Part shown: positions 1 to 64,000 of the stretch, in pieces
Numbering within the stretch: the stretch's first letter is position 1
How the letters are laid out: each line of letters opens with the position of its first letter
NCBI GenBank assembly: GCA_018268595.1
Contig: JAFDWH010000009.1
Coordinates: forward strand, 248,001-312,000
Direction of reading: 5' to 3'
Length of the DNA: 64,000 nucleotides
Origin: Actinomycetota bacterium
GTDB lineage: Bacteria; Actinomycetota; Thermoleophilia; Solirubrobacterales; Solirubrobacteraceae
Notes under the pieces: generated by a model
Told to the model about the DNA's origin: nothing
Seen by the model: only the letters and a program-made list of their open reading frames with translations
The model's database searches: none
Translations under genes and position numbers: made by a program

Positions 1-1
1 G

Positions 2-295
2 CGCGACGCGCTGCGCGCGCGGCGCGTGGAGCTGCTCGTCTACGCGACGACCGCGCTGCTGTTCGCGCTGTCGGTCGCGGGCGCCTCGTACGTCGGGCAC
101 CTGCGCGATCACACGAACAACGCGCAGGCGCGCTACCTGCTGCCGCTGCTGCCGCTCTACGGCGCCCTGCTCGCGCTCGCGGTGCGCGGCGCCGGGCGGC
201 GCTGGGCGCCGCTCGTGGGCGCCGCGATCGTCGCGCTCGCGATCGCCCACGACCTGTTCGCCCAGCTGCTCGTGCTCGCGCGCTACTACGCGTGA
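2..295 (+). CDS. C-terminal end of a polytopic membrane protein (DUF2142-like)
   Basis: The window opens inside this gene: the frame is open from base 2 and stops with TGA at 293-295. The visible 97 residues hold two hydrophobic segments. Between them lies a motif, QARYLLPLLPLYGALLAL, that resembles the conserved Q/GRYLLP stretch of DUF2142-type membrane proteins, which are linked to cell-surface polysaccharide genes. The protein probably sits in the cytoplasmic membrane. The GTG at 26 is an internal codon, not a supported start. Family assignment rests on this short motif only. Confidence 0.6.
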   Translation, partial: RDALRARRVELLVYATTALLFALSVAGASYVGHLRDHTNNAQARYLLPLLPLYGALLALAVRGAGRRWAPLVGAAIVALAIAHDLFAQLLVLARYYA

Positions 296-304
296 GACGG
301 GCGC

Positions 305-1057
305 TCAGCCTGCCGCGCGCTTGCTCATCCCCTCGAGCTTGTCGTAGGCGCAGCGGAACGCCTGCGGCTGACTGACCGGTTGCGAGCCGGCGAAGCCGCC
401 GTGGTCGTGGTTGTCGTAGACGGTCACGTACTGGAGCGTCTCGGGGAACGGGTTGGCCGGCAGCGGGACCGGGTCCGGCTCGCCCTGCTTCGGGTCGCCG
501 CGCGAGCCGTCGGTGACGCCCTCCGAGCCGGCCGCGGAGGAGCCGCCGGCGGTCGTGACGAGCGTCGCGCTCATCTCGCGCTTGTCCTTCATGCCGTCGC
601 TCGGGTCGATGTCGATCACCGCCGTGAGCTGCGAGTCGTCGATCGTGGAGGACAGCTTCACGCGCGCGGCCGCGCCGATCAGCTGCGCGGCCGTCGGCAG
701 GTAGCCGCCCTGCTCGATGCACTTCTGCGTCGCCCACGCGTAGTCGTTCTTGCCGATGTCGGCGTTGTCGAGCGGGTACGGCGAGGCGTCGAGGCACCAC
801 GTGCCGAGGTCGACCTGCTCGGGCGCGCACGAGCCCTTGAGGTCGTCGGCGGTCGCGCGGCCGAGGCGGTCGGCACGCCGCGCGTGCGGGACGACCGGCA
901 GCAGCTTCGCGGGGATGCGGCCGTTCGCGGCGAGCCGCACGACCTTGCCGGCCCGCGTCTTCCCGGCGCCGGCGTCGGAGGCGGTGGACAGCACGAGCGC
1001 AAGCAGCGCGACGAGCAGCGCCGCGACGCCCGCGCAGCGGTTCAGGCGTTCGATCAT
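305..1057 (-). CDS. Exported protein of unknown function, 250 aa
   Basis: Starts at ATG 1057 with a strong AGGAGG upstream; this ATG overlaps the stop of the preceding gene by 4 nt (ATGA), so translation is probably coupled. Residues about 5-30 form a hydrophobic signal peptide or anchor ending near DAGAG. The mature part contains a segment with paired cysteines, 'SCAPEQVDLGTWCLD', followed by 'CIEQGGYLPTAAQL', which resembles the formylglycine-enzyme/lectin-like folds used to describe surface proteins, but I do not recognise the family with certainty. It is the last gene of a minus-strand operon of large secreted proteins, so a cell-surface role is likely. Confidence 0.75.
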   Translation of the reverse strand: MIERLNRCAGVAALLVALLALVLSTASDAGAGKTRAGKVVRLAANGRIPAKLLPVVPHARRADRLGRATADDLKGSCAPEQVDLGTWCLDASPYPLDNADIGKNDYAWATQKCIEQGGYLPTAAQLIGAAARVKLSSTIDDSQLTAVIDIDPSDGMKDKREMSATLVTTAGGSSAAGSEGVTDGSRGDPKQGEPDPVPLPANPFPETLQYVTVYDNHDHGGFAGSQPVSQPQAFRCAYDKLEGMSKRAAG

Positions 1058-4000
1058 CGGGGGCCTCCTGGGCGTCGGTGAGTGATGCTCGCGCTCGCGC
1101 GCGCGAGCGCGGCGCGACGGGGACGGTTGCGATGACGGTCGCGGGTGCGCACGCCGAGCGTCAGCGTCGCGCCCGCGAGCGCGGCGATCAGCGCGAGCCC
1201 GAGCAGCGCGGGGCCGAGCGGCTGGTGGTCGTCGGCGCGGTAGGCGGCGAACGCCGACTGCTGCTCGGGCGCGACCTCCTCCTCGCGCTTCTCCTCGTAC
1301 ACGCGCACGACCGCGCCGCCCGGCGGGATCGGCCGCGCGAACGAGCTGACCGGCGGCGGCGGCGTCACGCGCGGCGGCGGCGCGACCGGCGGCACGGCCG
1401 CCGGCACCGCCGCGAGCGACGGGAGCGGCAGGGGCTTTGGCGCGGCGTGCGGCGCCGGCGGAGGGGGCGGAGGCGGCGGGGGCGGCGCCGGGCTCGGCGC
1501 GACCGCCGGCGCGAGCGCCGGCGGCGGCGCGGTCGCCGGCGTGCCCGACGGCTGCGCTCTGAAGCGGCTCGGCTTCAGCGGGCGCGTGCCGCACGGCTGC
1601 TGCACGCTGCCGGCCTGCACCGTCACCTGCTGCGAGTAGGAGATCCCGCCCGCGCTGATCGTCAGCGTCGTCGTGCCCGGGTTGAACGCGCACAGCAGCC
1701 CGGAGCGCGCGTCGGTGACGACCTTGCCGTTCGCGTCGTGCAGCGGCTTGCGCAGGTTCGTCGTGTTGGGGTCGACCGCGACGAAGTCGGCGATGTCGTC
1801 GTCCGAGCTGGTGAACGTGTACTCGGGCGCGATCCGCGTGCCGCAGTTGGCCTGCTTGCAGAGCGCCGGCGGGAAGCTCGTGTACGGGTCCGAGCCGGCC
1901 GGGTTGGGGCTGCCGTCGGAGGCCGACAGCGGCCCCCAGCGGTCGCCGCCGCGCGGCCGGCGGCCGAGGCCGTCGAACAGCGCGGGCGCGCTGCGCCGCA
2001 GCAGCGTGCCGTCGAGCGCGTCGAGCGACAGGCTCTCCATCAGCGGGATCAGCCGCGCCGCGGCCGGCGCGCGGTTCGTCTGCAGGTCGCGGTGCGCGAC
2101 GTCGAGGCTGACAAGCAGGTAGCCGGCGTCGCCGAACAGCGCGTCCGCCTGGCCGGGGGCGGTCGCGTTCGCGATCGGCGAGCGGTAGCCGAGCGTGCCG
2201 GTCCCGAACTCGGGGATCGTCGCGCTCGCGCCGGCCGGGACCTGCGTCAGCCGCTGCTCCTCGGGCCGCTCGTAGAGGTACGCGCTCGCGCCCTCGTCGA
2301 CCAGCAGTCTCGCGATCTCGTCGCCGTCGCTCGCCACGTTGCTGCGCGGGACGAAGCGCGTGTTGAGGTCGCGGCTGCCGACGACGATCGCGGGGATGCC
2401 GCGCGCTCTGGCGTCCTGCAGCGTCGCGCGCAGCCACGGCTCCTGCGGCTCGGCCGGCACCTGATAGGGGTCGGAGGCGGCGAGCGAGCCGGCCGAGTTG
2501 TCGATCACGATCACGCGCACCGTCCCGGCGGGGCCGCTCGAGTCGAACGCGTAGTGCGTGCGGGCGCCGCCCGGCGCGGGCGCCGCGCCGCCGGCGACCG
2601 GCGCGATCCCGTTCGGCGACGGGCCCTCGCCGAACGGCGCCGGCTGCGCGTCGAAGGCGGTGCGGAAGGCGGTCGCGCCGCCGTCCTTCGAGTCGGCCGC
2701 GGAGACGGCCGCGAACGCCGGCAGCGGCTGGTGGCCGAGCAGCGTCGCGAGCCGCTGCTCGTCCGCGAGCGGCGTCGCCACCGGCGAGTCGACCGGCAGC
2801 CGGCCGCCGGTGTAGAGCAGGGCGCGCGGCGCGCCGGCGCGGCCGGCGTACTGCTGCAGCGCGCCGCCGAGCGCGGTCAGCGCGCGGTCCGGGCCGATGC
2901 CGAGGTTCGCCAGCAGCGCGCAGGGGCCGTCGCAGGACGCGTGCCCGGCGACCGCGAACGTCACGAGACCGGGGTCGAGCGGAACCGGGCTGGCCGCCTC
3001 GCCGGGCGGCGCGTCGGGCGTGCCGCGCGGGTCGTAGCGCTGCACCGCCGCCGTCTGCACGCGCGCGCGCACGGCCGCGCCGGGCCCGGACGCGCCGGTG
3101 CCGCGGCCGGCGTCGTCGGGCTGGCCCGACCAGCCGCCGACCGCCCAGCCGGCGCCGCTGCCCGGGTCGAGCGCGAGCGCCGCGACCGGGTCCGCCTTGA
3201 CCGGCTTGTCGTTCGCGACGCCGGCGAAGTCGGCGCGCTGCTCGTCGACCCAGCCGCCGTCGGTCTCGCGCAGCAGGTAGCCGTCGCCGGCGAGCGCGAA
3301 CGGCGGCAGGATCGCCGGTGGCAGGTCGGGGTCCTCCGGCGGCAGCGGCGTCGGCAGCGGCCACGCGACCGCGGGCGCGAGCGCGACGACCGCGCGCACG
3401 TGCCCGGCGCCGTCGCGCACGGGCGCCGCGGCGATCACGGAGGCGCCGGGCAGCGGCGCGGCGGCGGGGCGCCACGGCGCGCCGGCGCCGTCGCGCTCGA
3501 GCACGACGCCGTCGCCGGCCGCGATCGCGCCGCCGTCCGGCAGCGCCGCGACCGTCACGATCCGCGGCGCGCTCGGCGCCTGTGCGAGCAGCGCGTGCAT
3601 CCCGGCGTCCGCGTGCCAGCCGGCAGCGCCGCCGTCGTTCACCAGCACGTCGGAGCCGGCCGCGACGAGCGCCTCGTGACCGGCGAACGCGACCGACGTC
3701 AGGTCGGCGTGCGCGAAGCCCGCCGGCAGCGGCTCCTGCGTCCACGTCTTGCCGTAGGCGAGCAGCACGCCGTCGCGTCCGACCGCGTAGCCGCGCTGCG
3801 GGTCCGACGCGTCGAACGCGACGCCCATCAGGTTGCCGTCGAACGCGATCGGCGCCGACTCGTCCTTCTCCCACAGGCCGGTCTCGGCGCGCCACAGCCA
3901 CATCGCGCCGAGGTCGCCGACGGCGTAGGCGCGGCCGGGCTCGGGCCACGCGACCCCGCGCAGCAGCGCGCTCGAGACGGCGCCGGTCGAGGTCAGCAGG

Positions 4001-5517
4001 AACTCGCGCTTCCAGCCGCTGCCGGGCACGTAGCGCAGCACGCCGCCGCCGGCGCCGACCGCGAGCGCCTGCGCGGACAGGTCGCCGGGCGTCGCGCCGG
4101 GCGCGGTCGCGATCGACAGCAGCGGCGAGCGCAGCGCGACCGGCCAGCTCGCGAGGTGCGCCGGCGGATCGGCGGCGGTGACCTGCACGGGCCCCTCCAG
4201 CCACCCGCGGTCGGGCGTCGCGAAGCCGCCGCTGGAATGGAAGCCGCCGGCCGCCCCCGGCTCGCGCGTGAAGGCGTCGCCGTCGAACGACGCCCACGTG
4301 CCCATGTTGGTCGCGTCGTCGCCGCCGGGGTCGAGCGGGTTCGTGACGACGCGGCGGCCGACGCCGCCGCCCTCCGGCCCCGCCCACGCGAACGAGCGGT
4401 AGCCGGCGCGGCGGCCGAAGCGGAAGCCGAGCGGGTGGTCGCACAGCGGCGTGCCGTCCGGCGCCTGCGCGTCGCACCACGTGCCGGCCACCTGCCCGCC
4501 CGCCTTCGACCAGAAGGCCGTCAGGTCGCTCGCGCCGCCGCCGTCGAGCGTCATCGTGCCGTCGATCCAGACGCCGTCGGCGGTCGCCGTCAGCGGCTGC
4601 TGCCCGTCGTCGTCGAGCGGCGCCAGCGACTCGACGCCCTGCGCGGGCGTGCTCGCCGCCGCCAGCAGCGGCGCGCCGAGGTCTCGCTGCACCCATCTGG
4701 CGCCCCCCGCTCCGTCCTCACGCGCGAACAGCACGAGCCCGTCGCCGAGTCTCGGGTCGGTCTCGGCCAGCAGGTACGCGTCGCCGCCGGCGCTCGCGGC
4801 GAGCGCGGCGACGTGGAAGGAGGCGCTCGAGGCCGGCGGCACGTCGATCGGCTCGCGGCTCCAGCCGCTCCCGTCCCAGTGCGCGACGGCGTCCTCGACG
4901 GCGCCTCCGACGACCGGCAGCAGCACGTGCGTGTGCGTGCCGTCGTCCCACGCGGCGATCGGCACGTGCCCGGCGCCCTGGTCGGCGGCGAGCGCCTCGC
5001 CGGCGCCCGCGTCGACGACGCCGGGCGGCGGCGCCGGCAGCGCCGCGAAGCGCGCGCTGGAGTCCGGGTCGCGCACCAGCACGACGACCTGCGCGCCGGC
5101 CGGCCGGTCCGAGTCGCGCCCGACGAGCGCGCCGCCGCCGTGCGCCGTGATGCGCGCGGTCGCGGCGTTCGGGCGCGGGCCGCGGTACGCGTTCCCCAGC
5201 TCGTCGACGGGCGTCTGCGCGAGGCTCCAGACGCCGCCGTCCGCGTCGGTGGTGCGCTCGAACACGAGCTGGGGCGACGGCGTCGAGGGGTGCGCGACCG
5301 GCCCGAGCGCGAGCAGCGGGGAGTCGAGCGACAGCAGCGGCACGTCGAGCGGCAGCTGCCGGTAGGCCCACGTCTCCCCCGGCGCGCCGTCGCTCGCCGC
5401 GCCCATGATCACGGTCTGCCGGTCGGCCAGCCCGAGCACCGGCTGCGCGGTCACGTCGGCGCGCGCGAGCGGGGCGAGCAGCGCCGCCGCGAGCGCGAGC
5501 GCGATCAACACCGGCAT
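1054..5517 (-). CDS. Giant membrane-anchored surface protein: beta-propeller, degenerate metallophosphoesterase, Ig-like module
   Basis: About 1,487 residues from ATG 5517, whose first 22 residues ([14 protein letters not shown]...) make a good signal peptide. An in-frame ATG at 5613 overlaps the previous stop (ATGA) and would add 32 residues; I prefer 5517 because a hairpin repeat lies between the two. The first ~800 residues hold repeated 'W..V....G.' blade-like units. The region around 950-1180 resembles calcineurin-like phosphoesterases ([20 protein letters not shown], then WLRATLQDA) but has GSRDL where the family normally has GHHPL, so catalysis is doubtful. An Ig-like domain, long proline runs and one C-terminal membrane segment followed by basic residues end the protein. 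It is probably displayed on the cell surface. Confidence 0.75.
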
Positions 5518-5536
5518 CCGGCGCGTGCGGCGCCGC

Positions 5537-5587
5537 GACCACTGCGGGTCTCTACATCCCTGCGATGTACAGATCCGCGGTGCTCGG
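5537..5587. repeat. 51-bp hairpin repeat, copy A
   Basis: The 12-nt arm CACTGCGGGTCT (5540-5551) pairs with AGATCCGCGGTG (5571-5582) using two G-U pairs, and inside it TACATC pairs with GATGTA around a 5-nt loop. Flanks GAC and CTCGG and the total length are the same in copy B at 43044-43094. It lies between the end of the 570-residue protein and the signal peptide of the giant surface protein, in the 92-nt gap of the operon. Confidence 0.8.
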
Positions 5588-5609
5588 CGGTGGAGCCCCG
5601 ACCAGGCGC

Positions 5610-7319
5610 TCATCGCCGTGTGACCCAGGCGTTCGGGTCTCTGTTCCCGGAGCCGCCGGAGCGCTTGACCGTGACGTCGTCGGTTCTGAAGCGCAGCGCG
5701 TCGGGCCAGCGGCCGCGCGCGAGCTGCAGCACGAACGTGTGGCGGCCCGGCCGCAGCAGCACGTACTGCGTGCGCGCGACGACCTTGCCGTGGCGCTTCG
5801 CGAGCAGGGCGACCTTGGCTCGCCGCCGCAGCGTGAACGACAGGTGCAGGCGCAGGCGCTTGTCGACCGTCGGCTTGGAGATGCGCGCCATCAGCGCCTT
5901 CAGCCGCTTGACGTGCTGGCGCGGCGGCTGGCCGCTGCCGGGGTCGGCGGGCGGCGGCGGCGCGAACAGCTGCGAGTCGTCGGGCGGCGGCGTGTCGGGG
6001 ATCGCCTGCGCGACCGCCTCGTTCGGGCGATAGGTGATCAGCGTCGCGAACGCGGGGTCGGCGTCGGCCGCGCGCGGCGGCGCGGCCGCGTCGGAGTAGT
6101 GGAACAGCCAGCCGCCGTTCGTGACCATCCAGCCCTCGGTCGGCGAGACGAACGCGACTCTTGCGGCGGCGCCGCGGCCGGCCCCTCCGGCCGGCAGCTT
6201 GACGAGCTCGACGCTCCCGTCCGGCCGCAGGTGCGCCACGCGCGCCCGCGCGGTCGTCGAGCCGCGCTCGGCGAACGACTGCAGCGTCGCCCACGCGTCG
6301 TCGCTCCCCGGCACCGCGGCCACGTCGGTGAAGCGGTCGTGCGCGCCGAACAGCGTCGCGTCGAGCGGCAGCTCGCGGTAGAAGCCGTCCGCGTAGCGCA
6401 CCGCGAGCGGCGGGCGCGCGACGTTGTCGCCGTCGGGCGCAGCCGGGCCGGACGCGGCGCCGCCGCCGACGAACCACGGCGCGTTGCCCGCGGCGACGTC
6501 GGCCGCGAGCAGCTCCGTGCCGTCGTCGGGCACGCCGTCGAGTCTGGACGGCAGGAACGGCGCGTCCGCGAACGTCGCCGCGCCGCCCGCGCCCAGCTCG
6601 TGGATCAGGAACGGCTGGAACTCCGGCGTCGCGAGCGTCACCGGCGTGTCCGGGTCCTCGCGCTGGACGCCGGCGAACGTCGTCTCGTAGTAGCGCCCGG
6701 CGGCGCGGTCGGCGACGAGGTCGCTGACGCCGCGCCCCTGCGGCGCGTAGGCCGACGTCAGGTTCGCGCCGTCCCAGTGCAGGTGGTAGGCGCCGACGCG
6801 CTGGCCGCTCGGGTCCTGCGAGCCGACGCCGGCGAACCAGCAGTCGCTCGGCGTCAGGCACGCGCCCGCGTCCAGCGGGCGGAACGGGTCGGGCGACTCG
6901 TCGGCGGTCGAGTAGGAGCCGATCACGAGGCCGGCCTCGAAGTGGCAGAGGCCGAGGCCGCCGCCGAGCCGCGGCAGCGACGGCTGCGTGATCGTCCAGA
7001 ACTCGTCCGGCCCCGCCCACACGATCCGCGTCGAGTCGGCCGGGCCGGAGCAGACGGTCGCGAGCTGGTGCCAGGCGACGCCGTCGTAGGCGAGCAGGCC
7101 CTGCGGGATCGTCGCGTTGCCCTCGGTCGCGAGCAGGCAGCGCGTCGCCGACCAGCACGACAGGTCGGCCGGCCGGCCGAGCGGGACCTTGAGCGGCACG
7201 CCCGCCGGCGGCGCCGGCTGCTCGAGCCGCCACGCGGGCGCCCCCTGCGCCGGGGACGCCGCCGCCGGCGCGCTGCAGAGGACGCCCGCGAGCGCGACGA
7301 CGAGCGCGCTGCGCCGCAT
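5610..7319 (-). CDS. Exported beta-propeller-like protein, 569 aa
   Basis: ATG 7319 overlaps the TGA of the ftsH-like gene by one base (TGATG), so the start is set by coupling; a GTG one codon earlier is possible. An N-terminal signal peptide ([20 protein letters not shown]) is followed by repeated units with W..G...F motifs and conserved cysteine pairs ([24 protein letters not shown]) typical of sialidase- or BNR-like propellers. The last ~110 residues are lysine/arginine-rich with alternating beta strands ([18 protein letters not shown]), a module also seen at the end of two neighbouring exported proteins. The substrate is unknown. It probably works at the cell surface with the giant protein encoded just downstream. 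Confidence 0.75.
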
Positions 7320-9415
7320 CACACCTCGTCGCGCTCGGCGAGCCGGTCGAGCTCTGCCAGCTCGACGCGCTCGACCGTCGACAGGACCGCCTCGAGCGCG
7401 ACGCCGGACAGCGTCTCGTGCTCGAGCAGCGCGTGCGCGGTCTCGTGCACGGCGTCGCGGTTGCGGCGCAGCAGCGCTCGCGCCGCGCGCTCGGCCTCGC
7501 CGACGAGCCGCTCGACCGCCTGGTCGATCAGGTCGAGCGTCTTCGGGCCGACCGAGCCGAGGTCCTGCAGCGAGGCGCCGAGGAACACCTCGCCGGCCTT
7601 CTCGCCGATCGTCACGGGACCCAGCTCCTCGCTCATGCCGAACGACGTCACCATCGAGCGCGCCAAGGCGGTCGCCTCGTGCAGGTCGTCGTGGACGCCG
7701 GTCGAGAGGCAGCCGAACTCGAGCCGCTCGCCGGCCGCGCCGGCGACGATCGCGATCAGCTGCATGCGCAGCTCGGGCTCCTGCATGATCGTCTGGTCGC
7801 GGTCGGTCAGCATGTGCGCGGCGGTGCCGAGCGTGCGCCCGCGCGCGACGATCGAGACCTTGCGCGCGACCGCCCCGACCGCCAGCGCCTCGGTCACGAC
7901 CGCGTGCGAGGACTCGTGGACGGCGATCACCCAGCGCTCGTGCTCGGTCAGGATGTGCTTGCGCGCCGGGCCGGCGACGACGCGGTCGATCGCCTCCTCC
8001 AGCGTCTTCTGGCGGATCTCGCGCTCTCCCCCGCGCACCGTCAGGAGCGCGGCCTCGTTGATGACGTTCGCAAGCTCCGCGCCGGAGAAGCCGGGCGTCA
8101 GGCGTGCGATCTCCTCGAGGTCGGCGTCGGACCCGAGCGGGCGCTTTCCGCCGTGCAGCCGCAGGATCTCCGCGCGCCCATGCACGTCCGGCGTGTCAAC
8201 AGTGACCTGCCGGTCGAAGCGGCCGGGGCGCAGCAGCGCCGGGTCGAGGATGTCGGGGCGGTTCGTCGCGCCCATCACGACGAGGCCGCCGTCGCCGCCG
8301 AAGCCGTCCATCTCGACCAGCAGCTGGTTGAGCGTCTGCTCGCGCTCGTCGTTGCCCTGGCCGATGCCGGCGCCGCGCTTGCGGCCGGCGGCGTCGAACT
8401 CGTCGATGAAGATGATCGCCGGCGACATTCTGCGCGCCTTCGCGAACAGGTCGCGCACGCGCGCGGCGCCGACGCCGACGAGCGACTCGACGAAGTCCGA
8501 GCCGGAGAGGCTGAAGAAGGCCGCGTCGGCCTCGCCGGCGACCGCCTTCGCCAGCAGCGTCTTGCCGGTGCCGGGCGGCCCGACCAGCAGCACGCCCTTC
8601 GGCGCGGCGGCGCCCAGCTCCAGGTACTTGGAGGGGTCGGCGAGATAGTCGCGGATCTCCGCCAGCTCGGCGAGCGCCTCCGGCACGCCGGCGATGTCGG
8701 CGAACGTCACCTTGTGGGCGGTGCCCTTGCCCTTCTTGCGGCCCTTGCCGGTGAACTTCGAGAAGGCGGCGATGCCGCCCGCGCCGCCGTCCGAGCCGAC
8801 GCGCATGAAGAACGCGAACAGGCACACGAGCAGCAGGATCGGGATCAGGAACTGGACGACGATCGTCAGCTGCGCCTTGCCCGCCTGCTGCTTGACGGTG
8901 ACGACCGCTCTGCTGTGCGCGAGCGCGTCGCCGAGCGCCTGCGTCTGCGCGCCGGAGCTGGGATAGGCGGCCCACAGCACCTGGCCACCGCGGGTGTCGA
9001 CGACGACGCGGTTGTCGGCGTCGAGCAGCACCGCGTCGGCGATCTCTCTCGCTCTCGCGAGCTGGAAGACCTGGCTGAGCGGGACCGGCGCGCCGTTGCT
9101 CTCGGGGCGCGTCGCGCCGAGCAGCACGAAGAAGAGGATCGTCAGGCACGCCGCGCCGAGCAGCAGCCCGGTAGCGAACAGGTCCTTCGTCAGCTTGCGC
9201 GCGACCCAGCCGAGCGCGCTCGTGAGCGCGTCGAGCGCCGGGTTGCGCCGCTCGGCGAGCCCGGAGCGGACTCTCCCCCCGCCCGCGCCGCCCGGTCTGC
9301 CGGGCGCCGCGCCGTTCACGCGCCCGTTGACGCGTCTCGTGCCCGCCGGGCGCTCGTGGTCGAACGGATGCGCCGACTGGCCGGGCGCGTCGCTGGGGTG
9401 CTCGTGGTCGCTCAA
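7319..9415 (-). CDS. ftsH: FtsH-family membrane AAA+ metalloprotease
   Basis: ATP-dependent zinc protease of the cytoplasmic membrane that degrades misfolded and regulatory proteins. About 698 residues: a charged, glycine-rich N-terminal tail (1-60), TM1 near 80-100, a short external domain, TM2 near 180-203, then Walker A GPPGTGKT (about 277-284), Walker [10 protein letters not shown], and the arginine-finger motif RPGRFDRQ. The zinc motif reads HESSH (about 498-502; usually HEAGH) and the third ligand is probably in [13 protein letters not shown] chose TTG 9415 because AAGGAA sits just upstream and no ATG/GTG in frame fits better. Unusually it heads an operon of large exported proteins, which may be clients or assembly partners. 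Confidence 0.9.
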
Positions 9416-9457
9416 CGGGTTCCTTCGTGCCGGGGGTTGCGTGCCGGTCACGCACCG

Positions 9458-9496
9458 CGCCCGCCCCGCCGCACGCGGCGGCGGGACGGGCGGGCG
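9458..9496 (-). terminator. Hairpin terminator-like structure after the PstS-like gene
   Basis: CGCCCGCCC and CGCCGC (9458-9472) pair with GCGGCG and GGGCGGGCG (9478-9496) around a 5-nt loop with one 4-nt bulge. It lies between the stop of the PstS-like gene at 9520 and the ftsH start. There is no T-run, as is common in GC-rich actinobacteria. It suggests that ftsH begins a separate transcript. Confidence 0.5.
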
Positions 9497-9519
9497 ATGC
9501 GTGCCTGCGCAGGCGTGCG

Positions 9520-11526
9520 CTAGTGGCGCCCGCCTCTCTTGTGTCTCTTCGGCGCCTTCACCGTGACCGTCCGGGTCACCGTGCGGGCGGTCCCGCCGGT
9601 CGGCGTGTAGGTGAACTTCACCTTGATCGTGAGCTTGTGGCTCTTGGCCTTGGCGAGCGCGCGCTTCGCCGCCGCCGACAGCGTCAGCTTCACTCTCACC
9701 TTGCCGCCGGCCGCCACGGTGGCGGAGACCGACGCGACGCGGATCGTCTTGTGACGGGACTTCGCGGTCGCCGTGACCTTCAGCGTGCCGGCGCCCGGGA
9801 GCTGGACCGTGAACAGCAGCTGCCTGGCGCTCGTGCTGCTGCTCGGCAGCGAGAACTGGTTGCTCGGCGGGGTTCCGCCGCCGCCACCGCCGCCGCCGGT
9901 GCCACCACCGCCGCCTCCGCCGGTGCCACCGCCACCGCCGCCCGTGCCGCCACCACCGCCGGCCGCCTTGTCCCAGCCGATCGCGTCGACCGCGCTCTGC
10001 GCGTAGCCGAGCAGGGTCGGGGGCAGCGCCGAGTAGTCGGCGCCGAACAGCGCGCCCTGGCCGACGCTGCTGACGAGGATCTTCTGCAGGTAGTCCTTGA
10101 CCGAGCGGGCCTTCGCCTCCTCGTCGGCGGTGTTGCCGTAGACGGGGGCGTCGTCGTCCCACGCGAGCGCGTAGGTGAGCACGCAAGCCGGGTAGCTCGC
10201 GCCGCCGGCCGCGTACGCTCTGCTCCAGTCGCCCTGCGTCGGGTCACCGTTCGGCGATCTCGCCGGGTCCGGCACGTTCGCGACGCTGACGTTCTGGCAG
10301 TTGGCGCCCTTCGTCGGGGTCGTCGTGGTGTGCGCGGCGGCGGCGAACGTCGGCTCGGCGTAGCCGGTGGCGACGCCGCCGGGGTTGTTCTGCAGCGGCG
10401 CCCAGAACGTGTAGTCCTGCACGCTCGCGCTCGGCGTCGTGTCGAAGCCACCGAGGCGCGCCGTCGCGAGGTCGCTGTAGCCGACCGAGCCGTCCGTCTG
10501 CGCGACGGCGGTCGTCAGCGGGCCGGCCCCGCTGCTCGTGTTCGAGCAGAGGTGGTCGGCGTTGTTGCAGGCGGCGCCGACCGCGGCCTGCGGCGTCTGC
10601 GTCCCGCTACCGCCGGCTCTCGGCCAGACCGTGTTCGGGGTCGGGTTGTAGGTGCCCAGCCAGTCGCGGCCGGGGTCGATCAGCGCCAGGTACGCCTTCC
10701 ACGAGTACGTCGTGCCCGAGTTGTCGAAGCGCACGATGCGGCGCACCGGGATGCTCCCGCAGGCGACGCCGTTGTTCGTCTGGTCGCCGCTCGCGATGCC
10801 GCTGCCGGTGCCGCTGATGCCGGGCGCGATCTCGCCCCACGTGTCGGCGTCGGAGTCGGCCGCAAAGATCTTCTCGACCATCGCGCTCGTGAAGCGCAGG
10901 CGTTGCGTGTGGTCGGACGCTCTGTCGCCCGTGTCGGCGCCGCCGACGGTCCCGCTCGTGCCGCTCGTGAGGTTCGACGCGGTGCTGAGGTCGCAGCCCT
11001 CGGGCGCGTGCACGATCAGCACGCTGGCGCCGGCGGCGACGGGGATCACGTGGATCTTGCCGTCGTCGGACGTCGAGGCGGTCCCGGCGGTGTCGATGTT
11101 GCTCTGCTGCGTCGGGTTCGGCGGCTCGTCCGTGCCCGCGAGGCGCGTCGTCATGTCGCGCTGGCCGGCCGGCGCCGGGTTGTTCGTGCAGCCGGGCGCG
11201 CAGTTGAGCGACGCGTTGCCGCCGCCGGCGCCCATCGAGGCGTTGCCGTTGCCCGAGCCGTTCGCGGCGTAGGTCGGGCCGGCGGGCGAGCCGTTGCAGC
11301 CGAAGGACGCCTCGAACAGCGTCTTCATGCTCGCCTGCATCGATCTCTGGAACGAGGAGCCCTGCGCGGCGAAGGTCGTGCCCTCGCAGGCGCCCAGCGT
11401 GAACGCCGCGTGGGCGCTCGGCGCGGTCATGGCGCCGGTGCCGAGCGCCGCCGCGGCAGCGGCTGCGCCGGCGAGCAGCGCGTGCCGCCGCACGCGGGGT
11501 GCGGCGAAGTTGCCGATCACTTGCAT
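9520..11526 (-). CDS. PstS-like phosphate-binding exported protein with glycine hinge and C-terminal beta module
   Basis: 668 residues from ATG 11526, preceded by AGAAAGGAC. The signal sequence carries a twin arginine (RVRRHALLAGAAAA), so Tat or Sec export is possible. Residues about 40-510 resemble PstS-family solute-binding proteins: AAQGSSFQRSMQ in place of the phosphate loop, RLAGTDEPP, and DGSVGYSDLATA. A glycine/threonine run (about 522-550) links this to a ~95-residue basic beta-rich module (GTLKVTATAK...KVKFTYTP) also found in neighbouring exported proteins. It is much longer than ordinary PstS (about 350). A surface phosphate- or ligand-capture protein is plausible; phosphate specificity is not shown. 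A normal PstS lies 4 kb away on the other strand. Confidence 0.75.
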   Translation of the reverse strand: MQVIGNFAAPRVRRHALLAGAAAAAAALGTGAMTAPSAHAAFTLGACEGTTFAAQGSSFQRSMQASMKTLFEASFGCNGSPAGPTYAANGSGNGNASMGAGGGNASLNCAPGCTNNPAPAGQRDMTTRLAGTDEPPNPTQQSNIDTAGTASTSDDGKIHVIPVAAGASVLIVHAPEGCDLSTASNLTSGTSGTVGGADTGDRASDHTQRLRFTSAMVEKIFAADSDADTWGEIAPGISGTGSGIASGDQTNNGVACGSIPVRRIVRFDNSGTTYSWKAYLALIDPGRDWLGTYNPTPNTVWPRAGGSGTQTPQAAVGAACNNADHLCSNTSSGAGPLTTAVAQTDGSVGYSDLATARLGGFDTTPSASVQDYTFWAPLQNNPGGVATGYAEPTFAAAAHTTTTPTKGANCQNVSVANVPDPARSPNGDPTQGDWSRAYAAGGASYPACVLTYALAWDDDAPVYGNTADEEAKARSVKDYLQKILVSSVGQGALFGADYSALPPTLLGYAQSAVDAIGWDKAAGGGGGTGGGGGGTGGGGGGGTGGGGGGGGTPPSNQFSLPSSSTSARQLLFTVQLPGAGTLKVTATAKSRHKTIRVASVSATVAAGGKVRVKLTLSAAAKRALAKAKSHKLTIKVKFTYTPTGGTARTVTRTVTVKAPKRHKRGGRH

Positions 11527-11643
11527 GTCCTTTCTGAGGGAGTCCACATCGAGGCGGCTGGCACGCTCGCCGCTGGACCCCGCTCCGGACAAGAGGCGTT
11601 CACAGACACTCCTCCACTTCGTCACGAGTCCTTCTCAACTCGT

Positions 11644-13671
11644 TCACCGCGCCTTCACCTTCACGACGCGGAACGTGCCCGTGGCGCGCGCCGAGCGCTT
11701 CGCGCCGCCGCCGCGCGGGACGAGCGTCACCGCCACGCGCACGCGCAACGGCACGCCCCGCAGGACGGTGCGACGGTCACGGCCGCCGAGCTTCAGCACG
11801 ACGCGCACGGTGCCGCGGGCGCGCGCGCTCGCGCGCGCGGCGGCGACCCGGCGGGCGCGCTGGCGTGCGCCGCCGCGATGCGCGCGCGCCTTGCCGGCGG
11901 TGTCGGTCGCCGTCGCGACCGCGTCGAGCCGGCCCGGCTGCGGGACGCCGACGCGCAGCAGCAGCGAGCCGTCGCGGCGCGAGCTGACGCGCAGGCGCAC
12001 GCGCCCGCCGCCGCCGTCGCCGCTGCCGTTCGAGAGGTCGATGTCGATCGGGCCGTGGCCGGCGTCGGGCGGCGGCCGGTCGGCGGGGTCGTCGGTCTGC
12101 GCGAGCGCGAACGCGTCGGAGACGCCGTTCGCATCGCCGACGATCAGGTTCGTGCTGCTGGCGACGAACGCGACGACGCGGCCGTCGGCCGACAGCACGG
12201 CTCCCGGCGCGACGGTGCCGTCGACGTCCCCGCCGTCGAGCGCGTGCAGCACGCGCCGCAGCTCCTGCGCTCTCAGGTCGACGAGGTACAGCTCGTTGCC
12301 GCCGGGCGAGCTGCGCGGGTCGCCGATCAGCGGCGGCGTCGGCGCGAGGAACTGGCTGCGGCTCGTCACGAGCAGCAGGCGCGTCCCGTCGGCCGACAGC
12401 GCGACCGACTGCACGTCGCCGTTGGCGCGCGCGTTGAAGGCGGTCGTGCCCTTCGTGATCGCGCGCGTGCCGGCCTTGCGGCTGACGCCCGGCCGCATCG
12501 AGGTGAGGTAGACGTCGAGCGCCGGGTCGGACGCCGCCGCCGGCCGCGGCGCCGCGCCGGCGACGAACGCGACCGTCCAGCCGTCGCGGCTGAGCGCCGG
12601 GGCGAACGAGCCGATGTCGGAGAGGCCCTGCTCGACGTCGGCGAGCGGGCCGTAGCAGGGACCGGTCGCGGTCGGGTCGTTGACGACCGTGCCGTCAGGC
12701 GGGCAGGCGGGGTCGTCCGGATCGGCCGGGCCGGTGATGCGCCGTGTGACCGCGCCGGCGTCGTCCCAGCGCTTCCACAGGTAGCGCGGCAAGGTCGGGT
12801 CGGTCGCCTCGCCGGTCAGCAGCCGCGTCTGCGCGGCGGCGTTCTGACCGGTCCACGCGACGGTGCTGCCGTCACCGGAGATCGCGACCGGCCGCAGCGC
12901 GCCGCCGGCCGGCGTCGTGCCGTCGAGCGCTCTGCTGACGAGCACCGTGCGGTGCTGGCGCAGGTCGCGCACGAGGACGGCGCCGGGCGGCGTGTCGAGG
13001 CTCGCGTGGTCGGGCAGGTCGGACGCCTGCTCGGTCGTGCGGAAGGCGACGTAGCGGCCGTCACCGCTGATCCCCTGTCCGGGGAAGACGGCGGCGCCGG
13101 GCTCGCCGCTCGGCAGCGGCGGGTCGCGCGGCGCGTAGCTCGCCGGCTGCTCGCCGCCGTCCTTCGCGGAGACGAGCGCGTAGGCGCCGCTCGCTGCGCG
13201 GTCGGCGGTCAGCGGCACCGCCATGTCGCGCACGTAGACGTCGACGTTGTCGTTCGTGTCCTGCGGGACGAGCCGCTGCGCGGTGTCGAACACGACGTAG
13301 CGGCCGTCGTCGCTGACGGACGGGTCGGCGGCGCCGCGCAGCAGCAGCGTGGACGGATCGTCCTCGGCGACCTGGTCGCCGTCTGCGACGAGCGCGAGCG
13401 CTCTCGTCGCGCGGTCGTAGCGAAAGATCCCGCCGCGCCGCAGGCGGCCGGCGGGGTCGGGGTCGTCGTCGGCGAAGAAGTTCGTCGCTCTCGTCTGGAA
13501 GACGACGTAGCGGCCGTCGGCGGAGGCGTCGACGGCGCTGCTGGCGCTGTCGGCCTGCTCGAGCCGCGGCCAGTCGACCGAGATCAGCTCGGCGCCGGGG
13601 CCCCACGAGGCGGCGGCCGGCGCGGCGGCGAGCGCGACGAGCGCGGCGGCGAGCGGCAGCGCGCGCCTCAC
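11644..13671 (-). CDS. Exported WD40/TolB-like beta-propeller protein, 675 aa
   Basis: GTG 13671 overlaps the preceding TGA (GTGA), followed by a signal peptide (RRALPLAAALVALAAAPAAA). Repeated units of the form 'DGRYVVFxT', 'SDDGRYVVFDT', 'SGDGRYVAFRT' and 'SADGRVVAFVASSTN' are the PD40/TolB-type propeller repeat, about seven copies over residues 35-540. A glycine-rich spacer leads to a basic beta-rich C-terminal module (GGGGRVRLRVSSRRDG) like that of the PstS-like protein. Function is unknown; such proteins usually bind protein or polysaccharide outside the membrane. It is the second gene of a two-gene operon. Confidence 0.8.
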   Translation of the reverse strand: MRRALPLAAALVALAAAPAAASWGPGAELISVDWPRLEQADSASSAVDASADGRYVVFQTRATNFFADDDPDPAGRLRRGGIFRYDRATRALALVADGDQVAEDDPSTLLLRGAADPSVSDDGRYVVFDTAQRLVPQDTNDNVDVYVRDMAVPLTADRAASGAYALVSAKDGGEQPASYAPRDPPLPSGEPGAAVFPGQGISGDGRYVAFRTTEQASDLPDHASLDTPPGAVLVRDLRQHRTVLVSRALDGTTPAGGALRPVAISGDGSTVAWTGQNAAAQTRLLTGEATDPTLPRYLWKRWDDAGAVTRRITGPADPDDPACPPDGTVVNDPTATGPCYGPLADVEQGLSDIGSFAPALSRDGWTVAFVAGAAPRPAAASDPALDVYLTSMRPGVSRKAGTRAITKGTTAFNARANGDVQSVALSADGTRLLLVTSRSQFLAPTPPLIGDPRSSPGGNELYLVDLRAQELRRVLHALDGGDVDGTVAPGAVLSADGRVVAFVASSTNLIVGDANGVSDAFALAQTDDPADRPPPDAGHGPIDIDLSNGSGDGGGGRVRLRVSSRRDGSLLLRVGVPQPGRLDAVATATDTAGKARAHRGGARQRARRVAAARASARARGTVRVVLKLGGRDRRTVLRGVPLRVRVAVTLVPRGGGAKRSARATGTFRVVKVKAR

Positions 13672-15599
13672 GCGACCACCGCCCGCCGCAGCCGCCGCAC
13701 GTTCCCTGCCCGGTCGCGCGCAATCACGTTCACGACATGGCGCCCCGCGTGCGCGTACGCGTGCGTCGCGCGCCGTCCGCGGCCGCGCCGGCCGTCGCCC
13801 CACGCGATGCGGACGCCGGCGACGCCGGAGACGCCGTCGCGCACGGTCACGCGCACGCGCCCGCCGCCGAGCGCGGTCACGCGCACGCGCGGGGGCGTGC
13901 GGTCGACGAGCAGCGCCGAGCCGACGCTCGTGCGCGTCTGCCCGTCGGCGTCGGTCGCGACGACCGTCACGCGGTGACGGCCGTCGTCGAGCTGGCCACG
14001 CCCGAGCGTGCGCGCGAGCCCGCGCACGCCGTCGACGACGTCCGCGCCGTCGACCTGCACCGCGTACGTGAGCGGGCCGTTCGTGCTCGGCGCGGCGTCC
14101 CACGTCAGCCGCAGCCGGCGACGCCGCGTCCAGCCGGGCGGCGTCAGCACCGTGAAGCGGCCGGGCGGCACCTCGATCGCGGCGGCCGCGATCTGCTTGC
14201 CGGCGTCGCGGCCTTGCAGGAAGCCCACCAGCGCGCTGCCGAGCGAGGAGCCGCCGAGGCGCAGCGTCTGCAGCGCGCCGCCCGCGTCCGCGCTGACGGT
14301 GCGGTCGAACGGCGTGCCGTCGGCGTCGCGCTCGAACAGGCCGACGCCGTCGCCGACGCTCCAGGCGGCCGCAAGCGTCCCCTCCTGCCCGCGTGCCACG
14401 AGCGGGTCGGAGGCGGTCGTGCCGCCGCCGGCGTCGAGCCGCACCGGGTCGGCGACCGAGACCTCGTCGCCGCCGACGTCGAGCACGCGCGCGCCGAGCC
14501 CGACGCCCGCGTCGAAGCCGCCGTCGTCGTCGGTCGAGACGCTGACCGTCCCGAGCGCGCCGCCGGCCGGGTCGGGCCCGTTCGCGCCGCCGCCGTCGAC
14601 CGGCCGCGCGCCGACGAACGTGCCGGCGCCGTCGGCGAAGCTCGACGGCAGCATGTTCACGAGCGCGCGCGGCCGCGTCCAGGCGGTCTTCGCGTCGCCC
14701 TGCTGGCGCAGCCCGACGATCGCCTCGCCGAACGGCGAGACGGCGAGCGAGAGCTGGTCGGCGGGGGCGTCGAGCGGCGTCCCGCCGACGTCGGACGGGC
14801 TCGCCTGCAAGACGTTCCCGAGCACCTTCCCGAACACGCGCCGCGCGTAGACGCGCGGGATCAACTGGTCGTCGGGCTCCTGCCAGGCGACGACCGCGTC
14901 GCCGGCCTGGTCGGTCGCGACGCGCGGCCCGTTGAGCGGCGTCGGCGTCGCCTGCGGCTGCGAGACGATGCGATCGACCGGCTGGCCGAGCAGGCTCCAG
15001 AACGAGCCGGAGTAGCGCTGGATGCGGATGTCGGCGTCGACCGTCCCGGGCGGCAGCGACGGGCTCTGGCGCGCGTAGACGACGCGGTAGACGAGGTAGG
15101 CGGCGCCGCCCGGGCTCATCGACAGCGACGGGGCGGCGTCGAGCCCTTCGCGCACGTCGAGGTCGATCGCGACCGGCGCCTGGAAGCGCGTCGCCCCCGG
15201 GTCGAGCGAGGCGGAGTACATGCGGTTCTGCACGCCGGCGCCGAACTGGTGGATCCACGTGACGACGAGCCGCCCGCCGTCGCCGGCGCCGATCGCCGGC
15301 CACGACGAGTCGTACGGCTGGCCGACGTCGACGCGCTGCGGCGGCTGCCACGCGCGCTCGGCGAAGCGGCTGACGAACACGTGCACGTGGCCGCCGACGC
15401 GCTTGGAGTAGACGAGGCCGCCGCTGCCGTCCTCCGCCATCGCGACGCCGTCGAGCGAGACGATGTCCGCCCCGGACCCGGGGCCGCCGTCGAGCGTCAC
15501 GGCCGCGCCGACGACGGCGCCCGCACGGGCGGCTGCGGCGGCGAGCAGGACTGCGACCGCCGCCGCGACGAGCAACGGCGATGGCATGCGGGTGGGCAC
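13668..15599 (-). CDS. Exported protein with propeller repeats and C-terminal Ig/PKD-like domains, 643 aa
   Basis: First gene of a minus-strand pair divergent from pstS. Starts are GTG 15599 or ATG 15587; both leave a signal peptide (MPSPLLVAAAVAVLLAAAAARAG), and neither has a clear ribosome site. The middle has loose propeller-like repeats (SWPAIGAGDGGRLVVTW, PRVATDQAGDAVVAWQEP). The last ~160 residues contain Ig-like and PKD-like pieces (TYAVQVDGADVVDG, RVRIAWGDGRRGRG, THAYAHAGRHVVNVIA). No catalytic motif is visible. Its promoter must lie in the 139-bp region that also carries the PHO box, so phosphate control is possible but unproven. Confidence 0.7.
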   Translation of the reverse strand: MPTRMPSPLLVAAAVAVLLAAAAARAGAVVGAAVTLDGGPGSGADIVSLDGVAMAEDGSGGLVYSKRVGGHVHVFVSRFAERAWQPPQRVDVGQPYDSSWPAIGAGDGGRLVVTWIHQFGAGVQNRMYSASLDPGATRFQAPVAIDLDVREGLDAAPSLSMSPGGAAYLVYRVVYARQSPSLPPGTVDADIRIQRYSGSFWSLLGQPVDRIVSQPQATPTPLNGPRVATDQAGDAVVAWQEPDDQLIPRVYARRVFGKVLGNVLQASPSDVGGTPLDAPADQLSLAVSPFGEAIVGLRQQGDAKTAWTRPRALVNMLPSSFADGAGTFVGARPVDGGGANGPDPAGGALGTVSVSTDDDGGFDAGVGLGARVLDVGGDEVSVADPVRLDAGGGTTASDPLVARGQEGTLAAAWSVGDGVGLFERDADGTPFDRTVSADAGGALQTLRLGGSSLGSALVGFLQGRDAGKQIAAAAIEVPPGRFTVLTPPGWTRRRRLRLTWDAAPSTNGPLTYAVQVDGADVVDGVRGLARTLGRGQLDDGRHRVTVVATDADGQTRTSVGSALLVDRTPPRVRVTALGGGRVRVTVRDGVSGVAGVRIAWGDGRRGRGRRATHAYAHAGRHVVNVIARDRAGNVRRLRRAVVA

Positions 15600-15661
15600 G
15601 GTCGCGCACCGTACGAGCCGCGCGCAGCGATCCCGTTAACAAGTTGAGAAAGCGACACGTC

Positions 15662-15690
15662 GTTCACGATTTGTTGACGACCTGTGAGGG
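15662..15690 (+). promoter_or_regulatory. PHO box: three 11-bp direct repeats upstream of pstS
   Basis: GTTCACG (15662), GTTGACG (15673) and GTGAGGG (15684) begin exactly 11 bp apart. Eleven-bp direct repeats with a GTTCAC core are the PhoP-binding pattern of actinobacteria. They lie 49-77 bp before the pstS start, in the region shared with the divergent exported-protein operon. PhoP control is inferred; no phoP/phoR gene is in the window. Confidence 0.7.
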
Positions 15691-15738
15691 TGACTCCCCT
15701 TCACTTGAGGCGCTCCGTACGCCATCCCTGGAGGCCTC

Positions 15739-16542
15739 GTGCTGAGACGTGCCTGTCTGACTTCCCTCGCCCTCGGCCTGCTGGCCGTGCCCACCGCCGC
15801 GCAGGCGAAGACCACGATCACGATGAGCGGCTCGACGTCGGTCGCCCCGCTCGTGCGGGCGCTCGCGACGAAGTACGTCAAGCTCAACCCGGGCAAGGTG
15901 TCGTTCAAGCTTCAGCAGGGCGGCTCCGACATCGGCATCAACGACGTCGCGCACGGCCGCGTGACGATCGGCAACGCCTCGCGCAAGCCGCAGCCGAGCG
16001 ATCCGGGCGGCCTCGTCTTCAACCGCATCGCCTACGACGCCGTCTGTCTGATCACGAACTCGGCGAACCAGCTGCCCGGCCTCTCGCAGGCGCAGGTGCA
16101 GTCGATCTTCACCGGTCGCACGCGCTCGTGGAGCCAGGTGCCCGGCGCCAGGGCGCACGGCGCGATCGACATCTTCACGCGCACCGCCACGTCCGGCACG
16201 GCCGACGCGTTCAGAGAGATCTTCCTGCAGAACCAGTTCAGCGTCGCGGCGAGCGCGCCGGCGAAGCCGTCGAACGGCCTCGTCAACCAGGCGGTGCGGA
16301 CCGACCGCAACGCGATCGGGTTCGTCTCGCTCGACTTCCTCACCGGCGTCCGCGCGGTCCCCTACCAGGGCGTCGCGTGCACGCTGCGCAACGCGAAGTC
16401 CGGCCAGTACCAGGGCGTGCGTCCGTTCTCGCTCGTGACGCGCGGCGCGGCGACCGGCGCCGCCAAGTCGTTCATCAAGTGGGTGCAGCACTCGCGGGCG
16501 GCGCGGGCGATCATCAACACCCACTGGATCCCGCTGCGCTAG
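15739..16542 (+). CDS. pstS: Phosphate ABC transporter substrate-binding protein PstS
   Basis: Extracytoplasmic phosphate-binding subunit that delivers phosphate to PstCA. 267 residues from GTG 15739 with GGAGG at about -8. It has a signal peptide (1-23, ending AAQA) without a lipobox cysteine, then the family motifs ITMSGSTSVAPLV, KLQQGGSDIGIND, and TRTATSGTADAFREIF. It is shorter than E. coli PstS but typical of the short actinobacterial and archaeal type. First gene of a long operon; pstC starts 7 nt after its stop. The PHO box upstream predicts induction by phosphate limitation. Confidence 0.93.
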   Translation: MLRRACLTSLALGLLAVPTAAQAKTTITMSGSTSVAPLVRALATKYVKLNPGKVSFKLQQGGSDIGINDVAHGRVTIGNASRKPQPSDPGGLVFNRIAYDAVCLITNSANQLPGLSQAQVQSIFTGRTRSWSQVPGARAHGAIDIFTRTATSGTADAFREIFLQNQFSVAASAPAKPSNGLVNQAVRTDRNAIGFVSLDFLTGVRAVPYQGVACTLRNAKSGQYQGVRPFSLVTRGAATGAAKSFIKWVQHSRAARAIINTHWIPLR

Positions 16543-16549
16543 GTGACCT

Positions 16550-17563
16550 ATGCGGAACGCCGCACTCGCCGCCAAGTTGCGTCCCCGCGCGGCGGGCCGG
16601 CGCCTGACCCGCCCAGAGCGCGCCGAGCTGTGGCTCGGCGCGCTCGCCGTCGGGCTGCTCGCGCTGATCGCGGGCATGCTCGTGTTCGTCTTCCGCCAGG
16701 CGTGGCCGTCGTTCGCGCACAACGGCCTGTCGTGGTTCCTGCCCGGCGGCAACGCGAACACGCAGCTCGCGGACGTCTACCACTCGCCCGCGGACCCGGC
16801 GCACTACGTCTACACGCTGCGCGCGTGGCCGATCCTCTACGGGACGCTGCTCAGCACGGGCCTCGCGGTGCTGTTCGCGCTGCCGTTCTCGCTGCTGTGC
16901 GCGCTCTTCATGGTCGAGTTCGCGCCGCCCGGGATCGCGCGCCTGATGACGCCGACGGTGCGCTTCCTCGCAGCCGTGCCGTCGGTCGTCTACGGGCTGA
17001 TCGGGATTCTCGTGCTGGCGCCGTGGATCAACGACCACCTCGTGAGCGCGTCGTTCAAGCTCGACGTCAAGCCGATCGTGCCGATCGGCGGCGGCGGGCT
17101 GTTGCTGGCGACGCTGATCCTGACGGTGATGATCGTGCCGATCATGATCGCGATCAACGCCGACGCGCTGCGCAGCGTGCCGCGCTCGTGGCTGGAGGGC
17201 TCGGCGGCGCTGGGCGTGAACCGCTGGCGCACGTGGTGGAAGATCGGCGTGCGCACGGCGCGCCCGGCGATCGCGGCCGGCGTCGTGCTGGCAACGGCAC
17301 GCGCGCTCGGCGAGGCGATCATGCTCGCGATGGTCTCGGGCTCGTTCATCTTCGCGCCCAACCCGCTCGACGGCCTCAACATGCTGCTGGAGCCGATCCA
17401 GCCGCTCGCCGCGACGATCGTGGTCGGCGCCGAGGGCCTGTCGGTCAAGCCGTACGGCCAGACGCTCTACGCGTTCGCGGCGGTGCTGCTCGTGTCCTCG
17501 ATGTTCCTGTCCATCGCCGGCTGGGCGGCGCGCCAGCCGATGCGCAGACACGGGGTCCGATGA
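16550..17563 (+). CDS. pstC: Phosphate ABC transporter permease PstC
   Basis: Membrane subunit that forms the phosphate channel with PstA. 337 residues; ATG 16550, with AGGTGA overlapping the pstS stop region as ribosome site. About six membrane segments and the permease EAA-like loop (WLEGSAALGVNRWRTWWKI). The large periplasmic loop after TM1 (HNGLSWFLPGGNANTQ) is normal for PstC. Its stop overlaps the pstA start (ATGA). Confidence 0.93.
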   Translation: MRNAALAAKLRPRAAGRRLTRPERAELWLGALAVGLLALIAGMLVFVFRQAWPSFAHNGLSWFLPGGNANTQLADVYHSPADPAHYVYTLRAWPILYGTLLSTGLAVLFALPFSLLCALFMVEFAPPGIARLMTPTVRFLAAVPSVVYGLIGILVLAPWINDHLVSASFKLDVKPIVPIGGGGLLLATLILTVMIVPIMIAINADALRSVPRSWLEGSAALGVNRWRTWWKIGVRTARPAIAAGVVLATARALGEAIMLAMVSGSFIFAPNPLDGLNMLLEPIQPLAATIVVGAEGLSVKPYGQTLYAFAAVLLVSSMFLSIAGWAARQPMRRHGVR

Positions 17564-18519
17564 GCGCGACCGCCGTCCGCACGCGTGCGCGCGACAGCGC
17601 GTCGTCGTGGCCGCTGCTCGACCGCGTCGGGCTCGCCTGCTGCTGGGCGGCCGGGCTCGCGCTCGCCGCCGTCGCCGCCGCGATCGTGCTGTACATGGGC
17701 TGGAAGGGGATCTCCCAGCTCAAGCCGAGCCTGCTCGTCACGCACCCGACCGGCGACGTCGACCAGTCGAAGGCCGGCGGCTTCCTCGACCCGCTCGAGG
17801 GCACGCTGCTGCTGACCGGGCTCGGGATCCTGCTCGCCGTGCCGATCGGCGTCGCGACGGCGCTGTGGCTCGTCGAGTACGGCCGTCCGGCGCCGCTCGC
17901 GCGCGCGGTCGAGTCGGGCGTCGAGATCATCGCCGGCGCGCCGAGCGTCGTGCTCGCGCTGTTCGGGCTGACCGTCTTCTCCAGCTCCGGGCTGTCGTTC
18001 ATGTCGTTCCGGGCGTCCGGCGCCGACGAGGCGTTCGGGCGCTCGTTCGCGATCGCGGGGATCGTGATGTCGCTGATCGCGCTGCCGTCGGTCGTCGCCG
18101 CCGCGCGCGAGGCGCTGATGCAGATCCCCAACCACGTGCGCGAGGCCTCGCTGGCGCTCGGCAAGACGAAGGCGGCGACGATCCGCCGCGTGCTGCTGCC
18201 GTCGATCCGGCCGGGGATCGCCACCGGCACGACGCTGGGCATGGGCCGCATCGTCGGCGACACGGCGATCGTCGTGCTGCTGCTCGGCAACACGCTGCTG
18301 ACGGAGCCGCAGACCGACGTGCCGGTGCTCGGCCTGCTGCGCGGCACCGGCTCGACGCTGACGAGCTACGTCTACAACAACTCGCCGGCCGGCGAGGGCA
18401 ACGCGCCGGACAAGGCCTACGCGGCCGCGTTCGTGCTGATGGTGCTCGTGATCGGCCTCAACGCGCTCGCCGCGCGCATCGCCCGCGGCCGCGACGGAGG
18501 TCCCGCATGGATCCGCTGA
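17560..18519 (+). CDS. pstA: Phosphate ABC transporter permease PstA
   Basis: Second permease subunit, 319 residues from ATG 17560, coupled to pstC by ATGA. Six predicted membrane segments and the EAA loop (REASLALGKTKAATIRRVLLP) that contacts PstB. Motifs GGFLDPLEGTLLLTG and GIATGTTLGMGRIVGDTA are typical of PstA. The end overlaps pstB by 13 nt. Confidence 0.93.
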   Translation: MSATAVRTRARDSASSWPLLDRVGLACCWAAGLALAAVAAAIVLYMGWKGISQLKPSLLVTHPTGDVDQSKAGGFLDPLEGTLLLTGLGILLAVPIGVATALWLVEYGRPAPLARAVESGVEIIAGAPSVVLALFGLTVFSSSGLSFMSFRASGADEAFGRSFAIAGIVMSLIALPSVVAAAREALMQIPNHVREASLALGKTKAATIRRVLLPSIRPGIATGTTLGMGRIVGDTAIVVLLLGNTLLTEPQTDVPVLGLLRGTGSTLTSYVYNNSPAGEGNAPDKAYAAAFVLMVLVIGLNALAARIARGRDGGPAWIR

Positions 18520-19400
18520 TGCCCCCGCCCGTGCGGCGGATCTCGCTCGACGCGCCGCCGACGGTGGTGGAGCCGCCCGCGAACGGGAACGGCGCCGGCG
18601 CAGGCGCCGGACGCGCGCGCGCCGGCGCCGAGCCGAGCCCGCACGCGGTCGAGCGCATGCGCTGCGAGGGCGTGACGATCGCCTACGGCCCGAAGATCGC
18701 GGTCAACAGAGTCGACCTGTCGATCCGCCAGGGCGAGGTGCTCGCGCTGATCGGCCCGTCCGGCTGCGGCAAGACGACGCTGCTGCGCTCGCTCAACCGC
18801 CTCACCGAGCTGACGCCGTCCGCCGCGCGCGGCGGACGTATCGCACTCGACGGCGAGGACCTCGACGCGATCGAGGTGACGGAGCTGCGCACGCGCGTCT
18901 CGATGGTCTTCCAGCAGCCGAACCCGTTCCCGATGAGCGTGTTCGACAACGTCGCCTACGCGCTGCGCGAGGGGGCGAGCCGCCGCCCGCGCAAGCCGGC
19001 GCTGGCTGAGCCGGTCGAGCGCGCGCTGCGCCGCGCCGGCCTGTGGGACGAGGTCAAGGACAACCTCGAGCACCCCGCCCTGCGGCTGTCCGGCGGTCAG
19101 CAGCAGCGCCTCTGCATCGCGCGCTCGCTCGCCGCACAGCCGGAGGTGCTGCTGATGGACGAGCCGTGCTCGGCGCTCGACCCCGTCTCGACGACGACGA
19201 TCGAGCGGCTGATCCTCGAGCTGCGCGAGCAGATCGCGGTCGTGATCGTCACGCACAACCTGCAACAGGCGCAGCGCGTCGCCGACCGCGTCGCGTTCAT
19301 GTACCTCGGCGAGCTGGTCGAGCAGGGCACCAGCGACGAGATCTTCCGCGCGCCGCGCGCCCCGCGCACGCGCGACTACGTCGGCGGGGCATTCGGGTGA
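18507..19400 (+). CDS. pstB: Phosphate ABC transporter ATP-binding protein PstB
   Basis: ATPase that powers PstCA. 297 residues from ATG 18507, with GGAGG 6 nt upstream. A ~50-residue proline/alanine-rich extension precedes the standard domain: Walker A GPSGCGKT (83-90), Q-loop VFQQPNPFPMS, signature LSGGQQQR, Walker B LLMDEPCSALDP, switch VIVTHNLQQ. The extension is longer than in common PstB. No phoU follows; the next gene is a lipoprotein coupled by GTGA. Confidence 0.93.
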   Translation: MDPLMPPPVRRISLDAPPTVVEPPANGNGAGAGAGRARAGAEPSPHAVERMRCEGVTIAYGPKIAVNRVDLSIRQGEVLALIGPSGCGKTTLLRSLNRLTELTPSAARGGRIALDGEDLDAIEVTELRTRVSMVFQQPNPFPMSVFDNVAYALREGASRRPRKPALAEPVERALRRAGLWDEVKDNLEHPALRLSGGQQQRLCIARSLAAQPEVLLMDEPCSALDPVSTTTIERLILELREQIAVVIVTHNLQQAQRVADRVAFMYLGELVEQGTSDEIFRAPRAPRTRDYVGGAFG

Positions 19401-20164
19401 GGTCCCTCCGCGTGCTGCTCGCGCCGGTCGCCGTGCTGGCGCTGCTGCCGTCGGCGCTGCTCGGCTCCGGCTGCTCCTCGACGCGCGCGCAGGCGGCGAA
19501 GTTCACGCAAGAGGGCGACAAGGCGTTCGCCGCCAGAGGGCTGCGCGTCGGCGCCGCCAACCGCGACGTGCAGCTCGTCGAGCGCGCCGTGCTGAGCGAC
19601 GCGAACGGGACCGCCGCCGTGGTCGTGCTGAAGAACCGCGGCACGCAGGCGCTCGCCGGCGTGCCGCTCGCGCTCGCGGTCAAGGACGCGCACGGCAAGC
19701 TGCTGTGGCGCAACGACGCGCCGGGGCTCGAGCCCGGCCTCACGCACGTCGCGCTGCTCGCGCCCGGCCAGACGGTCACGTGGGTCAACGACCAGGTGCT
19801 GACCCCGCCCCCGCCCGCCCCGCGGCCCGCGGCGCTCGCCGCGAAGGCCGGCGCCGGCGCGCCCGCGCCGCCGACCGCCGCGCGGCTCGACATCGCCGTG
19901 CGGCAGGCGCGCCTGGAGGGTGACCCGGCGAGCGGGGTGACGGCCGTCGCGAACGCCGTCAACGGGTCCGGGGTCGACCAGCGCGACCTCGTGGTCGCCG
20001 CCGTCGCGCGGCGCGGCGGCAAGCTGGTGGCGGCGGGGCGCGCGATCGTGCCGCTGCTGAGAGCGCACGGCCACGAGCGCTTCCAGGTCTTCTTCGTCGG
20101 CGACCCGCGTGGCGCCGAGCTGCACTTCGACGCCCAGCCCTCGACGCTCGGAGGAGCGAGATGA
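19397..20164 (+). CDS. Putative lipoprotein of the phosphate-uptake operon, 255 aa
   Basis: GTG 19397 overlaps the pstB stop (GTGA). The N-terminus is a lipoprotein-like signal with cysteine 26 (LLPSALLGSGCSS); the lipobox is imperfect (GSG before Cys). The mature protein has two similar beta-rich halves (about 50-130 and 165-250) joined by a proline/alanine linker, each like the extracellular-matrix/NEW-type 'VVVLKNRGTQALAGVPL' fold. No enzyme motif is visible. Position suggests an outer-face accessory protein of phosphate uptake; the exact role is unknown. Confidence 0.75.
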   Translation: MRSLRVLLAPVAVLALLPSALLGSGCSSTRAQAAKFTQEGDKAFAARGLRVGAANRDVQLVERAVLSDANGTAAVVVLKNRGTQALAGVPLALAVKDAHGKLLWRNDAPGLEPGLTHVALLAPGQTVTWVNDQVLTPPPPAPRPAALAAKAGAGAPAPPTAARLDIAVRQARLEGDPASGVTAVANAVNGSGVDQRDLVVAAVARRGGKLVAAGRAIVPLLRAHGHERFQVFFVGDPRGAELHFDAQPSTLGGAR

Positions 20165-20817
20165 CCGACGCACCGACCGAGATCCTGCCGGCCGTCGCGC
20201 CGGCGGACGCCGCGCACGCGGCCCCGCCGACCGCGGACCCGACGGCAGCGGTCCGCCCCGCCGGCAGCTGCCGCACCTGCGCGGCGCCGCTCGCGGCCGA
20301 CCAGCGCTACTGCCTCGCGTGCGGGGAGCGCGTCGCGGCGCCGCGCGTCGAGCTCGCGAGCGCCGCCCGCGGCGCCGGCGCGGGGGCCGCCGCGCCGCCG
20401 CCGCCCGCGGGCGGCAGCTGGGCGCTGCTGCTCGACCGCGTCGGCGGCCCGATGGGCGCGGCCGCGGTCGTGCTGGTGGCGCTCGGCGTCGGCTTCCTGC
20501 TCGGCCAGGGCAGCCGCGGCCCGAGCGGGCCGGCGACGATCGTCCAGCGCCCGCCCGTCGTGAACGTGCAGGGCGGTGGCACCGTCGCGCCGAGCAACAC
20601 GAGCGGCGGTGCCGACACGACCGGCGGCGGCGCCAAGCACGGCGGCGGCAAGGGCGCCTCGACCAAGGGCGTGCCGAAGGCGCAGACGCACGACAACGCC
20701 GGCGGCGACCTCAACAGACTCAGAGCACAGCCGGACGAGCAGGCGACCGGCGGCACCGCTCCGAGAGCAGACCACAAGCCGTCGGGCGGCGGCTCCTCGA
20801 CGGAGACGATCGGATGA
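20161..20817 (+). CDS. Zinc-ribbon membrane protein, 218 aa
   Basis: ATG 20161 overlaps the lipoprotein stop (ATGA). Cys37, Cys40, Cys51 and Cys54 (CRTC...CLAC) form a zinc ribbon near the N-terminus. A proline/alanine linker, one membrane segment (about 97-116) and a glycine/threonine-rich low-complexity tail follow. With no export signal the zinc ribbon should be cytoplasmic and the tail outside. Function is unknown; a scaffold or sensor for the phosphate transporter is an inference from position. Confidence 0.75.
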   Translation: MTDAPTEILPAVAPADAAHAAPPTADPTAAVRPAGSCRTCAAPLAADQRYCLACGERVAAPRVELASAARGAGAGAAAPPPPAGGSWALLLDRVGGPMGAAAVVLVALGVGFLLGQGSRGPSGPATIVQRPPVVNVQGGGTVAPSNTSGGADTTGGGAKHGGGKGASTKGVPKAQTHDNAGGDLNRLRAQPDEQATGGTAPRADHKPSGGGSSTETIG

Positions 20818-20948
20818 GCGCGCAGCGCCCGCCGCACGCGCCCGACGCTCGCCCGAGCGCGCAGCGCCCGCCGCACGCGCCCGACGCTCGCCCGAGCGCG
20901 CAGCGCCCGCCGCACGCCCCGGCCGCTCGCGCGGAGGCGCGCGCATGA
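20814..20948 (+). CDS. Coupled 44-residue repeat ORF
   Basis: ATG 20814 overlaps the previous stop (ATGA), and its own TGA overlaps the next gene's ATG in the same way, so it fits exactly into the translational chain. The product is almost entirely three copies of the 13-residue unit SAQRPPHAPDARP, the last degenerate. It may be a real small protein or a device that keeps ribosomes moving between the two zinc-ribbon genes. Nothing else identifies a function. Confidence 0.45.
   Translation: MSAQRPPHAPDARPSAQRPPHAPDARPSAQRPPHAPAARAEARA
20817..20930 (+). repeat. 39-bp tandem repeat, two exact copies plus a degenerate third
   Basis: Units begin at 20817, 20856 and 20895. The first two are identical over 39 bp; the third diverges in its last third. 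The unit length is a multiple of three, so copy-number changes would keep the reading frame of the small ORF. Confidence 0.85.
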
Positions 20949-21409
20949 GCTGGCGCGCGCGTCTGCACCCGCGCCGCCTCCTGCACGGGCCGCCCCCGCC
21001 GCCCCCGCCGGCGCCGCTGCCGCCCGGCGGCGGCCAGGCGAGAGGCGCGGCCGAGCTGGCCGAGCGCCGCGAGGCGCTCGCGCGCGACCTCGTCGAGGCG
21101 CAGTTCGACCTCGGCGGCCTCGCGTACGAGATGGCGATCCGCGACCACTTCCGGCTCGACGTGCTGACGCGCCAGGCGGCGCGGCTGCAGCAGCTCGACG
21201 CGCGCCTCGGCGAGGTCGAGCACCTGCTGCGGCTCGACACGACCGGCGCGGCCGGTGCCTGCCCGCAGTGCGGGACGCTCTACGCGCGCGGCGCGCTGTT
21301 CTGCTCGCAGTGCGCCTTCCAGCTCGTCGCGACGGCGGTCGCGGCGGCGCCGGCGAACGGGCACGCGCCGGCGTCGGTGCCGCCGCCCGGAGCGCCCGGC
21401 GGCGGATGA
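20945..21409 (+). CDS. Coiled-coil protein with C-terminal zinc ribbon, 154 aa
   Basis: ATG 20945 is coupled to the repeat ORF by ATGA. A basic, proline-rich N-terminus (1-30) is followed by a heptad-like helical stretch (about 38-97) and a zinc ribbon with Cys106, Cys109, Cys120 and Cys123 (CPQC...CSQC). There is no membrane segment. It may pair with the membrane zinc-ribbon protein encoded two ORFs upstream. Function is unknown. Confidence 0.75.
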   Translation: MSWRARLHPRRLLHGPPPPPPPAPLPPGGGQARGAAELAERREALARDLVEAQFDLGGLAYEMAIRDHFRLDVLTRQAARLQQLDARLGEVEHLLRLDTTGAAGACPQCGTLYARGALFCSQCAFQLVATAVAAAPANGHAPASVPPPGAPGGG

Positions 21410-22830
21410 GGGACCCGCGCTACGCGCGCCGTCGCCGCGCGGCCGTCCCGGCCGCGCTCGCGGCGTTCGTGATGCTGCTGGTCGTCAGCGGCGCGGGCGT
21501 GCCGCTGACGTGGGCGGGCGGCAGCCCGTTCACGCCGGCGATGACGATCGTGCTGCCGGCGCAGGAGGCGGCGCCGCCGGCGCCCGACGAGGCGAGCGCG
21601 CCGGTCGAGGACGCCTCGTCCGGCGGCAGCGGCGACGCGCCCGCCGCGCCGGCGCCGGCGCCGGCGGCGCCCGACGCCCGGTCGCCCGCGCCCACCCACT
21701 CCGGCGGCGGCGGCGACCACGGCACCGCGAGAGCGCCTCCGCCCGTCCGCCACGTGTTCGTCGTGATGCTGAGCCAGACCGACCTCGTCGCGCTCGCCGA
21801 CCCGACCGCCTCGCCCGCGCCCTACCTCGCCGGCAGACTCGTCCCGCGGGGAACGCTGCTGACGGCCTACGACGCGGTCGCGCGCGGCTCGCTCGCGAAC
21901 GGCGTCGCGCTGCTCAGCGGCCAGGGCCCGACGCGGCAGACGCTCGCCGACTGCCCGACCGCCGCGGGCACGGCGCCGGCCGACGTGACGCCCGACGTGC
22001 TCGGCGACGACGGCCAGCAGCTCGGCGACGGCTGCGTCTACCCGTTCGCGACCGGCACCGTCGCCGACCAGCTGACCGGCGCCGGGCTCGGCTGGCGCGC
22101 CTACGTGGAGGGCGCGAGCGGTCCCTGCCCGGCGACGCCGCGCGACCCGTTCGCCTACTTCCACTCGCTGCTCGACGCGGGCGCGTGCGCGAGACGCGTC
22201 GGCGGCCTCGACGCGCTCGACGCCGACCTCGCGCGCGGCAGCGACGCCCCCGCGCTGCTCTACGTCGTCCCGAACGCGTGCCACGACGGACAGGCGACCC
22301 CGTGCGCGCCGGGCGCGCCGGCCGGGCCCGCCGCCGCCGACGCGTTCCTTGCGGACCTCGTCCCGCGGATCCTCGCCTCGCCCGCCTACGCCGACGGCGG
22401 CCTGATCGCGATCACGAGCGACGGCCCGCCGCCGCCCGCGCCGCCCACCACGCCCACGACCCCCACCACGCCCACGACCCCCACCACGCCCACGACGCCG
22501 ACCAGTCCCACCACGCCGACGACCACCTCTCCCGCGCCCACGACCACCACCCCCGCGCCGCAGGCCACGACCGCCACCGCCCCGCCGGCCGGCCCGCTCC
22601 CCGCGACCTACCCGAACGTCGGCGACGCGGTCGCGGCCGGCGCGGCGCGCGTCGGCGCGCTGCTGATCTCGCCGGCCGTCCCGGCGGACAGACGCAGCGC
22701 CCTGCCCGCCGACCACTTCACGCTGCTGCGGGCGATCTCCGACCTGTTCGCGCTGCAACCGCTCGGCTACGCCGGCGCGCCCGGCCTGCGGCCCCTGCCG
22801 GAGCGCGTTCTCCGGCCAAATCAGCAGTAA
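21406..22830 (+). CDS. Membrane-anchored phosphoesterase-family (AcpA/PlcC-like) protein
   Basis: 474 residues, ATG 21406 coupled by ATGA. One N-terminal hydrophobic segment (about 13-36) anchors or exports it. The domain from about 118 resembles the PF04185 phosphoesterase family: HVFVVMLSQTDL in place of HIVVLMLENRSF, YVVPNACHDGQ, and FLADLVPRILASPAYADGGLIAITSDG. The family usually has Asp-Glu at the last motif; here it is Asp-Gly, so activity may be altered. A long Thr-Pro repeat (bases about 22441-22525) interrupts the C-terminal part. As the last gene of the phosphate operon it could release phosphate from esters outside the cell. Confidence 0.7.
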   Translation: MRDPRYARRRRAAVPAALAAFVMLLVVSGAGVPLTWAGGSPFTPAMTIVLPAQEAAPPAPDEASAPVEDASSGGSGDAPAAPAPAPAAPDARSPAPTHSGGGGDHGTARAPPPVRHVFVVMLSQTDLVALADPTASPAPYLAGRLVPRGTLLTAYDAVARGSLANGVALLSGQGPTRQTLADCPTAAGTAPADVTPDVLGDDGQQLGDGCVYPFATGTVADQLTGAGLGWRAYVEGASGPCPATPRDPFAYFHSLLDAGACARRVGGLDALDADLARGSDAPALLYVVPNACHDGQATPCAPGAPAGPAAADAFLADLVPRILASPAYADGGLIAITSDGPPPPAPPTTPTTPTTPTTPTTPTTPTSPTTPTTTSPAPTTTTPAPQATTATAPPAGPLPATYPNVGDAVAAGAARVGALLISPAVPADRRSALPADHFTLLRAISDLFALQPLGYAGAPGLRPLPERVLRPNQQ

Positions 22831-22851
22831 CCGAAAAAAGACCGTCGATTT

Positions 22852-22880
22852 GTTCGATTGATCGCTATCGTCAATCGAAC
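22852..22880. promoter_or_regulatory. Perfect 10-bp inverted repeat operator before the small gene/Fic pair
   Basis: GTTCGATTGA (22852-22861) and TCAATCGAAC (22871-22880) are exact reverse complements separated by 9 bp, ending one base before the ATG at 22882. The surrounding sequence is AT-richer than the rest of the window. The position predicts a repressor site, perhaps for autoregulation by the pair downstream. Confidence 0.6.
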
Positions 22881-22881
22881 G

Positions 22882-23058
22882 ATGAAGTCCACACAGGACC
22901 GCCAGCGCGAGGAACGCGAGCGCAAGCTGGCCGAGATCAGAAGACAGCTCGACCAGGGGACGCTCGTCATCCGCAAGATGACGGCCGAGGAGCGCAAGGC
23001 CAACCCGCCGCGCCCGCGCGACGCGAGATCCGAGGCCAGACGCCGCCGCCGCGTCTGA
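22882..23058 (+). CDS. Small basic protein encoded before Fic, 58 aa
   Basis: ATG 22882 directly follows the inverted repeat and no ribosome site is visible, so the mRNA may be nearly leaderless. The product is highly charged and helical (RQREERERKLAEIRRQL), then GTLVIRKMTAEERKANPP and a run of arginines at the end. It could be an antitoxin-like or regulatory partner of the Fic protein, whose conserved coding begins at its stop codon. I do not recognise a named family. Confidence 0.6.
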   Translation: MKSTQDRQREERERKLAEIRRQLDQGTLVIRKMTAEERKANPPRPRDARSEARRRRRV

Positions 23059-23065
23059 CGCATGG

Positions 23066-24250
23066 CTGACGTTCTCGCTCGACCTCCGCGCGCTGAGCTT
23101 CCGCACCTGGCTCTACCTCGGCGAGGCCGCTTCGAAGTGCGAGCATGTCCGCTGGGCGCTTCTGCGCCCTGACGCCGCGGAGCGCCTCGGGCGTGTCTAC
23201 CTCGTGCGCGGCGCGCTGGCGACGACCGCCATCGAGGGCAACACGCTCTCCGAAGAGCAGGCGCAGGGCGTCGTCGAGGGCACCTTGAGACTTCCCGCTT
23301 CCCAGGCGTACCTGGGAAGAGAGATCGAGAACATCGTCACGGCGTGCAACCAGATCCTCGACGAGACGTTCGACCATCCCGGCGACCCGTACGCCGATGT
23401 TCCGCTCACCGTCGAGAAGATCAGGCGCTACAACCGCCTGGTGCTCGACGGCCTCGCGCTCGAGGACGACGTGCGACCCGGAGAGATCCGCGCTCACTCG
23501 GTCGTGGTGGGCAACTACCGCGGCGCTCCGCCCGAGGAGTGCGAGACGCTGCTCGAGCGCCTCTGCGCGTGGCTCGACTCCGACGCCTTCCGGACCGAAG
23601 ACCCGTTGCTCGAGAGGCCGCTCGCGATCGTCAAGGCGGTCGCGGCACATCTGTACCTCGCCTGGATCCACCCGTTCGGCGACGGCAACGGACGCACCGC
23701 GCGCCTCCTCGAGCTGCAGATCCTGCTCTCAGCCGGTCTCCCGCTTCCCGTGACGCAGTTGCTGAGCAACCACTACAACGGGACTCGCACGGAGTACTAC
23801 CGGCAGCTCGCGGCGGCAAGCCGGACGGGCAGCCCGATCGACTTCATGCACTACGCGATTGAAGGCTTCGTGGACGAGCTGCGCGCCCAGCTCGACCGCA
23901 TCTGGAGCATGCAGTACGCCGACCGATGGGAGCAGTACCTCTCCGAGAGCTTCGGCGAGGTGCGCAGCGCCGCCGAGCGCCGCCGGCTGCGCCTCGTCAA
24001 GGACCTCTCGCGCAGAAGCATCGTCCTGGCGGACGGCATCGGCCTGCCGAAGACCGTCCCGGTGCCGCGCGGCGAGCTCAGATACCTGAGCCCGCAGCTC
24101 GCTGCGCTCTATGCGGGCACGACCGACCGTACGCTGACGCGCGATCTCGACGAGCTGATCGCGCGAGGCCTGATCGTGCGCACGCCCCAGGGCTACATCC
24201 CGGCCTCAGACCAGGTGCACGCGTTCCGCTCGCCCGCCCGCGGCATCTGA
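23066..24250 (+). CDS. Fic-domain protein (AMPylation-type) with C-terminal winged helix
   Basis: Fic enzymes transfer AMP or other phosphate-containing groups to target proteins. The catalytic motif HPFGDGNGR begins at base 23669 and matches the HPFxDGNGRxxR consensus. The inhibitory-helix motif TTAIEGN lies at its N-terminal side, so the enzyme is self-inhibited (class II-like). The C-terminal ~70 residues look like a winged helix (LTRDLDELIARGLIVR). The frame clearly encodes conserved sequence from about 23060 (DAWLTFSLDLRALSF), but no ATG, GTG or TTG exists there; the first normal in-frame start is GTG 23204, which would remove the residues before RGALATTAIEGN. I used the CTG at 23066 as a provisional start. 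Confidence 0.8.
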   Translation: MTFSLDLRALSFRTWLYLGEAASKCEHVRWALLRPDAAERLGRVYLVRGALATTAIEGNTLSEEQAQGVVEGTLRLPASQAYLGREIENIVTACNQILDETFDHPGDPYADVPLTVEKIRRYNRLVLDGLALEDDVRPGEIRAHSVVVGNYRGAPPEECETLLERLCAWLDSDAFRTEDPLLERPLAIVKAVAAHLYLAWIHPFGDGNGRTARLLELQILLSAGLPLPVTQLLSNHYNGTRTEYYRQLAAASRTGSPIDFMHYAIEGFVDELRAQLDRIWSMQYADRWEQYLSESFGEVRSAAERRRLRLVKDLSRRSIVLADGIGLPKTVPVPRGELRYLSPQLAALYAGTTDRTLTRDLDELIARGLIVRTPQGYIPASDQVHAFRSPARGI

Positions 24251-24517
24251 CGCCGGCACGACACGATCGGCCCCGGCCGGCCTCGGAACCAACGTCGCAC
24301 GTGCTGGCGTCGCTCCACGGCGCCTTCCAGCTCAAGAAGCTCCATTCGCGCGTCCGCCTGAGGCCTGGGAAGGCGGCGCCCTGACGAGCTGGACCGGACG
24401 CGTGCCGCTGTGGTCACCATTCGGTGCGCGTGAGCGTTCTCTCCGGCAGAGCATCCTGGCGCCGTCAGCCGATTCGGGCGTTGCCCGCACACCGCGGGCC
24501 GCCTACGGTGTTTCCGT
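24251..24517. other. Non-coding gap between Fic and the GAP-family gene
   Basis: 267 bp without a supportable gene, RNA or repeat. Open frames here run across from the neighbours and have no family features. A promoter for the GAP gene should lie near its right end, but I see no convincing elements. Confidence 0.4.
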
Positions 24518-25198
24518 GTGAGAGCGCTTTCCGAGGCCCTTCCGCTTGCGCTCAGCGCGGCGATCTATCCGCCGGCGCTGCTGGTCCTGCTCCTCCTGCT
24601 GACCGGCGATCACCCGCGCCGGCTCGTGTTGGCGTACTTCACCGGTGCGGCGTTGATGGTGCTCTGCGCGGGCCTCGTCGCGCTCACTGTCCTGACCGAG
24701 TCGGGCGCGACGAGCCAGGACAGCAAGCCGGCCAGCGGCGGAGTGCAGATCGCCGTCGGGATCGCACTGCTTGGGCTCGCGGCGTGGCTGTGGCGCCGCC
24801 GCGCGCGCGATCCCGGCAAGCCGGTCAGCGACGAGGGGCCCGAGCCGAGCCGGATCTCGCTGTGGTCGCAGCGCGCGACCACGAGCCAGAAGTGGTCGTT
24901 CGTGCTCGGGCTTGCGATGTTCCTGCCCTCGCCGCTGTACCTGCTTGCCGTGCAGCAGATCGCGGACAGCGGAAGCCCAGCGAGCTCGAACGTGCTCGCC
25001 GTGCTGATCTGCGCGATGGCGGTCCTGATCTTCGTCGAGAGCACCGTGCTGGCGCTCTTCATCCGGCCCGGGAGCGTCGCGGCCGCCCTCGCCGGGACGC
25101 AGAGCTGGCTGACGCGCAACGGCTGGACGCTTGGCGCGATCGCGGCGTTCGCGGCCGGCGTGTATGCCCTCAGTCAAGGCGTGGACGCGCTCACCTGA
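24518..25198 (+). CDS. GAP-family (Sap) polytopic membrane protein
   Basis: 226 residues from GTG 24518. Six hydrophobic segments (about 8-26, 37-60, 76-91, 128-147, 158-180, 203-220) and the opening AAIYPPALLVLLLLL match the GAP/Sap family (PF11139), which in mycobacteria is tied to glycolipid and sulfolipid export. The central loop is charged (ARDPGKPVSDEGPEPSR). Substrate here is unknown. It stands alone before the SHOCT/CMD/GH15 block. Confidence 0.8.
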   Translation: MRALSEALPLALSAAIYPPALLVLLLLLTGDHPRRLVLAYFTGAALMVLCAGLVALTVLTESGATSQDSKPASGGVQIAVGIALLGLAAWLWRRRARDPGKPVSDEGPEPSRISLWSQRATTSQKWSFVLGLAMFLPSPLYLLAVQQIADSGSPASSNVLAVLICAMAVLIFVESTVLALFIRPGSVAAALAGTQSWLTRNGWTLGAIAAFAAGVYALSQGVDALT

Positions 25199-25359
25199 GC
25201 GCCCGCGTGCCAATCGAGGCGCCGGGGACCACTTCATCCCATCGGGGTGATGCGCTCCGACCGGCGGCGGGCGACACTCGATTGTGCTCGGCCCCTTGCG
25301 GGCCGACCGCCTCTGGTGCGATCGGCACCGGGGCATGCGTACGCGAGGAGGACGTGACC

Positions 25360-25626
25360 ATGGGACAGGACCGACGCCAGCGCCGACGGCGCGCCGCCGC
25401 TCTCGGCGGTGCGGCCGTTGCGGCCAAGAAGCACCACGACGCAAAGGAAGCGGAGCAACAGGCGGCGTCTGCCGGATACGACGAGCCGACCCAGGATCGC
25501 GCAGCCGGCAGCATGACGCCGGAGACGCTGGACGAGCTCAAGCAGCTTGGTGAGCTCCACGAGCAGCACGTGCTGACGGACGAGGAGTTCGAGAGCGAGA
25601 AGGCAAAGCTGCTCGGTCCCGCTTGA
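25360..25626 (+). CDS. Small SHOCT-domain protein, 88 aa
   Basis: ATG 25360 with GAGGAGG 8 nt upstream. A basic N-terminus (GQDRRQRRRRAAALGG) leads to a C-terminal SHOCT motif (LDELKQLGELHEQHVLTDEEFESEK), a short helical pair thought to mediate oligomerisation. SHOCT proteins of this size are often stress-related in actinobacteria. It precedes the CMD gene by 55 nt and may share its transcript. Confidence 0.8.
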   Translation: MGQDRRQRRRRAAALGGAAVAAKKHHDAKEAEQQAASAGYDEPTQDRAAGSMTPETLDELKQLGELHEQHVLTDEEFESEKAKLLGPA

Positions 25627-25681
25627 GCGAACACGCATCTGTCTCGGCGCGCGGCGCCGGGCGACCATGAGGAGGGAACTC

Positions 25682-25987
25682 ATGTCCGACCTGAACACAC
25701 CTGTCCTCGACTCGCTGTTGCAGATGAACGAGGGATCGCTGGAGCGGTCGGGGCTGGATCCCGAGCGCTTCATGCTCGTGCGGATCGCCGCGCTGGCGGC
25801 AACCGGCGCTCCGCCCGCGTCCTATCTCCTCAACCTCGAGATGGCGTCCGAGCTCGGACTGACCCTCGAGCAGGTGCAGGGCGTCCTCATCGGCATCGCC
25901 CCGGTGATCGGAAGCGCCCGGGTGGCCGCTGCCGGCAGCGCGATCTTCCAGTCGCTCGGGCTGGCGACGGCGATAGCCGAGGAATAG
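25682..25987 (+). CDS. Carboxymuconolactone decarboxylase-like (CMD) protein, 101 aa
   Basis: ATG 25682 with GGAGGG just upstream. The whole protein is one helical CMD/AhpD-like domain (FMLVRIAALAATGAPPASYLLNL...LTLEQVQGVLIGIAPVIG). The redox CxxC of AhpD is absent, so it is not a classical alkylhydroperoxidase. It could be a decarboxylase-like or structural variant. It is followed by the GH15 gene after 89 nt with a strong AGGAGG. Confidence 0.75.
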   Translation: MSDLNTPVLDSLLQMNEGSLERSGLDPERFMLVRIAALAATGAPPASYLLNLEMASELGLTLEQVQGVLIGIAPVIGSARVAAAGSAIFQSLGLATAIAEE

Positions 25988-26076
25988 CGACCGCGATCCG
26001 CGCCGACGACTGAGCTCCCGCCGCCGGCTCGGTTCGCCGGATCGATCGAACCGACGCACACACAGGAGGCACGGGC

Positions 26077-27879
26077 ATGCGCATCGAGGACTACGGCTTC
26101 ATCGGAGACCTGCAGAGCGGCGCCTTGGTGGGGCGTGACGGGTCGGTCGACTGGCTCTGCATGCCGCGCTTCGACTCGGCGTCGTGCTTCGCGGCGCTCG
26201 TCGGCGACGAGCGCCATGGGCGCTGGCGCCTGGGCCCGGCGGGACCCACGACCGCGGTCACGCGACGCTACCGGCCCGGAACCCTGGTGCTCGAGACCGA
26301 CGTCGAGACCGCGGACGGCGCGGTGCGCGTGATCGACTTCATGCCTCGCCGCACCGAGGGCCCGCCGCGCCTGATGCGGATCGTCGAGGGCCTGCGGGGC
26401 CGGGTTCCGATGCATCTGGAGCTGTCGCTGCGCCCCGACTACGGGTCGATCACGCCGTGGGTCGAGGCAGCGCCCGACGGCGCGATCGCGACCGCGGGAC
26501 CTGACGCGTTCCGGCTCAGCAGCGCCGTGCCGCTGGAGCTGCACGACGGGACGTTCGACGCCGACTTCGTCATCCCGGAGGGCGGCCGCGAGCACTTCAC
26601 GCTCTGCTGGCACGCCTCCTACGAGGAGACGCCGCCGGTCGAGGACGCCGACTCGGCGCTTGCCCGCACCGAGGCGTGGTGGCAGTCGTGGAGCGACCGG
26701 TGCGCATACGACGGGCCGTACCGGGACGAGGTGCTGACCTCGCTGAAGACGCTCAAGGCGATGACGTACGAGCCGACCGGCGCGCTGGTCGCCGCGCCCA
26801 CGACGTCGCTGCCGGAGGACATCGGCGGCGTGCGCAACTGGGACTACCGCTACTGCTGGCTGCGCGACTCCGTGCTCGCGCTCGACGCGCTGCTCACCGC
26901 CGGGTACACCGACGAGGCGCTCGGCTTCCGTGATTGGATGGGGCGCGTCGGCACGGGCGAGCCGGCGAAGGCGCAGATCATGTACGGGATCCGCGGCGAG
27001 CGGCGGCTGACGGAGTTCGAGCTCTGCGAGCTCGCGGGCTACGAGGGCTCCAAGCCCGTCCGGGTCGGCAACGCGGCGTCCGAGCAGTTCCAGCTCGACG
27101 TCTACGGCGAGATCGTGAGCGCCTTCTATCTCGCCTCCGAGCGCGTCAGCTCGCTCGACGAGCGGGTCTGGCCGCGGTGGCGCACCCTGTTCGAGTACGT
27201 CGAGACGATCTGGCGCGAGCCGGACGACGGCATCTGGGAGTCGCGCGGGCCGCGCCGGCACTACACGTACTCCAAGGTCATGGCGTGGGTCGTGTTCGAC
27301 CGCGCCGTGCGGATCGTCGAGCGGTTCGGCGTGGACGCCCCGCTCGAGCGCTGGAAGCAGGTGCGCGACGAGATCCACCGCGAGGTCTGCGAGCGCGGAT
27401 ACGACTCCGAGCGACGGACGTTCACGCAGTACTACGGATCGCAGGAGCTCGACGCGAGCGTGCTCACGATCCCGATCGTGGGATTCCTGCCGGGCTCGGA
27501 CGAGCGCGTGACGGGGACGATCGACGCGGTCGCGCGCGAGCTCGGCCGGGACGGGTTCGTCTCGCGGTACTCGACGGCGCAGACCGACGACGGGCTGCCG
27601 GGCGACGAGGGGCAGTTCCTCGCATGCTCGTTCTGGCTGGTCAGCGCCCTGGCGCTCAACGGCCGCGTCGACGAGGCGCGGGCCCTGTTCGAGCGGCTCG
27701 TCGGCCTCAGAAACGACCTCGGCCTGCTGGCCGAGGAGTACGACGTCGGCCGCGGGCGGCAGGTCGGCAACTTCCCGCAGGCGTTCAGCCACCTCACGCT
27801 CATCGGCGCGGCGTACGCGATCGACGCAGCGCAAGCGGCCGCATCCGGTAATGGGCGCAAGGAGAAGGTGACGACATGA
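26077..27879 (+). CDS. Glycoside hydrolase family 15 (glucoamylase/trehalase type)
   Basis: 600 residues; ATG 26077 after AGGAGG. The start MRIEDYGFIGDLQSGALVGRD and GSVDWLCMPRFDS are hallmarks of the actinobacterial GH15 group that includes mycobacterial trehalase. The catalytic (alpha/alpha)6 domain shows NWDYRYCWLRDS (about 250), GSQELDASVL with a likely catalytic Glu, and EGQFLACSFW with the second Glu. There is no signal peptide, so it acts inside the cell and releases glucose from trehalose or alpha-glucans. Its stop overlaps the next start (ATGA). Trehalase versus glucoamylase cannot be decided from sequence. Confidence 0.88.
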   Translation: MRIEDYGFIGDLQSGALVGRDGSVDWLCMPRFDSASCFAALVGDERHGRWRLGPAGPTTAVTRRYRPGTLVLETDVETADGAVRVIDFMPRRTEGPPRLMRIVEGLRGRVPMHLELSLRPDYGSITPWVEAAPDGAIATAGPDAFRLSSAVPLELHDGTFDADFVIPEGGREHFTLCWHASYEETPPVEDADSALARTEAWWQSWSDRCAYDGPYRDEVLTSLKTLKAMTYEPTGALVAAPTTSLPEDIGGVRNWDYRYCWLRDSVLALDALLTAGYTDEALGFRDWMGRVGTGEPAKAQIMYGIRGERRLTEFELCELAGYEGSKPVRVGNAASEQFQLDVYGEIVSAFYLASERVSSLDERVWPRWRTLFEYVETIWREPDDGIWESRGPRRHYTYSKVMAWVVFDRAVRIVERFGVDAPLERWKQVRDEIHREVCERGYDSERRTFTQYYGSQELDASVLTIPIVGFLPGSDERVTGTIDAVARELGRDGFVSRYSTAQTDDGLPGDEGQFLACSFWLVSALALNGRVDEARALFERLVGLRNDLGLLAEEYDVGRGRQVGNFPQAFSHLTLIGAAYAIDAAQAAASGNGRKEKVTT

Positions 27880-29603
27880 AGACCGTGATCGTCGGCGGCG
27901 TCGCGGCAGGCGCCTCGACGGCGGCGCGCCTGCGGCGCCTCGACGAGTCCGCCGAGATCGTCGTGCTGGAGCGCGACCAGTACGTCTCGTTCGCGAACTG
28001 CGGCCTGCCGTACCACATCGGCGGCGTGATCCCGGAGCGCGACAGCCTGCTGCTGCAGACACCCGAGAGCCTGGGCGAGAGCCTCGCGCTCGACGTGCGC
28101 ACGGGACAGGAGGCGATCCGCATCGACCGCGACCACAAGGAGGTCGAGGTCCGCGACGTCGGCGACGGCCGCACCTACCGCGAGCCGTACGACAAGCTCG
28201 TGCTCTGCCTCGGCGCAGAGCCGATCCGTCCGCCGATCCCCGGCGCCGACGACCCGCGCGTCGACGTGCTGCGCAACATCCCCGACATGGACCGCATCAT
28301 CGCCCGCCTCGACGCGGGCGCCACGAGCGCCGTCGTCGTCGGTGGCAGCTACATCGGCTTGGAGCTCACCGAGGCCTTCCGCTCGCGCGGGCTGCGGACG
28401 ACCGTCGTGGAGCGGACCGAGCGGCTGATGCCGTGGCTCGACCCCGAGATGACGCGGCTGCTGGACTACGACGTCCGCACCCACGACGTCGACCTGCGCC
28501 TCGGCACGTCCGCCACCGCCATCAATGGTGACGGCGACAAGCTCGTCGTCGAGCTGTCGGACGGCACCTCGGTCGAGGCGGACATCGTCGTGATGGCCGC
28601 CGGGGCGCGTCCCAAGGTCGACCTCGCGCGCGCGGCGGGGATCGAGATCGGCCCGCGCGGGGGCATCGCGGTCGACGCGCAGATGCGCACGTCGGCAGCC
28701 GACGTCCTCGCGGCCGGCGACGCCGTCGAGACCGCGCACCTGCTGACCGGCGAGCCGACCCTCTCGATGCTCGCCGGGCCGGCGAACCGCGAGGGCCGGA
28801 TCGCCGCCGAGACGATCCACGGCCGTGACAGCGCGTACCGCGGAACGCAGGGCACGGCCGTGGTCAAGGTGTTCGAGATGACGGCGGGCGGCACCGGCAT
28901 GACCGAGTCGGAGCTCCGCGCCGCGGGCATCGACTTCCGCAAGGTCTACGACAACCATCCCGGGCACGCCGCGTATTACCCCGGCACCGAGCCGCTCTTC
29001 ATCAAGGTGCTGTTCGAGCCCGCGCAGGGCAGGCTGCTCGGTGCCCAGGTGCTGGGCTGGGATGGGGTCGACAAGCGCATCGACGTGTTCGCGACCGCGC
29101 TGCGCGCCGGCATGACCGTGTTCGACCTCGAGCACGTCGAGCTCGCCTATGCCCCGCCCTACGGCGCGGCCAAGGACCCGGTGAACATGGTCGGCTTCAT
29201 GGGCTCGAACCTGCTCCGCGGCGACATCCAGCTCTGGTATCCGGAGGACTATCCGGACTGCGCGCAGCGCGTGACGATCCTCGACACGCGCACGGAGGCG
29301 GAGTACGCGCATTGGCACGTGCCGGAGGCCATCCTCATCCCCTACACCGAGCTGCGGGAGCGGCTCGACGAGGTGCCGCGAGAGAAGCCGGTCTATACGT
29401 ACTGCCGCTCCGGCTTCCGCAGCTATATCGCCTACTGCGTGCTCAAGCAGCACGGCTGGGACGTCGCGTGGCTGACCGGAGGCATGATGATGTTCCACGG
29501 CTTCCACCGCACGCCGCTCAAGGTCGGCAAGGGCGGCATGCCCGTGGTGGCCCACGCCGAGCACGTGCTCGCCCGGACGCCGCGGGCCGTCGAGCATGTC
29601 TGA
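27876..29603 (+). CDS. CoA-disulfide reductase-like FAD enzyme fused to rhodanese
   Basis: 575 residues coupled to GH15 by ATGA. N-terminal FAD motif VIVGGVAAGASTAARLRR, active-site Cys42 in SFANCGLPYHIGG (single-cysteine CoADR type), NAD motif VVVGGSYIGLELTEAF (about 150), dimerisation domain, and a C-terminal rhodanese domain (about 467-575) with Cys near 509 in YCRSGFRSY. Such fusions reduce CoA disulfide, polysulfide or persulfide using NAD(P)H. The neighbouring sugar-oxidising enzymes could supply the reductant. Exact substrate unknown. Confidence 0.88.
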   Translation: MKTVIVGGVAAGASTAARLRRLDESAEIVVLERDQYVSFANCGLPYHIGGVIPERDSLLLQTPESLGESLALDVRTGQEAIRIDRDHKEVEVRDVGDGRTYREPYDKLVLCLGAEPIRPPIPGADDPRVDVLRNIPDMDRIIARLDAGATSAVVVGGSYIGLELTEAFRSRGLRTTVVERTERLMPWLDPEMTRLLDYDVRTHDVDLRLGTSATAINGDGDKLVVELSDGTSVEADIVVMAAGARPKVDLARAAGIEIGPRGGIAVDAQMRTSAADVLAAGDAVETAHLLTGEPTLSMLAGPANREGRIAAETIHGRDSAYRGTQGTAVVKVFEMTAGGTGMTESELRAAGIDFRKVYDNHPGHAAYYPGTEPLFIKVLFEPAQGRLLGAQVLGWDGVDKRIDVFATALRAGMTVFDLEHVELAYAPPYGAAKDPVNMVGFMGSNLLRGDIQLWYPEDYPDCAQRVTILDTRTEAEYAHWHVPEAILIPYTELRERLDEVPREKPVYTYCRSGFRSYIAYCVLKQHGWDVAWLTGGMMMFHGFHRTPLKVGKGGMPVVAHAEHVLARTPRAVEHV

Positions 29604-30531
29604 CGCGGCCGTCGAGGTCGCGCTGCACGTCCGCGCCGAGCACGGCGAGGGCCCGCTGTGGGACGCCGCGACGGCGCGCCTGTGGTGGGTCGACATCGCC
29701 GCCGAGCGCGTGCACTGCTTCGATCCGCAGTCCGGCGAGGACAGCTCGTGGCGCACCGGCGGGCAGCCGGGCGGCGTGGTGCTCGGGGCGAGCGGCGACC
29801 CGTTGGTGGCGATGCCGGACGGCCTGGCGACGCTCGATCGCGCCACCGGCGAGCTGCGGATGTGCGTTCCGATCGAGCCGGACCGGACCGAGAACCGCGC
29901 CAACGACGTCAAGGTCGACGCTCGGGGACGTCCCTGGGTCGGCACGATGGCGTTCGACAAGCGGGCGGAGAACGCGGCCCTCTACCGCGTCGACGGCGAC
30001 CGCGCGACCTGCGTCGTGAGCGGCCTGACGATCTCCAACGGGCCCGCGTTCGACGAGTCGCGCGGCCGCCTGTACCTCGCCGACACCGCGCTGTGCGTCG
30101 TCGACCTCTTCGACTTCGACGACGTCACGGGTGCGGTCGCGAATCGCCGGCGCTTCCTCGATCTCAGCGATGCGGAGCTGTGGCCGGACGGCATGACCGT
30201 CGACCGCGACGGCATGCTGTGGGTCGCGCTCGGGCGAGCGGGAGCCGTGCACCGCTACCGCCCCGACGGGGCGCTGGACGGCGTGGTCGCACTGCCCACG
30301 TCGAATCCCACCTCGGTGGCCTTCGGCGGCGGCGACGGCGGCGACCTCTACATCACGACGTCGTGGGTCGACTGCGAGCGGCGCGACGAGGAGCCGCTGG
30401 CCGGGGCGATCTTCCGCTGCCGCCCCGGGGCGTCGGCCCGTCCGTCGCCCCGCTGCACGTCCCTTGCCCTCGATCGGAGAAAGGCAGCGCTCGATGATCC
30501 AGCGCATGGTCCTGTTCGGAGCATCCGGTGA
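29596..30531 (+). CDS. SMP-30/gluconolactonase-family lactonase
   Basis: 311 residues from ATG 29596, overlapping the previous gene by 8 nt. Six-bladed propeller family with metal-site residues: Glu in AEHGEGPLW, Asn in ENRANDVKVD, Asn in SNGPAFD, Asp in WPDGMTVD. These enzymes open sugar lactones such as D-glucono-1,5-lactone. The last ~20 residues run past the usual family end and overlap the start of the next gene by 38 nt. Its place before a G6PDH-like gene suggests hydrolysis of the lactone that enzyme makes. Confidence 0.85.
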   Translation: MSDAAVEVALHVRAEHGEGPLWDAATARLWWVDIAAERVHCFDPQSGEDSSWRTGGQPGGVVLGASGDPLVAMPDGLATLDRATGELRMCVPIEPDRTENRANDVKVDARGRPWVGTMAFDKRAENAALYRVDGDRATCVVSGLTISNGPAFDESRGRLYLADTALCVVDLFDFDDVTGAVANRRRFLDLSDAELWPDGMTVDRDGMLWVALGRAGAVHRYRPDGALDGVVALPTSNPTSVAFGGGDGGDLYITTSWVDCERRDEEPLAGAIFRCRPGASARPSPRCTSLALDRRKAALDDPAHGPVRSIR

Positions 30532-31855
30532 CCTGACCAGCCGCCTGCTGATGCCGGCGCTCGCCCAGCTCGCCGAGGCCGAGCTGCTGCCGCCGGGCTT
30601 CACGATCGTCGGCTCCGCAGTCACCGACTGGTCGACCGACGACTTCCGCCAGCACATCGCCGGCGCCTTGGACGAGCACGCGCCCGTCGCGCCGACCGCG
30701 CGCGACGCCGTCGTGAGGATGCTGGGCTTCCAGCCCGCCGACGTGACGAGGCCGGAGGACGTGGGGCGGCTGATCGGCGACGGTCATCCGGACACGCTCG
30801 TCTACCTGGCACTGCCCCCGGGCCTGCTCACGAAGGTGCTGCCGGCCCTGGCGCAAGCGCAGCTCACGGCCTCGGACGCGGTCGCGGTCGAGAAGCCCTT
30901 CGGCACCGATCTCGCCTCGGCGCACCACCTCAACGAGCTGCTCCGCATCGAGCTGCCGGAGCCGACGATCTTCCGCATCGACCACTTCCTGTCCGACGAG
31001 CTCGTGCGCCGCGTCATCGTCCTGCGGTTCCTCAACCGCATCTTCGAGCCGATCCTGAATGCCGAGCACGTGGAGCATGTGGACATCAGCTGGCTGGAGA
31101 GCCTGGCGCTCGAAGGCCGCGCCTCCTACTACGACGGCGCCGGCGCACTGAAGGACATGGTCCAGAACCACCTCATGGAGGCCATGGCGCTGGTCCTCAT
31201 GGAGCAGCCGGCCCGGGTCGACGCCGACTCGTTCCGCTCGGTGCGCGTGGAGGCGCTCCGAGCGGTCGCCACGCCGCAGGCGGAGCGAATGCGCACCGAC
31301 ACAGTCCGTGCCCGGTACGCCGCGGGCACGATCGAGTCCCGCCAGATCCCGTCGTACGTGGACGAGGCCGGAGTCGATCCCGCACGCGACACCGAGACCT
31401 ACGCGGCGCTCACCCTCGAGGTCGAGAATCCGCGCTGGGCCGGAGTTCCGTTCAGCCTGCGCTCGGGCAAGGCCCTCGCGCAGGACTCGGCCGAGATCGC
31501 GATCCACTTCCGCCCGCTGCCCCGCTACCTGCTCGACCGCTGGCCGGGCGTCGAGCCGAACGTGCTCAGGGTCGGCCTTACGGAACCCTACGTGCACCTG
31601 GCCACGACGCTCAACGGTCCCGAGCGCACCGTCGAGAACCGGAAGCTCGAGGTGCGCTCGACGCCGCCGCGGCTGACCGCGTACGCGCACCTGCTCGGGC
31701 AGATGCTCAGAAGCGACCCGATGCTGTTCATCCGGGGGGACGAGGCCGAGGAGGCGTGGCGGATCATCGACCCGGTGGCGAATGCGTGGGCGGCAGGCGA
31801 GGTCCCGATGCAGGAGTACCCAGCCGGGGGCGTTCCTCCCGGGCCCGCGCTCTGA
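30494..31855 (+). CDS. Glucose-6-phosphate dehydrogenase-like enzyme with altered phosphate site
   Basis: 453 residues from ATG 30494 with GGAGAAAGG upstream. NADP motif GASGDLT (9-15), EKPFG (133-137), and the catalytic loop YYDGAGALKDMVQNH with the base histidine are intact. The substrate loop reads RIDHFLSDE (161-169) where G6PDH has RIDHYLGKE: the lysine that holds the 6-phosphate is Asp168 and the tyrosine is Phe165. RSGKAL is kept. It is therefore an oxidoreductase of the family, but unphosphorylated glucose or another sugar may be the substrate. It ends the GH15-CoADR-SMP30 operon. Confidence 0.85.
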   Translation: MIQRMVLFGASGDLTSRLLMPALAQLAEAELLPPGFTIVGSAVTDWSTDDFRQHIAGALDEHAPVAPTARDAVVRMLGFQPADVTRPEDVGRLIGDGHPDTLVYLALPPGLLTKVLPALAQAQLTASDAVAVEKPFGTDLASAHHLNELLRIELPEPTIFRIDHFLSDELVRRVIVLRFLNRIFEPILNAEHVEHVDISWLESLALEGRASYYDGAGALKDMVQNHLMEAMALVLMEQPARVDADSFRSVRVEALRAVATPQAERMRTDTVRARYAAGTIESRQIPSYVDEAGVDPARDTETYAALTLEVENPRWAGVPFSLRSGKALAQDSAEIAIHFRPLPRYLLDRWPGVEPNVLRVGLTEPYVHLATTLNGPERTVENRKLEVRSTPPRLTAYAHLLGQMLRSDPMLFIRGDEAEEAWRIIDPVANAWAAGEVPMQEYPAGGVPPGPAL

Positions 31856-32133
31856 CATCCAGCGATCGGCCTGGATCTGCCACCCGAGCCGAGGCGGCGC
31901 GGCGGTGGCGCCTGCCACATGGAAGTCTTGCTGCGTACGAGCGGTTGCAACTCCTCCCGCCGCCGCGATACGAACCGGAACTCCGATTCGGGTTCCGCAC
32001 GATACGGAGGGTGGATTCCGTCTGTGCGTCGCCGACTGGCGCCGCTACCTCGACCTGCTGCTCGACGCTCTGCGCCCGCGACCGTGAGCGGATTCTCATC
32101 CGCGCGTTAGGCGCGGCGGCAACACTCCCGCCC
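31856..32133. other. Gap between the G6PDH-like and ASST genes
   Basis: 278 bp without a supportable gene. One short frame ending at 32087 reads GGFRLCVADWRRYLDLLLDAL, which could be a gene remnant, but it has no start or upstream family sequence. No hairpin or promoter stands out. Confidence 0.35.
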
Positions 32134-33642
32134 GTGGACCGCCGAACGGGGACCTCGACGCCCGCGCGCGCGCACCGGCGCGCATGGATCGCCGCCGCGC
32201 TGCTGCTCGCGCTCGCCGCCGGCGGCCTCGCCCTCTGGCTCGCGCTGCGCGACGCCTCCGGCCAGCCCGGACCGACCGCCGACGACGTGCTGCGCTTCCA
32301 CTCGCAGCCCGGGCTCGACCCCGACCGCGTCCGCGTCACGGTGCCCGCGCGCGGACGCACGGCGCCGGGCTACGTCTTCCTCGCCGTCAAGCGCGGACCG
32401 GGGCAGGACGGCCCGCAGATCGTCGACGACCGCGGCCGCGTCGTGTGGTTCCGCCCGACGCCGCCGCACCTCGCGGCGACCGGCTTCCGCGTGCAGCGCT
32501 ACAGAGCACAGCCCGTCCTCACGTGGTGGCAGGGCCGCACGAGATACGGCCACGGGATGGGCGAGTACGTGATCCTCGACCGCCACTACCGGCAGGTCGC
32601 GGTCGTGCGCGCCGGGAACGGCTACATGGGCGACCACCACGAGTTCCAGCTGACCCCGCGCGGGACCGCCTACCTGTCCGTGTACGCGCCGCGCCGGATG
32701 GACCTGCGCGCCGTCGGCGGCCCGCGCGACGGCACGATCTTCGAGTCGATCGTGCAGGAGGTCGACGTCGCCAGCGGGCGCGTCGTGTGGGAGTGGCACA
32801 GCGCCGACCACCTGCCCGTGACCGAGGGCGTCACGCCGCCCAAGAGCGGGACGCCGCACGACTACTTCCACGTCAACGCGGTCGACGACGACGGCCCCGG
32901 CCGGCTGCTGATCAGCGCGCGCAACATGCACGCGGTCTACGAGGTCGACAAGCGCAGCGGCCGCGTCCTGTGGCGCCTCGGCGGCAAGCACAGCGACTTC
33001 CGCATGGGCCCGGGCGCGCGCTTCGCCTTCCAGCACGACGCCGAGCGCCTGCCCGACGGGACGATCTCGCTGTTCGACAACGAGGCGACGCCGGCGCAGG
33101 CCGACCAGTCGCGCGGGCTCGTGCTGCGGCTCGACATGCGCACGAGAGTCGCGCAGCTCGTGCGCCAGTACAGACACCCCGACAAGCTGCTCGCGGGCGC
33201 CGAGGGCAACGTGCAGACGCTGCCCGACGGCCACGTCCTGATCGGCTGGGGACCGCAGCGGCACATCTCCGAGTTCAGCCGCGACGGGCGCCTGCTGTTC
33301 GACCTCGTCGTCCCGCCCGGCTCCGACAGCTACCAGGCGTACCGCTACCCGTGGCACGGCGAGCCGCTCGACCGCCCGGCGCTCGCCGCCCGCCGCCCCG
33401 CCGGCGCGCGGCAGGTGACGGCGTGGGCGAGCTGGAACGGCGCGACCGCGCTGCGCGGCTGGCAGCTGCTCGCCGGCGACGATCCCAACGCGCTCGTCCC
33501 GCTCGGCGCCCCGGTCCCGCGGCGCGACTTCGAGACGACGCTGCGCGCCCGCACCGCCGCGCGCTACGTCGCGGTCGCCGCGCTCGACGCGCGCGGCCGG
33601 CAGATCGGCGAGTCGCGGGCGGTCGCGCCGGCGGCGCGCTGA
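32134..33642 (+). CDS. Arylsulfotransferase-family (ASST) membrane or exported protein
   Basis: 502 residues from GTG 32134. One N-terminal hydrophobic segment (about 15-36), then a propeller-type domain with RYGHGMGEYVILDRHYR, GDHHEFQLTP, PHDYFHVNAVD, WRLGGKHSDF and FQHDAERLPDGTISLFDNE, the histidine-rich signature of arylsulfotransferase families (PF14269/PF05935). A short beta-rich C-terminal domain follows. The family moves sulfate between phenolic compounds; substrate is unknown. It converges with the histidine kinase gene, with stops 16 nt apart. Confidence 0.82.
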   Translation: MDRRTGTSTPARAHRRAWIAAALLLALAAGGLALWLALRDASGQPGPTADDVLRFHSQPGLDPDRVRVTVPARGRTAPGYVFLAVKRGPGQDGPQIVDDRGRVVWFRPTPPHLAATGFRVQRYRAQPVLTWWQGRTRYGHGMGEYVILDRHYRQVAVVRAGNGYMGDHHEFQLTPRGTAYLSVYAPRRMDLRAVGGPRDGTIFESIVQEVDVASGRVVWEWHSADHLPVTEGVTPPKSGTPHDYFHVNAVDDDGPGRLLISARNMHAVYEVDKRSGRVLWRLGGKHSDFRMGPGARFAFQHDAERLPDGTISLFDNEATPAQADQSRGLVLRLDMRTRVAQLVRQYRHPDKLLAGAEGNVQTLPDGHVLIGWGPQRHISEFSRDGRLLFDLVVPPGSDSYQAYRYPWHGEPLDRPALAARRPAGARQVTAWASWNGATALRGWQLLAGDDPNALVPLGAPVPRRDFETTLRARTAARYVAVAALDARGRQIGESRAVAPAAR

Positions 33643-33658
33643 GGCGGGACGGCCCGGC

Positions 33659-35071
33659 TCAGCCGCGCTCGGCCGCGCCGATCGGCGCCCGCTGCGGCGC
33701 GGACGCGAGCGTCAGCTCGAAGCGCGTCGGGTCGCCCGCGTGCACGAGCCGCAGGTCGCCGCCCATGCGCCGCGCGAGCCCGCGGCCGATCGCGAGCCCG
33801 AGCCCGAAGCCGGGATGGCCGTCCTGGTCGGCGCCGCGGCGGAAGCGCTCGAAGATCAGCTCGCGCTCCTCCGCCGGGATCGACGGCCCGTCGTTCTCGA
33901 CCGCGATCGACGCGCCGTCGATCGCCACGCGGATCGGCCGCTCGGCCGGCGCGTAGCGACGCGCGTTGTCGACGAGGATGCGGACGATCTGCGCGATCTT
34001 GCCGGGATCGCCCATCGCCGTTCCCGCACGCGCGTCGAACAGCGCGACGGGCGCGCCGTCGCCACCCTGGAACTCGGCGACGGTCGCATGGCAGAGCGAG
34101 GCGAGCGGGACCGGCTCGCGCAGCAGCGGCACCTCCGCGTCGAGCCGGCTGAGGTCGAGCAGGTCGGCCGCGAGCCGCGCCAGCCGGCCGGCCTGCTCGT
34201 CGGCGTGCGCCACCTGCTCGCGCGCGTCGTCGAGGTCGGGCGCGGCGTCGGCCAGGTCCTCGCGCAGCAGGCCGAGCCGCAGCCGCAGCGCGGCGATCGG
34301 CGTGCGCAACTCGTGCGAGGCGGTCGCGACGAACGCCTTGCGCGCCTCCTCCTGCGCGTGCAGGCGCCGCTGCATGCGCCCGAACGCGCGCGCGAGGTCG
34401 CCGATCTCGTCGCGGCTGCGGTCGGCCGGCAGCTCGGCGGCCGGCCCCTCCTGCGCCACCCGCACCGCCGCCGAGCGCAGCCGCCGGATGCGCCGCACCA
34501 GCCCGGTCGCCAGCAGGAACCCGAGCAGCACGGCGATCGCGAGGCTGAGCACGGCGGCGCGCTCGAAGCCGACCAGGAACACCTGCCGCGCCGCCGCGAC
34601 GTCCTTGAGCGACTTGCGCAGGCCGAGCGTGACGTCGCCGGCGCTCGTGTCGACCGGCAGGACCGCGACGGCCTCCGCGTTCGCGCCGCCGCCGACGACC
34701 TCGCGCACCTCGCGCCGGCTGCGCAGCGTGCGCGTGAGCTGCGGGAACGGCACGCGCCGGTCGAGGCCCTGGTCGCTGCCGAGCAGCACGTGCCCGGCGC
34801 GGTCGAGCACGAACACCTCGACGCCGACGCGATGCAGCCGGTGGCCGATCGACAGGAGCTGCGGCGAGCGCGGCCGCAGCGCGGTGCGCGGCAGCGCCGA
34901 CATCTCCTGCCGGGCCGTCGCGGCGCTCGCCGCGAGGCTGCCGAGCGCGTCGCGCTGCACGCGCTGCTCGAGCGGCGTGAACAGTGCCACCGTCGCGCCG
35001 GCGAGCGCGACGACGGTGACGGCGACGAGCGCCAGCACGAGCCGCCCGCGCAGTCCGAGGAACGCGCGCAT
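33659..35071 (-). CDS. Sensor histidine kinase
   Basis: 470 residues from ATG 35071. TM1 (about 10-30), an extracellular sensor loop (31-168), TM2 (about 171-191), HAMP, phospho-acceptor His253 in SHELRTP, N box VRILVDNARRYAP, and G box GFGLGLAIGRG. It autophosphorylates and passes phosphate to the regulator encoded 11 nt upstream in the same operon. The signal is unknown; membrane-lipid and esterase genes in the operon suggest envelope stress. Confidence 0.93.
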   Translation of the reverse strand: MRAFLGLRGRLVLALVAVTVVALAGATVALFTPLEQRVQRDALGSLAASAATARQEMSALPRTALRPRSPQLLSIGHRLHRVGVEVFVLDRAGHVLLGSDQGLDRRVPFPQLTRTLRSRREVREVVGGGANAEAVAVLPVDTSAGDVTLGLRKSLKDVAAARQVFLVGFERAAVLSLAIAVLLGFLLATGLVRRIRRLRSAAVRVAQEGPAAELPADRSRDEIGDLARAFGRMQRRLHAQEEARKAFVATASHELRTPIAALRLRLGLLREDLADAAPDLDDAREQVAHADEQAGRLARLAADLLDLSRLDAEVPLLREPVPLASLCHATVAEFQGGDGAPVALFDARAGTAMGDPGKIAQIVRILVDNARRYAPAERPIRVAIDGASIAVENDGPSIPAEERELIFERFRRGADQDGHPGFGLGLAIGRGLARRMGGDLRLVHAGDPTRFELTLASAPQRAPIGAAERG

Positions 35072-35082
35072 CCGCCGGCCTC

Positions 35083-35781
35083 TCAGGGAGCGCCGAGCCG
35101 GTAGCCGACGCCGCGCACGGTCTGGATCAGCACCGGCTGCTCGGGGCGCCGCTCCAGCTTCTCGCGCAGGTGCCGCACGCGCACGTCGATCCCGCGCGGG
35201 TCGCGGTAGGCGCTGTCGCCCCACGTCGCGCGCAGCAGCTCCTGACGGTCGAACACGCGGCCCGGCTGGCGCATCAGCGCGTCGAGCAGCTCGAACTCGG
35301 AGAACGTCAGCTCGACCGGCCGTCCGTCGACGGTCACCTGCCGGTGCGGGCGGTCGAGCACGAGCGGTCCGAAGCGCAGGACGTCGTCGCCGAGCGCGCG
35401 CGCTCCGGCGCGGCGCAGCACCGCGCGGATGCGGCTGCGCAGCTCGGCCGGCCCGAACGGCTTCGTGATGTAGTCGTCGGCGCCGGCCTCCAGCCCGAGC
35501 ACGGCGTCGCCCTCGCTGTCGAGCGCCGTGAGCATGATGATCGGGACGACGTTGCGCCGCTCGCGCAGCGTGCGGCAGACCTCGTTGCCGTCCGGGCCGG
35601 CGCCGAGCGCCACGTCGAGCAGCACGACGTCGAAGTGCCCGGTGCTCGCGCGGTCGATCGCGGCGCTGCCGTCGGCGACCGCGGTGACGTGATGGCCCTG
35701 ACGCACGAACAGGCGCGACAGCATCTCGCGCAGCTCGGACTCGTCGTCGACCACCAGGATCTCCAGCGGCGGGCGCTCCAT
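35083..35781 (-). CDS. OmpR-family response regulator
   Basis: 232 residues from ATG 35781. Receiver domain with Asp12/Asp13, phospho-acceptor Asp56 (VVLLDVALG) and Lys in ITKPFG; C-terminal winged helix (LTFSEFELLDALMRQPG, VRHLREKLE, VRGVGYRL). Partner of the histidine kinase downstream. The transporter gene ends only 9 nt before its start, so the pair is probably cotranscribed with the lipid and esterase genes. Confidence 0.94.
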   Translation of the reverse strand: MERPPLEILVVDDESELREMLSRLFVRQGHHVTAVADGSAAIDRASTGHFDVVLLDVALGAGPDGNEVCRTLRERRNVVPIIMLTALDSEGDAVLGLEAGADDYITKPFGPAELRSRIRAVLRRAGARALGDDVLRFGPLVLDRPHRQVTVDGRPVELTFSEFELLDALMRQPGRVFDRQELLRATWGDSAYRDPRGIDVRVRHLREKLERRPEQPVLIQTVRGVGYRLGAP

Positions 35782-35790
35782 GCGGTCACG

Positions 35791-36639
35791 CTACCGCGGC
35801 GCGGCGCTCAGCCGCGCCTGTGCCGGGGCCAGGCACCAGGCGCCGGCGGCGATCGCGGCCAGCGCGAGCAGGTGCGCGAGCCGCACGGCCGGCCCGCGGC
35901 CGAGCGGGTCGCCGAGCACCAGCACGCCGCCGAGCATCGCGACCGCGTTCGTCGCCGCCGTCATCAGCGCCACGACCGGCACCGCCGCGCCGGCCTGGAG
36001 CCCGCGCTGGAAGCACAGGAACGCTCCGCCGCTGAGCAGCAGCACCGCGACGATCCACGCGGCGGCGGCCGGCGCGTGGCCGCGCTGGACGGCGATCGTC
36101 GCGGCCTTCGTCGCCGCGTCGGCGGCGCCGTAGAGGACGCCGCCGGCCGCGCCGAGCAGCGGCGGCTGCGGGCGCCGTGCGGCGAGCGCGGCCGCGACCG
36201 CGGCGGCGAGCGCGAGATAGAGCGCGAGCGCGGCCGACGGCACGTGCGCCGGCTGCGCGGCCGTGCGCGCGCCGGTGGCGAGCAGCACGAGCGCCGCCAC
36301 CATCAGCGCGACGGCCGCCAGCTCGGCGCGCGAGAGCCGCTCGCGCAGCAGGCGCATGCCCGCGGGCGCGGCGAGCGCGAGCCCGCCGGCGCCGAACGCC
36401 TGCACGAGCGACAGCGGCGCGCGCGCCAGCGCGCCGACGTGCAGCGCCCAGCCCAGCAGGCCGATCGCGAGGCCGGCCGCCCACGCCGGCGAGCCGAGCA
36501 GGCCGCGCAGCGTCCGCAGCGGGTGGCGCGGCGCGACCGCCGGCGCCGAGCGGCCGCCGACGTGCTGCAAGAGGTAGCTGCCGTTGAGCGCGAGCGACGC
36601 GAGCAGCGCGAGCCCGAGGCCGAACGCGAGCGAGCTCAC
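35791..36639 (-). CDS. DMT/EamA-type membrane transporter
   Basis: 282 residues, GTG 36639 overlapping the preceding stop (GTGA). Nine or ten hydrophobic segments and the two-fold repeat pattern of DMT transporters (SLALNGSYLLQHVGG near the start, AATNAVAMLGGVLVLGDPLG near the end). The substrate is unknown. Coupling to the lysyl-phosphatidylglycerol synthase-like gene suggests a lipid- or envelope-related job. Confidence 0.75.
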   Translation of the reverse strand: MSSLAFGLGLALLASLALNGSYLLQHVGGRSAPAVAPRHPLRTLRGLLGSPAWAAGLAIGLLGWALHVGALARAPLSLVQAFGAGGLALAAPAGMRLLRERLSRAELAAVALMVAALVLLATGARTAAQPAHVPSAALALYLALAAAVAAALAARRPQPPLLGAAGGVLYGAADAATKAATIAVQRGHAPAAAAWIVAVLLLSGGAFLCFQRGLQAGAAVPVVALMTAATNAVAMLGGVLVLGDPLGRGPAVRLAHLLALAAIAAGAWCLAPAQARLSAAPR

Positions 36640-38270
36640 CGCCTGCCCGCCGATGCGAGCGCCAGCGCGCGCCGGCGCCGCGGCGGCGTGACCGCCGCGG
36701 GCGCGCGCGCCGGCTCGGGAGCGGCCGGCAGGTGCGCCGCCGGCTCCCACCGCAGCGGGAGCGCCGCCGTCGCCGGGGCGCGCACGTAGCCCTCCGCCTG
36801 CAACGCCCGCAGGCCGGCGAGCGGCAGGTCGCGACGACGCCGGTAGAGCAGGTAGCGCGGCTGCCAGACGGGCGCGAACTTGGCGTTGAAGCGCGCCAGC
36901 CGCTCGAGCTGGAAGCGCCCGTGGGCGCTGCCGAGCAGCGCCCGCAGCAGCCGCCGCCGCAGCCCGAGCGTCGCCGGGTCGGCCGCCATCACGTGCGCGA
37001 AGCCGGCGAAGTTGAGGCTCACCTGCTCGACGCCGTCGGCGGCCGCGTCGCGCAGCGCCTCCACGACCATCGTCTCGCCCAGCCCGTTCGGCTCGTCGGC
37101 GGCGCCGCGGCGCATCGTGTCGAGCGAGCGCCCGCGGCCGGCGTCGTAGGAGACGAAGCGCAGGAACGCGCGCAGCACGCCGCTCGCGTCGCGCGCGAGC
37201 ACGTAGCGCGCGTCGAGGTCCTCCGGCGCGCCCCACAGGCGGCCGAGCGTCATCGCGAAGCCGTCGCACACGCGCCGCTGGCGCGCGCGCCACGCCTGCT
37301 CGACGCCGTCGAGCTCCGCGATCGTCGCGTCGTCGAGCGCCCGCGCCGCGCGCGTCTCGACATGCCAGCCGGCGCGCTCGACGCGCGCGACCGCCTGACG
37401 CACCTTGCGCACGCGGCGGCCCTCGAGGCTGAACGCGCGCGGATCGACGAGCGCCTCGGCGCCGACCTGCAGCGCGCGCAGGCGGCAGGGCGCCAGCGCG
37501 GCGAGGCCCTGCGGCGAGACGCCGGTGGCGCAGACGCTCCAGCCGCGCCGGACCGCCTCGGCGGCGAAGGCGCCGAGCACGGCCGCCGCGCAGCCGGGCG
37601 GCCCGATCGGGTCGCCGGCGACGATCGCGGTGCGCCCGATGACGCGGTACGCGAGCACGCCGCCGGCCGCGAAGTGGAAGCTCTTGTCGGCGCGCAGCGC
37701 GAACGGGTCGAGCGAGTCGCGGCCGTGCTCGGCGACGAGCCGCGCGGCGCGTGCGTGCTCCGGCGGCGCATGGCCCTCGCCGGCCGGCAGGCTGCGCGCG
37801 GCGGTCGCGCGGCGGGCGCCGTACAGGCCCGCGAGCAGCCCCAGCAGCAGCCCGGCGAGCTCCGCCCACAGCCCGCGATGGTGCAACTGCCTCGCCAGCC
37901 GCGACGCGACCGGCGCCGAGTTCTCGACGGCGTAGGAGGCGGCGCCGCCGGCCACCAGCAGGAGCCAGGCGAGCACGCCCGTCGCGGCCGCCGTCAGCAG
38001 CGGGCGCAGCCGCGTCAGCAGGCCCAGCAGCGCGCCCGCGGCGGCGCCCGCCGCCGCGAACGCGAGCAGCACGCGCACGAGCGGCTGCGCGCTGCCGCCG
38101 GCGAGCGCCTGCAGCGGCAGCGCGCCGTCGAGGCGCCGGCCGAGCGCCACCAGCCGCTCTTGGCGCAGCAGGTAGAGCAGCCCGAGCCCGCTCGGCGCCG
38201 CCAGCAGCGCGACCAGCACGGCGATCGCGCCGCGCTCCGCCGTCACGAGCAGACGCAGCGTGCGACTCAT
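36636..38270 (-). CDS. Phosphatidylglycerol lysyltransferase-like protein (DUF2156)
   Basis: 544 residues from ATG 38270, coupled to the esterase gene by ATGA. The N-terminal ~200 residues hold about four membrane segments; the cytoplasmic C-terminal part is the GNAT-like domain of lysyl-PG synthases (RKVRQAVARVERAGW, LGETMVVEALRDAAADGVEQVSLNFAGFA, FNAKFAPVWQPRYLLY). These enzymes move an amino acid from tRNA to phosphatidylglycerol and lower the negative surface charge. It is shorter than full MprF, lacking most of the flippase region; the DMT transporter downstream might supply translocation. Amino acid specificity is unknown. Confidence 0.85.
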   Translation of the reverse strand: MSRTLRLLVTAERGAIAVLVALLAAPSGLGLLYLLRQERLVALGRRLDGALPLQALAGGSAQPLVRVLLAFAAAGAAAGALLGLLTRLRPLLTAAATGVLAWLLLVAGGAASYAVENSAPVASRLARQLHHRGLWAELAGLLLGLLAGLYGARRATAARSLPAGEGHAPPEHARAARLVAEHGRDSLDPFALRADKSFHFAAGGVLAYRVIGRTAIVAGDPIGPPGCAAAVLGAFAAEAVRRGWSVCATGVSPQGLAALAPCRLRALQVGAEALVDPRAFSLEGRRVRKVRQAVARVERAGWHVETRAARALDDATIAELDGVEQAWRARQRRVCDGFAMTLGRLWGAPEDLDARYVLARDASGVLRAFLRFVSYDAGRGRSLDTMRRGAADEPNGLGETMVVEALRDAAADGVEQVSLNFAGFAHVMAADPATLGLRRRLLRALLGSAHGRFQLERLARFNAKFAPVWQPRYLLYRRRRDLPLAGLRALQAEGYVRAPATAALPLRWEPAAHLPAAPEPARAPAAVTPPRRRRALALASAGRR

Positions 38271-39223
38271 GTGAAGTGCTCGCTCGCGAAGCGCAGCATC
38301 TGCGGCAGGCGCGCCCGCCACAGCGCCCAGTTGTGGCCGCCGCGGTATTCGGCCATCGCGACGTGGCCGCCCGCCGCGCGGAAGCGCTGCACGAACAGGA
38401 GCGTGTCGGCGTGGCTGGTGAGTCTGTCGCTGCGGCCGCGGTAGACGAACGCGTACGTCGGCTGCGCGGCCAGCCGCGCGCGCAGCGCGCCGACGTAGGC
38501 GTTCGGGCTGTTGGCCGCGAGCAGCCGCTGCGAGGCGCCCGCGAACGCGAACGTCGGCGTCTGCGTGAAGTAGCCCGACCAGCTCTCGAACGTGCCGAAC
38601 GTGGCGAGGTTGTGCAGCGTCACGTTGGCGGCGCCGTAGCCGCCCTCGGACAGCCCGGCGATCGCGCGGTCGCCGCGCGCCGGGATCGTCGCCCACGCGC
38701 GGTCGACGGCGTGCACCGTGTCGAGCACGAAGCTCTCGTAGCGTCCGGCCCCGGCGTTCGCCCACTCGGTGTCGTTGGAGTCGACCGACGTGTGCCCGTC
38801 GGGGATCACGACGACGAACGGGCGGATCTGGTGGCGGGCGATCAATGCGTCCATGCGCGGCGCGAGCGCCCCGATCGTGAGGTAGCCGAGTGGGCTGCCG
38901 GGCGGTGCGTGCAGCAGGTAGAGCGCCGGGAAGCGCGCGCCGGCGCGCGCGGCGGCGGCGTAGCCCGGCGGGAGGTAGATCGTCGCCGTCGCCGGGCGAC
39001 CGAGCGCCCGCGACGGGTAGGTGAAGCGCACGACTTGACCGGCCGCCGCGCCGGCGACGTGCGCCGGCGGCGGAAAGCCGCGGTAGCGCTCGTAGTTGAC
39101 GACGTAGCGGACGAGCCCGTACACGCCGGCGCCGAGCAGCACCACGCCGGCGGCCGCGATCGCCAGGACACGGATCGGGCGCGACCGCCGGCCGGCGGTT
39201 CCAGTGAGGGCGACGCTGCTCAC
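38267..39223 (-). CDS. Membrane-anchored esterase (esterase D/antigen 85-type alpha/beta hydrolase)
   Basis: 318 residues from GTG 39223. One N-terminal membrane segment (about 18-42), then an alpha/beta hydrolase with LYLLHAPPGS, VVVIPDGH, nucleophile Ser192 in GLSEGGYGA, and the likely catalytic His in GGHNWALWR. This is the PF00756 group, which includes mycolyltransferases and esterases. It is first in the operon that runs through the lipid synthase, transporter and two-component genes. An extracellular lipid or ester target is likely. Confidence 0.85.
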   Translation of the reverse strand: MSSVALTGTAGRRSRPIRVLAIAAAGVVLLGAGVYGLVRYVVNYERYRGFPPPAHVAGAAAGQVVRFTYPSRALGRPATATIYLPPGYAAAARAGARFPALYLLHAPPGSPLGYLTIGALAPRMDALIARHQIRPFVVVIPDGHTSVDSNDTEWANAGAGRYESFVLDTVHAVDRAWATIPARGDRAIAGLSEGGYGAANVTLHNLATFGTFESWSGYFTQTPTFAFAGASQRLLAANSPNAYVGALRARLAAQPTYAFVYRGRSDRLTSHADTLLFVQRFRAAGGHVAMAEYRGGHNWALWRARLPQMLRFASEHFT

Positions 39224-39320
39224 AGCGCGAACGTACGCCGCGGCAGATGACCCCGGGTGGCGCGGATGTTGCGGTTGCGTTACCGCCGCACGGCGGCGTC
39301 AACGACGCCCCGCGGCCGTC

Positions 39321-39791
39321 TCAGCTGACGCGCTGGACGTGGAAGACGCGCGCGCCGGCCGGCGTCTCGACGGTCACGGCGTCGCCCTCGCGCGCGCCGA
39401 CGAGCGCGGCGGCGACGGGCGACTCGATCGACAGGCGGCCGTCTCTCGCGCTCGCCTCCGCGGCGCCGACGAGCGTGTAGGTGGCGACGCGGCCGGACTG
39501 CTCGTCGCGCACCTCGACGGTCGAGCCGAAGCCGACGACGCCGTCGGGCGACGCGCCGGCCTCGGTCACGCGTGCGCCGCGCACGCGCTCCTGGAGCCGC
39601 TTGATGCGGGTCTCGAGGTGCGCCTGGTCCTCCTTGGCCGCGTGGTACTCGCCGTTCTCCTTCAGGTCGCCCCACTCGCGCGCGGTCTTGATGCGCGCGG
39701 CGATCTCCGCGCGCGCGCGCGTCTCGAGGTCGTGCAGCTCCCCGCGCAGCGCGTCGAGCCCCTCCTGCGTGATCGCGTATCCGTCCGCCAT
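39321..39791 (-). CDS. greA: Transcription elongation factor GreA/GreB
   Basis: 156 residues from ATG 39791, full family length. N-terminal coiled coil (ITQEGLDALRGELHDLETR, with acidic tip DLKENGEYHAAKEDQ) and C-terminal FKBP-like domain (VVGFGSTVEVRDE...). It restarts backtracked RNA polymerase by transcript cleavage. Only 14 bp separate it from the divergent SNF2 gene. The start is 9 nt after CACTGT, a possible -10, so the mRNA may be leaderless. Confidence 0.93.
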   Translation of the reverse strand: MADGYAITQEGLDALRGELHDLETRARAEIAARIKTAREWGDLKENGEYHAAKEDQAHLETRIKRLQERVRGARVTEAGASPDGVVGFGSTVEVRDEQSGRVATYTLVGAAEASARDGRLSIESPVAAALVGAREGDAVTVETPAGARVFHVQRVS

Positions 39792-39805
39792 CGCGACAGT
39801 GTGGC

Positions 39806-42034
39806 ATGGTCACCCGCATGCGGCTCCTCCCCACCGCGCCGAACGTCGAGCTGCGCAGCGACCCCGAGCGGGGGCGGATCGTCGTGCTGTCGTTCCCGTA
39901 CGACGCGAACCTCGTCGAGGTCGTGCGCGGGATTCCGCACCGCCGCTTCGACTGGGACGCGCGCGAGTGGTGGGCGCCGGTGCAGGACTGGGTCGCGCAC
40001 CACGTCGCCGACGTGCTGCGGCGCTTCCCCGAGCTGGTCGCGAGCGAGGACGTGGAGCGCTGGCTGGGCGAGGTCGAGCGGCGCTGGCTCGGGCGGGTCT
40101 CCACCACGCGCTACGACGGCCGCGGCTGGTTCGTGCTGGAGACGGCCGCCGGCGAGCTGCCGGAGGCGCTGCGCGAGGGGTCGGTGGAGCTGCCCCCCGA
40201 GCCGGTCGAGGACGGCGCCGCGGCACGCAAGCCGCGCCTGCTCGCGCCGCTGACGGAGGCAAACGCGCACGTCATCCGCGCGCAGGAGTCGGCGCGGCTC
40301 GACGCCGCCGCCGAGCGCTGCGTCGCGGCGCTCGAGCTGGGCGATGCGCCGCCGCCGGCGCGGCTCGTCGCGACGCACGGGGTCGACGGCGCGCGGCTGC
40401 GGCTGGAGGTGCTGTGGGACCCCGACACCGGCCTCGCGTTCGGCGAGCTGCCGGGCGCGGAGGGCGCGCGCTCCGTGCCGGTCGACGCGTGGCTGTGCGA
40501 GCCGCTCGACGCGTTCCTCGCGCTGCACGGCGTCGAGGTGACACCGCTGGCGGTCCCGGTGCTGGAGGCGCTGCGCGCCGAGGCGGCCGAGGCGGCGGCG
40601 GCTGTGCGCGCCTCGCGCGCGACCGAGGCGGAGCCGCTGCTGCCGGTCGCGGAGCTGCTCGGCGGCACGCTGGAGCCGTTCCAGTGGGCCGGCGTGCGCT
40701 ACGTGCTGCGCGCCCGGCGCGCGTTCCTCGCCGACGAGCAGGGACTCGGCAAGACGGTCGAGGCGCTCGCCGCGCTGGAGGCCGACGACGCGTTCCCGGC
40801 GCTCGTCGTCTGCCCCGCCTCGCTGAAGCTGAACTGGGAGCGCGAGGCCACGCGCTGGCTGCCGCACCGCTCGGTCGCGGTCGTCGAAGGGCGCGTGGCG
40901 GTGCCGCCGCGCGCGGAGATCCTGATCCTCAACTACGAGCTGGTCGCGGCGCAGCGCGAGGCGCTCGCGCTGCGCCGCCCGCGCGCGCTCGTGCTCGACG
41001 AGTCGCACTACTGCAAGAACCCGCAGGCGAAGCGCACGCGCGCCGTGCGGCGGCTCGCGGAGGGGCTGCCGCGCGACGCGCTGCGGCTCGCGCTGACGGG
41101 CACGCCGGTGCTCAACCACGCCGACGAGCTGATCTCGCAGCTGCGCGTGCTGGGGCGGCTGGAGGACTTCGGCTCCGGCGCGCGCTTCAAGCAGCAGTTC
41201 CGCGGGCCTTTGACGGAGGAGCGGCTGCACTGGCACCTGCGGCGGCGCTGCTTCGTGCGCCGGCGCAAGACGGAGGTGCTGCCGCAGCTGCCCGACAAGC
41301 GCCAGGTCGTCGTGCCGGTCGCGCTCTCGAACGAGCGCGAGTACCGGCTGGCGGAGGACGACGTGATCGCGTGGCTGCGCGAGCAGCCGCTCGACCTCTC
41401 GGAGCTGAACGCGAAGATCGCCGCGACGCTGCGGGCGCAGCGGCTGGCGCAGCTCGGGACGCTGCAGCGGCTGGCGGCGAAGGGGAAGCTGCACGCGGCG
41501 CTCGCATGGCTCCACGACTTCCTCGCAAGCGGCGAGCCGCTGGTCGTGTTCGCACGGCACGTCGAGGTGCAGAGAGCGGTGCTGGAGCGCTTCCCCGACG
41601 CGCTGCACCTGCTGGGCGGTGACAGCGTCGCGGCGCGCGAGGCGACGGTGCGCGCGTTCCAGGACGACGCGGACGCGCCGCCGCTGATCGTCTGCGCCAC
41701 CCGTGTCGCCGCCCAGGGCATCACGCTCACGCGCGCGTCCAACGTGGCGTTCCTGGAGCTGGAGTGGACGCCGGCGATGCACGACCAGGCGGAGGACCGC
41801 TGCCACCGCATCGGCCAGCACGACAACGTGACCGCCTGGTACCTGCTCGCCGCCGGCACGATCGACGAGACGATGGCGCGCCTGATCGCCCGCAAGCGCG
41901 GCCTCGTCTCCGCCGTCACCGACGGCCGCCGCCTCGACGGCGACGCACTCGTCGATGAGGTCGTGCGCGAGCTGCGCGACGGTCGCCCGTTCCGTCACCT
42001 CAAGCCGGTGACGGAGCCGGCCGCGGCGAGCTGA
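39806..42034 (+). CDS. SNF2-family DNA helicase/annealing ATPase
   Basis: 742 residues from ATG 39806; ATG 39818 (MRLLPTAPNVEL) is an equally possible start. N-terminal ~280 residues are HARP/SMARCAL1-like (FSFPYDANLVEVVRGIPHRRFDWDAREW). ATPase motifs: I DEQGLGKT (about 310), II DESHYCKN (about 400), III LTGTPVLN, and VI EDRCHRIGQHDNV. Such enzymes remodel DNA or protein-DNA complexes during repair or replication-fork stress. No nuclease domain is fused. It is transcribed away from greA. Confidence 0.88.
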   Translation: MVTRMRLLPTAPNVELRSDPERGRIVVLSFPYDANLVEVVRGIPHRRFDWDAREWWAPVQDWVAHHVADVLRRFPELVASEDVERWLGEVERRWLGRVSTTRYDGRGWFVLETAAGELPEALREGSVELPPEPVEDGAAARKPRLLAPLTEANAHVIRAQESARLDAAAERCVAALELGDAPPPARLVATHGVDGARLRLEVLWDPDTGLAFGELPGAEGARSVPVDAWLCEPLDAFLALHGVEVTPLAVPVLEALRAEAAEAAAAVRASRATEAEPLLPVAELLGGTLEPFQWAGVRYVLRARRAFLADEQGLGKTVEALAALEADDAFPALVVCPASLKLNWEREATRWLPHRSVAVVEGRVAVPPRAEILILNYELVAAQREALALRRPRALVLDESHYCKNPQAKRTRAVRRLAEGLPRDALRLALTGTPVLNHADELISQLRVLGRLEDFGSGARFKQQFRGPLTEERLHWHLRRRCFVRRRKTEVLPQLPDKRQVVVPVALSNEREYRLAEDDVIAWLREQPLDLSELNAKIAATLRAQRLAQLGTLQRLAAKGKLHAALAWLHDFLASGEPLVVFARHVEVQRAVLERFPDALHLLGGDSVAAREATVRAFQDDADAPPLIVCATRVAAQGITLTRASNVAFLELEWTPAMHDQAEDRCHRIGQHDNVTAWYLLAAGTIDETMARLIARKRGLVSAVTDGRRLDGDALVDEVVRELRDGRPFRHLKPVTEPAAAS

Positions 42035-42040
42035 GTCTTG

Positions 42041-42066
42041 TTGAGGGAAGAGCTCTTTTTCCTCAA
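42041..42066. promoter_or_regulatory. Imperfect 26-bp palindrome, predicted operator
   Basis: TTGAGG (42041-42046) and CCTCAA (42061-42066) bound an A/T-rich centre with further partial symmetry. The site is 20-45 bp before the HTH gene's ATG, overlapping where its promoter must be. The HTH protein encoded next is the natural candidate repressor. Confidence 0.5.
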
Positions 42067-42085
42067 CATCAGCTAGTCTCTCCTC

Positions 42086-42739
42086 ATGAACGCCGAGCAG
42101 CTCGTGCGCGACGTGGCGCGTCTGCGCCGCGCCCATCGCCGCCACCCCGAAGACGAGGACATCGCCGTCGTGCGCCTCGACCTCGAGCGCGCCGCCGGCC
42201 CCACGGTCGGCCGCGCCGCCGCCGCCCGCCTGCTCGGCGTCAGCCAGACCGCGCTCGACCGCTGGGTCGCGCACGGCGACGTGCCGGTGGTGCTCACGCC
42301 CACCGGGCGCAGGGAGGTGCCCGTCGCCGCGGTCGTCGACCTGCTCGACGCGCTCGCGCAGCAGCCGAGCGACGAGCGCCATCCGCTCGCCGCGGCTCTC
42401 CGCAACCGCCGCACGAGCGTGCCGCGTCGGGCGCGAGCGGCGCCAGCCGGCCACCGCGCGGCCGAGCAGCGCGGGCTCGACTACCACCGCGCCGTAGCGC
42501 GGCGCCTCGACGACGAGGTCGTCGCCGACGCGCTCGTGCGCCTGCGCCGATGGCAGCAGGAAGGCCGCATCCACCCGCGCTACGCCGACGCGTGGGAAGC
42601 GCTGCTGAGCGGTCCGCGGAGACGCCTCCGCGCAGCGATCACCGCAGACGACGACGAGGCGGCCGCGCTGCGCCAGAGCAGCCCGCTCGCCGGCGCGCTG
42701 GGCGAGCGTGAGCGGCGGGAGGCGCTCGGCCTCGCATGA
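42086..42739 (+). CDS. Helix-turn-helix protein of a nucleotidyltransferase pair, 217 aa
   Basis: ATG 42086. A MerR-like helix-turn-helix (TVGRAAAARLLGVSQTALDRWVAHGDV, then RREVPVAAVVDLLD) occupies about residues 43-100. The rest is helical, basic and unassigned. The next gene is coupled by ATGA and is a shortened nucleotidyltransferase, an arrangement seen in antitoxin/toxin-like pairs. It probably binds the palindrome upstream. The role of the C-terminal half is unknown. Confidence 0.7.
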   Translation: MNAEQLVRDVARLRRAHRRHPEDEDIAVVRLDLERAAGPTVGRAAAARLLGVSQTALDRWVAHGDVPVVLTPTGRREVPVAAVVDLLDALAQQPSDERHPLAAALRNRRTSVPRRARAAPAGHRAAEQRGLDYHRAVARRLDDEVVADALVRLRRWQQEGRIHPRYADAWEALLSGPRRRLRAAITADDDEAAALRQSSPLAGALGERERREALGLA

Positions 42740-43011
42740 GACGCGCGGACCTGGAGCACGTGATCCGCGCGGCCGCGGCCGTCGCCGAGGACGACGAGAT
42801 CGTCGTGATCGGCAGCCAGGCGATCCTCGGCCGCCTCCCCGACGCGCCGGACGCGCTGCTGTGGTCGCAGGAGGCCGACGTCTACCCGCGCCACCATCCC
42901 GAGCGTGCCGAGGCGGTCGACGGCTCGCTCGGCGACGGCTCCCACCTGCCGCTGTCGAAGCGGCGGCGCGAGCAGATCGCGCGCCTGCTGCGCGGGATCG
43001 CAGCGGCGTAG
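42736..43011 (+). pseudogene. Truncated nucleotidyltransferase-like protein (DUF6036 type), 91 aa
   Basis: The first ~70 residues (RRADLEHVIRAAAAVAEDDEIVVIGSQAILGRLPDAPDALL, then EADVYPRHHPERAEAVDGSLGDGS) look like the N-terminal half of DUF6036 nucleotidyltransferases, with the GSQAIL strand-turn and the EADVYP acidic motif. Such proteins are usually about 180-200 residues; here the sequence jumps to HLPLSKRRREQIARLLRGI and stops. It may be a decayed gene or a short derivative. My recall of the family is the basis for the length comparison. Confidence 0.55.
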
Positions 43012-43041
43012 CCGGCGGCGGCCACGTAGCGCCGCCGCCGG
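43012..43041 (+). terminator. 11-bp hairpin after the truncated nucleotidyltransferase
   Basis: CCGGCGGCGGC (43012-43022) pairs perfectly with GCCGCCGCCGG (43031-43041) around an 8-nt loop, starting at the stop codon of the gene. No T-run follows. The gene converges with ileS, so a terminator is expected here. Confidence 0.6.
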
Positions 43042-43043
43042 TG

Positions 43044-43094
43044 GACCACTGCGGATCTGACCTCGTCGAGCGAGGCGAGATCCGCAGTGCTCGG
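43044..43094. repeat. 51-bp hairpin repeat, copy B
   Basis: CACTGCGGATCT (43047-43058) pairs perfectly with AGATCCGCAGTG (43078-43089); inside, CCTCG pairs with CGAGG around TCGAG. Length and outer flanks match copy A at 5537-5587, while the inner stem differs in sequence but not in pairing. It lies between two convergent genes, just after another hairpin. Confidence 0.85.
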
Positions 43095-43118
43095 AGATAG
43101 GCCGGCGGCCGCCGCCCG

Positions 43119-46304
<3,186 letters not shown>

Positions 46305-46308
46305 CCCC

Positions 46309-47094
46309 CTACTCAGGATCGAGCGTCAACTCGATCCGCTTGTTGATTCTGCCCTTGCTCTTGTACGAGGGGAGCGCGATCCGCCCCACCTCGCTCGTGT
46401 CGGCGACATGCGTGCCGCCGTCGGCCTGCAGGTCGAGCCCGTCGATCCCGACGACCCGCACGACGCGGATCGACGGCGGCAGCAGGCTGACCTTGCTGCG
46501 GATCAGGTCGGGGTCGCGGTCCGCGTCCTCGCGCGCGAGGAAGTCGACGCGCGTCGGGCGCGCGGCCTCGACCTCGCGGTTCACCGCCTCCTCGACCTCG
46601 CGCACGAACTCGCCACTGAGGTGCTCGAACTCGAAGTCCATCCGCCCTCGCAGCGGCTCCATGTTCGCGCCCGTGACCTTCGCGCCGTGGTCGCGCCAGA
46701 TCACCGCGCAGAGGATGTGCAGCGCGGTGTGCGTGCGCATCAGCGCGTAGCGGCGCTCCCAGTCGACCTCGCACTCGACCTCGGTCCCGACCGGCGGCGC
46801 CTCGGAGTCCAGCTCATACCACGGCCTCGGGGGGCCCGCCTCCGCCGACCACGTGGCCGGCTTCGGCACCCCAAGCTCCCCGCCGGCGGAGCGCGCACCG
46901 GTCAACGACCAGGTGCGCGCTCCGTCGGTCACGGTCCCGCGGTCGTGCGGCTGGCCGCCGCCCCCCGGATAGAAGGCGCTGCGGTCGAGCTGCACGGCCT
47001 CCCCCATTGCGGCCGTGACCGTGGCGGGGAAGCGGCGGCAGTACGCGTCGACCTGGTAGAGCGGCGCAGCCTGAGCAGACGCGATCTCAGACAA
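46309..47094 (-). CDS. AlaX-type alanyl-tRNA editing protein
   Basis: Removes serine or glycine wrongly attached to tRNA-Ala. 261 residues; TTG 47094 overlaps the preceding gene by 8 nt, and GGTGAG lies upstream. It has the AlaRS editing-core motifs AFYPGGGGQPHDRG, zinc-binding HTALH, and DGGTHVADT, where the usual cysteine ligand is Asp, as I recall for one AlaX subgroup. Being between a lower-pathway hydratase and ileS suggests translation-quality genes were joined to the catabolic transcript. Confidence 0.85.
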   Translation of the reverse strand: MSEIASAQAAPLYQVDAYCRRFPATVTAAMGEAVQLDRSAFYPGGGGQPHDRGTVTDGARTWSLTGARSAGGELGVPKPATWSAEAGPPRPWYELDSEAPPVGTEVECEVDWERRYALMRTHTALHILCAVIWRDHGAKVTGANMEPLRGRMDFEFEHLSGEFVREVEEAVNREVEAARPTRVDFLAREDADRDPDLIRSKVSLLPPSIRVVRVVGIDGLDLQADGGTHVADTSEVGRIALPSYKSKGRINKRIELTLDPE

Positions 47095-47947
47095 GGCGCA
47101 CGCTCACCTCCCCCAGGCGGTCGAACGTCGCGTATGCCGCCTGTCCGGCGGCGATCGGCACGGCCCGCGCCACCGAGCCCGGCAGCACGATGTCGCCCGG
47201 CTCGAGCCGCTCGCCGCTCTGCGCCAGGGTGCCGGCGAGCCAGGCCACGGCCTCGGCCGGATGGCCGAGCACCGCGTCGCCACGGCCCCTGACGATCTCG
47301 GGCCCGATCGTGAGGCACACGTCGAGCTCCTCCACGCGCACATCCTCGGCGTCGTGCCAGTCGCCGATCACCGCCATCCCGGAGGAGGCGTTGTCGGCGA
47401 CCGTGTCGACGATCCCGATCCTCCACTGCGCGATGCGCGAGTCGATCAGCTCGAGCGCCGGCGCGAACGCCTGCGTCGCCTCGAGCACCTCTTCGCGCGT
47501 GACGCCCGGTCCCTGCAGCCCGCTCTTGAGCAGGAACGCTATCTCCGCCTCGACGCGCGGCTGCACGAAGCGCTCGGCTCTGAGCTGCGCGCCCGAGTTG
47601 ACGACCATCGACTCGAGCAGGTAGCCGCCGTCGGGCTGGTCGACGCCCATCATCTCCTGCATCGCGGCGCTCGTGAGGCCGACCTTCCAGCCGCGCAGCT
47701 CCTCGCCCTCGGCGGTGCGCAGCCGGCGGCCGATCGCCTGTACGCGGTAGGCGTCCCACAGCTCCAGCTCCGGGAACGTGGACGACAGCGGCTCGATCGG
47801 CTCGCGCCGCTGCTCGGCATGCCACAGCAGGCGTGCGAGCGCCTCGTGGTGCGGCGTCATCGCGCTCGCCTCGAGCAGCGCCGTCGGGAGCGGCGCGCCG
47901 CTCGGTATCGGTTCCTCCATGGTGCGCCCCACTGTGCGCATGCCCAT
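47087..47947 (-). CDS. 2-keto-4-pentenoate hydratase
   Basis: Adds water to 2-hydroxypenta-2,4-dienoate to give 4-hydroxy-2-oxovalerate in meta-cleavage pathways. 286 residues; ATG 47947 overlaps the aldolase stop by one base (TGATG). Motifs: GWKVGLTSAAMQ, PRVEAEIAFLL (metal ligands), and GHPAEAVAWLAGTL. The N-terminal ~25 residues are variable; ATG 47920 is a possible later start. Product feeds the aldolase encoded immediately upstream. Confidence 0.9.
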   Translation of the reverse strand: MGMRTVGRTMEEPIPSGAPLPTALLEASAMTPHHEALARLLWHAEQRREPIEPLSSTFPELELWDAYRVQAIGRRLRTAEGEELRGWKVGLTSAAMQEMMGVDQPDGGYLLESMVVNSGAQLRAERFVQPRVEAEIAFLLKSGLQGPGVTREEVLEATQAFAPALELIDSRIAQWRIGIVDTVADNASSGMAVIGDWHDAEDVRVEELDVCLTIGPEIVRGRGDAVLGHPAEAVAWLAGTLAQSGERLEPGDIVLPGSVARAVPIAAGQAAYATFDRLGEVSVRLV

Positions 47948-48993
47948 CACGCCACCCCCTCGCGTATCTCCACCTGGATGTCGACCTGGACCTCGAGGTG
48001 CTCCCGCAGCTCGGCGGCGACCTCGAGTATCACGTCCTCCTGACCCGCGATCACCTCGCGCTTGCCGAGCGCGAAGAAGACGTCGCGCGGGTCCACCCCG
48101 AACTCCTGCGCGATCCGGCGGACCGGTCTCGAGTAGCCGGAGAAGACGCCGGCCAGCCCGCTCACGATCGTCACCGAGTCGGTCGTCGGGATCGTCTGCA
48201 CCAGCTCGCGCTCGGCCAGGTCGGCCGCTTCGAGCAGCCTGTAGAGGTCGATCCCGGTCTCGTGCCCGAGCCGTTGCAGGACCGCGACGAGCACCTCGAG
48301 CTGCGTGTTGCCGGCGCCCGCGCCGAAGCCGCGCGCGGTCCCGTCGAGGATCGTCGCGCCCTCCTCGACGGCGGCGATCGAGTTCGCGACGCCGAGCGAG
48401 ACGTTCTCGTGCCCGTGGTAGCCGACGGCCATCCCGGTGCCCTCCACGAGCGCGGACACGCGGCGGCGCACGTCGTCGATCAGCAGCGCCCCGGCCGAGT
48501 CCATCACGATCGCGCCGCTGGCCCCGTACGCCTCCATCTTGCGCGCCTGCTCGACGAGGTCCCCGACCGTCGTCATGTGGCACATCATCAGCACGCCGTG
48601 GACCGGCTTGCTGTGCCCGCGCAGGTAGGTGATGTGGCGCTCGGTCAGGTCCGCCTCGGTGCAGTGCGTGCCGACGCGGAAGAGGTCGGCGCCCTCCTCG
48701 AGCGCGCCGTCGAGGTCCGGCAGCTTCGCGAAGCCGGGGATGCCGAACGCCTGCAGCTTCACGTCGGTGAGCTGCTCGCGCGCGATCCGCAGCATCTCGC
48801 GGTCGCTCAGCAGCGCCTGCCCGACCTGGAGCGACGAGGCGCCGAGCCCGTTGCCGTGGCCGACCTCGACGACCGGGATGCGGGCCGCGTTCGCGGCCGC
48901 CGCGTAGCTGCGGATCTGCTGCGCGCTGAGCTGGTGCTTGACGGCGTGGTTGCCGTCGCGCAGCGTCGGATCGCTGATCAGGATCTCTGCCAT
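47947..48993 (-). CDS. 4-hydroxy-2-oxovalerate aldolase
   Basis: Splits 4-hydroxy-2-oxovalerate into pyruvate and acetaldehyde. 348 residues from ATG 48993. HMGL-like barrel with SDPTLRDGNHAVKHQ (catalytic Arg-Asp and metal Asp) and metal histidines in GYHGHENVSLGVANS; the C-terminal communication domain is present. It forms a channelling complex with the acetaldehyde dehydrogenase encoded 32 nt upstream. Confidence 0.94.
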   Translation of the reverse strand: MAEILISDPTLRDGNHAVKHQLSAQQIRSYAAAANAARIPVVEVGHGNGLGASSLQVGQALLSDREMLRIAREQLTDVKLQAFGIPGFAKLPDLDGALEEGADLFRVGTHCTEADLTERHITYLRGHSKPVHGVLMMCHMTTVGDLVEQARKMEAYGASGAIVMDSAGALLIDDVRRRVSALVEGTGMAVGYHGHENVSLGVANSIAAVEEGATILDGTARGFGAGAGNTQLEVLVAVLQRLGHETGIDLYRLLEAADLAERELVQTIPTTDSVTIVSGLAGVFSGYSRPVRRIAQEFGVDPRDVFFALGKREVIAGQEDVILEVAAELREHLEVQVDIQVEIREGVA

Positions 48994-49025
48994 TTCCCCC
49001 TCGGCTCCCCTCGACCGTCGCCGTC

Positions 49026-49922
49026 TCAGCCGGTGGCCGCCACGGCCTCGTCCTCGCTGTCGTCCTGCCAGTTCGCGCGCGCCCGCTCCTCCGCCGCCGC
49101 GACCGCGGCGCAGGTGATGATGTCGAGGTTGCCTGCGTACGCCGGCAGGTAGTCGCCGGCGCCGCGGATCTGCACGGTCATCGCGATGCGGCCGCCCTCG
49201 TACAGCGGCGGCACGACGAGGTGGTAGCCCGGCACGTAGCGCTGCACGCGCGCGACCATCTGCTCGACCGCCGCCGTCAGCGTCTCGAGGTCCGCCTCCT
49301 CCGTCTTCGCGAAGACGGTGTTCTGCATCGTGATCGGCGGGTTCGACGGGTTGACGATCAGGATCGTCTTCGCGCGCGCGACGCCGGTGAACTTCCTGAC
49401 GGCCGCCTCGGTCGTCGCGAGGTACTCGTCTATGTTGATGCGCGTCGCCGGGCCGACCGAGCGCGACGCGCTCGTGGAGACGATCTCGACGTACTCGACG
49501 TGCGCGTGCGTCGCCGCGACGCACGCCGCGAGCGGGACGGCCGCCTGTCCGCCGCACGTGACCATGCAGAGGTTCGGCTCCTGCGCCGCCTCCGCGAGGT
49601 TGAGCGCCGGGATGCACAGCTCGCCGAGCTTCGCGGGCGTCAGGTCGACCACCGGCACGCCGCGCGGCTCGAGCAGCTCCCAGTGGCGGCGCGCGTCGAG
49701 CGCGGAGGTCGCGTCGAAGACGAGGTCCAGCTCGTCCGCCAGCTCCACGACCGCGTCGATCGAGCGGTCGCTGACCGGCACGCCGAGATCGCGCGCGGTG
49801 CGCATGCCGGCGGAGGCGAGGTTGCGGCCCGAGAACAGCGCGCACTCGAGCCACGGCGAGCGTTGGACCTTCAGCAGCAGGTCGGTGCCGATGTTGCCGG
49901 TGCCGATGATCGCGACCCGCAT
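49026..49922 (-). CDS. Acetaldehyde dehydrogenase (acylating)
   Basis: Converts acetaldehyde to acetyl-CoA with NAD. 298 residues from ATG 49922. NAD motif IIGTGNIGTDLLLK at the start, catalytic Cys in MVTCGGQAAVP (about 122), and VNPSNPPITMQNTV. Length is normal for the bacterial meta-pathway enzyme. Cupin gene ends 5 nt upstream. Confidence 0.94.
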   Translation of the reverse strand: MRVAIIGTGNIGTDLLLKVQRSPWLECALFSGRNLASAGMRTARDLGVPVSDRSIDAVVELADELDLVFDATSALDARRHWELLEPRGVPVVDLTPAKLGELCIPALNLAEAAQEPNLCMVTCGGQAAVPLAACVAATHAHVEYVEIVSTSASRSVGPATRINIDEYLATTEAAVRKFTGVARAKTILIVNPSNPPITMQNTVFAKTEEADLETLTAAVEQMVARVQRYVPGYHLVVPPLYEGGRIAMTVQIRGAGDYLPAYAGNLDIITCAAVAAAEERARANWQDDSEDEAVAATG

Positions 49923-49927
49923 CGCCG

Positions 49928-50317
49928 CTACGCCCTCGGGTCGAGCAGGATGCCGAGGAACGGGCACGTGTCGGTCGCGACCTCGTGGACGACCAGCCGG
50001 TGGTGCTTGCCGGCGGGGATCAGCACCGACGCGGGCGAGGTCAGCTCGATGCTGTCGTCGTCCAGCTCGACGGTGAAGCGGCAGCCGGGCGTCACGCACA
50101 GGTAGATCTCGTCGTGGTCGTCGTGCACGTGCAGGTCGGCGTGCGGCGCGCCGATCAGTTGCGCGGCGTCGACGCCGGCGATCGAGAAGGGCGCGCCGGG
50201 CAGCGTGTCCGGCGTGACGAACATCGGCGTGGGCGCGTGGTGGCCGGCGAACTCCTGCGTCACCGGCAGGCCCTCCGTCACGACGACGCCCGAGCGCTCT
50301 GCGACCGAGACCGACAT
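49928..50317 (-). CDS. Small single-domain cupin protein, 129 aa
   Basis: ATG 50317, one base after the methyltransferase stop. Cupin motif 1 HVHDDHDEIYLCVTPG and motif 2 PAGKHHRLVVHE carry histidines and a Glu suitable for a metal centre. It could be a small dioxygenase, isomerase or binding protein; no further assignment is safe. In this operon it may perform the ring or side-chain step missing from the pathway. Confidence 0.75.
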   Translation of the reverse strand: MSVSVAERSGVVVTEGLPVTQEFAGHHAPTPMFVTPDTLPGAPFSIAGVDAAQLIGAPHADLHVHDDHDEIYLCVTPGCRFTVELDDDSIELTSPASVLIPAGKHHRLVVHEVATDTCPFLGILLDPRA

Positions 50318-50318
50318 G

Positions 50319-51317
50319 TCAGGCTCCCTCCTCGTTGTCGTTCCGGTACAGCAAGAGAATCGCCCCCGGCAGGCCGAGCTCGCGCACCTCGTGGCGCGAC
50401 CAACCGGCGATCGTGAAGGCCTCGTGCCAGCCGTCCGCGTCGAGCAGCTCCTGACGCATGATCGCGTGCAGCAGCGTGAACTCGGGGCGCCAGCGCTCGT
50501 CGTGCGCGCCGCTCGCCGGCTGCACCTCGGCGACGAGCATGTGCGCGCCGGCCGGCATGATCCCGCCGAGCTTCGTCAGGTAGGCGATCAGCGCCTGCTT
50601 GCCGTGCTCGAAGATCTCGTGCAGCAGGAAGTGCGCGACGGCGAGGTCGGCGTCCCTCAGCTCCGGGATCGCGTCGAGGTCGCCCGCGTCGCCGCAGCGC
50701 ACGACGACGCTGCCGGTGAGGTCGGCCTCCGCGATTCTGCGCTCGGCGTCCTCGCACGCCTCCGGGCTGAGGTCGACGCCGACTCCGGTGACGCCGAAGC
50801 GCTGGGCGGCGCCGATCAGGAAGCGCGCGTTGCCGCAGCCGAGGTCGACGACGTGGCCGAAGTCGATCCCCTGCAGGACCTCGACGGCGTAGGGCGCGAC
50901 GTCGTCGCGGCCGATCAGCGCGGAGCCTTCGGCGACCCAGCGGCCGGCGCGCTCGACGTCCGTGCCGTAGCTGCGCGCGCCGGTGACGAAGTCGCCGAGA
51001 CCCGCGAGCACGTGGCCGTAGCCGCCTTGCAGCCACACGAGGTAGCCCTTGTCCTTGACGATCGCGCGGCCGCGCTCGGTCAGCTCGTAGCCGCCGTCGC
51101 GCTCCTCCGCCAGCTCCCGCTGGGCGAGGTAGCGCAGCGTCGCCGGCATCAGCCGGTCGGGGTCGGCGACCCCGGCGGGCGCGCCGGAGACCGGACCCGC
51201 CTCGAGTGCGGCGAGCAGGCCGGACTCGTCGAGCGACGCGAGCACGCTCGCGAGCGCAAAGCCCTCGAACAGTTCGAACACAGGCCGCTGCTCGACGGCG
51301 GCGTCCACGGCGGTCAT
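50319..51317 (-). CDS. SAM-dependent methyltransferase with N-terminal winged helix
   Basis: 332 residues from ATG 51317. N-terminal helical/winged dimerisation region (FELFEGFALASVLASLDESGLLAAL), then a Rossmann methyltransferase with motif I VVDLGCGNARFL (about 154-165), GVGVDLSPEAC, and motif II VAHFLLHEI. Resembles small-molecule O- or N-methyltransferases. First gene of the operon; the promoter at 51373-51401 serves it. Substrate unknown, possibly an intermediate of the linked pathway. Confidence 0.8.
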   Translation of the reverse strand: MTAVDAAVEQRPVFELFEGFALASVLASLDESGLLAALEAGPVSGAPAGVADPDRLMPATLRYLAQRELAEERDGGYELTERGRAIVKDKGYLVWLQGGYGHVLAGLGDFVTGARSYGTDVERAGRWVAEGSALIGRDDVAPYAVEVLQGIDFGHVVDLGCGNARFLIGAAQRFGVTGVGVDLSPEACEDAERRIAEADLTGSVVVRCGDAGDLDAIPELRDADLAVAHFLLHEIFEHGKQALIAYLTKLGGIMPAGAHMLVAEVQPASGAHDERWRPEFTLLHAIMRQELLDADGWHEAFTIAGWSRHEVRELGLPGAILLLYRNDNEEGA

Positions 51318-51372
51318 CCGATCCTGATCCCCCTCGATCGTCCCCCGACGCCGCCCCCGCGGCGCCCTGCCT

Positions 51373-51401
51373 GTTATATGCCTGGCCTCCGGCCGAGTCA
51401 A
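51373..51401 (-). promoter_or_regulatory. Sigma-70-type promoter of the catabolic operon
   Basis: On the minus strand TTGACT and TATAAC are separated by exactly 17 bp, close to the housekeeping consensus. The -10 ends 56 bp before the methyltransferase ATG. It lies in the 128-bp gap after the monooxygenase gene and is the best promoter match I see in the window. Confidence 0.7.
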
Positions 51402-51445
51402 GCCCGGTCGTCAAGCGGCTCAATCGACGTAATCGCGAAGATCGT

Positions 51446-52954
51446 TCAATGCAGGGCGAGCGCGGGCGCGACAGGCGCGGCGGGGGCGGGCGCGAGCAGC
51501 TCGTACTCGGCGGCGTCGAAGCGGCGCGTCGCGCGGCGGAACGTCCACGAGCTGCCGGGCCACAGCGTCGTGTTGCGGCCGTGCGCGTCGAGGTACCAGC
51601 TCGCGCAGCCGCCCTGGGTCCAGACGGTGCGGCGCATGCGCCGCTGGACCTCGGCGTTGAACGCCGCCTGCGCGTCGGGGCGCGGGTCGCAGGCACTGGA
51701 GCCGTGCGCGTCCATCGTGCGCAGCGCGTCCATCACGTAGGCGACCTGCGACTCGATCATGAAGACGATCGAGTTGTGCCCGAGGCCGGTGTTCGGGCCG
51801 ACGAGCATGAACAGGTTCGGGAAGCCGGAGACGGTCGTGCCGCGCAGCGCCTGCATGCCGTCGGCGCGCCAAGTGTCGCCGAGCAGCCGCCCGTCGCGTC
51901 CGCGCAGCCACTCGACGTACGGCATGTCGGTGACGCGGAAGCCGGTCCCCCACACGATCGCGTCGGCGGGGTGCTCGACGCCGTCGGCGGTCACGACCCC
52001 GCGCGGCGCGATCCGCTCGATCGCGTCGGTCACGAGCGCGACGTTCGGCTGCTGCAACGCCGGGAAGTACTCGTCGCTCATCAGGATCCGCTTGCAGCCG
52101 ATCTCGTAGTGCGGCGTGAGCTGCTCGCGCAGCCGCGGGTCGGCGACCTGCTCGCGCAGGTGCCGCAGCGCGATCGCCTGCGGGATGCGGCTGAGGCGGT
52201 GGAGCTTGAACGGCAGCACGTAGCACTCGCGCCCCCAGTAGACGGCGCCGCGCACGAGCTTCTGCAGCGCCGGGAGGGCCTTGAAGAGGGCGCGCTCGCG
52301 CGGGCGGGTCGGGCGGCCGGGGTGCGGCATGATCCACGGCGGGGTGCGCTGGAAGAGGTCGAGATGCGCGACCTGCGGCTGGATGCGCGGGACGACCTGG
52401 ACGGCCGACGCGCCGGTGCCGATGACGGCGACGCGCTTGCCGGTCAGGTCGGCGGCGCGGTCCCAGCGGGCGGTGTGGAAGGCGGGGCCCTCGAAGCTGT
52501 CGGCGCCGGGGACGTCGGGGATCGCCGGCTCGCTGAGGCCGCCCATGCCGGCGACCAGCACGCGCGCCGTCAGCGCGCCGCGATCGGTCTCGACGCGCCA
52601 GCGGCGCGCCTGCTCGTCCCATGCCGCGGCGGTGACCGCGGTGCCGGTGCGGACGTACGGCCGCACGCCGAAGTCGTCGGCGACCTTGCGCAGGTACGCG
52701 CCGATCTCGGGCTGCGGCGCGAACGTCTGCGACCACGCCGGGTTCGGCGCGAACGAGAACGAGTAGAGGTTCGACGGCACGTCGCACTGGCAGCCGGGGT
52801 AGGTGTTCTGCCACCAGGTCCCGCCGACCTCCGTGTCGCGCTCGAGCACGACGAAGTCGTCGCGGCCGGCTCTCAGGAGCGCGATCGCCATGCCGAGGCC
52901 GGCGAAGCCGCTGCCGACGATCGCGACGTCGACGTGGTCGGGGAGGTCCGTCAT
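51446..52954 (-). CDS. Baeyer-Villiger-type flavin monooxygenase
   Basis: 502 residues from ATG 52954. FAD motif IVGSGFAGLGMAIAL, the Baeyer-Villiger fingerprint FEGPAFHTARWD (about 153-164), NADP motif IGTGASAVQ, and the conserved GTGF and GPNTGLGHNS segments. These enzymes insert oxygen next to a ketone to form an ester or lactone. It is divergent from a TetR gene, with an inverted repeat between. Substrate unknown; a link to the meta-cleavage operon is possible by position only. Confidence 0.9.
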   Translation of the reverse strand: MTDLPDHVDVAIVGSGFAGLGMAIALLRAGRDDFVVLERDTEVGGTWWQNTYPGCQCDVPSNLYSFSFAPNPAWSQTFAPQPEIGAYLRKVADDFGVRPYVRTGTAVTAAAWDEQARRWRVETDRGALTARVLVAGMGGLSEPAIPDVPGADSFEGPAFHTARWDRAADLTGKRVAVIGTGASAVQVVPRIQPQVAHLDLFQRTPPWIMPHPGRPTRPRERALFKALPALQKLVRGAVYWGRECYVLPFKLHRLSRIPQAIALRHLREQVADPRLREQLTPHYEIGCKRILMSDEYFPALQQPNVALVTDAIERIAPRGVVTADGVEHPADAIVWGTGFRVTDMPYVEWLRGRDGRLLGDTWRADGMQALRGTTVSGFPNLFMLVGPNTGLGHNSIVFMIESQVAYVMDALRTMDAHGSSACDPRPDAQAAFNAEVQRRMRRTVWTQGGCASWYLDAHGRNTTLWPGSSWTFRRATRRFDAAEYELLAPAPAAPVAPALALH

Positions 52955-52974
52955 CGCGCGCTCGCTCTCATTCG

Positions 52975-53013
52975 AAGAAACACTTCGTTTTCTACTGTAC
53001 CATGTTGTTTCTT
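52975..53013. promoter_or_regulatory. Divergent operator/promoter: 8-bp inverted repeat
   Basis: AAGAAACA (52975-52982) and TGTTTCTT (53006-53013) are exact reverse complements 23 bp apart in an AT-rich 60-bp gap. TACTGT inside the gap could be a -10. A TetR-like site controlling both the regulator and monooxygenase genes is expected here. Confidence 0.5.
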
Positions 53014-53014
53014 G

Positions 53015-53692
53015 ATGGCAAGCCGCCGCGCATCCGCTCCCGCCCCCGCTGCGCCCGTGCCGCGCAACCTGCCGCGCGGCCGCCACGCCGCCGCGCGCGA
53101 GGTCGTGCTCGCCTCGCAGCGCGGGCGACTGCTGGAGGCGATGGCGCAGTGCGTCGCCGAGCAGGGCTACGCGGCCACGACGGTCGCGCAGGTGATCGCG
53201 CGCGCGGGCGTCTCGCGCAAGACGTTCTACGAGCACTTCGCCGACAAGCGCGCCTGCTTCCTCGCCGCGTGGGAGGTCGGCAACGAGATCCTGCTCGCGC
53301 AGGTGCTGGCGGCCGGCGAGGAGGCCGACGGCTGGCGCGCGCGGCTGCGCGCCGGCGCCGACGCGTTCCTGGAGGTGCTGGCGGCCGAGCCGGACTTCGC
53401 GCGCTCGTTCCTGATCGAGGTGCTGAGCGTCGGCGAGGAGGCGCTCGCGCGCCGCGCCGAGATCCTCGAGCGCTTCGCCGACGCGCTCGCGCAGACGCAC
53501 ACGCAGGCGCTCGCCGAGGGCGCCGCGCTCGCGCCGGTGCCGCGCTGGGCGCTGCGCGCGGCGGCCGGCGCGGCGTGGGAGCTGACCGTCGAGCACCTGC
53601 GCACGCGCGGCGTCGAGGGCCTCGCCGAGCTGGCGCCGCAGATCGAGCGCGTCCAGCTCGCGATCCTGCGCGGCGAGTACGCGAGCGGCTGA
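53015..53692 (+). CDS. TetR-family transcriptional regulator
   Basis: 225 residues from ATG 53015; no ribosome site is visible, so the mRNA may be leaderless. N-terminal helix-turn-helix (TTVAQVIARAGVSRKTFYEHFADKRACFLAAW, about 45-80) and a helical ligand domain. It probably represses the divergent monooxygenase until a ketone-like inducer binds; this is inference from layout. Confidence 0.9.
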   Translation: MASRRASAPAPAAPVPRNLPRGRHAAAREVVLASQRGRLLEAMAQCVAEQGYAATTVAQVIARAGVSRKTFYEHFADKRACFLAAWEVGNEILLAQVLAAGEEADGWRARLRAGADAFLEVLAAEPDFARSFLIEVLSVGEEALARRAEILERFADALAQTHTQALAEGAALAPVPRWALRAAAGAAWELTVEHLRTRGVEGLAELAPQIERVQLAILRGEYASG

Positions 53693-53731
53693 GCCTTCGC
53701 CGCTCTTGCGCAGCTCCGCGACACAACGCGG

Positions 53732-53759
53732 TGATAGCGCGACTGGTCGATTGATAGCG
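53732..53759. promoter_or_regulatory. TGATAGCG direct repeats before the toxin-antitoxin pair
   Basis: TGATAGCG occurs at 53732-53739 and 53752-53759, 20 bp apart (two helical turns), with CGCTA nearby at 53764. Ribbon-helix-helix antitoxins commonly bind such repeats. TACCGT at 53767-53772 could be a -10 placing the transcript start near the GTG. Confidence 0.5.
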
Positions 53760-53779
53760 TCCGCGCTACCGTTGTCCGC

Positions 53780-54079
53780 GTGAAGCAGCTCATCCTCCGT
53801 GTCTCCCCAGATCTCCACCGCCGCATCGCCGCCCGCGCCGCACGGGAGGGCAAGAGCGTGAACGCGTGGGTGAGCGAGCTGCTCGACCGCAGCGTCGACG
53901 CCGACCTCGGCGACCGTCAGGCGCGCGCACGGGCGCGGGCGGCGGAGCTGGGGATCCTGCGCGGCGGCAGAACGCCGCCGATCAGCGAGCAGGAGCGCAG
54001 ACGCGTGATGGAGTTCCTGCGGCCATACGGGAGAGAGATCATGGCGGAGCTCGAGGCCGGACGGGACCGCTTCCCGTGA
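53780..54079 (+). CDS. Ribbon-helix-helix antitoxin, 99 aa
   Basis: GTG 53780. Begins KQLILRVSPDLHRRIAARAAREGKSVNAWVSELLDRSV, a ribbon-helix-helix DNA-binding fold, followed by a helical tail that should wrap the toxin. The stop overlaps the PIN gene's GTG. It probably represses its own promoter and neutralises the toxin. Confidence 0.82.
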   Translation: MKQLILRVSPDLHRRIAARAAREGKSVNAWVSELLDRSVDADLGDRQARARARAAELGILRGGRTPPISEQERRRVMEFLRPYGREIMAELEAGRDRFP

Positions 54080-54519
54080 TCGCCTACCTCGACTCCTCCC
54101 TGCTGACACGCGCGTACCTCCCCGACGAGCAAGGGCACGAGGAGGCGCGTGCGCTGCTCGGCCGCAGCGAGCTCGCGCGCGTCACCAGCACGATCACGCG
54201 CATCGAGGTGTCGGGCGCACTCGTCCGAGCAACGCGTGCGGGACGCCGCTCCTCGCTCGACGAGGCGCTCACCGCGCTCGATGCCGACCTCAACGACCAG
54301 GGAGCCGTCGTCGAGGTCGGCGCGCCGCAGGAGCAGATCGAGGCGGTGGCGCTCGAGCTGACCCGTGCCCACGGCCTGCGCGCGCTGGACGCGTGGCACC
54401 TCGCGGTCGCCTCGATCGTGCTGCCGCAGCTCGCCGACAAGGGCGAGCCGGTCGGGTTCGCGTCGCGCGACGGCGGTCAGGCGACGGTCGCCGGGTCGCT
54501 CGGCTTCGCCGCCGTCTGA
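54076..54519 (+). CDS. VapC-like PIN-domain toxin
   Basis: 147 residues, GTG 54076 coupled by GTGA. PIN-domain acidic residues: Asp in AYLDSSLL, Glu in TRIEVSGA, Asp in LRALDAWHLA, Asp in FASRDGG. Such toxins are Mg-dependent ribonucleases, often against tRNA or rRNA. Its 3' end overlaps the convergent terC gene by 43 nt. Confidence 0.85.
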   Translation: MIAYLDSSLLTRAYLPDEQGHEEARALLGRSELARVTSTITRIEVSGALVRATRAGRRSSLDEALTALDADLNDQGAVVEVGAPQEQIEAVALELTRAHGLRALDAWHLAVASIVLPQLADKGEPVGFASRDGGQATVAGSLGFAAV

Positions 54520-55445
54520 CCCGCGGCGGCGGCGGCGCGGCGCGCCTCGCGCCGCTCGGCCACGACCGACGCCGCCGCCGCTCCCGCCAGCGCCAGCACG
54601 ATCGCGCCGAGCGACAGCGCGACCGGCGGATGCCACACGTCCACGAGCAGCAGCTTCGCCGCGACGAAGCCGAGGATCGCCGCCAGCCCGAGGTTGAGGT
54701 AGCGGAAGCGGTCGAGCATCCCGTCGAGCAGGAAGTAGAGCGAGACCATCCCGAGCAGCGAGAACGCGTTCGCGGCGAACACGACGAACGTGTCGCGCGT
54801 GATCGCGAAGATCGCCGGGATCGAGTCGATCGCGAACATCACGTCGAACGCCGCGACCATCGCGAGCGCGGCGAGCAGCGGCGTCGCGACGCGCTTCCCG
54901 ACCGCGGTGCGCGTCAGCAGGCGGTCGCCGTCGTACGCGTCCGCGAGCGGCACGACCCGCCGCAGCGCGCGCATCGCGAGCGTGCGGTCGGGGTCGACGT
55001 GCTCGTCCGTCTGGCGCGCGATCTTCACCGCCGTGAACGCGAGCAGCGCGCCCAGCACGTACGTCGTCGCGTGGAACGCGTCGAGCGCGGCCGCGCCGAC
55101 GAGGATGAACGCCGTGCGCAGCACGATCGCCCCCGCGATGCCCCACACGAGCACCTTCAGCCGCTGCGCGGCCGGCACGCGGAAGAACGCGAACAGGATC
55201 GCGAACACGAACAGGTTGTCGAGCGACAGCGACTTCTCGATCAGGAAGCCGGCGAGGTACTCGCTCGCGGCGGCGCCGTCGTCGATCAGCAGCACGACGA
55301 GCGCGAACGCGACGCCGATCGCGGTCCACGCGAGCGACCAGCCGAGCGCGGTGCGGGTCGGCATCGGCTTGCCGCCGTGGCCGCGCAGGTCGAGCGCGAG
55401 CGCGAGGGCGACGAATGCGGCGAGGGCGATCCAGGCGAGCAGCAT
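54477..55445 (-). CDS. TerC/Alx-family membrane protein (manganese exporter type)
   Basis: 322 residues from ATG 55445, with AAGGAG about 10 nt upstream. About nine membrane segments, with the TerC acidic motifs EKSLSLDNLFVFAILF and MFAIDSIPAIFAITRD, which bind metal. Family members export manganese and protect against metal stress. The leader upstream matches the Mn-sensing yybP-ykoY riboswitch, which supports this role. Its end overlaps the convergent toxin gene. Confidence 0.9.
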   Translation of the reverse strand: MLLAWIALAAFVALALALDLRGHGGKPMPTRTALGWSLAWTAIGVAFALVVLLIDDGAAASEYLAGFLIEKSLSLDNLFVFAILFAFFRVPAAQRLKVLVWGIAGAIVLRTAFILVGAAALDAFHATTYVLGALLAFTAVKIARQTDEHVDPDRTLAMRALRRVVPLADAYDGDRLLTRTAVGKRVATPLLAALAMVAAFDVMFAIDSIPAIFAITRDTFVVFAANAFSLLGMVSLYFLLDGMLDRFRYLNLGLAAILGFVAAKLLLVDVWHPPVALSLGAIVLALAGAAAASVVAERREARRAAAAAGQTAAKPSDPATVA

Positions 55446-55456
55446 GCGGGCGTTCT

Positions 55457-55486
55457 CCTTCGAGGACGGTGCGTCGTCTTCGAAGG
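55457..55486 (-). promoter_or_regulatory. Hairpin that hides the terC ribosome site
   Basis: In the transcript CCTTCGA and GACG pair with CGTC and TCGAAGG around a 6-nt loop. The right arm contains the first bases of the Shine-Dalgarno AAGGAG. The left arm is the same strand that would close stem P1 of the riboswitch, so the two structures exclude each other. Confidence 0.65.
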
Positions 55487-55600
55487 TTTGACCCGCCGCG
55501 ACCGTCGAAGGCCGGGGCCGGCGCGCCGGGCGCGACCGCCGTGGCGGCCGGGCCGTGCTGACGAACGCGCCGTCTCGCAGGGCTACTTCCCTTCCGAGCC
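55480..55600 (-). promoter_or_regulatory. Predicted yybP-ykoY manganese riboswitch upstream of terC
   Basis: Transcript reads GGAAGGGAAGTAGCC (55595-55581), CGTCAGCAC about 20 nt later, a GC-rich variable stem, and GGTCAAACCTTCG (55493-55481). GGGAAGTAGC, CGTCA and the closing ACCTT are the conserved parts of this class, with P1 formed by GAAGG and CCTTC. A TATCGT -10 lies at 55605-55610. The class senses Mn2+ and commonly controls TerC/Alx genes. Confidence 0.75.
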
Positions 55601-55634
55601 GCGAACGATAGCGACCCGCGCGGCCGGGCCGCGC

Positions 55635-56405
55635 TCAGAGCGTCGCCAGCGGTTCGATCGCGTGCGCGCGCATGCCCGCCTCGGCCGCCGCGATCACCGT
55701 CTCGATCACCGCCACGCGCGCGAAGCCCTTCGACTCGGCGGGGATCAGCCGCCACGGCGCGCACGGCTGGTCGGTGCGCGCCAGCATCGCCTCGACGGCC
55801 TCCTCGTACTGCGGCCGCTGGCCGCGGTTGAGCCAGTCCTCGTCCGTCAGCTTCCAGCGCCGCAGCGGATCCTTCTCACGCCGTCTGAAGCGCCGCAGCT
55901 GCTCCTCGGCCGAGATCTGCAGCCACAGCTTCACGATCACGGCGCCGTCGCCGGCGAGCATCCGCTCGAACGCGGCGATGTCGTCGTAGGCGCGCTCCCA
56001 CTCCTGCTCGCTCGCCAGCCCGCGCACGCGCTCGACCAGCACGCGCCCGTACCACGAGCGGTCGAGCACCGCCATCCCGCCCCAGCCCGGCAGCGCCGAC
56101 TGGAAGCGCGCGAGGAAGTGGTGGCGCCGCTCGTCCTCGCTCGGCGCGGCGAACTGCGCGACGCGCACGTGGCGCGGGTCGAGCGGCGCGACGAGCCGCT
56201 TGATCGCGCCGCCCTTGCCGGACGCGTCCCAGCCCTCGAGCAGCACGAGCAGCGGCGGGCCGAGGCGTCTGTCCCCGACCAGGCCCGCGAGCTGCAGCCG
56301 CAGCGTCAGCAGCCGCCGCTGCGCCGCGGCGAGCTGCCGCTCCGCCTCCTCGCCGTTGAGCTTCTGCGTCAGGTCGACGTCGCGGAGCCGTCCGGCGCGC
56401 GCCAT
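55635..56405 (-). CDS. Polyphosphate kinase 2 family protein
   Basis: 256 residues from ATG 56405. Walker A GWDASGKGG (58-66), lid and Walker B in LDRSWYGRVLVERV, and DDIAAFERMLAGDGAVIVKLWLQIS. PPK2 enzymes transfer phosphate between polyphosphate and nucleotides. It overlaps the upstream membrane-protein gene by 37 nt. It may use phosphate stores filled by the Pst system, though the genes are far apart. Confidence 0.9.
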   Translation of the reverse strand: MARAGRLRDVDLTQKLNGEEAERQLAAAQRRLLTLRLQLAGLVGDRRLGPPLLVLLEGWDASGKGGAIKRLVAPLDPRHVRVAQFAAPSEDERRHHFLARFQSALPGWGGMAVLDRSWYGRVLVERVRGLASEQEWERAYDDIAAFERMLAGDGAVIVKLWLQISAEEQLRRFRRREKDPLRRWKLTDEDWLNRGQRPQYEEAVEAMLARTDQPCAPWRLIPAESKGFARVAVIETVIAAAEAGMRAHAIEPLATL

Positions 56406-57163
56406 GGCGGCACGATAGCGCCGGCTCCCTCGACGACGAGCAGCGCGAGCGCGACCGGCACCGTCGCCGGCAGCCGGTCGGCGACGAGGAACACGAGGCC
56501 GGCCGCTAGCGCGAAGCAGAGCGTCAGCAGCGCCACCCAGTGGCGCGTGCGCGCCTGCGTCGCCAGCAGCGCGCCGACGAGCGCCGGCAGGAACAGGTCG
56601 GCGTAGCCCATCGTCAGCGGCCCCAGCTCGACGCGCTGCAGCTGCGGCAGCGAGTCGGTCACGCCGGCGCTGTTGAGCGCGAGCGTCGCGGGCGCGAGGA
56701 AGCCGCTCGCGACGAGCACGAGGTCGACCGCCGCCGTCGCGGCGATGCCGAGCCCGAGCCAGCGCGGCGGCGTCACTTCGACGAGCAGCGCGCCCAGCAC
56801 CGTGCAGCTCGCGGCGATCAGCCCGAGCGCTGCGATCTGCCCGGCGACCGATTCGTGGTCGCGCACGGTCAGCACGATCATCGTGACGACGAGCGCGAGC
56901 GCGAGCGGCCCGACGCGCACCGCCGCGACGAGCGCGAGCAGCGGCACGCCGAGCAGCGCGAGGTCCGCGAGCGTGCGCGCGTCGTCCGGCTTCGCGCGCA
57001 GCCACAGGACCACGCCCACGAGCGCGAGCAGCGGCACCGCGGCGAACAGCGGATGGCGCAGCGCCCTCAGCCAGCGCGGCACGCAGCGCACGGCCCCGCC
57101 GGCGACGAGCGCCGCCTGCGTGACCGACCCGCCCGCGTACGCGGCGATCAGCTCGCCGCTCAC
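56369..57163 (-). CDS. Polytopic membrane protein with intramembrane aspartyl-protease-like motifs, 264 aa
   Basis: GTG 57163. Eight or so hydrophobic segments cover the protein. Asp147 lies in a membrane segment (AATAAVDLVLV); GYAD occurs at 186-189 in the next one (LTMGYADLFLPALVG), and LPAT at 231-234 near the end. The order D, GxGD-like, PAL-like resembles presenilin/signal-peptide-peptidase proteases, but each motif is imperfect (GYAD for GxGD). An ordinary uncharacterised membrane protein remains possible. Overlaps the PPK2 start. Confidence 0.65.
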   Translation of the reverse strand: MSGELIAAYAGGSVTQAALVAGGAVRCVPRWLRALRHPLFAAVPLLALVGVVLWLRAKPDDARTLADLALLGVPLLALVAAVRVGPLALALVVTMIVLTVRDHESVAGQIAALGLIAASCTVLGALLVEVTPPRWLGLGIAATAAVDLVLVASGFLAPATLALNSAGVTDSLPQLQRVELGPLTMGYADLFLPALVGALLATQARTRHWVALLTLCFALAAGLVFLVADRLPATVPVALALLVVEGAGAIVPPWRAPDGSATST

Positions 57164-57287
57164 GGCCGCGGCGGGGCGCGCAACGGTTCCATGAGAGAGA
57201 TGTGCCCGACGCGGCTTAGAGGAGGGTTAATCCACGAGGAGGGTTCGTGGAGAATTGGGCCCGCCGGTACAGTCCACGGCACCGTCG

Positions 57288-58166
57288 ATGGCCGCCCTGT
57301 CCCCCACGCTCTCGCTCGGCCCGATCCGGCTGACCGTCGCCGACCCGGTCGGCGTCGCCGCCTTCTACGAGCGCGCGATCGGCCTGCGGCAAGTCGGCGA
57401 GTCCGGCGACGGGGTCGTGCGGCTCGGCGCCGGCACTGACGCCAGCGCGCCGTCGCTCGTCGAGCTGGTCCCCGACGCGAGCGCGCCGCCGCGCACGCGC
57501 CACTCGTGCGGGCTCTTCCACCTCGCGCTGCTCGTGCCCGACCGGCGCGCGCTCGCGCACGCGCTGCGCCGCGTCGCACGGGCCGGCTGGCGGCTCGACG
57601 GCGCCTCCGACCACCTCGTCAGCGAGGCGCTCTACCTGTCCGACCCGGAGGGCAACGGGATCGAGCTGTACCGCGACCGCCCGCGCGCCGAGTGGCGCCG
57701 AAGCGAGACGGGCGAGCTGGCGATGGCGACGCTGCCGCTCGACCTCGACGACCTCGCCCGCGAGCTGGACGGCGAGGAGGGCGACGGCGAGGCCGACCGC
57801 GGCATGCCGCCCGGCACGACGCTCGGGCACGTGCACCTGCAGGTCGCCGACCTCGGCGCGGCCGAGGCGTTCTACGCGGGCGCGCTCGACTTCGAGGTGA
57901 CGGTGCGCGGGTATCCCGGCGCGCTGTTCGTGGCCGCCGGCGGCTACCACCACCACCTCGGCCTCAACACGTGGGCGAGCGCCGGCGGGCCACCCGCGGA
58001 CCCGGCCGCGCGCGGCCTGCGCGACTTCGCGATCCGCTTCGGCGACGCCGCCGAGCGCGACCGCGTCACCAACCAGGTGGCGGAAGCCGGGTACCTGCTG
58101 CGGGAGGAGCGCGACGCCGCCGTCGCGATCGACCCGTTCGGCATCGCGGTGCGCCTGCTGGCTTAA
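57288..58166 (+). CDS. VOC-family (catechol 2,3-dioxygenase-like) protein, 292 aa
   Basis: ATG 57288. Two vicinal-oxygen-chelate halves: IRLTVADPVGVAAFYERAIGL (about 11-125) and LGHVHLQVADLGAAEAFYAGAL (about 175-292), each with strand-helix-strand units. YLSDPEGNGIELY and the GHVH motif offer metal ligands. Resembles CatE/YfiE-type extradiol dioxygenases. TACAGT at 57268-57273 could be a -10. If active it might supply the ring cleavage missing from the meta-pathway operon, 6 kb away. Confidence 0.8.
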   Translation: MAALSPTLSLGPIRLTVADPVGVAAFYERAIGLRQVGESGDGVVRLGAGTDASAPSLVELVPDASAPPRTRHSCGLFHLALLVPDRRALAHALRRVARAGWRLDGASDHLVSEALYLSDPEGNGIELYRDRPRAEWRRSETGELAMATLPLDLDDLARELDGEEGDGEADRGMPPGTTLGHVHLQVADLGAAEAFYAGALDFEVTVRGYPGALFVAAGGYHHHLGLNTWASAGGPPADPAARGLRDFAIRFGDAAERDRVTNQVAEAGYLLREERDAAVAIDPFGIAVRLLA

Positions 58167-58202
58167 ACGGGCATTACGTTCGCCACTACCCTCGTTCGGC
58201 GA

Positions 58203-59426
58203 ATGGGATCTCCGAGACATCTGTGGACCGGCGGCTGGCGCGCGGAGTCGGAGCGCGCGCGCGACGCGGCCGACGGCGCCGAGCAGCTGCGCCGCGCCGA
58301 CGGCGCGCCGGCGCCCGACGCGGCGGGCGGCGATGCAGCCGACGCGCCGGACGCGGACGGCGGCGCCGGCGGCTCACGCAGGCTCACGCTGCTGCTCGGC
58401 CTGATGCTCGCGGCGGCGGCGATCGCCGGCGGCGCGTTCGCGGCCGGCATGCTGCTCGACGGCGGCCGCAAGAGCGGCCCCGACCCGCTGCCGGCGGTCG
58501 CGAGCCAGCCGATCAAGCCGCACAGAGGCGAGACGCGCGCCGGCGCGATCTACGCCGCCGCCAGCCCCGCCGTCACCTCGATCCGCACGAACTCGGGCGA
58601 GGGCACCGGCTTCCTGATCGACCACGGCCGCGGCATGCTCGTCACCAACGCGCACGTCGTCGGGAGCGCCACGCACGTGCTCGTGCGCTTCGGCCAGGAC
58701 GGCGACGCGATCGACGGCGACGTGCTGGGCGTCGACCCCTCCAGCGACCTCGCGGTCGTCTCGATCGACCCCTCCAGCGTGCCGAGAGGCGCCAAGGCGC
58801 TCAGATTCGCCGACTCGCGCGCGGTCCAGGTCGGCGACCTCGTCGTCGCGATCGGCAACCCGTTCGGGCTCGACCGCACCGCCACCGAGGGCATCGTCTC
58901 GGGGCTCGGGCGCTCGATCCAGTCGCCCAACGGCTTCGCGATCGACGACGTGATCCAGACCGACGCGCCGATCAACCCCGGCAACTCCGGCGGCCCGCTG
59001 CTCGACGACGGCGCGCACGTGATCGGCGTCAACTCGCAGATCGCGACGGCCGGCGTCGCCGGCAACATCGGCATCGGCTTCGCCGTCCCGTCCAACACGG
59101 TGCGCCAGATCGTGCCGCGGCTGGAGCGCGGCGAGGCGATCCCGCGGCCGTGGCTCGGCGTCACGACGACGGCCGCGTCGCCGACGCATCCGGACGGCGC
59201 CGAGGTCGCGGACGTCGTCGGCGGCGGCCCGGCCGCCGACGCCGGGGTCCGCAGCGGCGACATCATCAAGCGGGTCGACGGCCAGCCGGTCCAGGACCCG
59301 GAGGACGTCGCGCAGTCGATAGCCGGCGACAGGCCGGGCGACAAGGTCGCCGTCGTCGTCGAGCGCGCCGGCCGCACGCAGACGCTGCACGTCACGCTCG
59401 GGAAGCGACCGGCCCGCATCCCGTGA
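58203..59426 (+). CDS. HtrA/DegP-like serine protease with PDZ domain
   Basis: 407 residues from ATG 58203. An acidic cytoplasmic tail (1-60), one membrane segment (about 62-84), a trypsin-like domain with His near 149 (VTNAHVV), Asp near 182 (SSDLAVV), Ser near 261 (GNSGGPL), then one PDZ domain (about 310-400). It degrades misfolded proteins on the outer face. First gene of a five-gene operon; the vWA gene overlaps its stop (GTGA). Confidence 0.93.
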   Translation: MGSPRHLWTGGWRAESERARDAADGAEQLRRADGAPAPDAAGGDAADAPDADGGAGGSRRLTLLLGLMLAAAAIAGGAFAAGMLLDGGRKSGPDPLPAVASQPIKPHRGETRAGAIYAAASPAVTSIRTNSGEGTGFLIDHGRGMLVTNAHVVGSATHVLVRFGQDGDAIDGDVLGVDPSSDLAVVSIDPSSVPRGAKALRFADSRAVQVGDLVVAIGNPFGLDRTATEGIVSGLGRSIQSPNGFAIDDVIQTDAPINPGNSGGPLLDDGAHVIGVNSQIATAGVAGNIGIGFAVPSNTVRQIVPRLERGEAIPRPWLGVTTTAASPTHPDGAEVADVVGGGPAADAGVRSGDIIKRVDGQPVQDPEDVAQSIAGDRPGDKVAVVVERAGRTQTLHVTLGKRPARIP

Positions 59427-60394
59427 GCCTCGCGATCGGCTTCGGGGCCCCGCTGGTCCTGCTGGGGCTGCTCGCGCTCCCGCTGCTGGTCGCCTGGTAC
59501 GTGCAGCAGCAGCGCGTGCGCAGCGCCGCCGCCGCGGCGTTCGCGGCGCCGCGGCTGATGCCGTCGGTCGCGCCGCGCCGGCCGCGCTGGCGCCGCCACC
59601 TGCCGATGCTCGCGTTCGCGCTCGCGCTCGCGGCGCTCGTGCTGGCGGCGGCGCGGCCGCAGCGGACGGTCGCGGTGCCGGTCGAGCACGCGGCGATCAT
59701 GCTCGCGACCGACGTGTCCGGCTCGATGCTCGCGACCGACGTCGCGCCGACCCGGCTGATCGCCGCCAAGCGCGCTGCGCGCGCGTTCCTCGACAAGGTG
59801 CCGAAGGCCGTCAACGTCGGTGTGCTGGCGTTCAACAACCACGCGACCGTGCTGCAGTCGCCGACGCGCAGCCGCGGCGACGCACGCGCCGCGATCGACC
59901 GCATGGCGGTCAGCGGCGGCACCGCGACCGGCGATGCGATCGCGAGCGCGCTGACGGCGCTGCGCAACGCCCCGGGCGAGAACGGCAGACGCCCGCCCGG
60001 CGCGATCGTGCTGATCTCCGACGGCACCTCGACGTACGGCCTCGACCCCGTCGAGCAGGCGCGGGCGGCGGCGAGACTGCACATCCCGATCTACACCGTC
60101 GCGCTGGGGACCTACCACGGGACGATCCGCGTCCCCGGTCCAGACGGGCAGGACAGAGTCGAGCGCGTGCCGCCAGACCCGCAGTCGCTCGCGGCGATCG
60201 CGCACGCCTCCGGCGGCGAGGCGTTCACCGCCGCCACGACCGGCGGGCTCGACGCCGTCTACCGGCGGCTCGGCTCGCAGCTCGGCCGCCGCGACGTCCA
60301 CCGCCAGGTGACGGCCGCGTTCGCGGCCGGCGGGCTCGTGCTGCTGCTGGCGGGCGCCGGGCTGTCGCTGCGCTGGTTCGGCCGCCTCATCTAG
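59423..60394 (+). CDS. BatA-like membrane vWA-domain protein
   Basis: 323 residues from GTG 59423, coupled to the protease gene. Two N-terminal membrane segments, a vWA domain with MIDAS residues DVSGS (about 96), GGTATGDAI and LISDGTST, and a C-terminal membrane segment. The 'aerotolerance' (Bat) type works with MoxR ATPases. A paralogue with the same plan lies at 62337. Confidence 0.88.
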   Translation: MSLAIGFGAPLVLLGLLALPLLVAWYVQQQRVRSAAAAAFAAPRLMPSVAPRRPRWRRHLPMLAFALALAALVLAAARPQRTVAVPVEHAAIMLATDVSGSMLATDVAPTRLIAAKRAARAFLDKVPKAVNVGVLAFNNHATVLQSPTRSRGDARAAIDRMAVSGGTATGDAIASALTALRNAPGENGRRPPGAIVLISDGTSTYGLDPVEQARAAARLHIPIYTVALGTYHGTIRVPGPDGQDRVERVPPDPQSLAAIAHASGGEAFTAATTGGLDAVYRRLGSQLGRRDVHRQVTAAFAAGGLVLLLAGAGLSLRWFGRLI

Positions 60395-60416
60395 ACACCG
60401 GAAAGGAGCATCGAAC

Positions 60417-61415
60417 GTGACCCCAGACCAACCGCGCGACGCGCTCGAGGAGGCGCTGCACGAGATCAAGCGCGTGATCGTCGGGCAGGACGCGATGCTG
60501 GAGCGCCTGCTCGTCGCGCTGCTGGCCGGCGGCCACGTGCTGCTGGAGGGCGTCCCCGGCCTCGCCAAGACGCTCACCGTCAAGACGCTCGCCGAAGTGC
60601 TCGGCGGCAGCTTCACGCGCATCCAGTTCACGCCCGACCTCGTGCCGGCGGACCTCGTCGGCACACGCGTCTACCGGCCCGACACCGGCAGGTTCGAGAC
60701 CGAGCTGGGTCCGGTGTTCGGCAACTTTTTGCTCGCCGACGAGATCAACCGCGCACCCGCGAAGGTGCAGTCGGCGCTGCTCGAGGTGATGCAGGAGCAG
60801 CAGGTGACGATCGGCGGCGAGACGTTCCCGGTGCCGCACCCGTTCCTCGTGCTGGCGACGCAGAACCCGATCGAGTCGGAGGGGACCTACCCGCTGCCGG
60901 AGGCGCAGGTCGACCGCTTCCTGATGAAGGTCGTCGTCGACTACCCGACGATGGGCGAGGAGGCGGCGATCGTCGACCGCTCGCTCGACCCACGCGCGGA
61001 GGTGCGCGAGCGCCTCTCGCTGGAGCAGCTCGACCGCTTCAGAGCGGCGGCCGAGGCGGTGCTGGTCGACCGCGAGGTGATCGCCTACGCGGTCGCGCTG
61101 GCGGACGCGACGCGGCGGCCGGAGCGCTACGGCTTGGACGACATCGCCGCGTTCGTCGAGTTCGGCGCCTCGCCGCGCGGGCCGATCGGGCTCGTGCAGG
61201 CGGCGCGCGCGCTGGCGCTGCTGCGCGGGCGCGGGTACGTCGCGGTCGAGGACGTGCGCGACCTCGCGCGCGACGTGCTGCGCCACCGGCTCGTGCTGTC
61301 CTACGACGCGCTGACCGAGGACGTGACGGCGGACGAGATCCTCGAGCGCGTGCTGGCGACGGTCGAGGAGCCACCGGCCGACCACATCGCGAGCCGGCGG
61401 GCGAGCGCCGCCTGA
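60417..61415 (+). CDS. MoxR-family AAA+ ATPase
   Basis: 332 residues from GTG 60417, with AAAGGAG upstream. Walker A GVPGLAKT (about 44-51), Walker B LLADEINRAP, sensor ATQNPIE, arginine EAQVDRF, and a C-terminal lid. MoxR proteins act as chaperones that load metals or assemble complexes with vWA proteins. The flanking vWA and DUF58 genes are its expected partners. Confidence 0.93.
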   Translation: MTPDQPRDALEEALHEIKRVIVGQDAMLERLLVALLAGGHVLLEGVPGLAKTLTVKTLAEVLGGSFTRIQFTPDLVPADLVGTRVYRPDTGRFETELGPVFGNFLLADEINRAPAKVQSALLEVMQEQQVTIGGETFPVPHPFLVLATQNPIESEGTYPLPEAQVDRFLMKVVVDYPTMGEEAAIVDRSLDPRAEVRERLSLEQLDRFRAAAEAVLVDREVIAYAVALADATRRPERYGLDDIAAFVEFGASPRGPIGLVQAARALALLRGRGYVAVEDVRDLARDVLRHRLVLSYDALTEDVTADEILERVLATVEEPPADHIASRRASAA

Positions 61416-61422
61416 GGACCCG

Positions 61423-62340
61423 ATGACGCCGCCGCTCCTGCGACCTCCGGCCGGGCGACAGGGCCCCGGACCGCTCCCGCACGGGCTGATCGCGGGGCTC
61501 GACCTCGTGATCGCGCGGCGCGCCGCCGGCGCGCTGCCGGGCGACCGCAGAGCGGCCGGGCTCGGCGCCGGGACCGAGCTGGCGCAGTTGCGCCCGTACG
61601 AGGTCGGCGACGACGTGCGCCAGATCGACGCGGCCGCGACCGCGCGCACGGGCGTGCCGCACGTGCGCCTGCACGTGCCCGAGCGCACGCTGACGACGTG
61701 GCTCGTCGTCGACGCCTCGCCATCGATGGCGTTCGGCACCGCCGAGCGGCTGAAGTGGGACGTCGCCGAAGGCGCCGCGCTCGTGCTGGGACGGCTGGCG
61801 GTGCGCCGCGCCGGCAGCGTCGCGCTGATGACGTTCGGCGCAGGACGCCCGCGGCTCGTGCCGCCGCGCGCGTCGAAGCCGGGCGTCGTGGGGCTGCGGC
61901 GCGCGCTCGCGGAGGGCTGCGCCGTGGACGGGCGCGCGGGCGCGCCCGCTCGTCACGCGCTCGCGGACGCGCTGCGGCGGACCGGCAAGGTCGCGACGCA
62001 GGCGGGGCTCGTGGTCGTGATCTCCGACTTCCGCGACCAGGACGAGTGGACGCGGCCGCTGGGCGCGCTGTCGGCGCGCCACTCGGTGATGGCGCTGGAG
62101 ATCGGCGATCCCCGTGAGGCGGAAGTCCCGGCGGTCGGCCGGCTGTCGCTGGTCGACCCGGAGACGGGCGCGCACGTCTCGGTGGACACGTCGAGCCGGC
62201 GCGTGCGCGAGCGCTTCGCCGCGCTGGAGGCCGAGCGCCGCGCGACGGTCGCGCGCGAGCTGCGGCGGCTGGAGGTCGAGCACGTGACGCTCTCGACCGC
62301 CGGCGACTGGCTGCAGACGCTCGGGAGAGTGCTGCGATGA
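61423..62340 (+). CDS. DUF58-domain protein (vWA-like)
   Basis: 305 residues from ATG 61423, 7 nt after the MoxR gene. The DUF58 hallmark is LRPYEVGDDVRQIDAAATART, followed by a vWA-like fold with VVDASPSMAF. No membrane segment is visible, so it acts in the cytoplasm. Typical partner between MoxR and vWA proteins. Confidence 0.9.
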   Translation: MTPPLLRPPAGRQGPGPLPHGLIAGLDLVIARRAAGALPGDRRAAGLGAGTELAQLRPYEVGDDVRQIDAAATARTGVPHVRLHVPERTLTTWLVVDASPSMAFGTAERLKWDVAEGAALVLGRLAVRRAGSVALMTFGAGRPRLVPPRASKPGVVGLRRALAEGCAVDGRAGAPARHALADALRRTGKVATQAGLVVVISDFRDQDEWTRPLGALSARHSVMALEIGDPREAEVPAVGRLSLVDPETGAHVSVDTSSRRVRERFAALEAERRATVARELRRLEVEHVTLSTAGDWLQTLGRVLR

Positions 62341-63293
62341 CGTTCGGCAGCCCGCTGCTGCTGCTGACGCTGCTGCTCGTGCCGCTCGCGCTCGCAGCGC
62401 ACGTCGCGTCGCGCCGGCGCGCGCGCAGATACGCGGTGCGCTTCCCGGCCGCGGCGACGCTGGCGCTCGCGGCCGGCCGCGCGCCGGCGTGGCGGCGCGG
62501 GCTGCCGCTCGCGCTGCTGCTGGCGTCGATCGCGGCGCTCGCGCTCGCGCTCGCGAAGCCGCAGCGGACGGTGGCGGTGCCGGTCGAGCGCGCGTCGATC
62601 ATGCTCGTGACCGACCACTCGCGCTCGATGATGGCCGAGGACGTCGACCCGACGCGGCTGGGGGCGGCGAAGCGTGCCGCGCACACGTTCCTCGACCAGC
62701 TCCCGCCCGGCGTGCGCGTCGGCGTGACGACCTTCTCCGACGTGCCCGACGGGACCCAGGCGCCGACGCGCGACCACGCGCTCGTGCGGCAGATGATCGA
62801 CCAGCAGGTCGCCGACGGCGGGACCGCGACCGGCGACGCGCTGCAGGTCGCGCTCGACACGCTCGAACGCGAGCCGAGAGGCGCCGACGGCAGACGGCCG
62901 CCGTCGGCGATCGTGCTGCTGAGCGACGGCACGACGACGACCGGCCGCGACCCCGTGGCCGTCGCGCAGTCGGCCCGGGAGCTGAGGATCCCGATCTACA
63001 CGGTCGCGCTCGGCACGCGCGACGCGACCGTGCCGAACCCCGGCTTCGGCCCGCCGCTGCTGTCGGTCCCGCCCGACCCCGCGCTGCTGAAGCGGATCGC
63101 CGACACCTCCGGCGGGCACGCCTACTCGGCGCAGGACGACCAGCAGCTCTCGACGATCTACAGAACGCTCGGCTCCCAGCTCGGCACGCGCGACGCCCAG
63201 CGCGAGGTCACCGCCGCGTTCGCGGTCGGCGGGCTCGTGCTGCTGCTCGGCGCCGCCGCCGCGTCGACGCGCTGGGCGGGGCGGGTGCCGTAG
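62337..63293 (+). CDS. BatA-like membrane vWA-domain protein (second copy)
   Basis: 318 residues, ATG 62337 coupled by ATGA. Same plan as the protein at 59423: two N-terminal membrane segments, MIDAS DHSRS, GGTATGDAL, LLSDGTTT, and a C-terminal membrane segment; PQRTVAVPVE and VTAAFAVGGLVLLL are shared nearly word for word, so one arose by duplication. The MIDAS Asp is followed by His, a mild change. Ends the operon. Confidence 0.88.
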   Translation: MTFGSPLLLLTLLLVPLALAAHVASRRRARRYAVRFPAAATLALAAGRAPAWRRGLPLALLLASIAALALALAKPQRTVAVPVERASIMLVTDHSRSMMAEDVDPTRLGAAKRAAHTFLDQLPPGVRVGVTTFSDVPDGTQAPTRDHALVRQMIDQQVADGGTATGDALQVALDTLEREPRGADGRRPPSAIVLLSDGTTTTGRDPVAVAQSARELRIPIYTVALGTRDATVPNPGFGPPLLSVPPDPALLKRIADTSGGHAYSAQDDQQLSTIYRTLGSQLGTRDAQREVTAAFAVGGLVLLLGAAAASTRWAGRVP

Positions 63294-63314
63294 CGGGCGC
63301 CGCCCCGCCGGGTC

Positions 63315-63737
63315 TCACGGGTAGCTCTCGCAGGCGACGCCGTCGTTGTCGGCGTCGTGCTCCGGGTCGGACCCGGGCGTGACGGTGAAGGAGTGGCCGA
63401 TCTGGGCGCACGTCATTCCGGCGTAGTCGCTGCCGCTGCTGCCGCCAGAGCCGCCGGAGCCGCCCACGTCCGACGCCGCCGGCGCCGCGGACGTGACGGT
63501 CACGGTCTGCGTGCGCACGACGCGGCGGACCTTCGTGACGGTGCGCGTGTGGACCACCGGCACGCGCTTGACCTGCGTCTCGACGACGGTCTGCGTCTCC
63601 GTCGTCGTCTGCGTGTCGCCGCCGGCGGCCGCGCCGACGATCAGCCCGAGCACGAGGCCCGCCACGCCGGCGGCCACGCCCAGGTTCCGGCGCCTGCGCC
63701 GCTCGGCGCCAGCCGTACCGCCCTGCCCTGCCTCCAC
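63315..63737 (-). CDS. Exported excalibur calcium-binding-domain protein, 140 aa
   Basis: GTG 63737 with GGAGGAGA upstream. A basic start and one membrane segment (about 18-40), a threonine/valine-rich stalk (TETQTVVETQ, RTQTVTVT), a glycine/serine linker, and a C-terminal excalibur motif DADNDGVACE, a single EF-hand-like calcium loop with a cysteine. Probably anchored outside the membrane. It converges with the vWA operon. Confidence 0.85.
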   Translation of the reverse strand: MEAGQGGTAGAERRRRRNLGVAAGVAGLVLGLIVGAAAGGDTQTTTETQTVVETQVKRVPVVHTRTVTKVRRVVRTQTVTVTSAAPAASDVGGSGGSGGSSGSDYAGMTCAQIGHSFTVTPGSDPEHDADNDGVACESYP

Positions 63738-63822
63738 CGCACTCTCCTCCCGCTCTTTTTCGCGCCGGAAGATAGTGCGGTCGCGGGACGGGATGCCCGC
63801 GTTTGGCTCGCCGCCTGGCGCG

Positions 63823-64000
63823 CTACGTGACGATCGCCCAGGGCTCGACCCTGGAGCTGACGATCAGGCCGGCGGCCTTGTAGGGGTCGGCGGCGGCGAA
63901 CGCCTCGGCGTCGGCCGCCTCGCGGAAGGCGAGCAGGCCGCCGTGGACCGGCACGCCGATCCCACCGGCGATCACGCAGCGGCCGTCGGCCTGGTGCTCG
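63823..64000 (-). CDS. YCII-related domain protein, C-terminal part (gene continues beyond the window)
   Basis: The frame is open from the right edge to TAG at 63823. The visible ~58 residues include GGIGVPVHGGLLAFREAADAEAFAAADPY and end LIVSSRVEPWAIVT, the second half of a YCII-like dimeric fold (DPYxxAGLV...VxPW). The start and catalytic histidine/aspartate pair lie outside the window. YCII proteins have varied small-molecule roles. Confidence 0.75.
   Translation of the reverse strand, partial: EHQADGRCVIAGGIGVPVHGGLLAFREAADAEAFAAADPYKAAGLIVSSRVEPWAIVT

Follow-up and report, generated by a model that had tools for sequence, protein, structure and literature searches.

A glucose-6-phosphate dehydrogenase-like protein with aspartate at the phosphate-binding lysine, and the third actinobacterial clade to which it belongs

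What does a protein of the glucose-6-phosphate dehydrogenase (G6PDH) family act upon when the lysine that should hold the phosphate of its substrate has become an aspartate? The question is raised by a gene in a stretch of 64,000 nt from an Actinomycetota bacterium (GCA_018268595.1 JAFDWH010000009.1:248001-312000), called here the window, within which all positions are counted. A preliminary description of the window proposed that the gene and its neighbors convert trehalose or glucan to glucose and then to gluconate, yielding NADPH, possibly for a reductase encoded alongside. The loss of the phosphate lysine, the presence of extra zwf genes and the context of related genes bear that interpretation out in part, while the parts concerning NADPH, its use by the reductase, the route to gluconate and the operon as a unit fare less well.

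The gene, its neighbors, and the rest of the genome

The features of the locus are collected in Table 1. For the G6PDH-like gene, the ATG at 30494, with GGAGAAAGG ahead of it, is a likelier start than the TTG at 30464 from which the open frame extends. The neighbors are what they were first taken to be: an SMP-30 protein (PF08450), a GH15 enzyme (380 bits against the trehalase model NF041084, below its cut-off of 820) and a CoA-disulfide-reductase-like (CDR-like) protein with a rhodanese domain. Since the GH15 and CDR-like genes overlap by 4 bp, the CDR-like and SMP-30 genes by 8 bp and the SMP-30 and G6PDH-like genes by 38 bp, the four genes look like one operon, to go by their arrangement. 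The co-directional gene upstream, encoding a carboxymuconolactone-decarboxylase-family (CMD) protein, ends 89 bp ahead of the GH15 gene, and its membership in the operon is uncertain.

Table 1. Genes and phosphate-site features of the locus, by position in the window
Feature	Position	Strand	Basis
Carboxymuconolactone-decarboxylase-family (CMD) protein	25667..25987	+	PF02627
GH15 trehalase-like glycoside hydrolase	26077..27879	+	PF00723 299 bits, PF19291 67 bits
CoA-disulfide-reductase-like flavoprotein, C-terminal rhodanese domain	27876..29603	+	Pfam; TIGR03385 440 bits, below cut-off 578.8
SMP-30/gluconolactonase-family protein	29596..30531	+	PF08450 240.7 bits
G6PDH-like dehydrogenase, 453 aa	30494..31855	+	PF00479 124 bits, PF02781 255 bits
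Loop RIDHFLSDE: D177, H178 kept; Y179F, G181S, K182D	30974..31000	+	alignment to 1dpg 175-183
Asp codon at 182, GAC	30995-30997	+	read from ORF
L184 V185 R186 R187 (Leuconostoc, M V Q N)	31001..31012	+	column table of alignment
Codon of catalytic base H240, in KDMVQNHL	31169..31171	+	alignment
K338 kept; K343D (GAC 31484-31486); residue 344 Ser	31469..31489	+	alignment

The possibility of a conserved GH15-CDR-SMP30-G6PDH operon was considered and rejected. In no searched locus besides the window does an SMP-30 gene lie next to the G6PDH-like gene, and a CDR-like gene lies near just one other (L173, on the opposite strand, 4 kb away). The gene of the closest ortholog (L206, described below) stands alone among unrelated genes, with none of the window's neighbors.

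The same genome has two ordinary G6PDH genes, both with DHYLGKE, outside the window. Downstream of one (L001) lie genes for OpcA-like and Pgl-like proteins; the other (L002) adjoins a gnd-like gene. The second, normal zwf on whose existence the preliminary description had thought to check is therefore present twice over. With two ordinary copies at hand, a redundant third G6PDH is unlikely, and the notion that the window protein is the sole G6PDH of the genome, and so bound to use glucose-6-phosphate (G6P), is ruled out.

Phosphate-site and catalytic residues

Residues are numbered as in the G6PDH of Leuconostoc (1dpg), whose K182 corresponds to human K205, a residue that contacts G6P in the structure 2BHL (PMC10556143) and has been described as critical to G6P binding (PMC12429737). 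Residues 175-183 of 1dpg read RIDHYLGKE, and the corresponding block of the window protein aligns without gaps to solved G6PDHs, so K182 falls exactly on the aspartate. The observation that the phosphate lysine had been replaced is confirmed by this alignment with known structures and is stronger than first stated: K343, found within GKRLAAKQT of 1dpg, is also aspartate in the window protein (GKALAQDSA).

Chance does not explain the aspartate at 182, as the position is lysine in 96 of 97 rows of ordinary G6PDHs, the only row with aspartate (L055) being the window protein itself. A single read error is excluded because it takes at least two base changes to pass from lysine to GAC. That two-base change, the additional change at K343 and the identity of the ortholog at both positions together rule out sequencing error and chance.

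The catalytic residues are all in place. D177, H178, K148, D235, H240, and K338 are kept, so that the D177/H240 dyad is present together with K148, and the catalytic histidine (H240) remains, as had been claimed. The window protein and its ortholog also share R186 and R187, at sites occupied in other proteins by Gln or Leu and by Asn, respectively, and both have Ser at 344, where the clade described below has Arg. Arg186 sits one helical turn from residue 182, and it could hold phosphate or merely pair with Asp182.

The ortholog is 78% identical to the window protein and comes from another genus of the same family (genome G713), 232 genomes of the order having been searched. It carries RIDHFLSDE and GKALEVDSAE, thus aspartate at both 182 and 343. 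Between the two genes, dN is 0.15 and dS is 0.70, and this ratio of about 0.2, along with the retention of both aspartates, points to a variant that has been maintained and rules out a decaying pseudogene. The base composition of the window gene is coding-like. The AlphaFold2 model of the window protein is confident (pLDDT 89.1, pTM 0.88), and its top structural matches are G6PDHs exclusively (VIA-align Z about 40 over 430-440 residues). Given the maintenance of the ortholog and this G6PDH-like model, the window protein is most likely a working enzyme.

Its N- and C-terminal G6PDH domains span the whole length, both PF00479 and PF02781 scoring above their cut-offs. With bacterial and human G6PDHs (Zwf; PF00479/PF02781; 1dpg, 2bhl) it has in common the whole fold, the dinucleotide loop, and D177, H178, K148, H240, and K338. 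It differs from them by K182D, K343D, Y179F, and Arg186/187, by the lack of pgl, opcA, and gnd in its surroundings, and by its score against TIGR00871 (zwf), 372.1 bits, which is below the cut-off of 400.6 (the ortholog scores 361.5). It does pass the curated cut-off of 428 for NF009492 (PRK12853.1-3), with 472.1 bits (441 for the ortholog). That family bears the name glucose-6-phosphate dehydrogenase, but it is a sequence family and no proof of function; ordinary zwf genes pass as well, and among its best-scoring members K182 is not conserved.

A third actinobacterial clade

In trees the window protein is joined by 65-71 other sequences, most of them from actinobacteria, while the zwf1 and zwf2 types fall elsewhere. 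The branch has an SH-aLRT of 100 in both trees (72 rows on one side in one, 66 rows in the other), and it defines what we call in this analysis the third actinobacterial G6PDH-like clade. Streptomyces, Nocardia, Geodermatophilus, relatives of Rubrobacter, Arthrobacter, and others are represented. No characterized enzyme of the clade was found in the literature; one genomics paper records only that actinobacteria have more than one type of Zwf, listing several (PMC5023230). The clade is an overlooked third branch whose members are labeled in databases as ordinary G6PDHs, and on that account it merits biochemical test.

Throughout the clade, residue 179 is Phe in place of Tyr. Residue 182 is far more variable. 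Of 66 rows, 33 have a basic residue there (22 Lys, 11 Arg) and the remaining 33 a different one (M 15, L 6, W 5, N 3, also D, E, S, and Y), and on the tree there have been at least 11 switches between K/R and other states.

The clade is also set apart by its gene context. When flanks of about 8 kb on each side (contig permitting) were scanned for pgl, opcA, or gnd, none of 56 distinct clade loci had any of the three, whereas 36 of the 41 zwf loci outside the clade did. Of 61 clade loci, 26 have a gene for GH15, GH65, or gluconokinase next to the G6PDH-like gene. One example is Streptomyces sp. F001 (L097), with the order GH15, G6PDH-like (DHFLAMT, with Met at 182), and gluconokinase, the last scoring 173.7 bits against TIGR01313 (cut-off 113.75). 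Another operon (L181), whose G6PDH-like protein has Trp at 182, contains genes for a sugar transporter, beta-phosphoglucomutase-like, ROK-glucokinase-like, and GH65 proteins, an arylformamidase-family hydrolase, a KDG-kinase-like protein, and KDPG aldolase. Both contexts are consistent with free glucose being oxidized to gluconate and then converted to 6-phosphogluconate or KDPG, although in the second operon G6P could arise as well, by way of the ROK-glucokinase-like and beta-phosphoglucomutase-like proteins. GH15 and GntK genes are likewise found near ordinary zwf genes (DHYLGKE) in Bradyrhizobium. A tie between glycosidase adjacency and the loss of K/R at 182 (Fisher p 0.02, raw) vanishes in independent pairs on the tree. 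Adjacency is a trait of the clade and is not linked to the loss of K182.

Substrate, cofactor, and product

With K182 and K343 both exchanged for aspartate and the catalytic residues kept, the substrate is probably a sugar without phosphate. Glucose is the best guess from residues and genomic context: clade loci lie away from pgl, opcA, and gnd, many of them beside GH15 or GH65 and some beside gluconokinase, which makes free glucose the likeliest candidate. The protein would then be an aldose 1-dehydrogenase, NAD(P)-dependent and descended from G6PDH. It would take an unphosphorylated sugar, most likely beta-D-glucose released by the adjacent GH15 enzyme, to the 1,5-lactone, and the SMP-30 protein encoded next to it would open the lactone ring to give the aldonate. 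By homology, His240, with Asp177 as partner, would remove the proton from the C1-OH, and NAD(P)+ would accept the hydride. At the free C6-OH side, binding would fall to Asp182 and Asp343, whose charge would disfavor a 6-phosphate. Of the explanations considered, activity of the window enzyme on free glucose is the strongest, and we judge it to have an even chance of being right.

The same idea may be extended, more tentatively and with the balance somewhat against it, to the whole third clade. Its members would be free-glucose (aldose) dehydrogenases, acting on unphosphorylated glucose derived from trehalose or glucan, which would pass through lactone and gluconate to 6-phosphogluconate or KDPG, and the window protein and its ortholog would be the most committed branch. 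If so, a textbook family has, within actinobacteria, exchanged its sugar phosphate substrate for an unphosphorylated sugar, at a lysine deemed essential; hundreds of genes annotated as G6PDH, and counted as such in metabolic models, act otherwise; and trehalose or glycogen can be turned into gluconate with no ATP spent on glucose ahead of its oxidation.

Or perhaps the enzyme still uses a sugar phosphate, the clamp having shifted from K182 and K343 to other basic residues, a possibility we consider unlikely but deserving of some weight. Residue 344 is Arg in 57 of the 66 clade rows (Arg or Lys in 59), where K343 is often lost, and at P0001 position 284 Arg replaces Gln in 97% of the clade. In the window protein, the Arg at P0001 position 284 might serve, or Arg186 and Arg187, which were gained together with Asp182 in the window protein and its ortholog and could stand in for Lys182. 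His178, a phosphate contact (PMC6471386), is kept, and the name given by NCBI to NF009492 also speaks for G6P. Indeed, with Lys or Arg at 182 in 33 of 66 rows and at 344 in 59, phosphate binding may persist in a large part of the clade. The window protein and its ortholog, however, lack R344 too and present the opposite charge at both 182 and 343, and pgl, opcA, and gnd are missing from the surroundings of clade loci. Furthermore, no SMP-30 lactonase is known to act on phosphogluconolactone.

If the substrate is unphosphorylated, it need not be glucose, and could be another hexose, a pentose, a disaccharide (trehalose, maltose), or an amino sugar drawn by the two aspartates. A pair of acidic residues near C6 would accommodate hydroxyl or amine groups, the diversity at residue 182 (M, L, W, N, Y, D) looks as though substrates differed, and GH15 may use trehalose or other glucans. 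Yet GH15 and GH65 yield glucose or glucose-1-phosphate, and the gluconokinase in some clusters indicates gluconate, so we think a sugar other than glucose rather improbable. Least probable of all is a non-catalytic or regulatory paralog, or a relic, for although only one close ortholog was found and the distribution is patchy (six other searched genomes of the window's genus lack it), every catalytic residue is kept, dN/dS is about 0.2, the composition is coding-like, and the fold is confident.

Human H6PD (8em2, named GDH/6PGL in the PDB) oxidizes free glucose as well as G6P. It has the G6PDH fold in common with the window protein, but it keeps RVDHYLGKQ and GKALDERVG (Lys at 182, Arg at 343) and is fused to a 6PGL domain.

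What is observed for the window protein is its residues and fold, their conservation in the ortholog, the order of the genes, and a separate clade with its own gene context; from these we infer the substrate, the cofactor, the product, and any joint action of the four genes. In E. coli G6PDH, K18 and R50 confer a preference for NADP that is lost in the double alanine mutant (PMC4807051). The NADP motif said to remain in the window protein does so in part: the dinucleotide loop GASGDL is kept, but the NADP-selecting residues are replaced, K18 by Ser and R50 by Val. The ortholog has Arg at the R50 site. With Val in place of the NADP-selecting Arg, the output of NADPH is doubtful, and its proposed production finds no support in the sequence. 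Nor does its use by the CoA-disulfide reductase, a claim that had only gene order behind it.

The proposed passage of trehalose or glucan through glucose to gluconate is favored by the loss of the lysine and by the context of the clade, but against it, no GntK-type gluconokinase was found in the window genome, and the sole FGGY kinase there is a glycerol kinase. Judged by score, both IlvD/EDD-family proteins of the genome are dihydroxy-acid dehydratases rather than edd. The four-gene NADPH pathway is weakly supported. The reaction and pathway considered here have an established parallel in methanotrophs, where a glucose 1-dehydrogenase of the SDR type and gluconate kinase carry glucose through gluconolactone and gluconate to 6-phosphogluconate (PMC8062543). 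The SDR enzyme (EC 1.1.1.47) is unrelated in fold to the window dehydrogenase, which is of the G6PDH family.

Residue 182 and gene context in other loci

Outside the third clade, the actinobacterial branch of G6PDH-like proteins that includes the window protein, Lys182 (Leuconostoc numbering) was lost in one case: a gnd-type (zwf1-like) G6PDH (L085) with Glu at this position in the loop RIDHFVGEE. At three Bradyrhizobium zwf loci (L135, L149, and L164), a gluconokinase gene and a GH15 gene lie within about 3 kb of zwf, and the enzyme is ordinary, with DHYLGKE. The third-clade protein from Archangium has Tyr at residue 182, and its gene is clustered with those encoding a PF04199-like hydrolase, GH15, and a gluconokinase-like protein. 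Residue 182 is Trp in the G6PDH-like protein of a compact operon whose carriers include Rubrobacteraceae (L093/L186) and which also encodes MFS, beta-PGM-like, ROK, GH65, arylformamidase-like, and KDG-kinase-like proteins and KDPG aldolase. The operon looks like a semi-phosphorylative Entner-Doudoroff route.

Features of the window and of compared loci
Feature	Location	Strand	Remark
SMP-30 C-terminal tail, unusual, ~28 residues	window 30440-30531	+	
Arylsulfotransferase (ASST)-like protein gene	window 31756-33642	+	directly downstream of G6PDH-like gene
SDR gene near second SMP-30 gene	L217 (G000:C11:24000-42000)		elsewhere in window genome
Archangium (myxobacterial MAG) gene cluster	L096:5000-10000		
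Compact sugar operon	L181:1410-12057	+	similar in L184, L180, L093/L186

A second SMP-30 locus

The SDR scores above the NCBIfam cut-off for glucose 1-dehydrogenase. Nearby, besides the second SMP-30 gene, are those of an IlvD-like dehydratase and a 2-hydroxyacid dehydrogenase, a group that perhaps constitutes an ordinary non-phosphorylative sugar pathway.

Genes flanking the G6PDH-like gene

The region encoding the SMP-30 tail extends 38 bp into the G6PDH-like gene, possibly through a frameshift or possibly as translational coupling. At the other end, the annotated start of the ASST-like ORF falls inside the G6PDH-like gene; the true start is probably later. The ASST-like protein has a hydrophobic stretch at its N-terminal end.

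What the first reader, a model, noticed from the sequence alone, without database searches (positions are those of the whole stretch)
46309..51317. Lower meta-cleavage operon running into tRNA-editing and IleS2-type genes
Hydratase, aldolase and acylating dehydrogenase are complete, but no ring-cleaving dioxygenase or semialdehyde enzyme is present; a methyltransferase and small cupin are in their place. The same transcript apparently continues into an AlaX protein and ileS with gaps of a few bases. The pathway may act on an unusual methylated or non-aromatic substrate.
Basis: partly seen in the sequence, partly recalled or inferred. Interest (0 to 1): 0.5.

Follow-up and report, generated by a model that had tools for sequence, protein, structure and literature searches.

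The report
Isoleucine-mimic biosynthesis operon with spare IleRS
An actinobacterium carries an operon that looks like a degradation pathway but more likely builds a methylated, isoleucine-like amino acid, together with its own extra copy of the enzyme that loads isoleucine for protein synthesis, perhaps for self-protection.

Summary
In detail: seven minus-strand genes (51317-43119) run methyltransferase, cupin, acylating acetaldehyde dehydrogenase, aldolase, hydratase, AlaX, ileS, with gaps of -8 to 32 bases. Six further loci keep the order; AlaX is in 5 of 7. Aromatic breakdown is probably the wrong reading. The methyltransferase's closest solved relatives are alpha-keto-acid C3-methyltransferases (SgvM, MrsA, MppJ), both SgvM metal histidines kept; the cupin's is the MarH epimerase. 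Such a pair beta-methylates and epimerises a 2-oxo acid in streptonigrin biosynthesis. With the aldolase and hydratase, the simplest product is 3-methyl-2-oxopent-4-enoate, then 2-amino-3-methylpent-4-enoate, whose (2S,3S) form E. coli IleRS accepts. The operon IleRS is a second copy: 4 of 4 Conexibacter genomes gave two matches, 52 of 57 other family genomes one. It forms its own clade, with changes beside the amino-acid-site motif. Best reading: a cryptic isoleucine-antimetabolite operon with an immune IleRS. Families and conservation are shown; direction, product and immunity are inferred.

The parts
51373..51401 (-). Promoter-like site: TTGACT (51401-51396), 17-base spacer, TATAAC (51378-51373)
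   Evidence: CATATAA invariant in 6 of 6 aligned upstream regions; the TTGACG invariant in that alignment lies 12 or more bases further upstream in the window, so the window's -35 is the less certain half; not listed by the consensus scan
50319..51317 (-). SAM methyltransferase, kin of alpha-keto-acid C3-methyltransferases (SgvM/MrsA/MppJ); proposed metal histidines H233 and H284
49928..50317 (-). 129-aa MarH/StnK3-like cupin, proposed C3 epimerase; HVHDDHDE and a later histidine
49026..49922 (-). Acetaldehyde dehydrogenase (acylating), proposed acetaldehyde supply from acetyl-CoA
   Evidence: TCGGQ stretch kept
47947..48993 (-). 4-hydroxy-2-oxovalerate aldolase with DmpG communication domain; TLRDGNHA and HGHEN stretches
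47087..47947 (-). 2-oxopent-4-enoate hydratase-family protein, proposed dehydration step
46309..47094 (-). AlaX-M-like tRNA-editing protein, TTG start inside the hydratase gene; present in 5 of 7 loci
43119..46304 (-). Second IleRS, type 2 with GSHH signature, own clade; proposed immunity or dedicated enzyme

Best explanation
This is a biosynthetic operon for a beta-methylated, isoleucine-shaped 2-oxo or amino acid, carrying its own resistant isoleucyl-tRNA synthetase. Proposed route: (1) the dehydrogenase reduces acetyl-CoA to acetaldehyde; (2) the aldolase joins it to pyruvate, giving 4-hydroxy-2-oxopentanoate; (3) the hydratase, run backwards, removes water to give 2-hydroxypenta-2,4-dienoate, the enol of 2-oxopent-4-enoate; (4) the methyltransferase adds a methyl group at C3; (5) the cupin epimerises C3 to the isoleucine-like S form; (6) a housekeeping transaminase gives (2S,3S)-2-amino-3-methylpent-4-enoate (4,5-dehydroisoleucine). 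The operon IleRS, and AlaX where present, protect the producer from its own isoleucine mimic. Shown by sequence: the enzyme families, the operon, its conservation and the second IleRS. Inferred: direction, order of steps 3-5, exact product, immunity. Rough likelihoods: alpha-keto-acid methyltransferase 0.8, cupin epimerase 0.75, synthetic direction 0.65, isoleucine-shaped product 0.5, IleRS as immunity 0.5, exactly dehydroisoleucine 0.35.
For: Methyltransferase: best solved relatives are SgvM (8ftv, E 1.7e-14), 2-ketoarginine methyltransferase (8r4z, 1.4e-11) and MppJ (4m6x, 5.5e-11); SgvM's metal ligands H244 and H296 (PMC10502145) align with H233 and H284, invariant in 6 of 6; the model ranks SgvM first, Z 18.3. 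A distant plasmid relative (29% identity) sits next to an aminotransferase gene. Cupin: 6j4b (E 5.1e-20), titled MarH epimerase, and 7eqk (1.3e-18), titled non-heme iron epimerase/lyase. StnQ1 plus StnK3, a 129-aa cupin, methylate and epimerise indolepyruvate (PMC4742848). Precedent for pyruvate plus an aldehyde building such an amino acid: ADH of cyclomarin (PMC8068612), whose cluster holds a 4-oxalocrotonate decarboxylase gene (PMC5270213). E. [quoted passage not shown] Two IleRS matches in 4 of 4 genus genomes, the same 4 of 61 with a near full-length methyltransferase. The 6 operon IleRS form a clade (100/100) apart from 35 others, with E524A, V525T and G533A beside the amino-acid-site motif. 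Extra synthetases in clusters: AcmD and SbzA (PMC12945691).
Against: The aldolase, dehydrogenase and hydratase families are best known in the degradative direction (general knowledge). None of the seven genes is an aminotransferase, exporter or peptide-assembly gene. The methyltransferase is far below the 2-ketoarginine methyltransferase cut-off (97.8 against 425 bits), and in the fold comparison O-methyltransferases follow SgvM closely (MmcR Z 17.8). The cupin model is middling (pLDDT 68), and MarH at Z 8.6 is tied with unrelated proteins such as AlkB (Z 9.2). GXHH is in 41 of 41 IleRS aligned, so it is not specific to the operon. Two pocket changes seen at first, V528T and F530Y, proved to be shared with another family's IleRS and were dropped; the ten-residue stretch for the P value was chosen after seeing the data. 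AlaX is missing from 2 of 7 loci. No product is known.
Confidence: 0.55

Rival explanations
1. Catabolic lower meta-cleavage operon: hydratase, aldolase and dehydrogenase degrade a 2-hydroxydienoate to pyruvate and acetyl-CoA; the methyltransferase and cupin prepare an unusual substrate.
For: Aldolase and dehydrogenase pass their equivalog cut-offs; catalytic stretches are kept.
Against: No ring-cleaving dioxygenase or semialdehyde enzyme among the seven genes; no TIGR03211 match over cut-off in the genome (other dioxygenase families not searched); two other aldolase/dehydrogenase pairs exist elsewhere; methyltransferase and cupin have biosynthetic kin; the link with a second ileS is unexplained.
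Confidence: 0.15
2. An alternative isoleucine route: the same chemistry plus an ene-reductase gives 3-methyl-2-oxopentanoate, so isoleucine supply and charging are co-expressed.
For: Methylating 2-oxopentanoate at C3 gives isoleucine's own 2-oxo acid (chemistry); ileS in the same operon.
Against: A threonine deaminase match over the family cut-off is present (390.2 against 378.75 bits); no reductase among the seven genes; it would not explain a second, divergent IleRS.
Confidence: 0.1
3. The IleRS is a biosynthetic enzyme like SbzA: it moves an aminoacyl group from tRNA-Ile onto a small molecule, or loads the new amino acid for a tRNA-dependent ligase.
For: SbzA precedent (PMC12945691); long branch and changed residues beside the amino-acid-site and editing motifs.
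Against: No acceptor-forming genes among the seven; the GSHH and KMSKS signatures are intact, as in the other IleRS aligned.
Confidence: 0.12
4. The small-molecule genes and ileS/AlaX are functionally unrelated neighbours sharing a promoter.
For: Housekeeping genes can sit in mixed operons (general knowledge); AlaX comes and goes (2 of 7 loci lack it).
Against: Without AlaX, ileS still overlaps the hydratase gene (L032) or starts 36 bases behind it (L033); the ileS concerned is the extra copy and goes with the methyltransferase in 4 of 4 genus genomes.
Confidence: 0.08

Closest known systems
StnQ1-StnK3-StnR / MarI-MarH-MarG beta-methyltryptophan cassette
   Same: SAM C-methyltransferase and a small cupin epimerase side by side; the window cupin is 129 aa, as StnK3 is
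   Different: No aminotransferase among the seven genes; the partner genes would make a C5 2-oxo acid instead of using indolepyruvate. StnQ1 and MarI themselves were not compared by sequence here
Cyclomarin ADH pathway (Salinispora)
   Same: Aldehyde plus pyruvate homologation, and a 4-oxalocrotonate decarboxylase gene in the cluster
   Different: Valine-derived isobutyraldehyde there; here a dedicated acylating dehydrogenase; peptide synthetase there, none here. That its cluster also holds a matching aldolase and methyltransferase is recalled, not tested
DmpEFG / BphHIJ lower meta-cleavage enzymes
   Same: Hydratase, aldolase and acylating dehydrogenase families and catalytic stretches
   Different: Hydratase below the DmpE cut-off; no ring-cleavage genes among the seven; joined to methyltransferase, cupin and ileS
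AcmD and SbzA synthetase copies in biosynthetic clusters
   Same: Extra aminoacyl-tRNA synthetase in a cluster beside the housekeeping copy
   Different: No nucleoside sulfamate or sulfonamide genes among the seven; resistance not tested

Membership tests
Lower meta-cleavage (catabolic) operon | Aldolase and acylating dehydrogenase of the DmpG/DmpF equivalog families | tested here: met
   TIGR03217 and TIGR03215 over cut-off
Lower meta-cleavage (catabolic) operon | 2-oxopent-4-enoate hydratase equivalog (TIGR03220) | tested here: not met
   238.5 bits against 408.8; solved relatives of the family are found (8ih6, 6e-48)
Lower meta-cleavage (catabolic) operon | Ring-cleaving extradiol dioxygenase with the operon | tested here: not met
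   None among the seven genes; genome has 2 weak TIGR03211 matches, none over cut-off; other dioxygenase families were not searched
Alpha-keto-acid C3-methyltransferase (SgvM/MrsA/MppJ kind) | Sequence kinship to characterised alpha-keto-acid C-methyltransferases | tested here: met
   8ftv 1.7e-14, 8r4z 1.4e-11, 4m6x 5.5e-11
Alpha-keto-acid C3-methyltransferase (SgvM/MrsA/MppJ kind) | Two metal-binding histidines (H244, H296 of SgvM) | tested here: met
   H233 and H284, invariant in 6 of 6
2-ketoarginine methyltransferase (TIGR04543) | Curated score cut-off | tested here: not met
   97.8 against 425 bits
MarH/StnK3 cupin epimerase | Sequence kinship to solved epimerases and cupin metal motif | tested here: met
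   6j4b 5.1e-20, 7eqk 1.3e-18, titles; H63, H65, E70 and H106 invariant in 6 of 6
MarH/StnK3 cupin epimerase | C3 epimerisation of a beta-methyl 2-oxo acid | not testable with these tools
   needs an enzyme assay
IleRS2 with GXHH signature | GXHH in place of HXGH in a type 2 IleRS | tested here: met
   GSHH in the window copy; best solved relatives are P. megaterium IleRS2 entries (8c8w, 8c8v, named in PMC10485003); definition from PMC10485003
Self-resistance aminoacyl-tRNA synthetase | Extra copy inside a biosynthetic cluster beside a housekeeping copy | tested here: inconclusive
   Extra copy: met, 2 matches in 4 of 4 genus genomes, operon linkage in 7 loci. That the operon is biosynthetic is inferred
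Self-resistance aminoacyl-tRNA synthetase | Resists the cluster's product better than the housekeeping copy | not testable with these tools
   product unknown
AlaX-M | Curated cut-off of NF040865 | tested here: not met
   236.9 against 300 bits
AlaX-M | Cysteine of the C-terminal CGGTH stretch (zinc ligand by recall) | tested here: not met
   aspartate in the window and in the 4 further operon copies aligned

The most novel reading that the evidence does not exclude
A previously undescribed antimetabolite system: the operon builds 4,5-dehydroisoleucine from acetyl-CoA, pyruvate and SAM, and the producer survives because a dedicated IleRS with changed residues at the amino-acid-site and editing motifs, helped by a repurposed AlaX, keeps the mimic off (or deliberately handles it on) tRNA-Ile.
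Probability: 0.27. Interest if true: 0.8.

Novelty: new variant of a known kind. Interest (0 to 1): 0.6.

Why it matters
If right, an operon that annotation by enzyme family would call aromatic degradation is a natural-product pathway in Conexibacter. It would be a compact route to an unsaturated isoleucine that translation accepts, from three central metabolites. It would also add an IleRS that may discriminate against an isoleucine mimic, useful for studying editing and for residue-specific labelling. The combination of keto-acid C-methyltransferase, MarH-like cupin, DmpFG-type aldolase and an extra synthetase is a searchable signature.

Tried and rejected
Cupin as a ring dioxygenase standing in for the missing one: its two strong sequence matches are entries titled as epimerases; 3-hydroxyanthranilate and quercetin dioxygenases appear only among tied fold matches. 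GXHH as an operon-specific resistance mark: rejected, 41 of 41 aligned IleRS have it. The wider pocket pattern with V528T and F530Y: reduced to E524A, V525T and G533A after adding five IleRS of a second family. T-box or other RNA control: no Rfam match at gathering score in the window or in six loci. tRNA gene next to ileS: none in the window. The flavin monooxygenase at 51446-52984 as a pathway member: found in L031, L032 (cut by the contig end) and L070, not in L029, L030 or L033, so left out. Relatives outside Conexibacter: cupin at E 1e-10 in 3 of 299 class genomes, all same genus, and at 1e-7 in 1 of 396 phylum genomes, the window's own; methyltransferase at 1e-14 in 2 of 396, the other only 26% identical; aldolase at 1e-85 in 2 of 376, the other 46%; cupin in no plasmid record at 1e-4, methyltransferase in 1 at 1e-15, 29% identical. 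These are samples, not all genomes; the collection search reaches close relatives only and gave 5 loci, one of them (L032) titled only Solirubrobacterales. In print: the searches listed no paper on this operon; listings were capped (15 of 198, 10 of 60), only open-licence papers are held, and of eight papers I read the passages returned by word searches, none whole.

Rows left out: the IleRS trees used the window copy, 5 further operon copies (L029, L030, L031, L033, L070; L032 is cut off), 4 Conexibacter housekeeping copies, 26 of the 58 other-genus rows (those for which the call gave a locus), and also 5 same-order rows. Operon-specific positions fell from 50 to 21 (gap columns, counted, were also left out there).
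Full report
What is there. The window is G000:C31:248001-312000. Its genus is Conexibacter by inference: G022 is listed as same genus, and its contig 1 has the length of the C. arvalis contig behind L031. On the minus strand seven genes follow one another: methyltransferase 51317-50319, cupin 50317-49928, acylating acetaldehyde dehydrogenase 49922-49026, 4-hydroxy-2-oxovalerate aldolase 48993-47947, hydratase 47947-47087, AlaX-like 47094-46309 (TTG start) and ileS 46304-43119. Gaps are 1, 5, 32, -1, -8 and 4 bases. Family assignments come from Pfam and NCBIfam, except for the cupin, which matched neither and was placed by solved structures.

One unit. A TATAAC with TTGACT 17 bases before it lies about 55 bases upstream of the methyltransferase start; CATATAA is invariant in 6 of 6 upstream regions aligned. 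The TTGACG that is invariant in that alignment lies further upstream in the window than this TTGACT, so the -35 half is less certain. No minus-strand terminator-like site was listed between 45500 and 53500. The order recurs in L029, L030, L031, L032, L033 and L070. L032 and L033 lack AlaX; in L032 the ileS start lies inside the end of the hydratase gene (the contig then ends within ileS), and in L033 the first ileS start codon lies 36 bases behind the hydratase stop. L031 and L071, and L033 and L072, are the same places fetched twice.

The methyltransferase. Its best solved relatives are SgvM (8ftv, E 1.7e-14), 2-ketoarginine methyltransferase (8r4z, 1.4e-11) and MppJ (4m6x, 5.5e-11). It is a relative, not a member, of the 2-ketoarginine methyltransferase equivalog (97.8 against 425 bits). 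SgvM binds its metal with H244 and H296, and the metal presumably triggers enolisation of the keto acid (PMC10502145, passages). The alignment puts H233 and H284 there, both invariant in 6 of 6. A six-sequence AlphaFold2 model (pLDDT 63) ranks SgvM entries first (Z 18.3), but O-methyltransferases of the same fold follow closely (Z 17.8 and below), so the sequence match carries the claim.

The cupin. Two strong sequence matches: 6j4b (E 5.1e-20) and 7eqk (1.3e-18), titled MarH, an epimerase for biosynthesis of maremycins, and a non-heme iron epimerase/lyase. The six-sequence model is middling (pLDDT 68) and its fold matches do not separate epimerases from other proteins of the fold. StnQ1 methylates the beta carbon of indolepyruvate and the 129-aa cupin StnK3 inverts it, in streptonigrin biosynthesis; MarI and MarH are homologous (PMC4742848, passages). 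The window cupin is also 129 aa, with H63, H65, E70 and H106 invariant in 6 of 6.

Why synthesis. A methyltransferase and epimerase of the 2-oxo-acid kind sit directly before enzymes that make or break a 2-oxo acid. In the breakdown direction the methyltransferase would have no obvious role. A printed precedent for building an amino acid from pyruvate and an aldehyde is ADH of cyclomarin, from valine-derived isobutyraldehyde (PMC8068612, passage; PMC8401383, passage); that cluster contains a 4-oxalocrotonate decarboxylase gene (PMC5270213, passage), an enzyme of the hydratase's superfamily (compare). Applied here with acetaldehyde, the same logic gives 3-methyl-2-oxopent-4-enoate and then 2-amino-3-methylpent-4-enoate. 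Propionaldehyde or a hydroxylated product (4-hydroxyisoleucine) cannot be excluded. The (3S) sense set by StnK3 corresponds to that of isoleucine (my reasoning from priority rules).

Why isoleucine. E. [quoted passage not shown] So the predicted product is a known IleRS substrate, and the operon ends in an IleRS gene.

The second IleRS. The genome holds another full-length IleRS at C5:207238-210369, 54% identical. At E 1e-120 all 4 genus genomes searched give two matches; of 57 other family genomes 52 give one, 3 give two and 2 none. The same 4 of 61 genomes carry a near full-length methyltransferase. In the tree of 41 rows the 6 operon copies form one clade (100/100) apart from 30 family and 5 same-order copies, while the four Conexibacter housekeeping copies nest inside the family. 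It is therefore not a recent duplicate within the genus. All 41 carry GXHH, a signature linked to mupirocin hyper-resistance in IleRS2 (PMC10485003, passages), so that mark does not set the operon copy apart. At 21 positions all 6 operon copies agree while at least 33 of 35 others share a different residue; three (E524A, V525T, G533A) fall in ten residues around the conserved D-x-W-[FY]-D-S motif, P 0.0009 by random placement, the stretch having been chosen after seeing the data. The motif's tryptophan corresponds to T. thermophilus W518 by the alignment; that W518 lines the isoleucine pocket is recalled. In the editing domain the third threonine of WTTT is Q in 5 and M in 1 of 6; one family copy (L040) also has M.

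AlaX. It matches AlaX-M below the cut-off (236.9 against 300), and the cysteine of CGGTH is aspartate in the five operon copies aligned. Since 2 of 7 loci lack it, it is an accessory.

Alternatives. A threonine deaminase match over cut-off lies elsewhere in the genome, so ordinary isoleucine synthesis is likely present. Two other aldolase/dehydrogenase pairs, 43-45% identical, lie at C11 and C31:232k; no relative of this hydratase was found in the stretches read. A single condensation-domain match lies at C26. None ties to the operon.

Verdict. Observation confirmed; interpretation partly supported. The best reading is a cryptic operon, found only in Conexibacter and one unnamed Solirubrobacterales contig in the samples searched, for an isoleucine-like compound with an extra IleRS. 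Families and conservation are shown; chemistry and immunity are predictions open to direct assay.

Noticed in passing
window 51446-52984, minus strand: Flavin monooxygenase/Baeyer-Villiger-like gene just upstream of the operon, shared with some but not all relatives' loci.
   Followed up: partly
window 57255-58166, plus strand: Two-domain VOC-like protein with weak matches to extradiol dioxygenase models (28.5 and 26.5 bits, cut-offs above 320); no solved relative at 1e-5.
   Followed up: partly
L002, L040-L068 and L086-L090, and the operon copies: 41 of 41 Solirubrobacterales IleRS aligned here carry GXHH instead of HXGH, so the swapped signature may be the rule in this order.
   Followed up: partly
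window 46309-47094: AlaX with aspartate in place of the CGGTH cysteine in the five operon copies aligned; metal binding or specificity may be altered.
   Followed up: no
L029, L030, L031, L032, L033, start of the dehydrogenase gene: In relatives the dehydrogenase frame has start codons some 22-35 codons upstream of the place that matches the window's start, so the true N-terminus is uncertain.
   Followed up: no
L092 7396-10869 (G000:C26): Peptide-synthetase protein (carrier, condensation and adenylation domains) next to a transglutaminase-like and a transporter gene.
   Followed up: partly
L081 8175-10231 (G000:C31, upstream of the window): A second aldolase/acylating dehydrogenase pair, with a weak catechol 2,3-dioxygenase-model match nearby at C31:235144-235650 on the other strand.
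   Followed up: partly
L083 6938-9952 (Alisedimentitalea plasmid): Distant methyltransferase relative (29%) directly followed by an aminotransferase and preceded by a putative 2OG-Fe(II) oxygenase gene: possibly another amino-acid methylation cassette.
   Followed up: no
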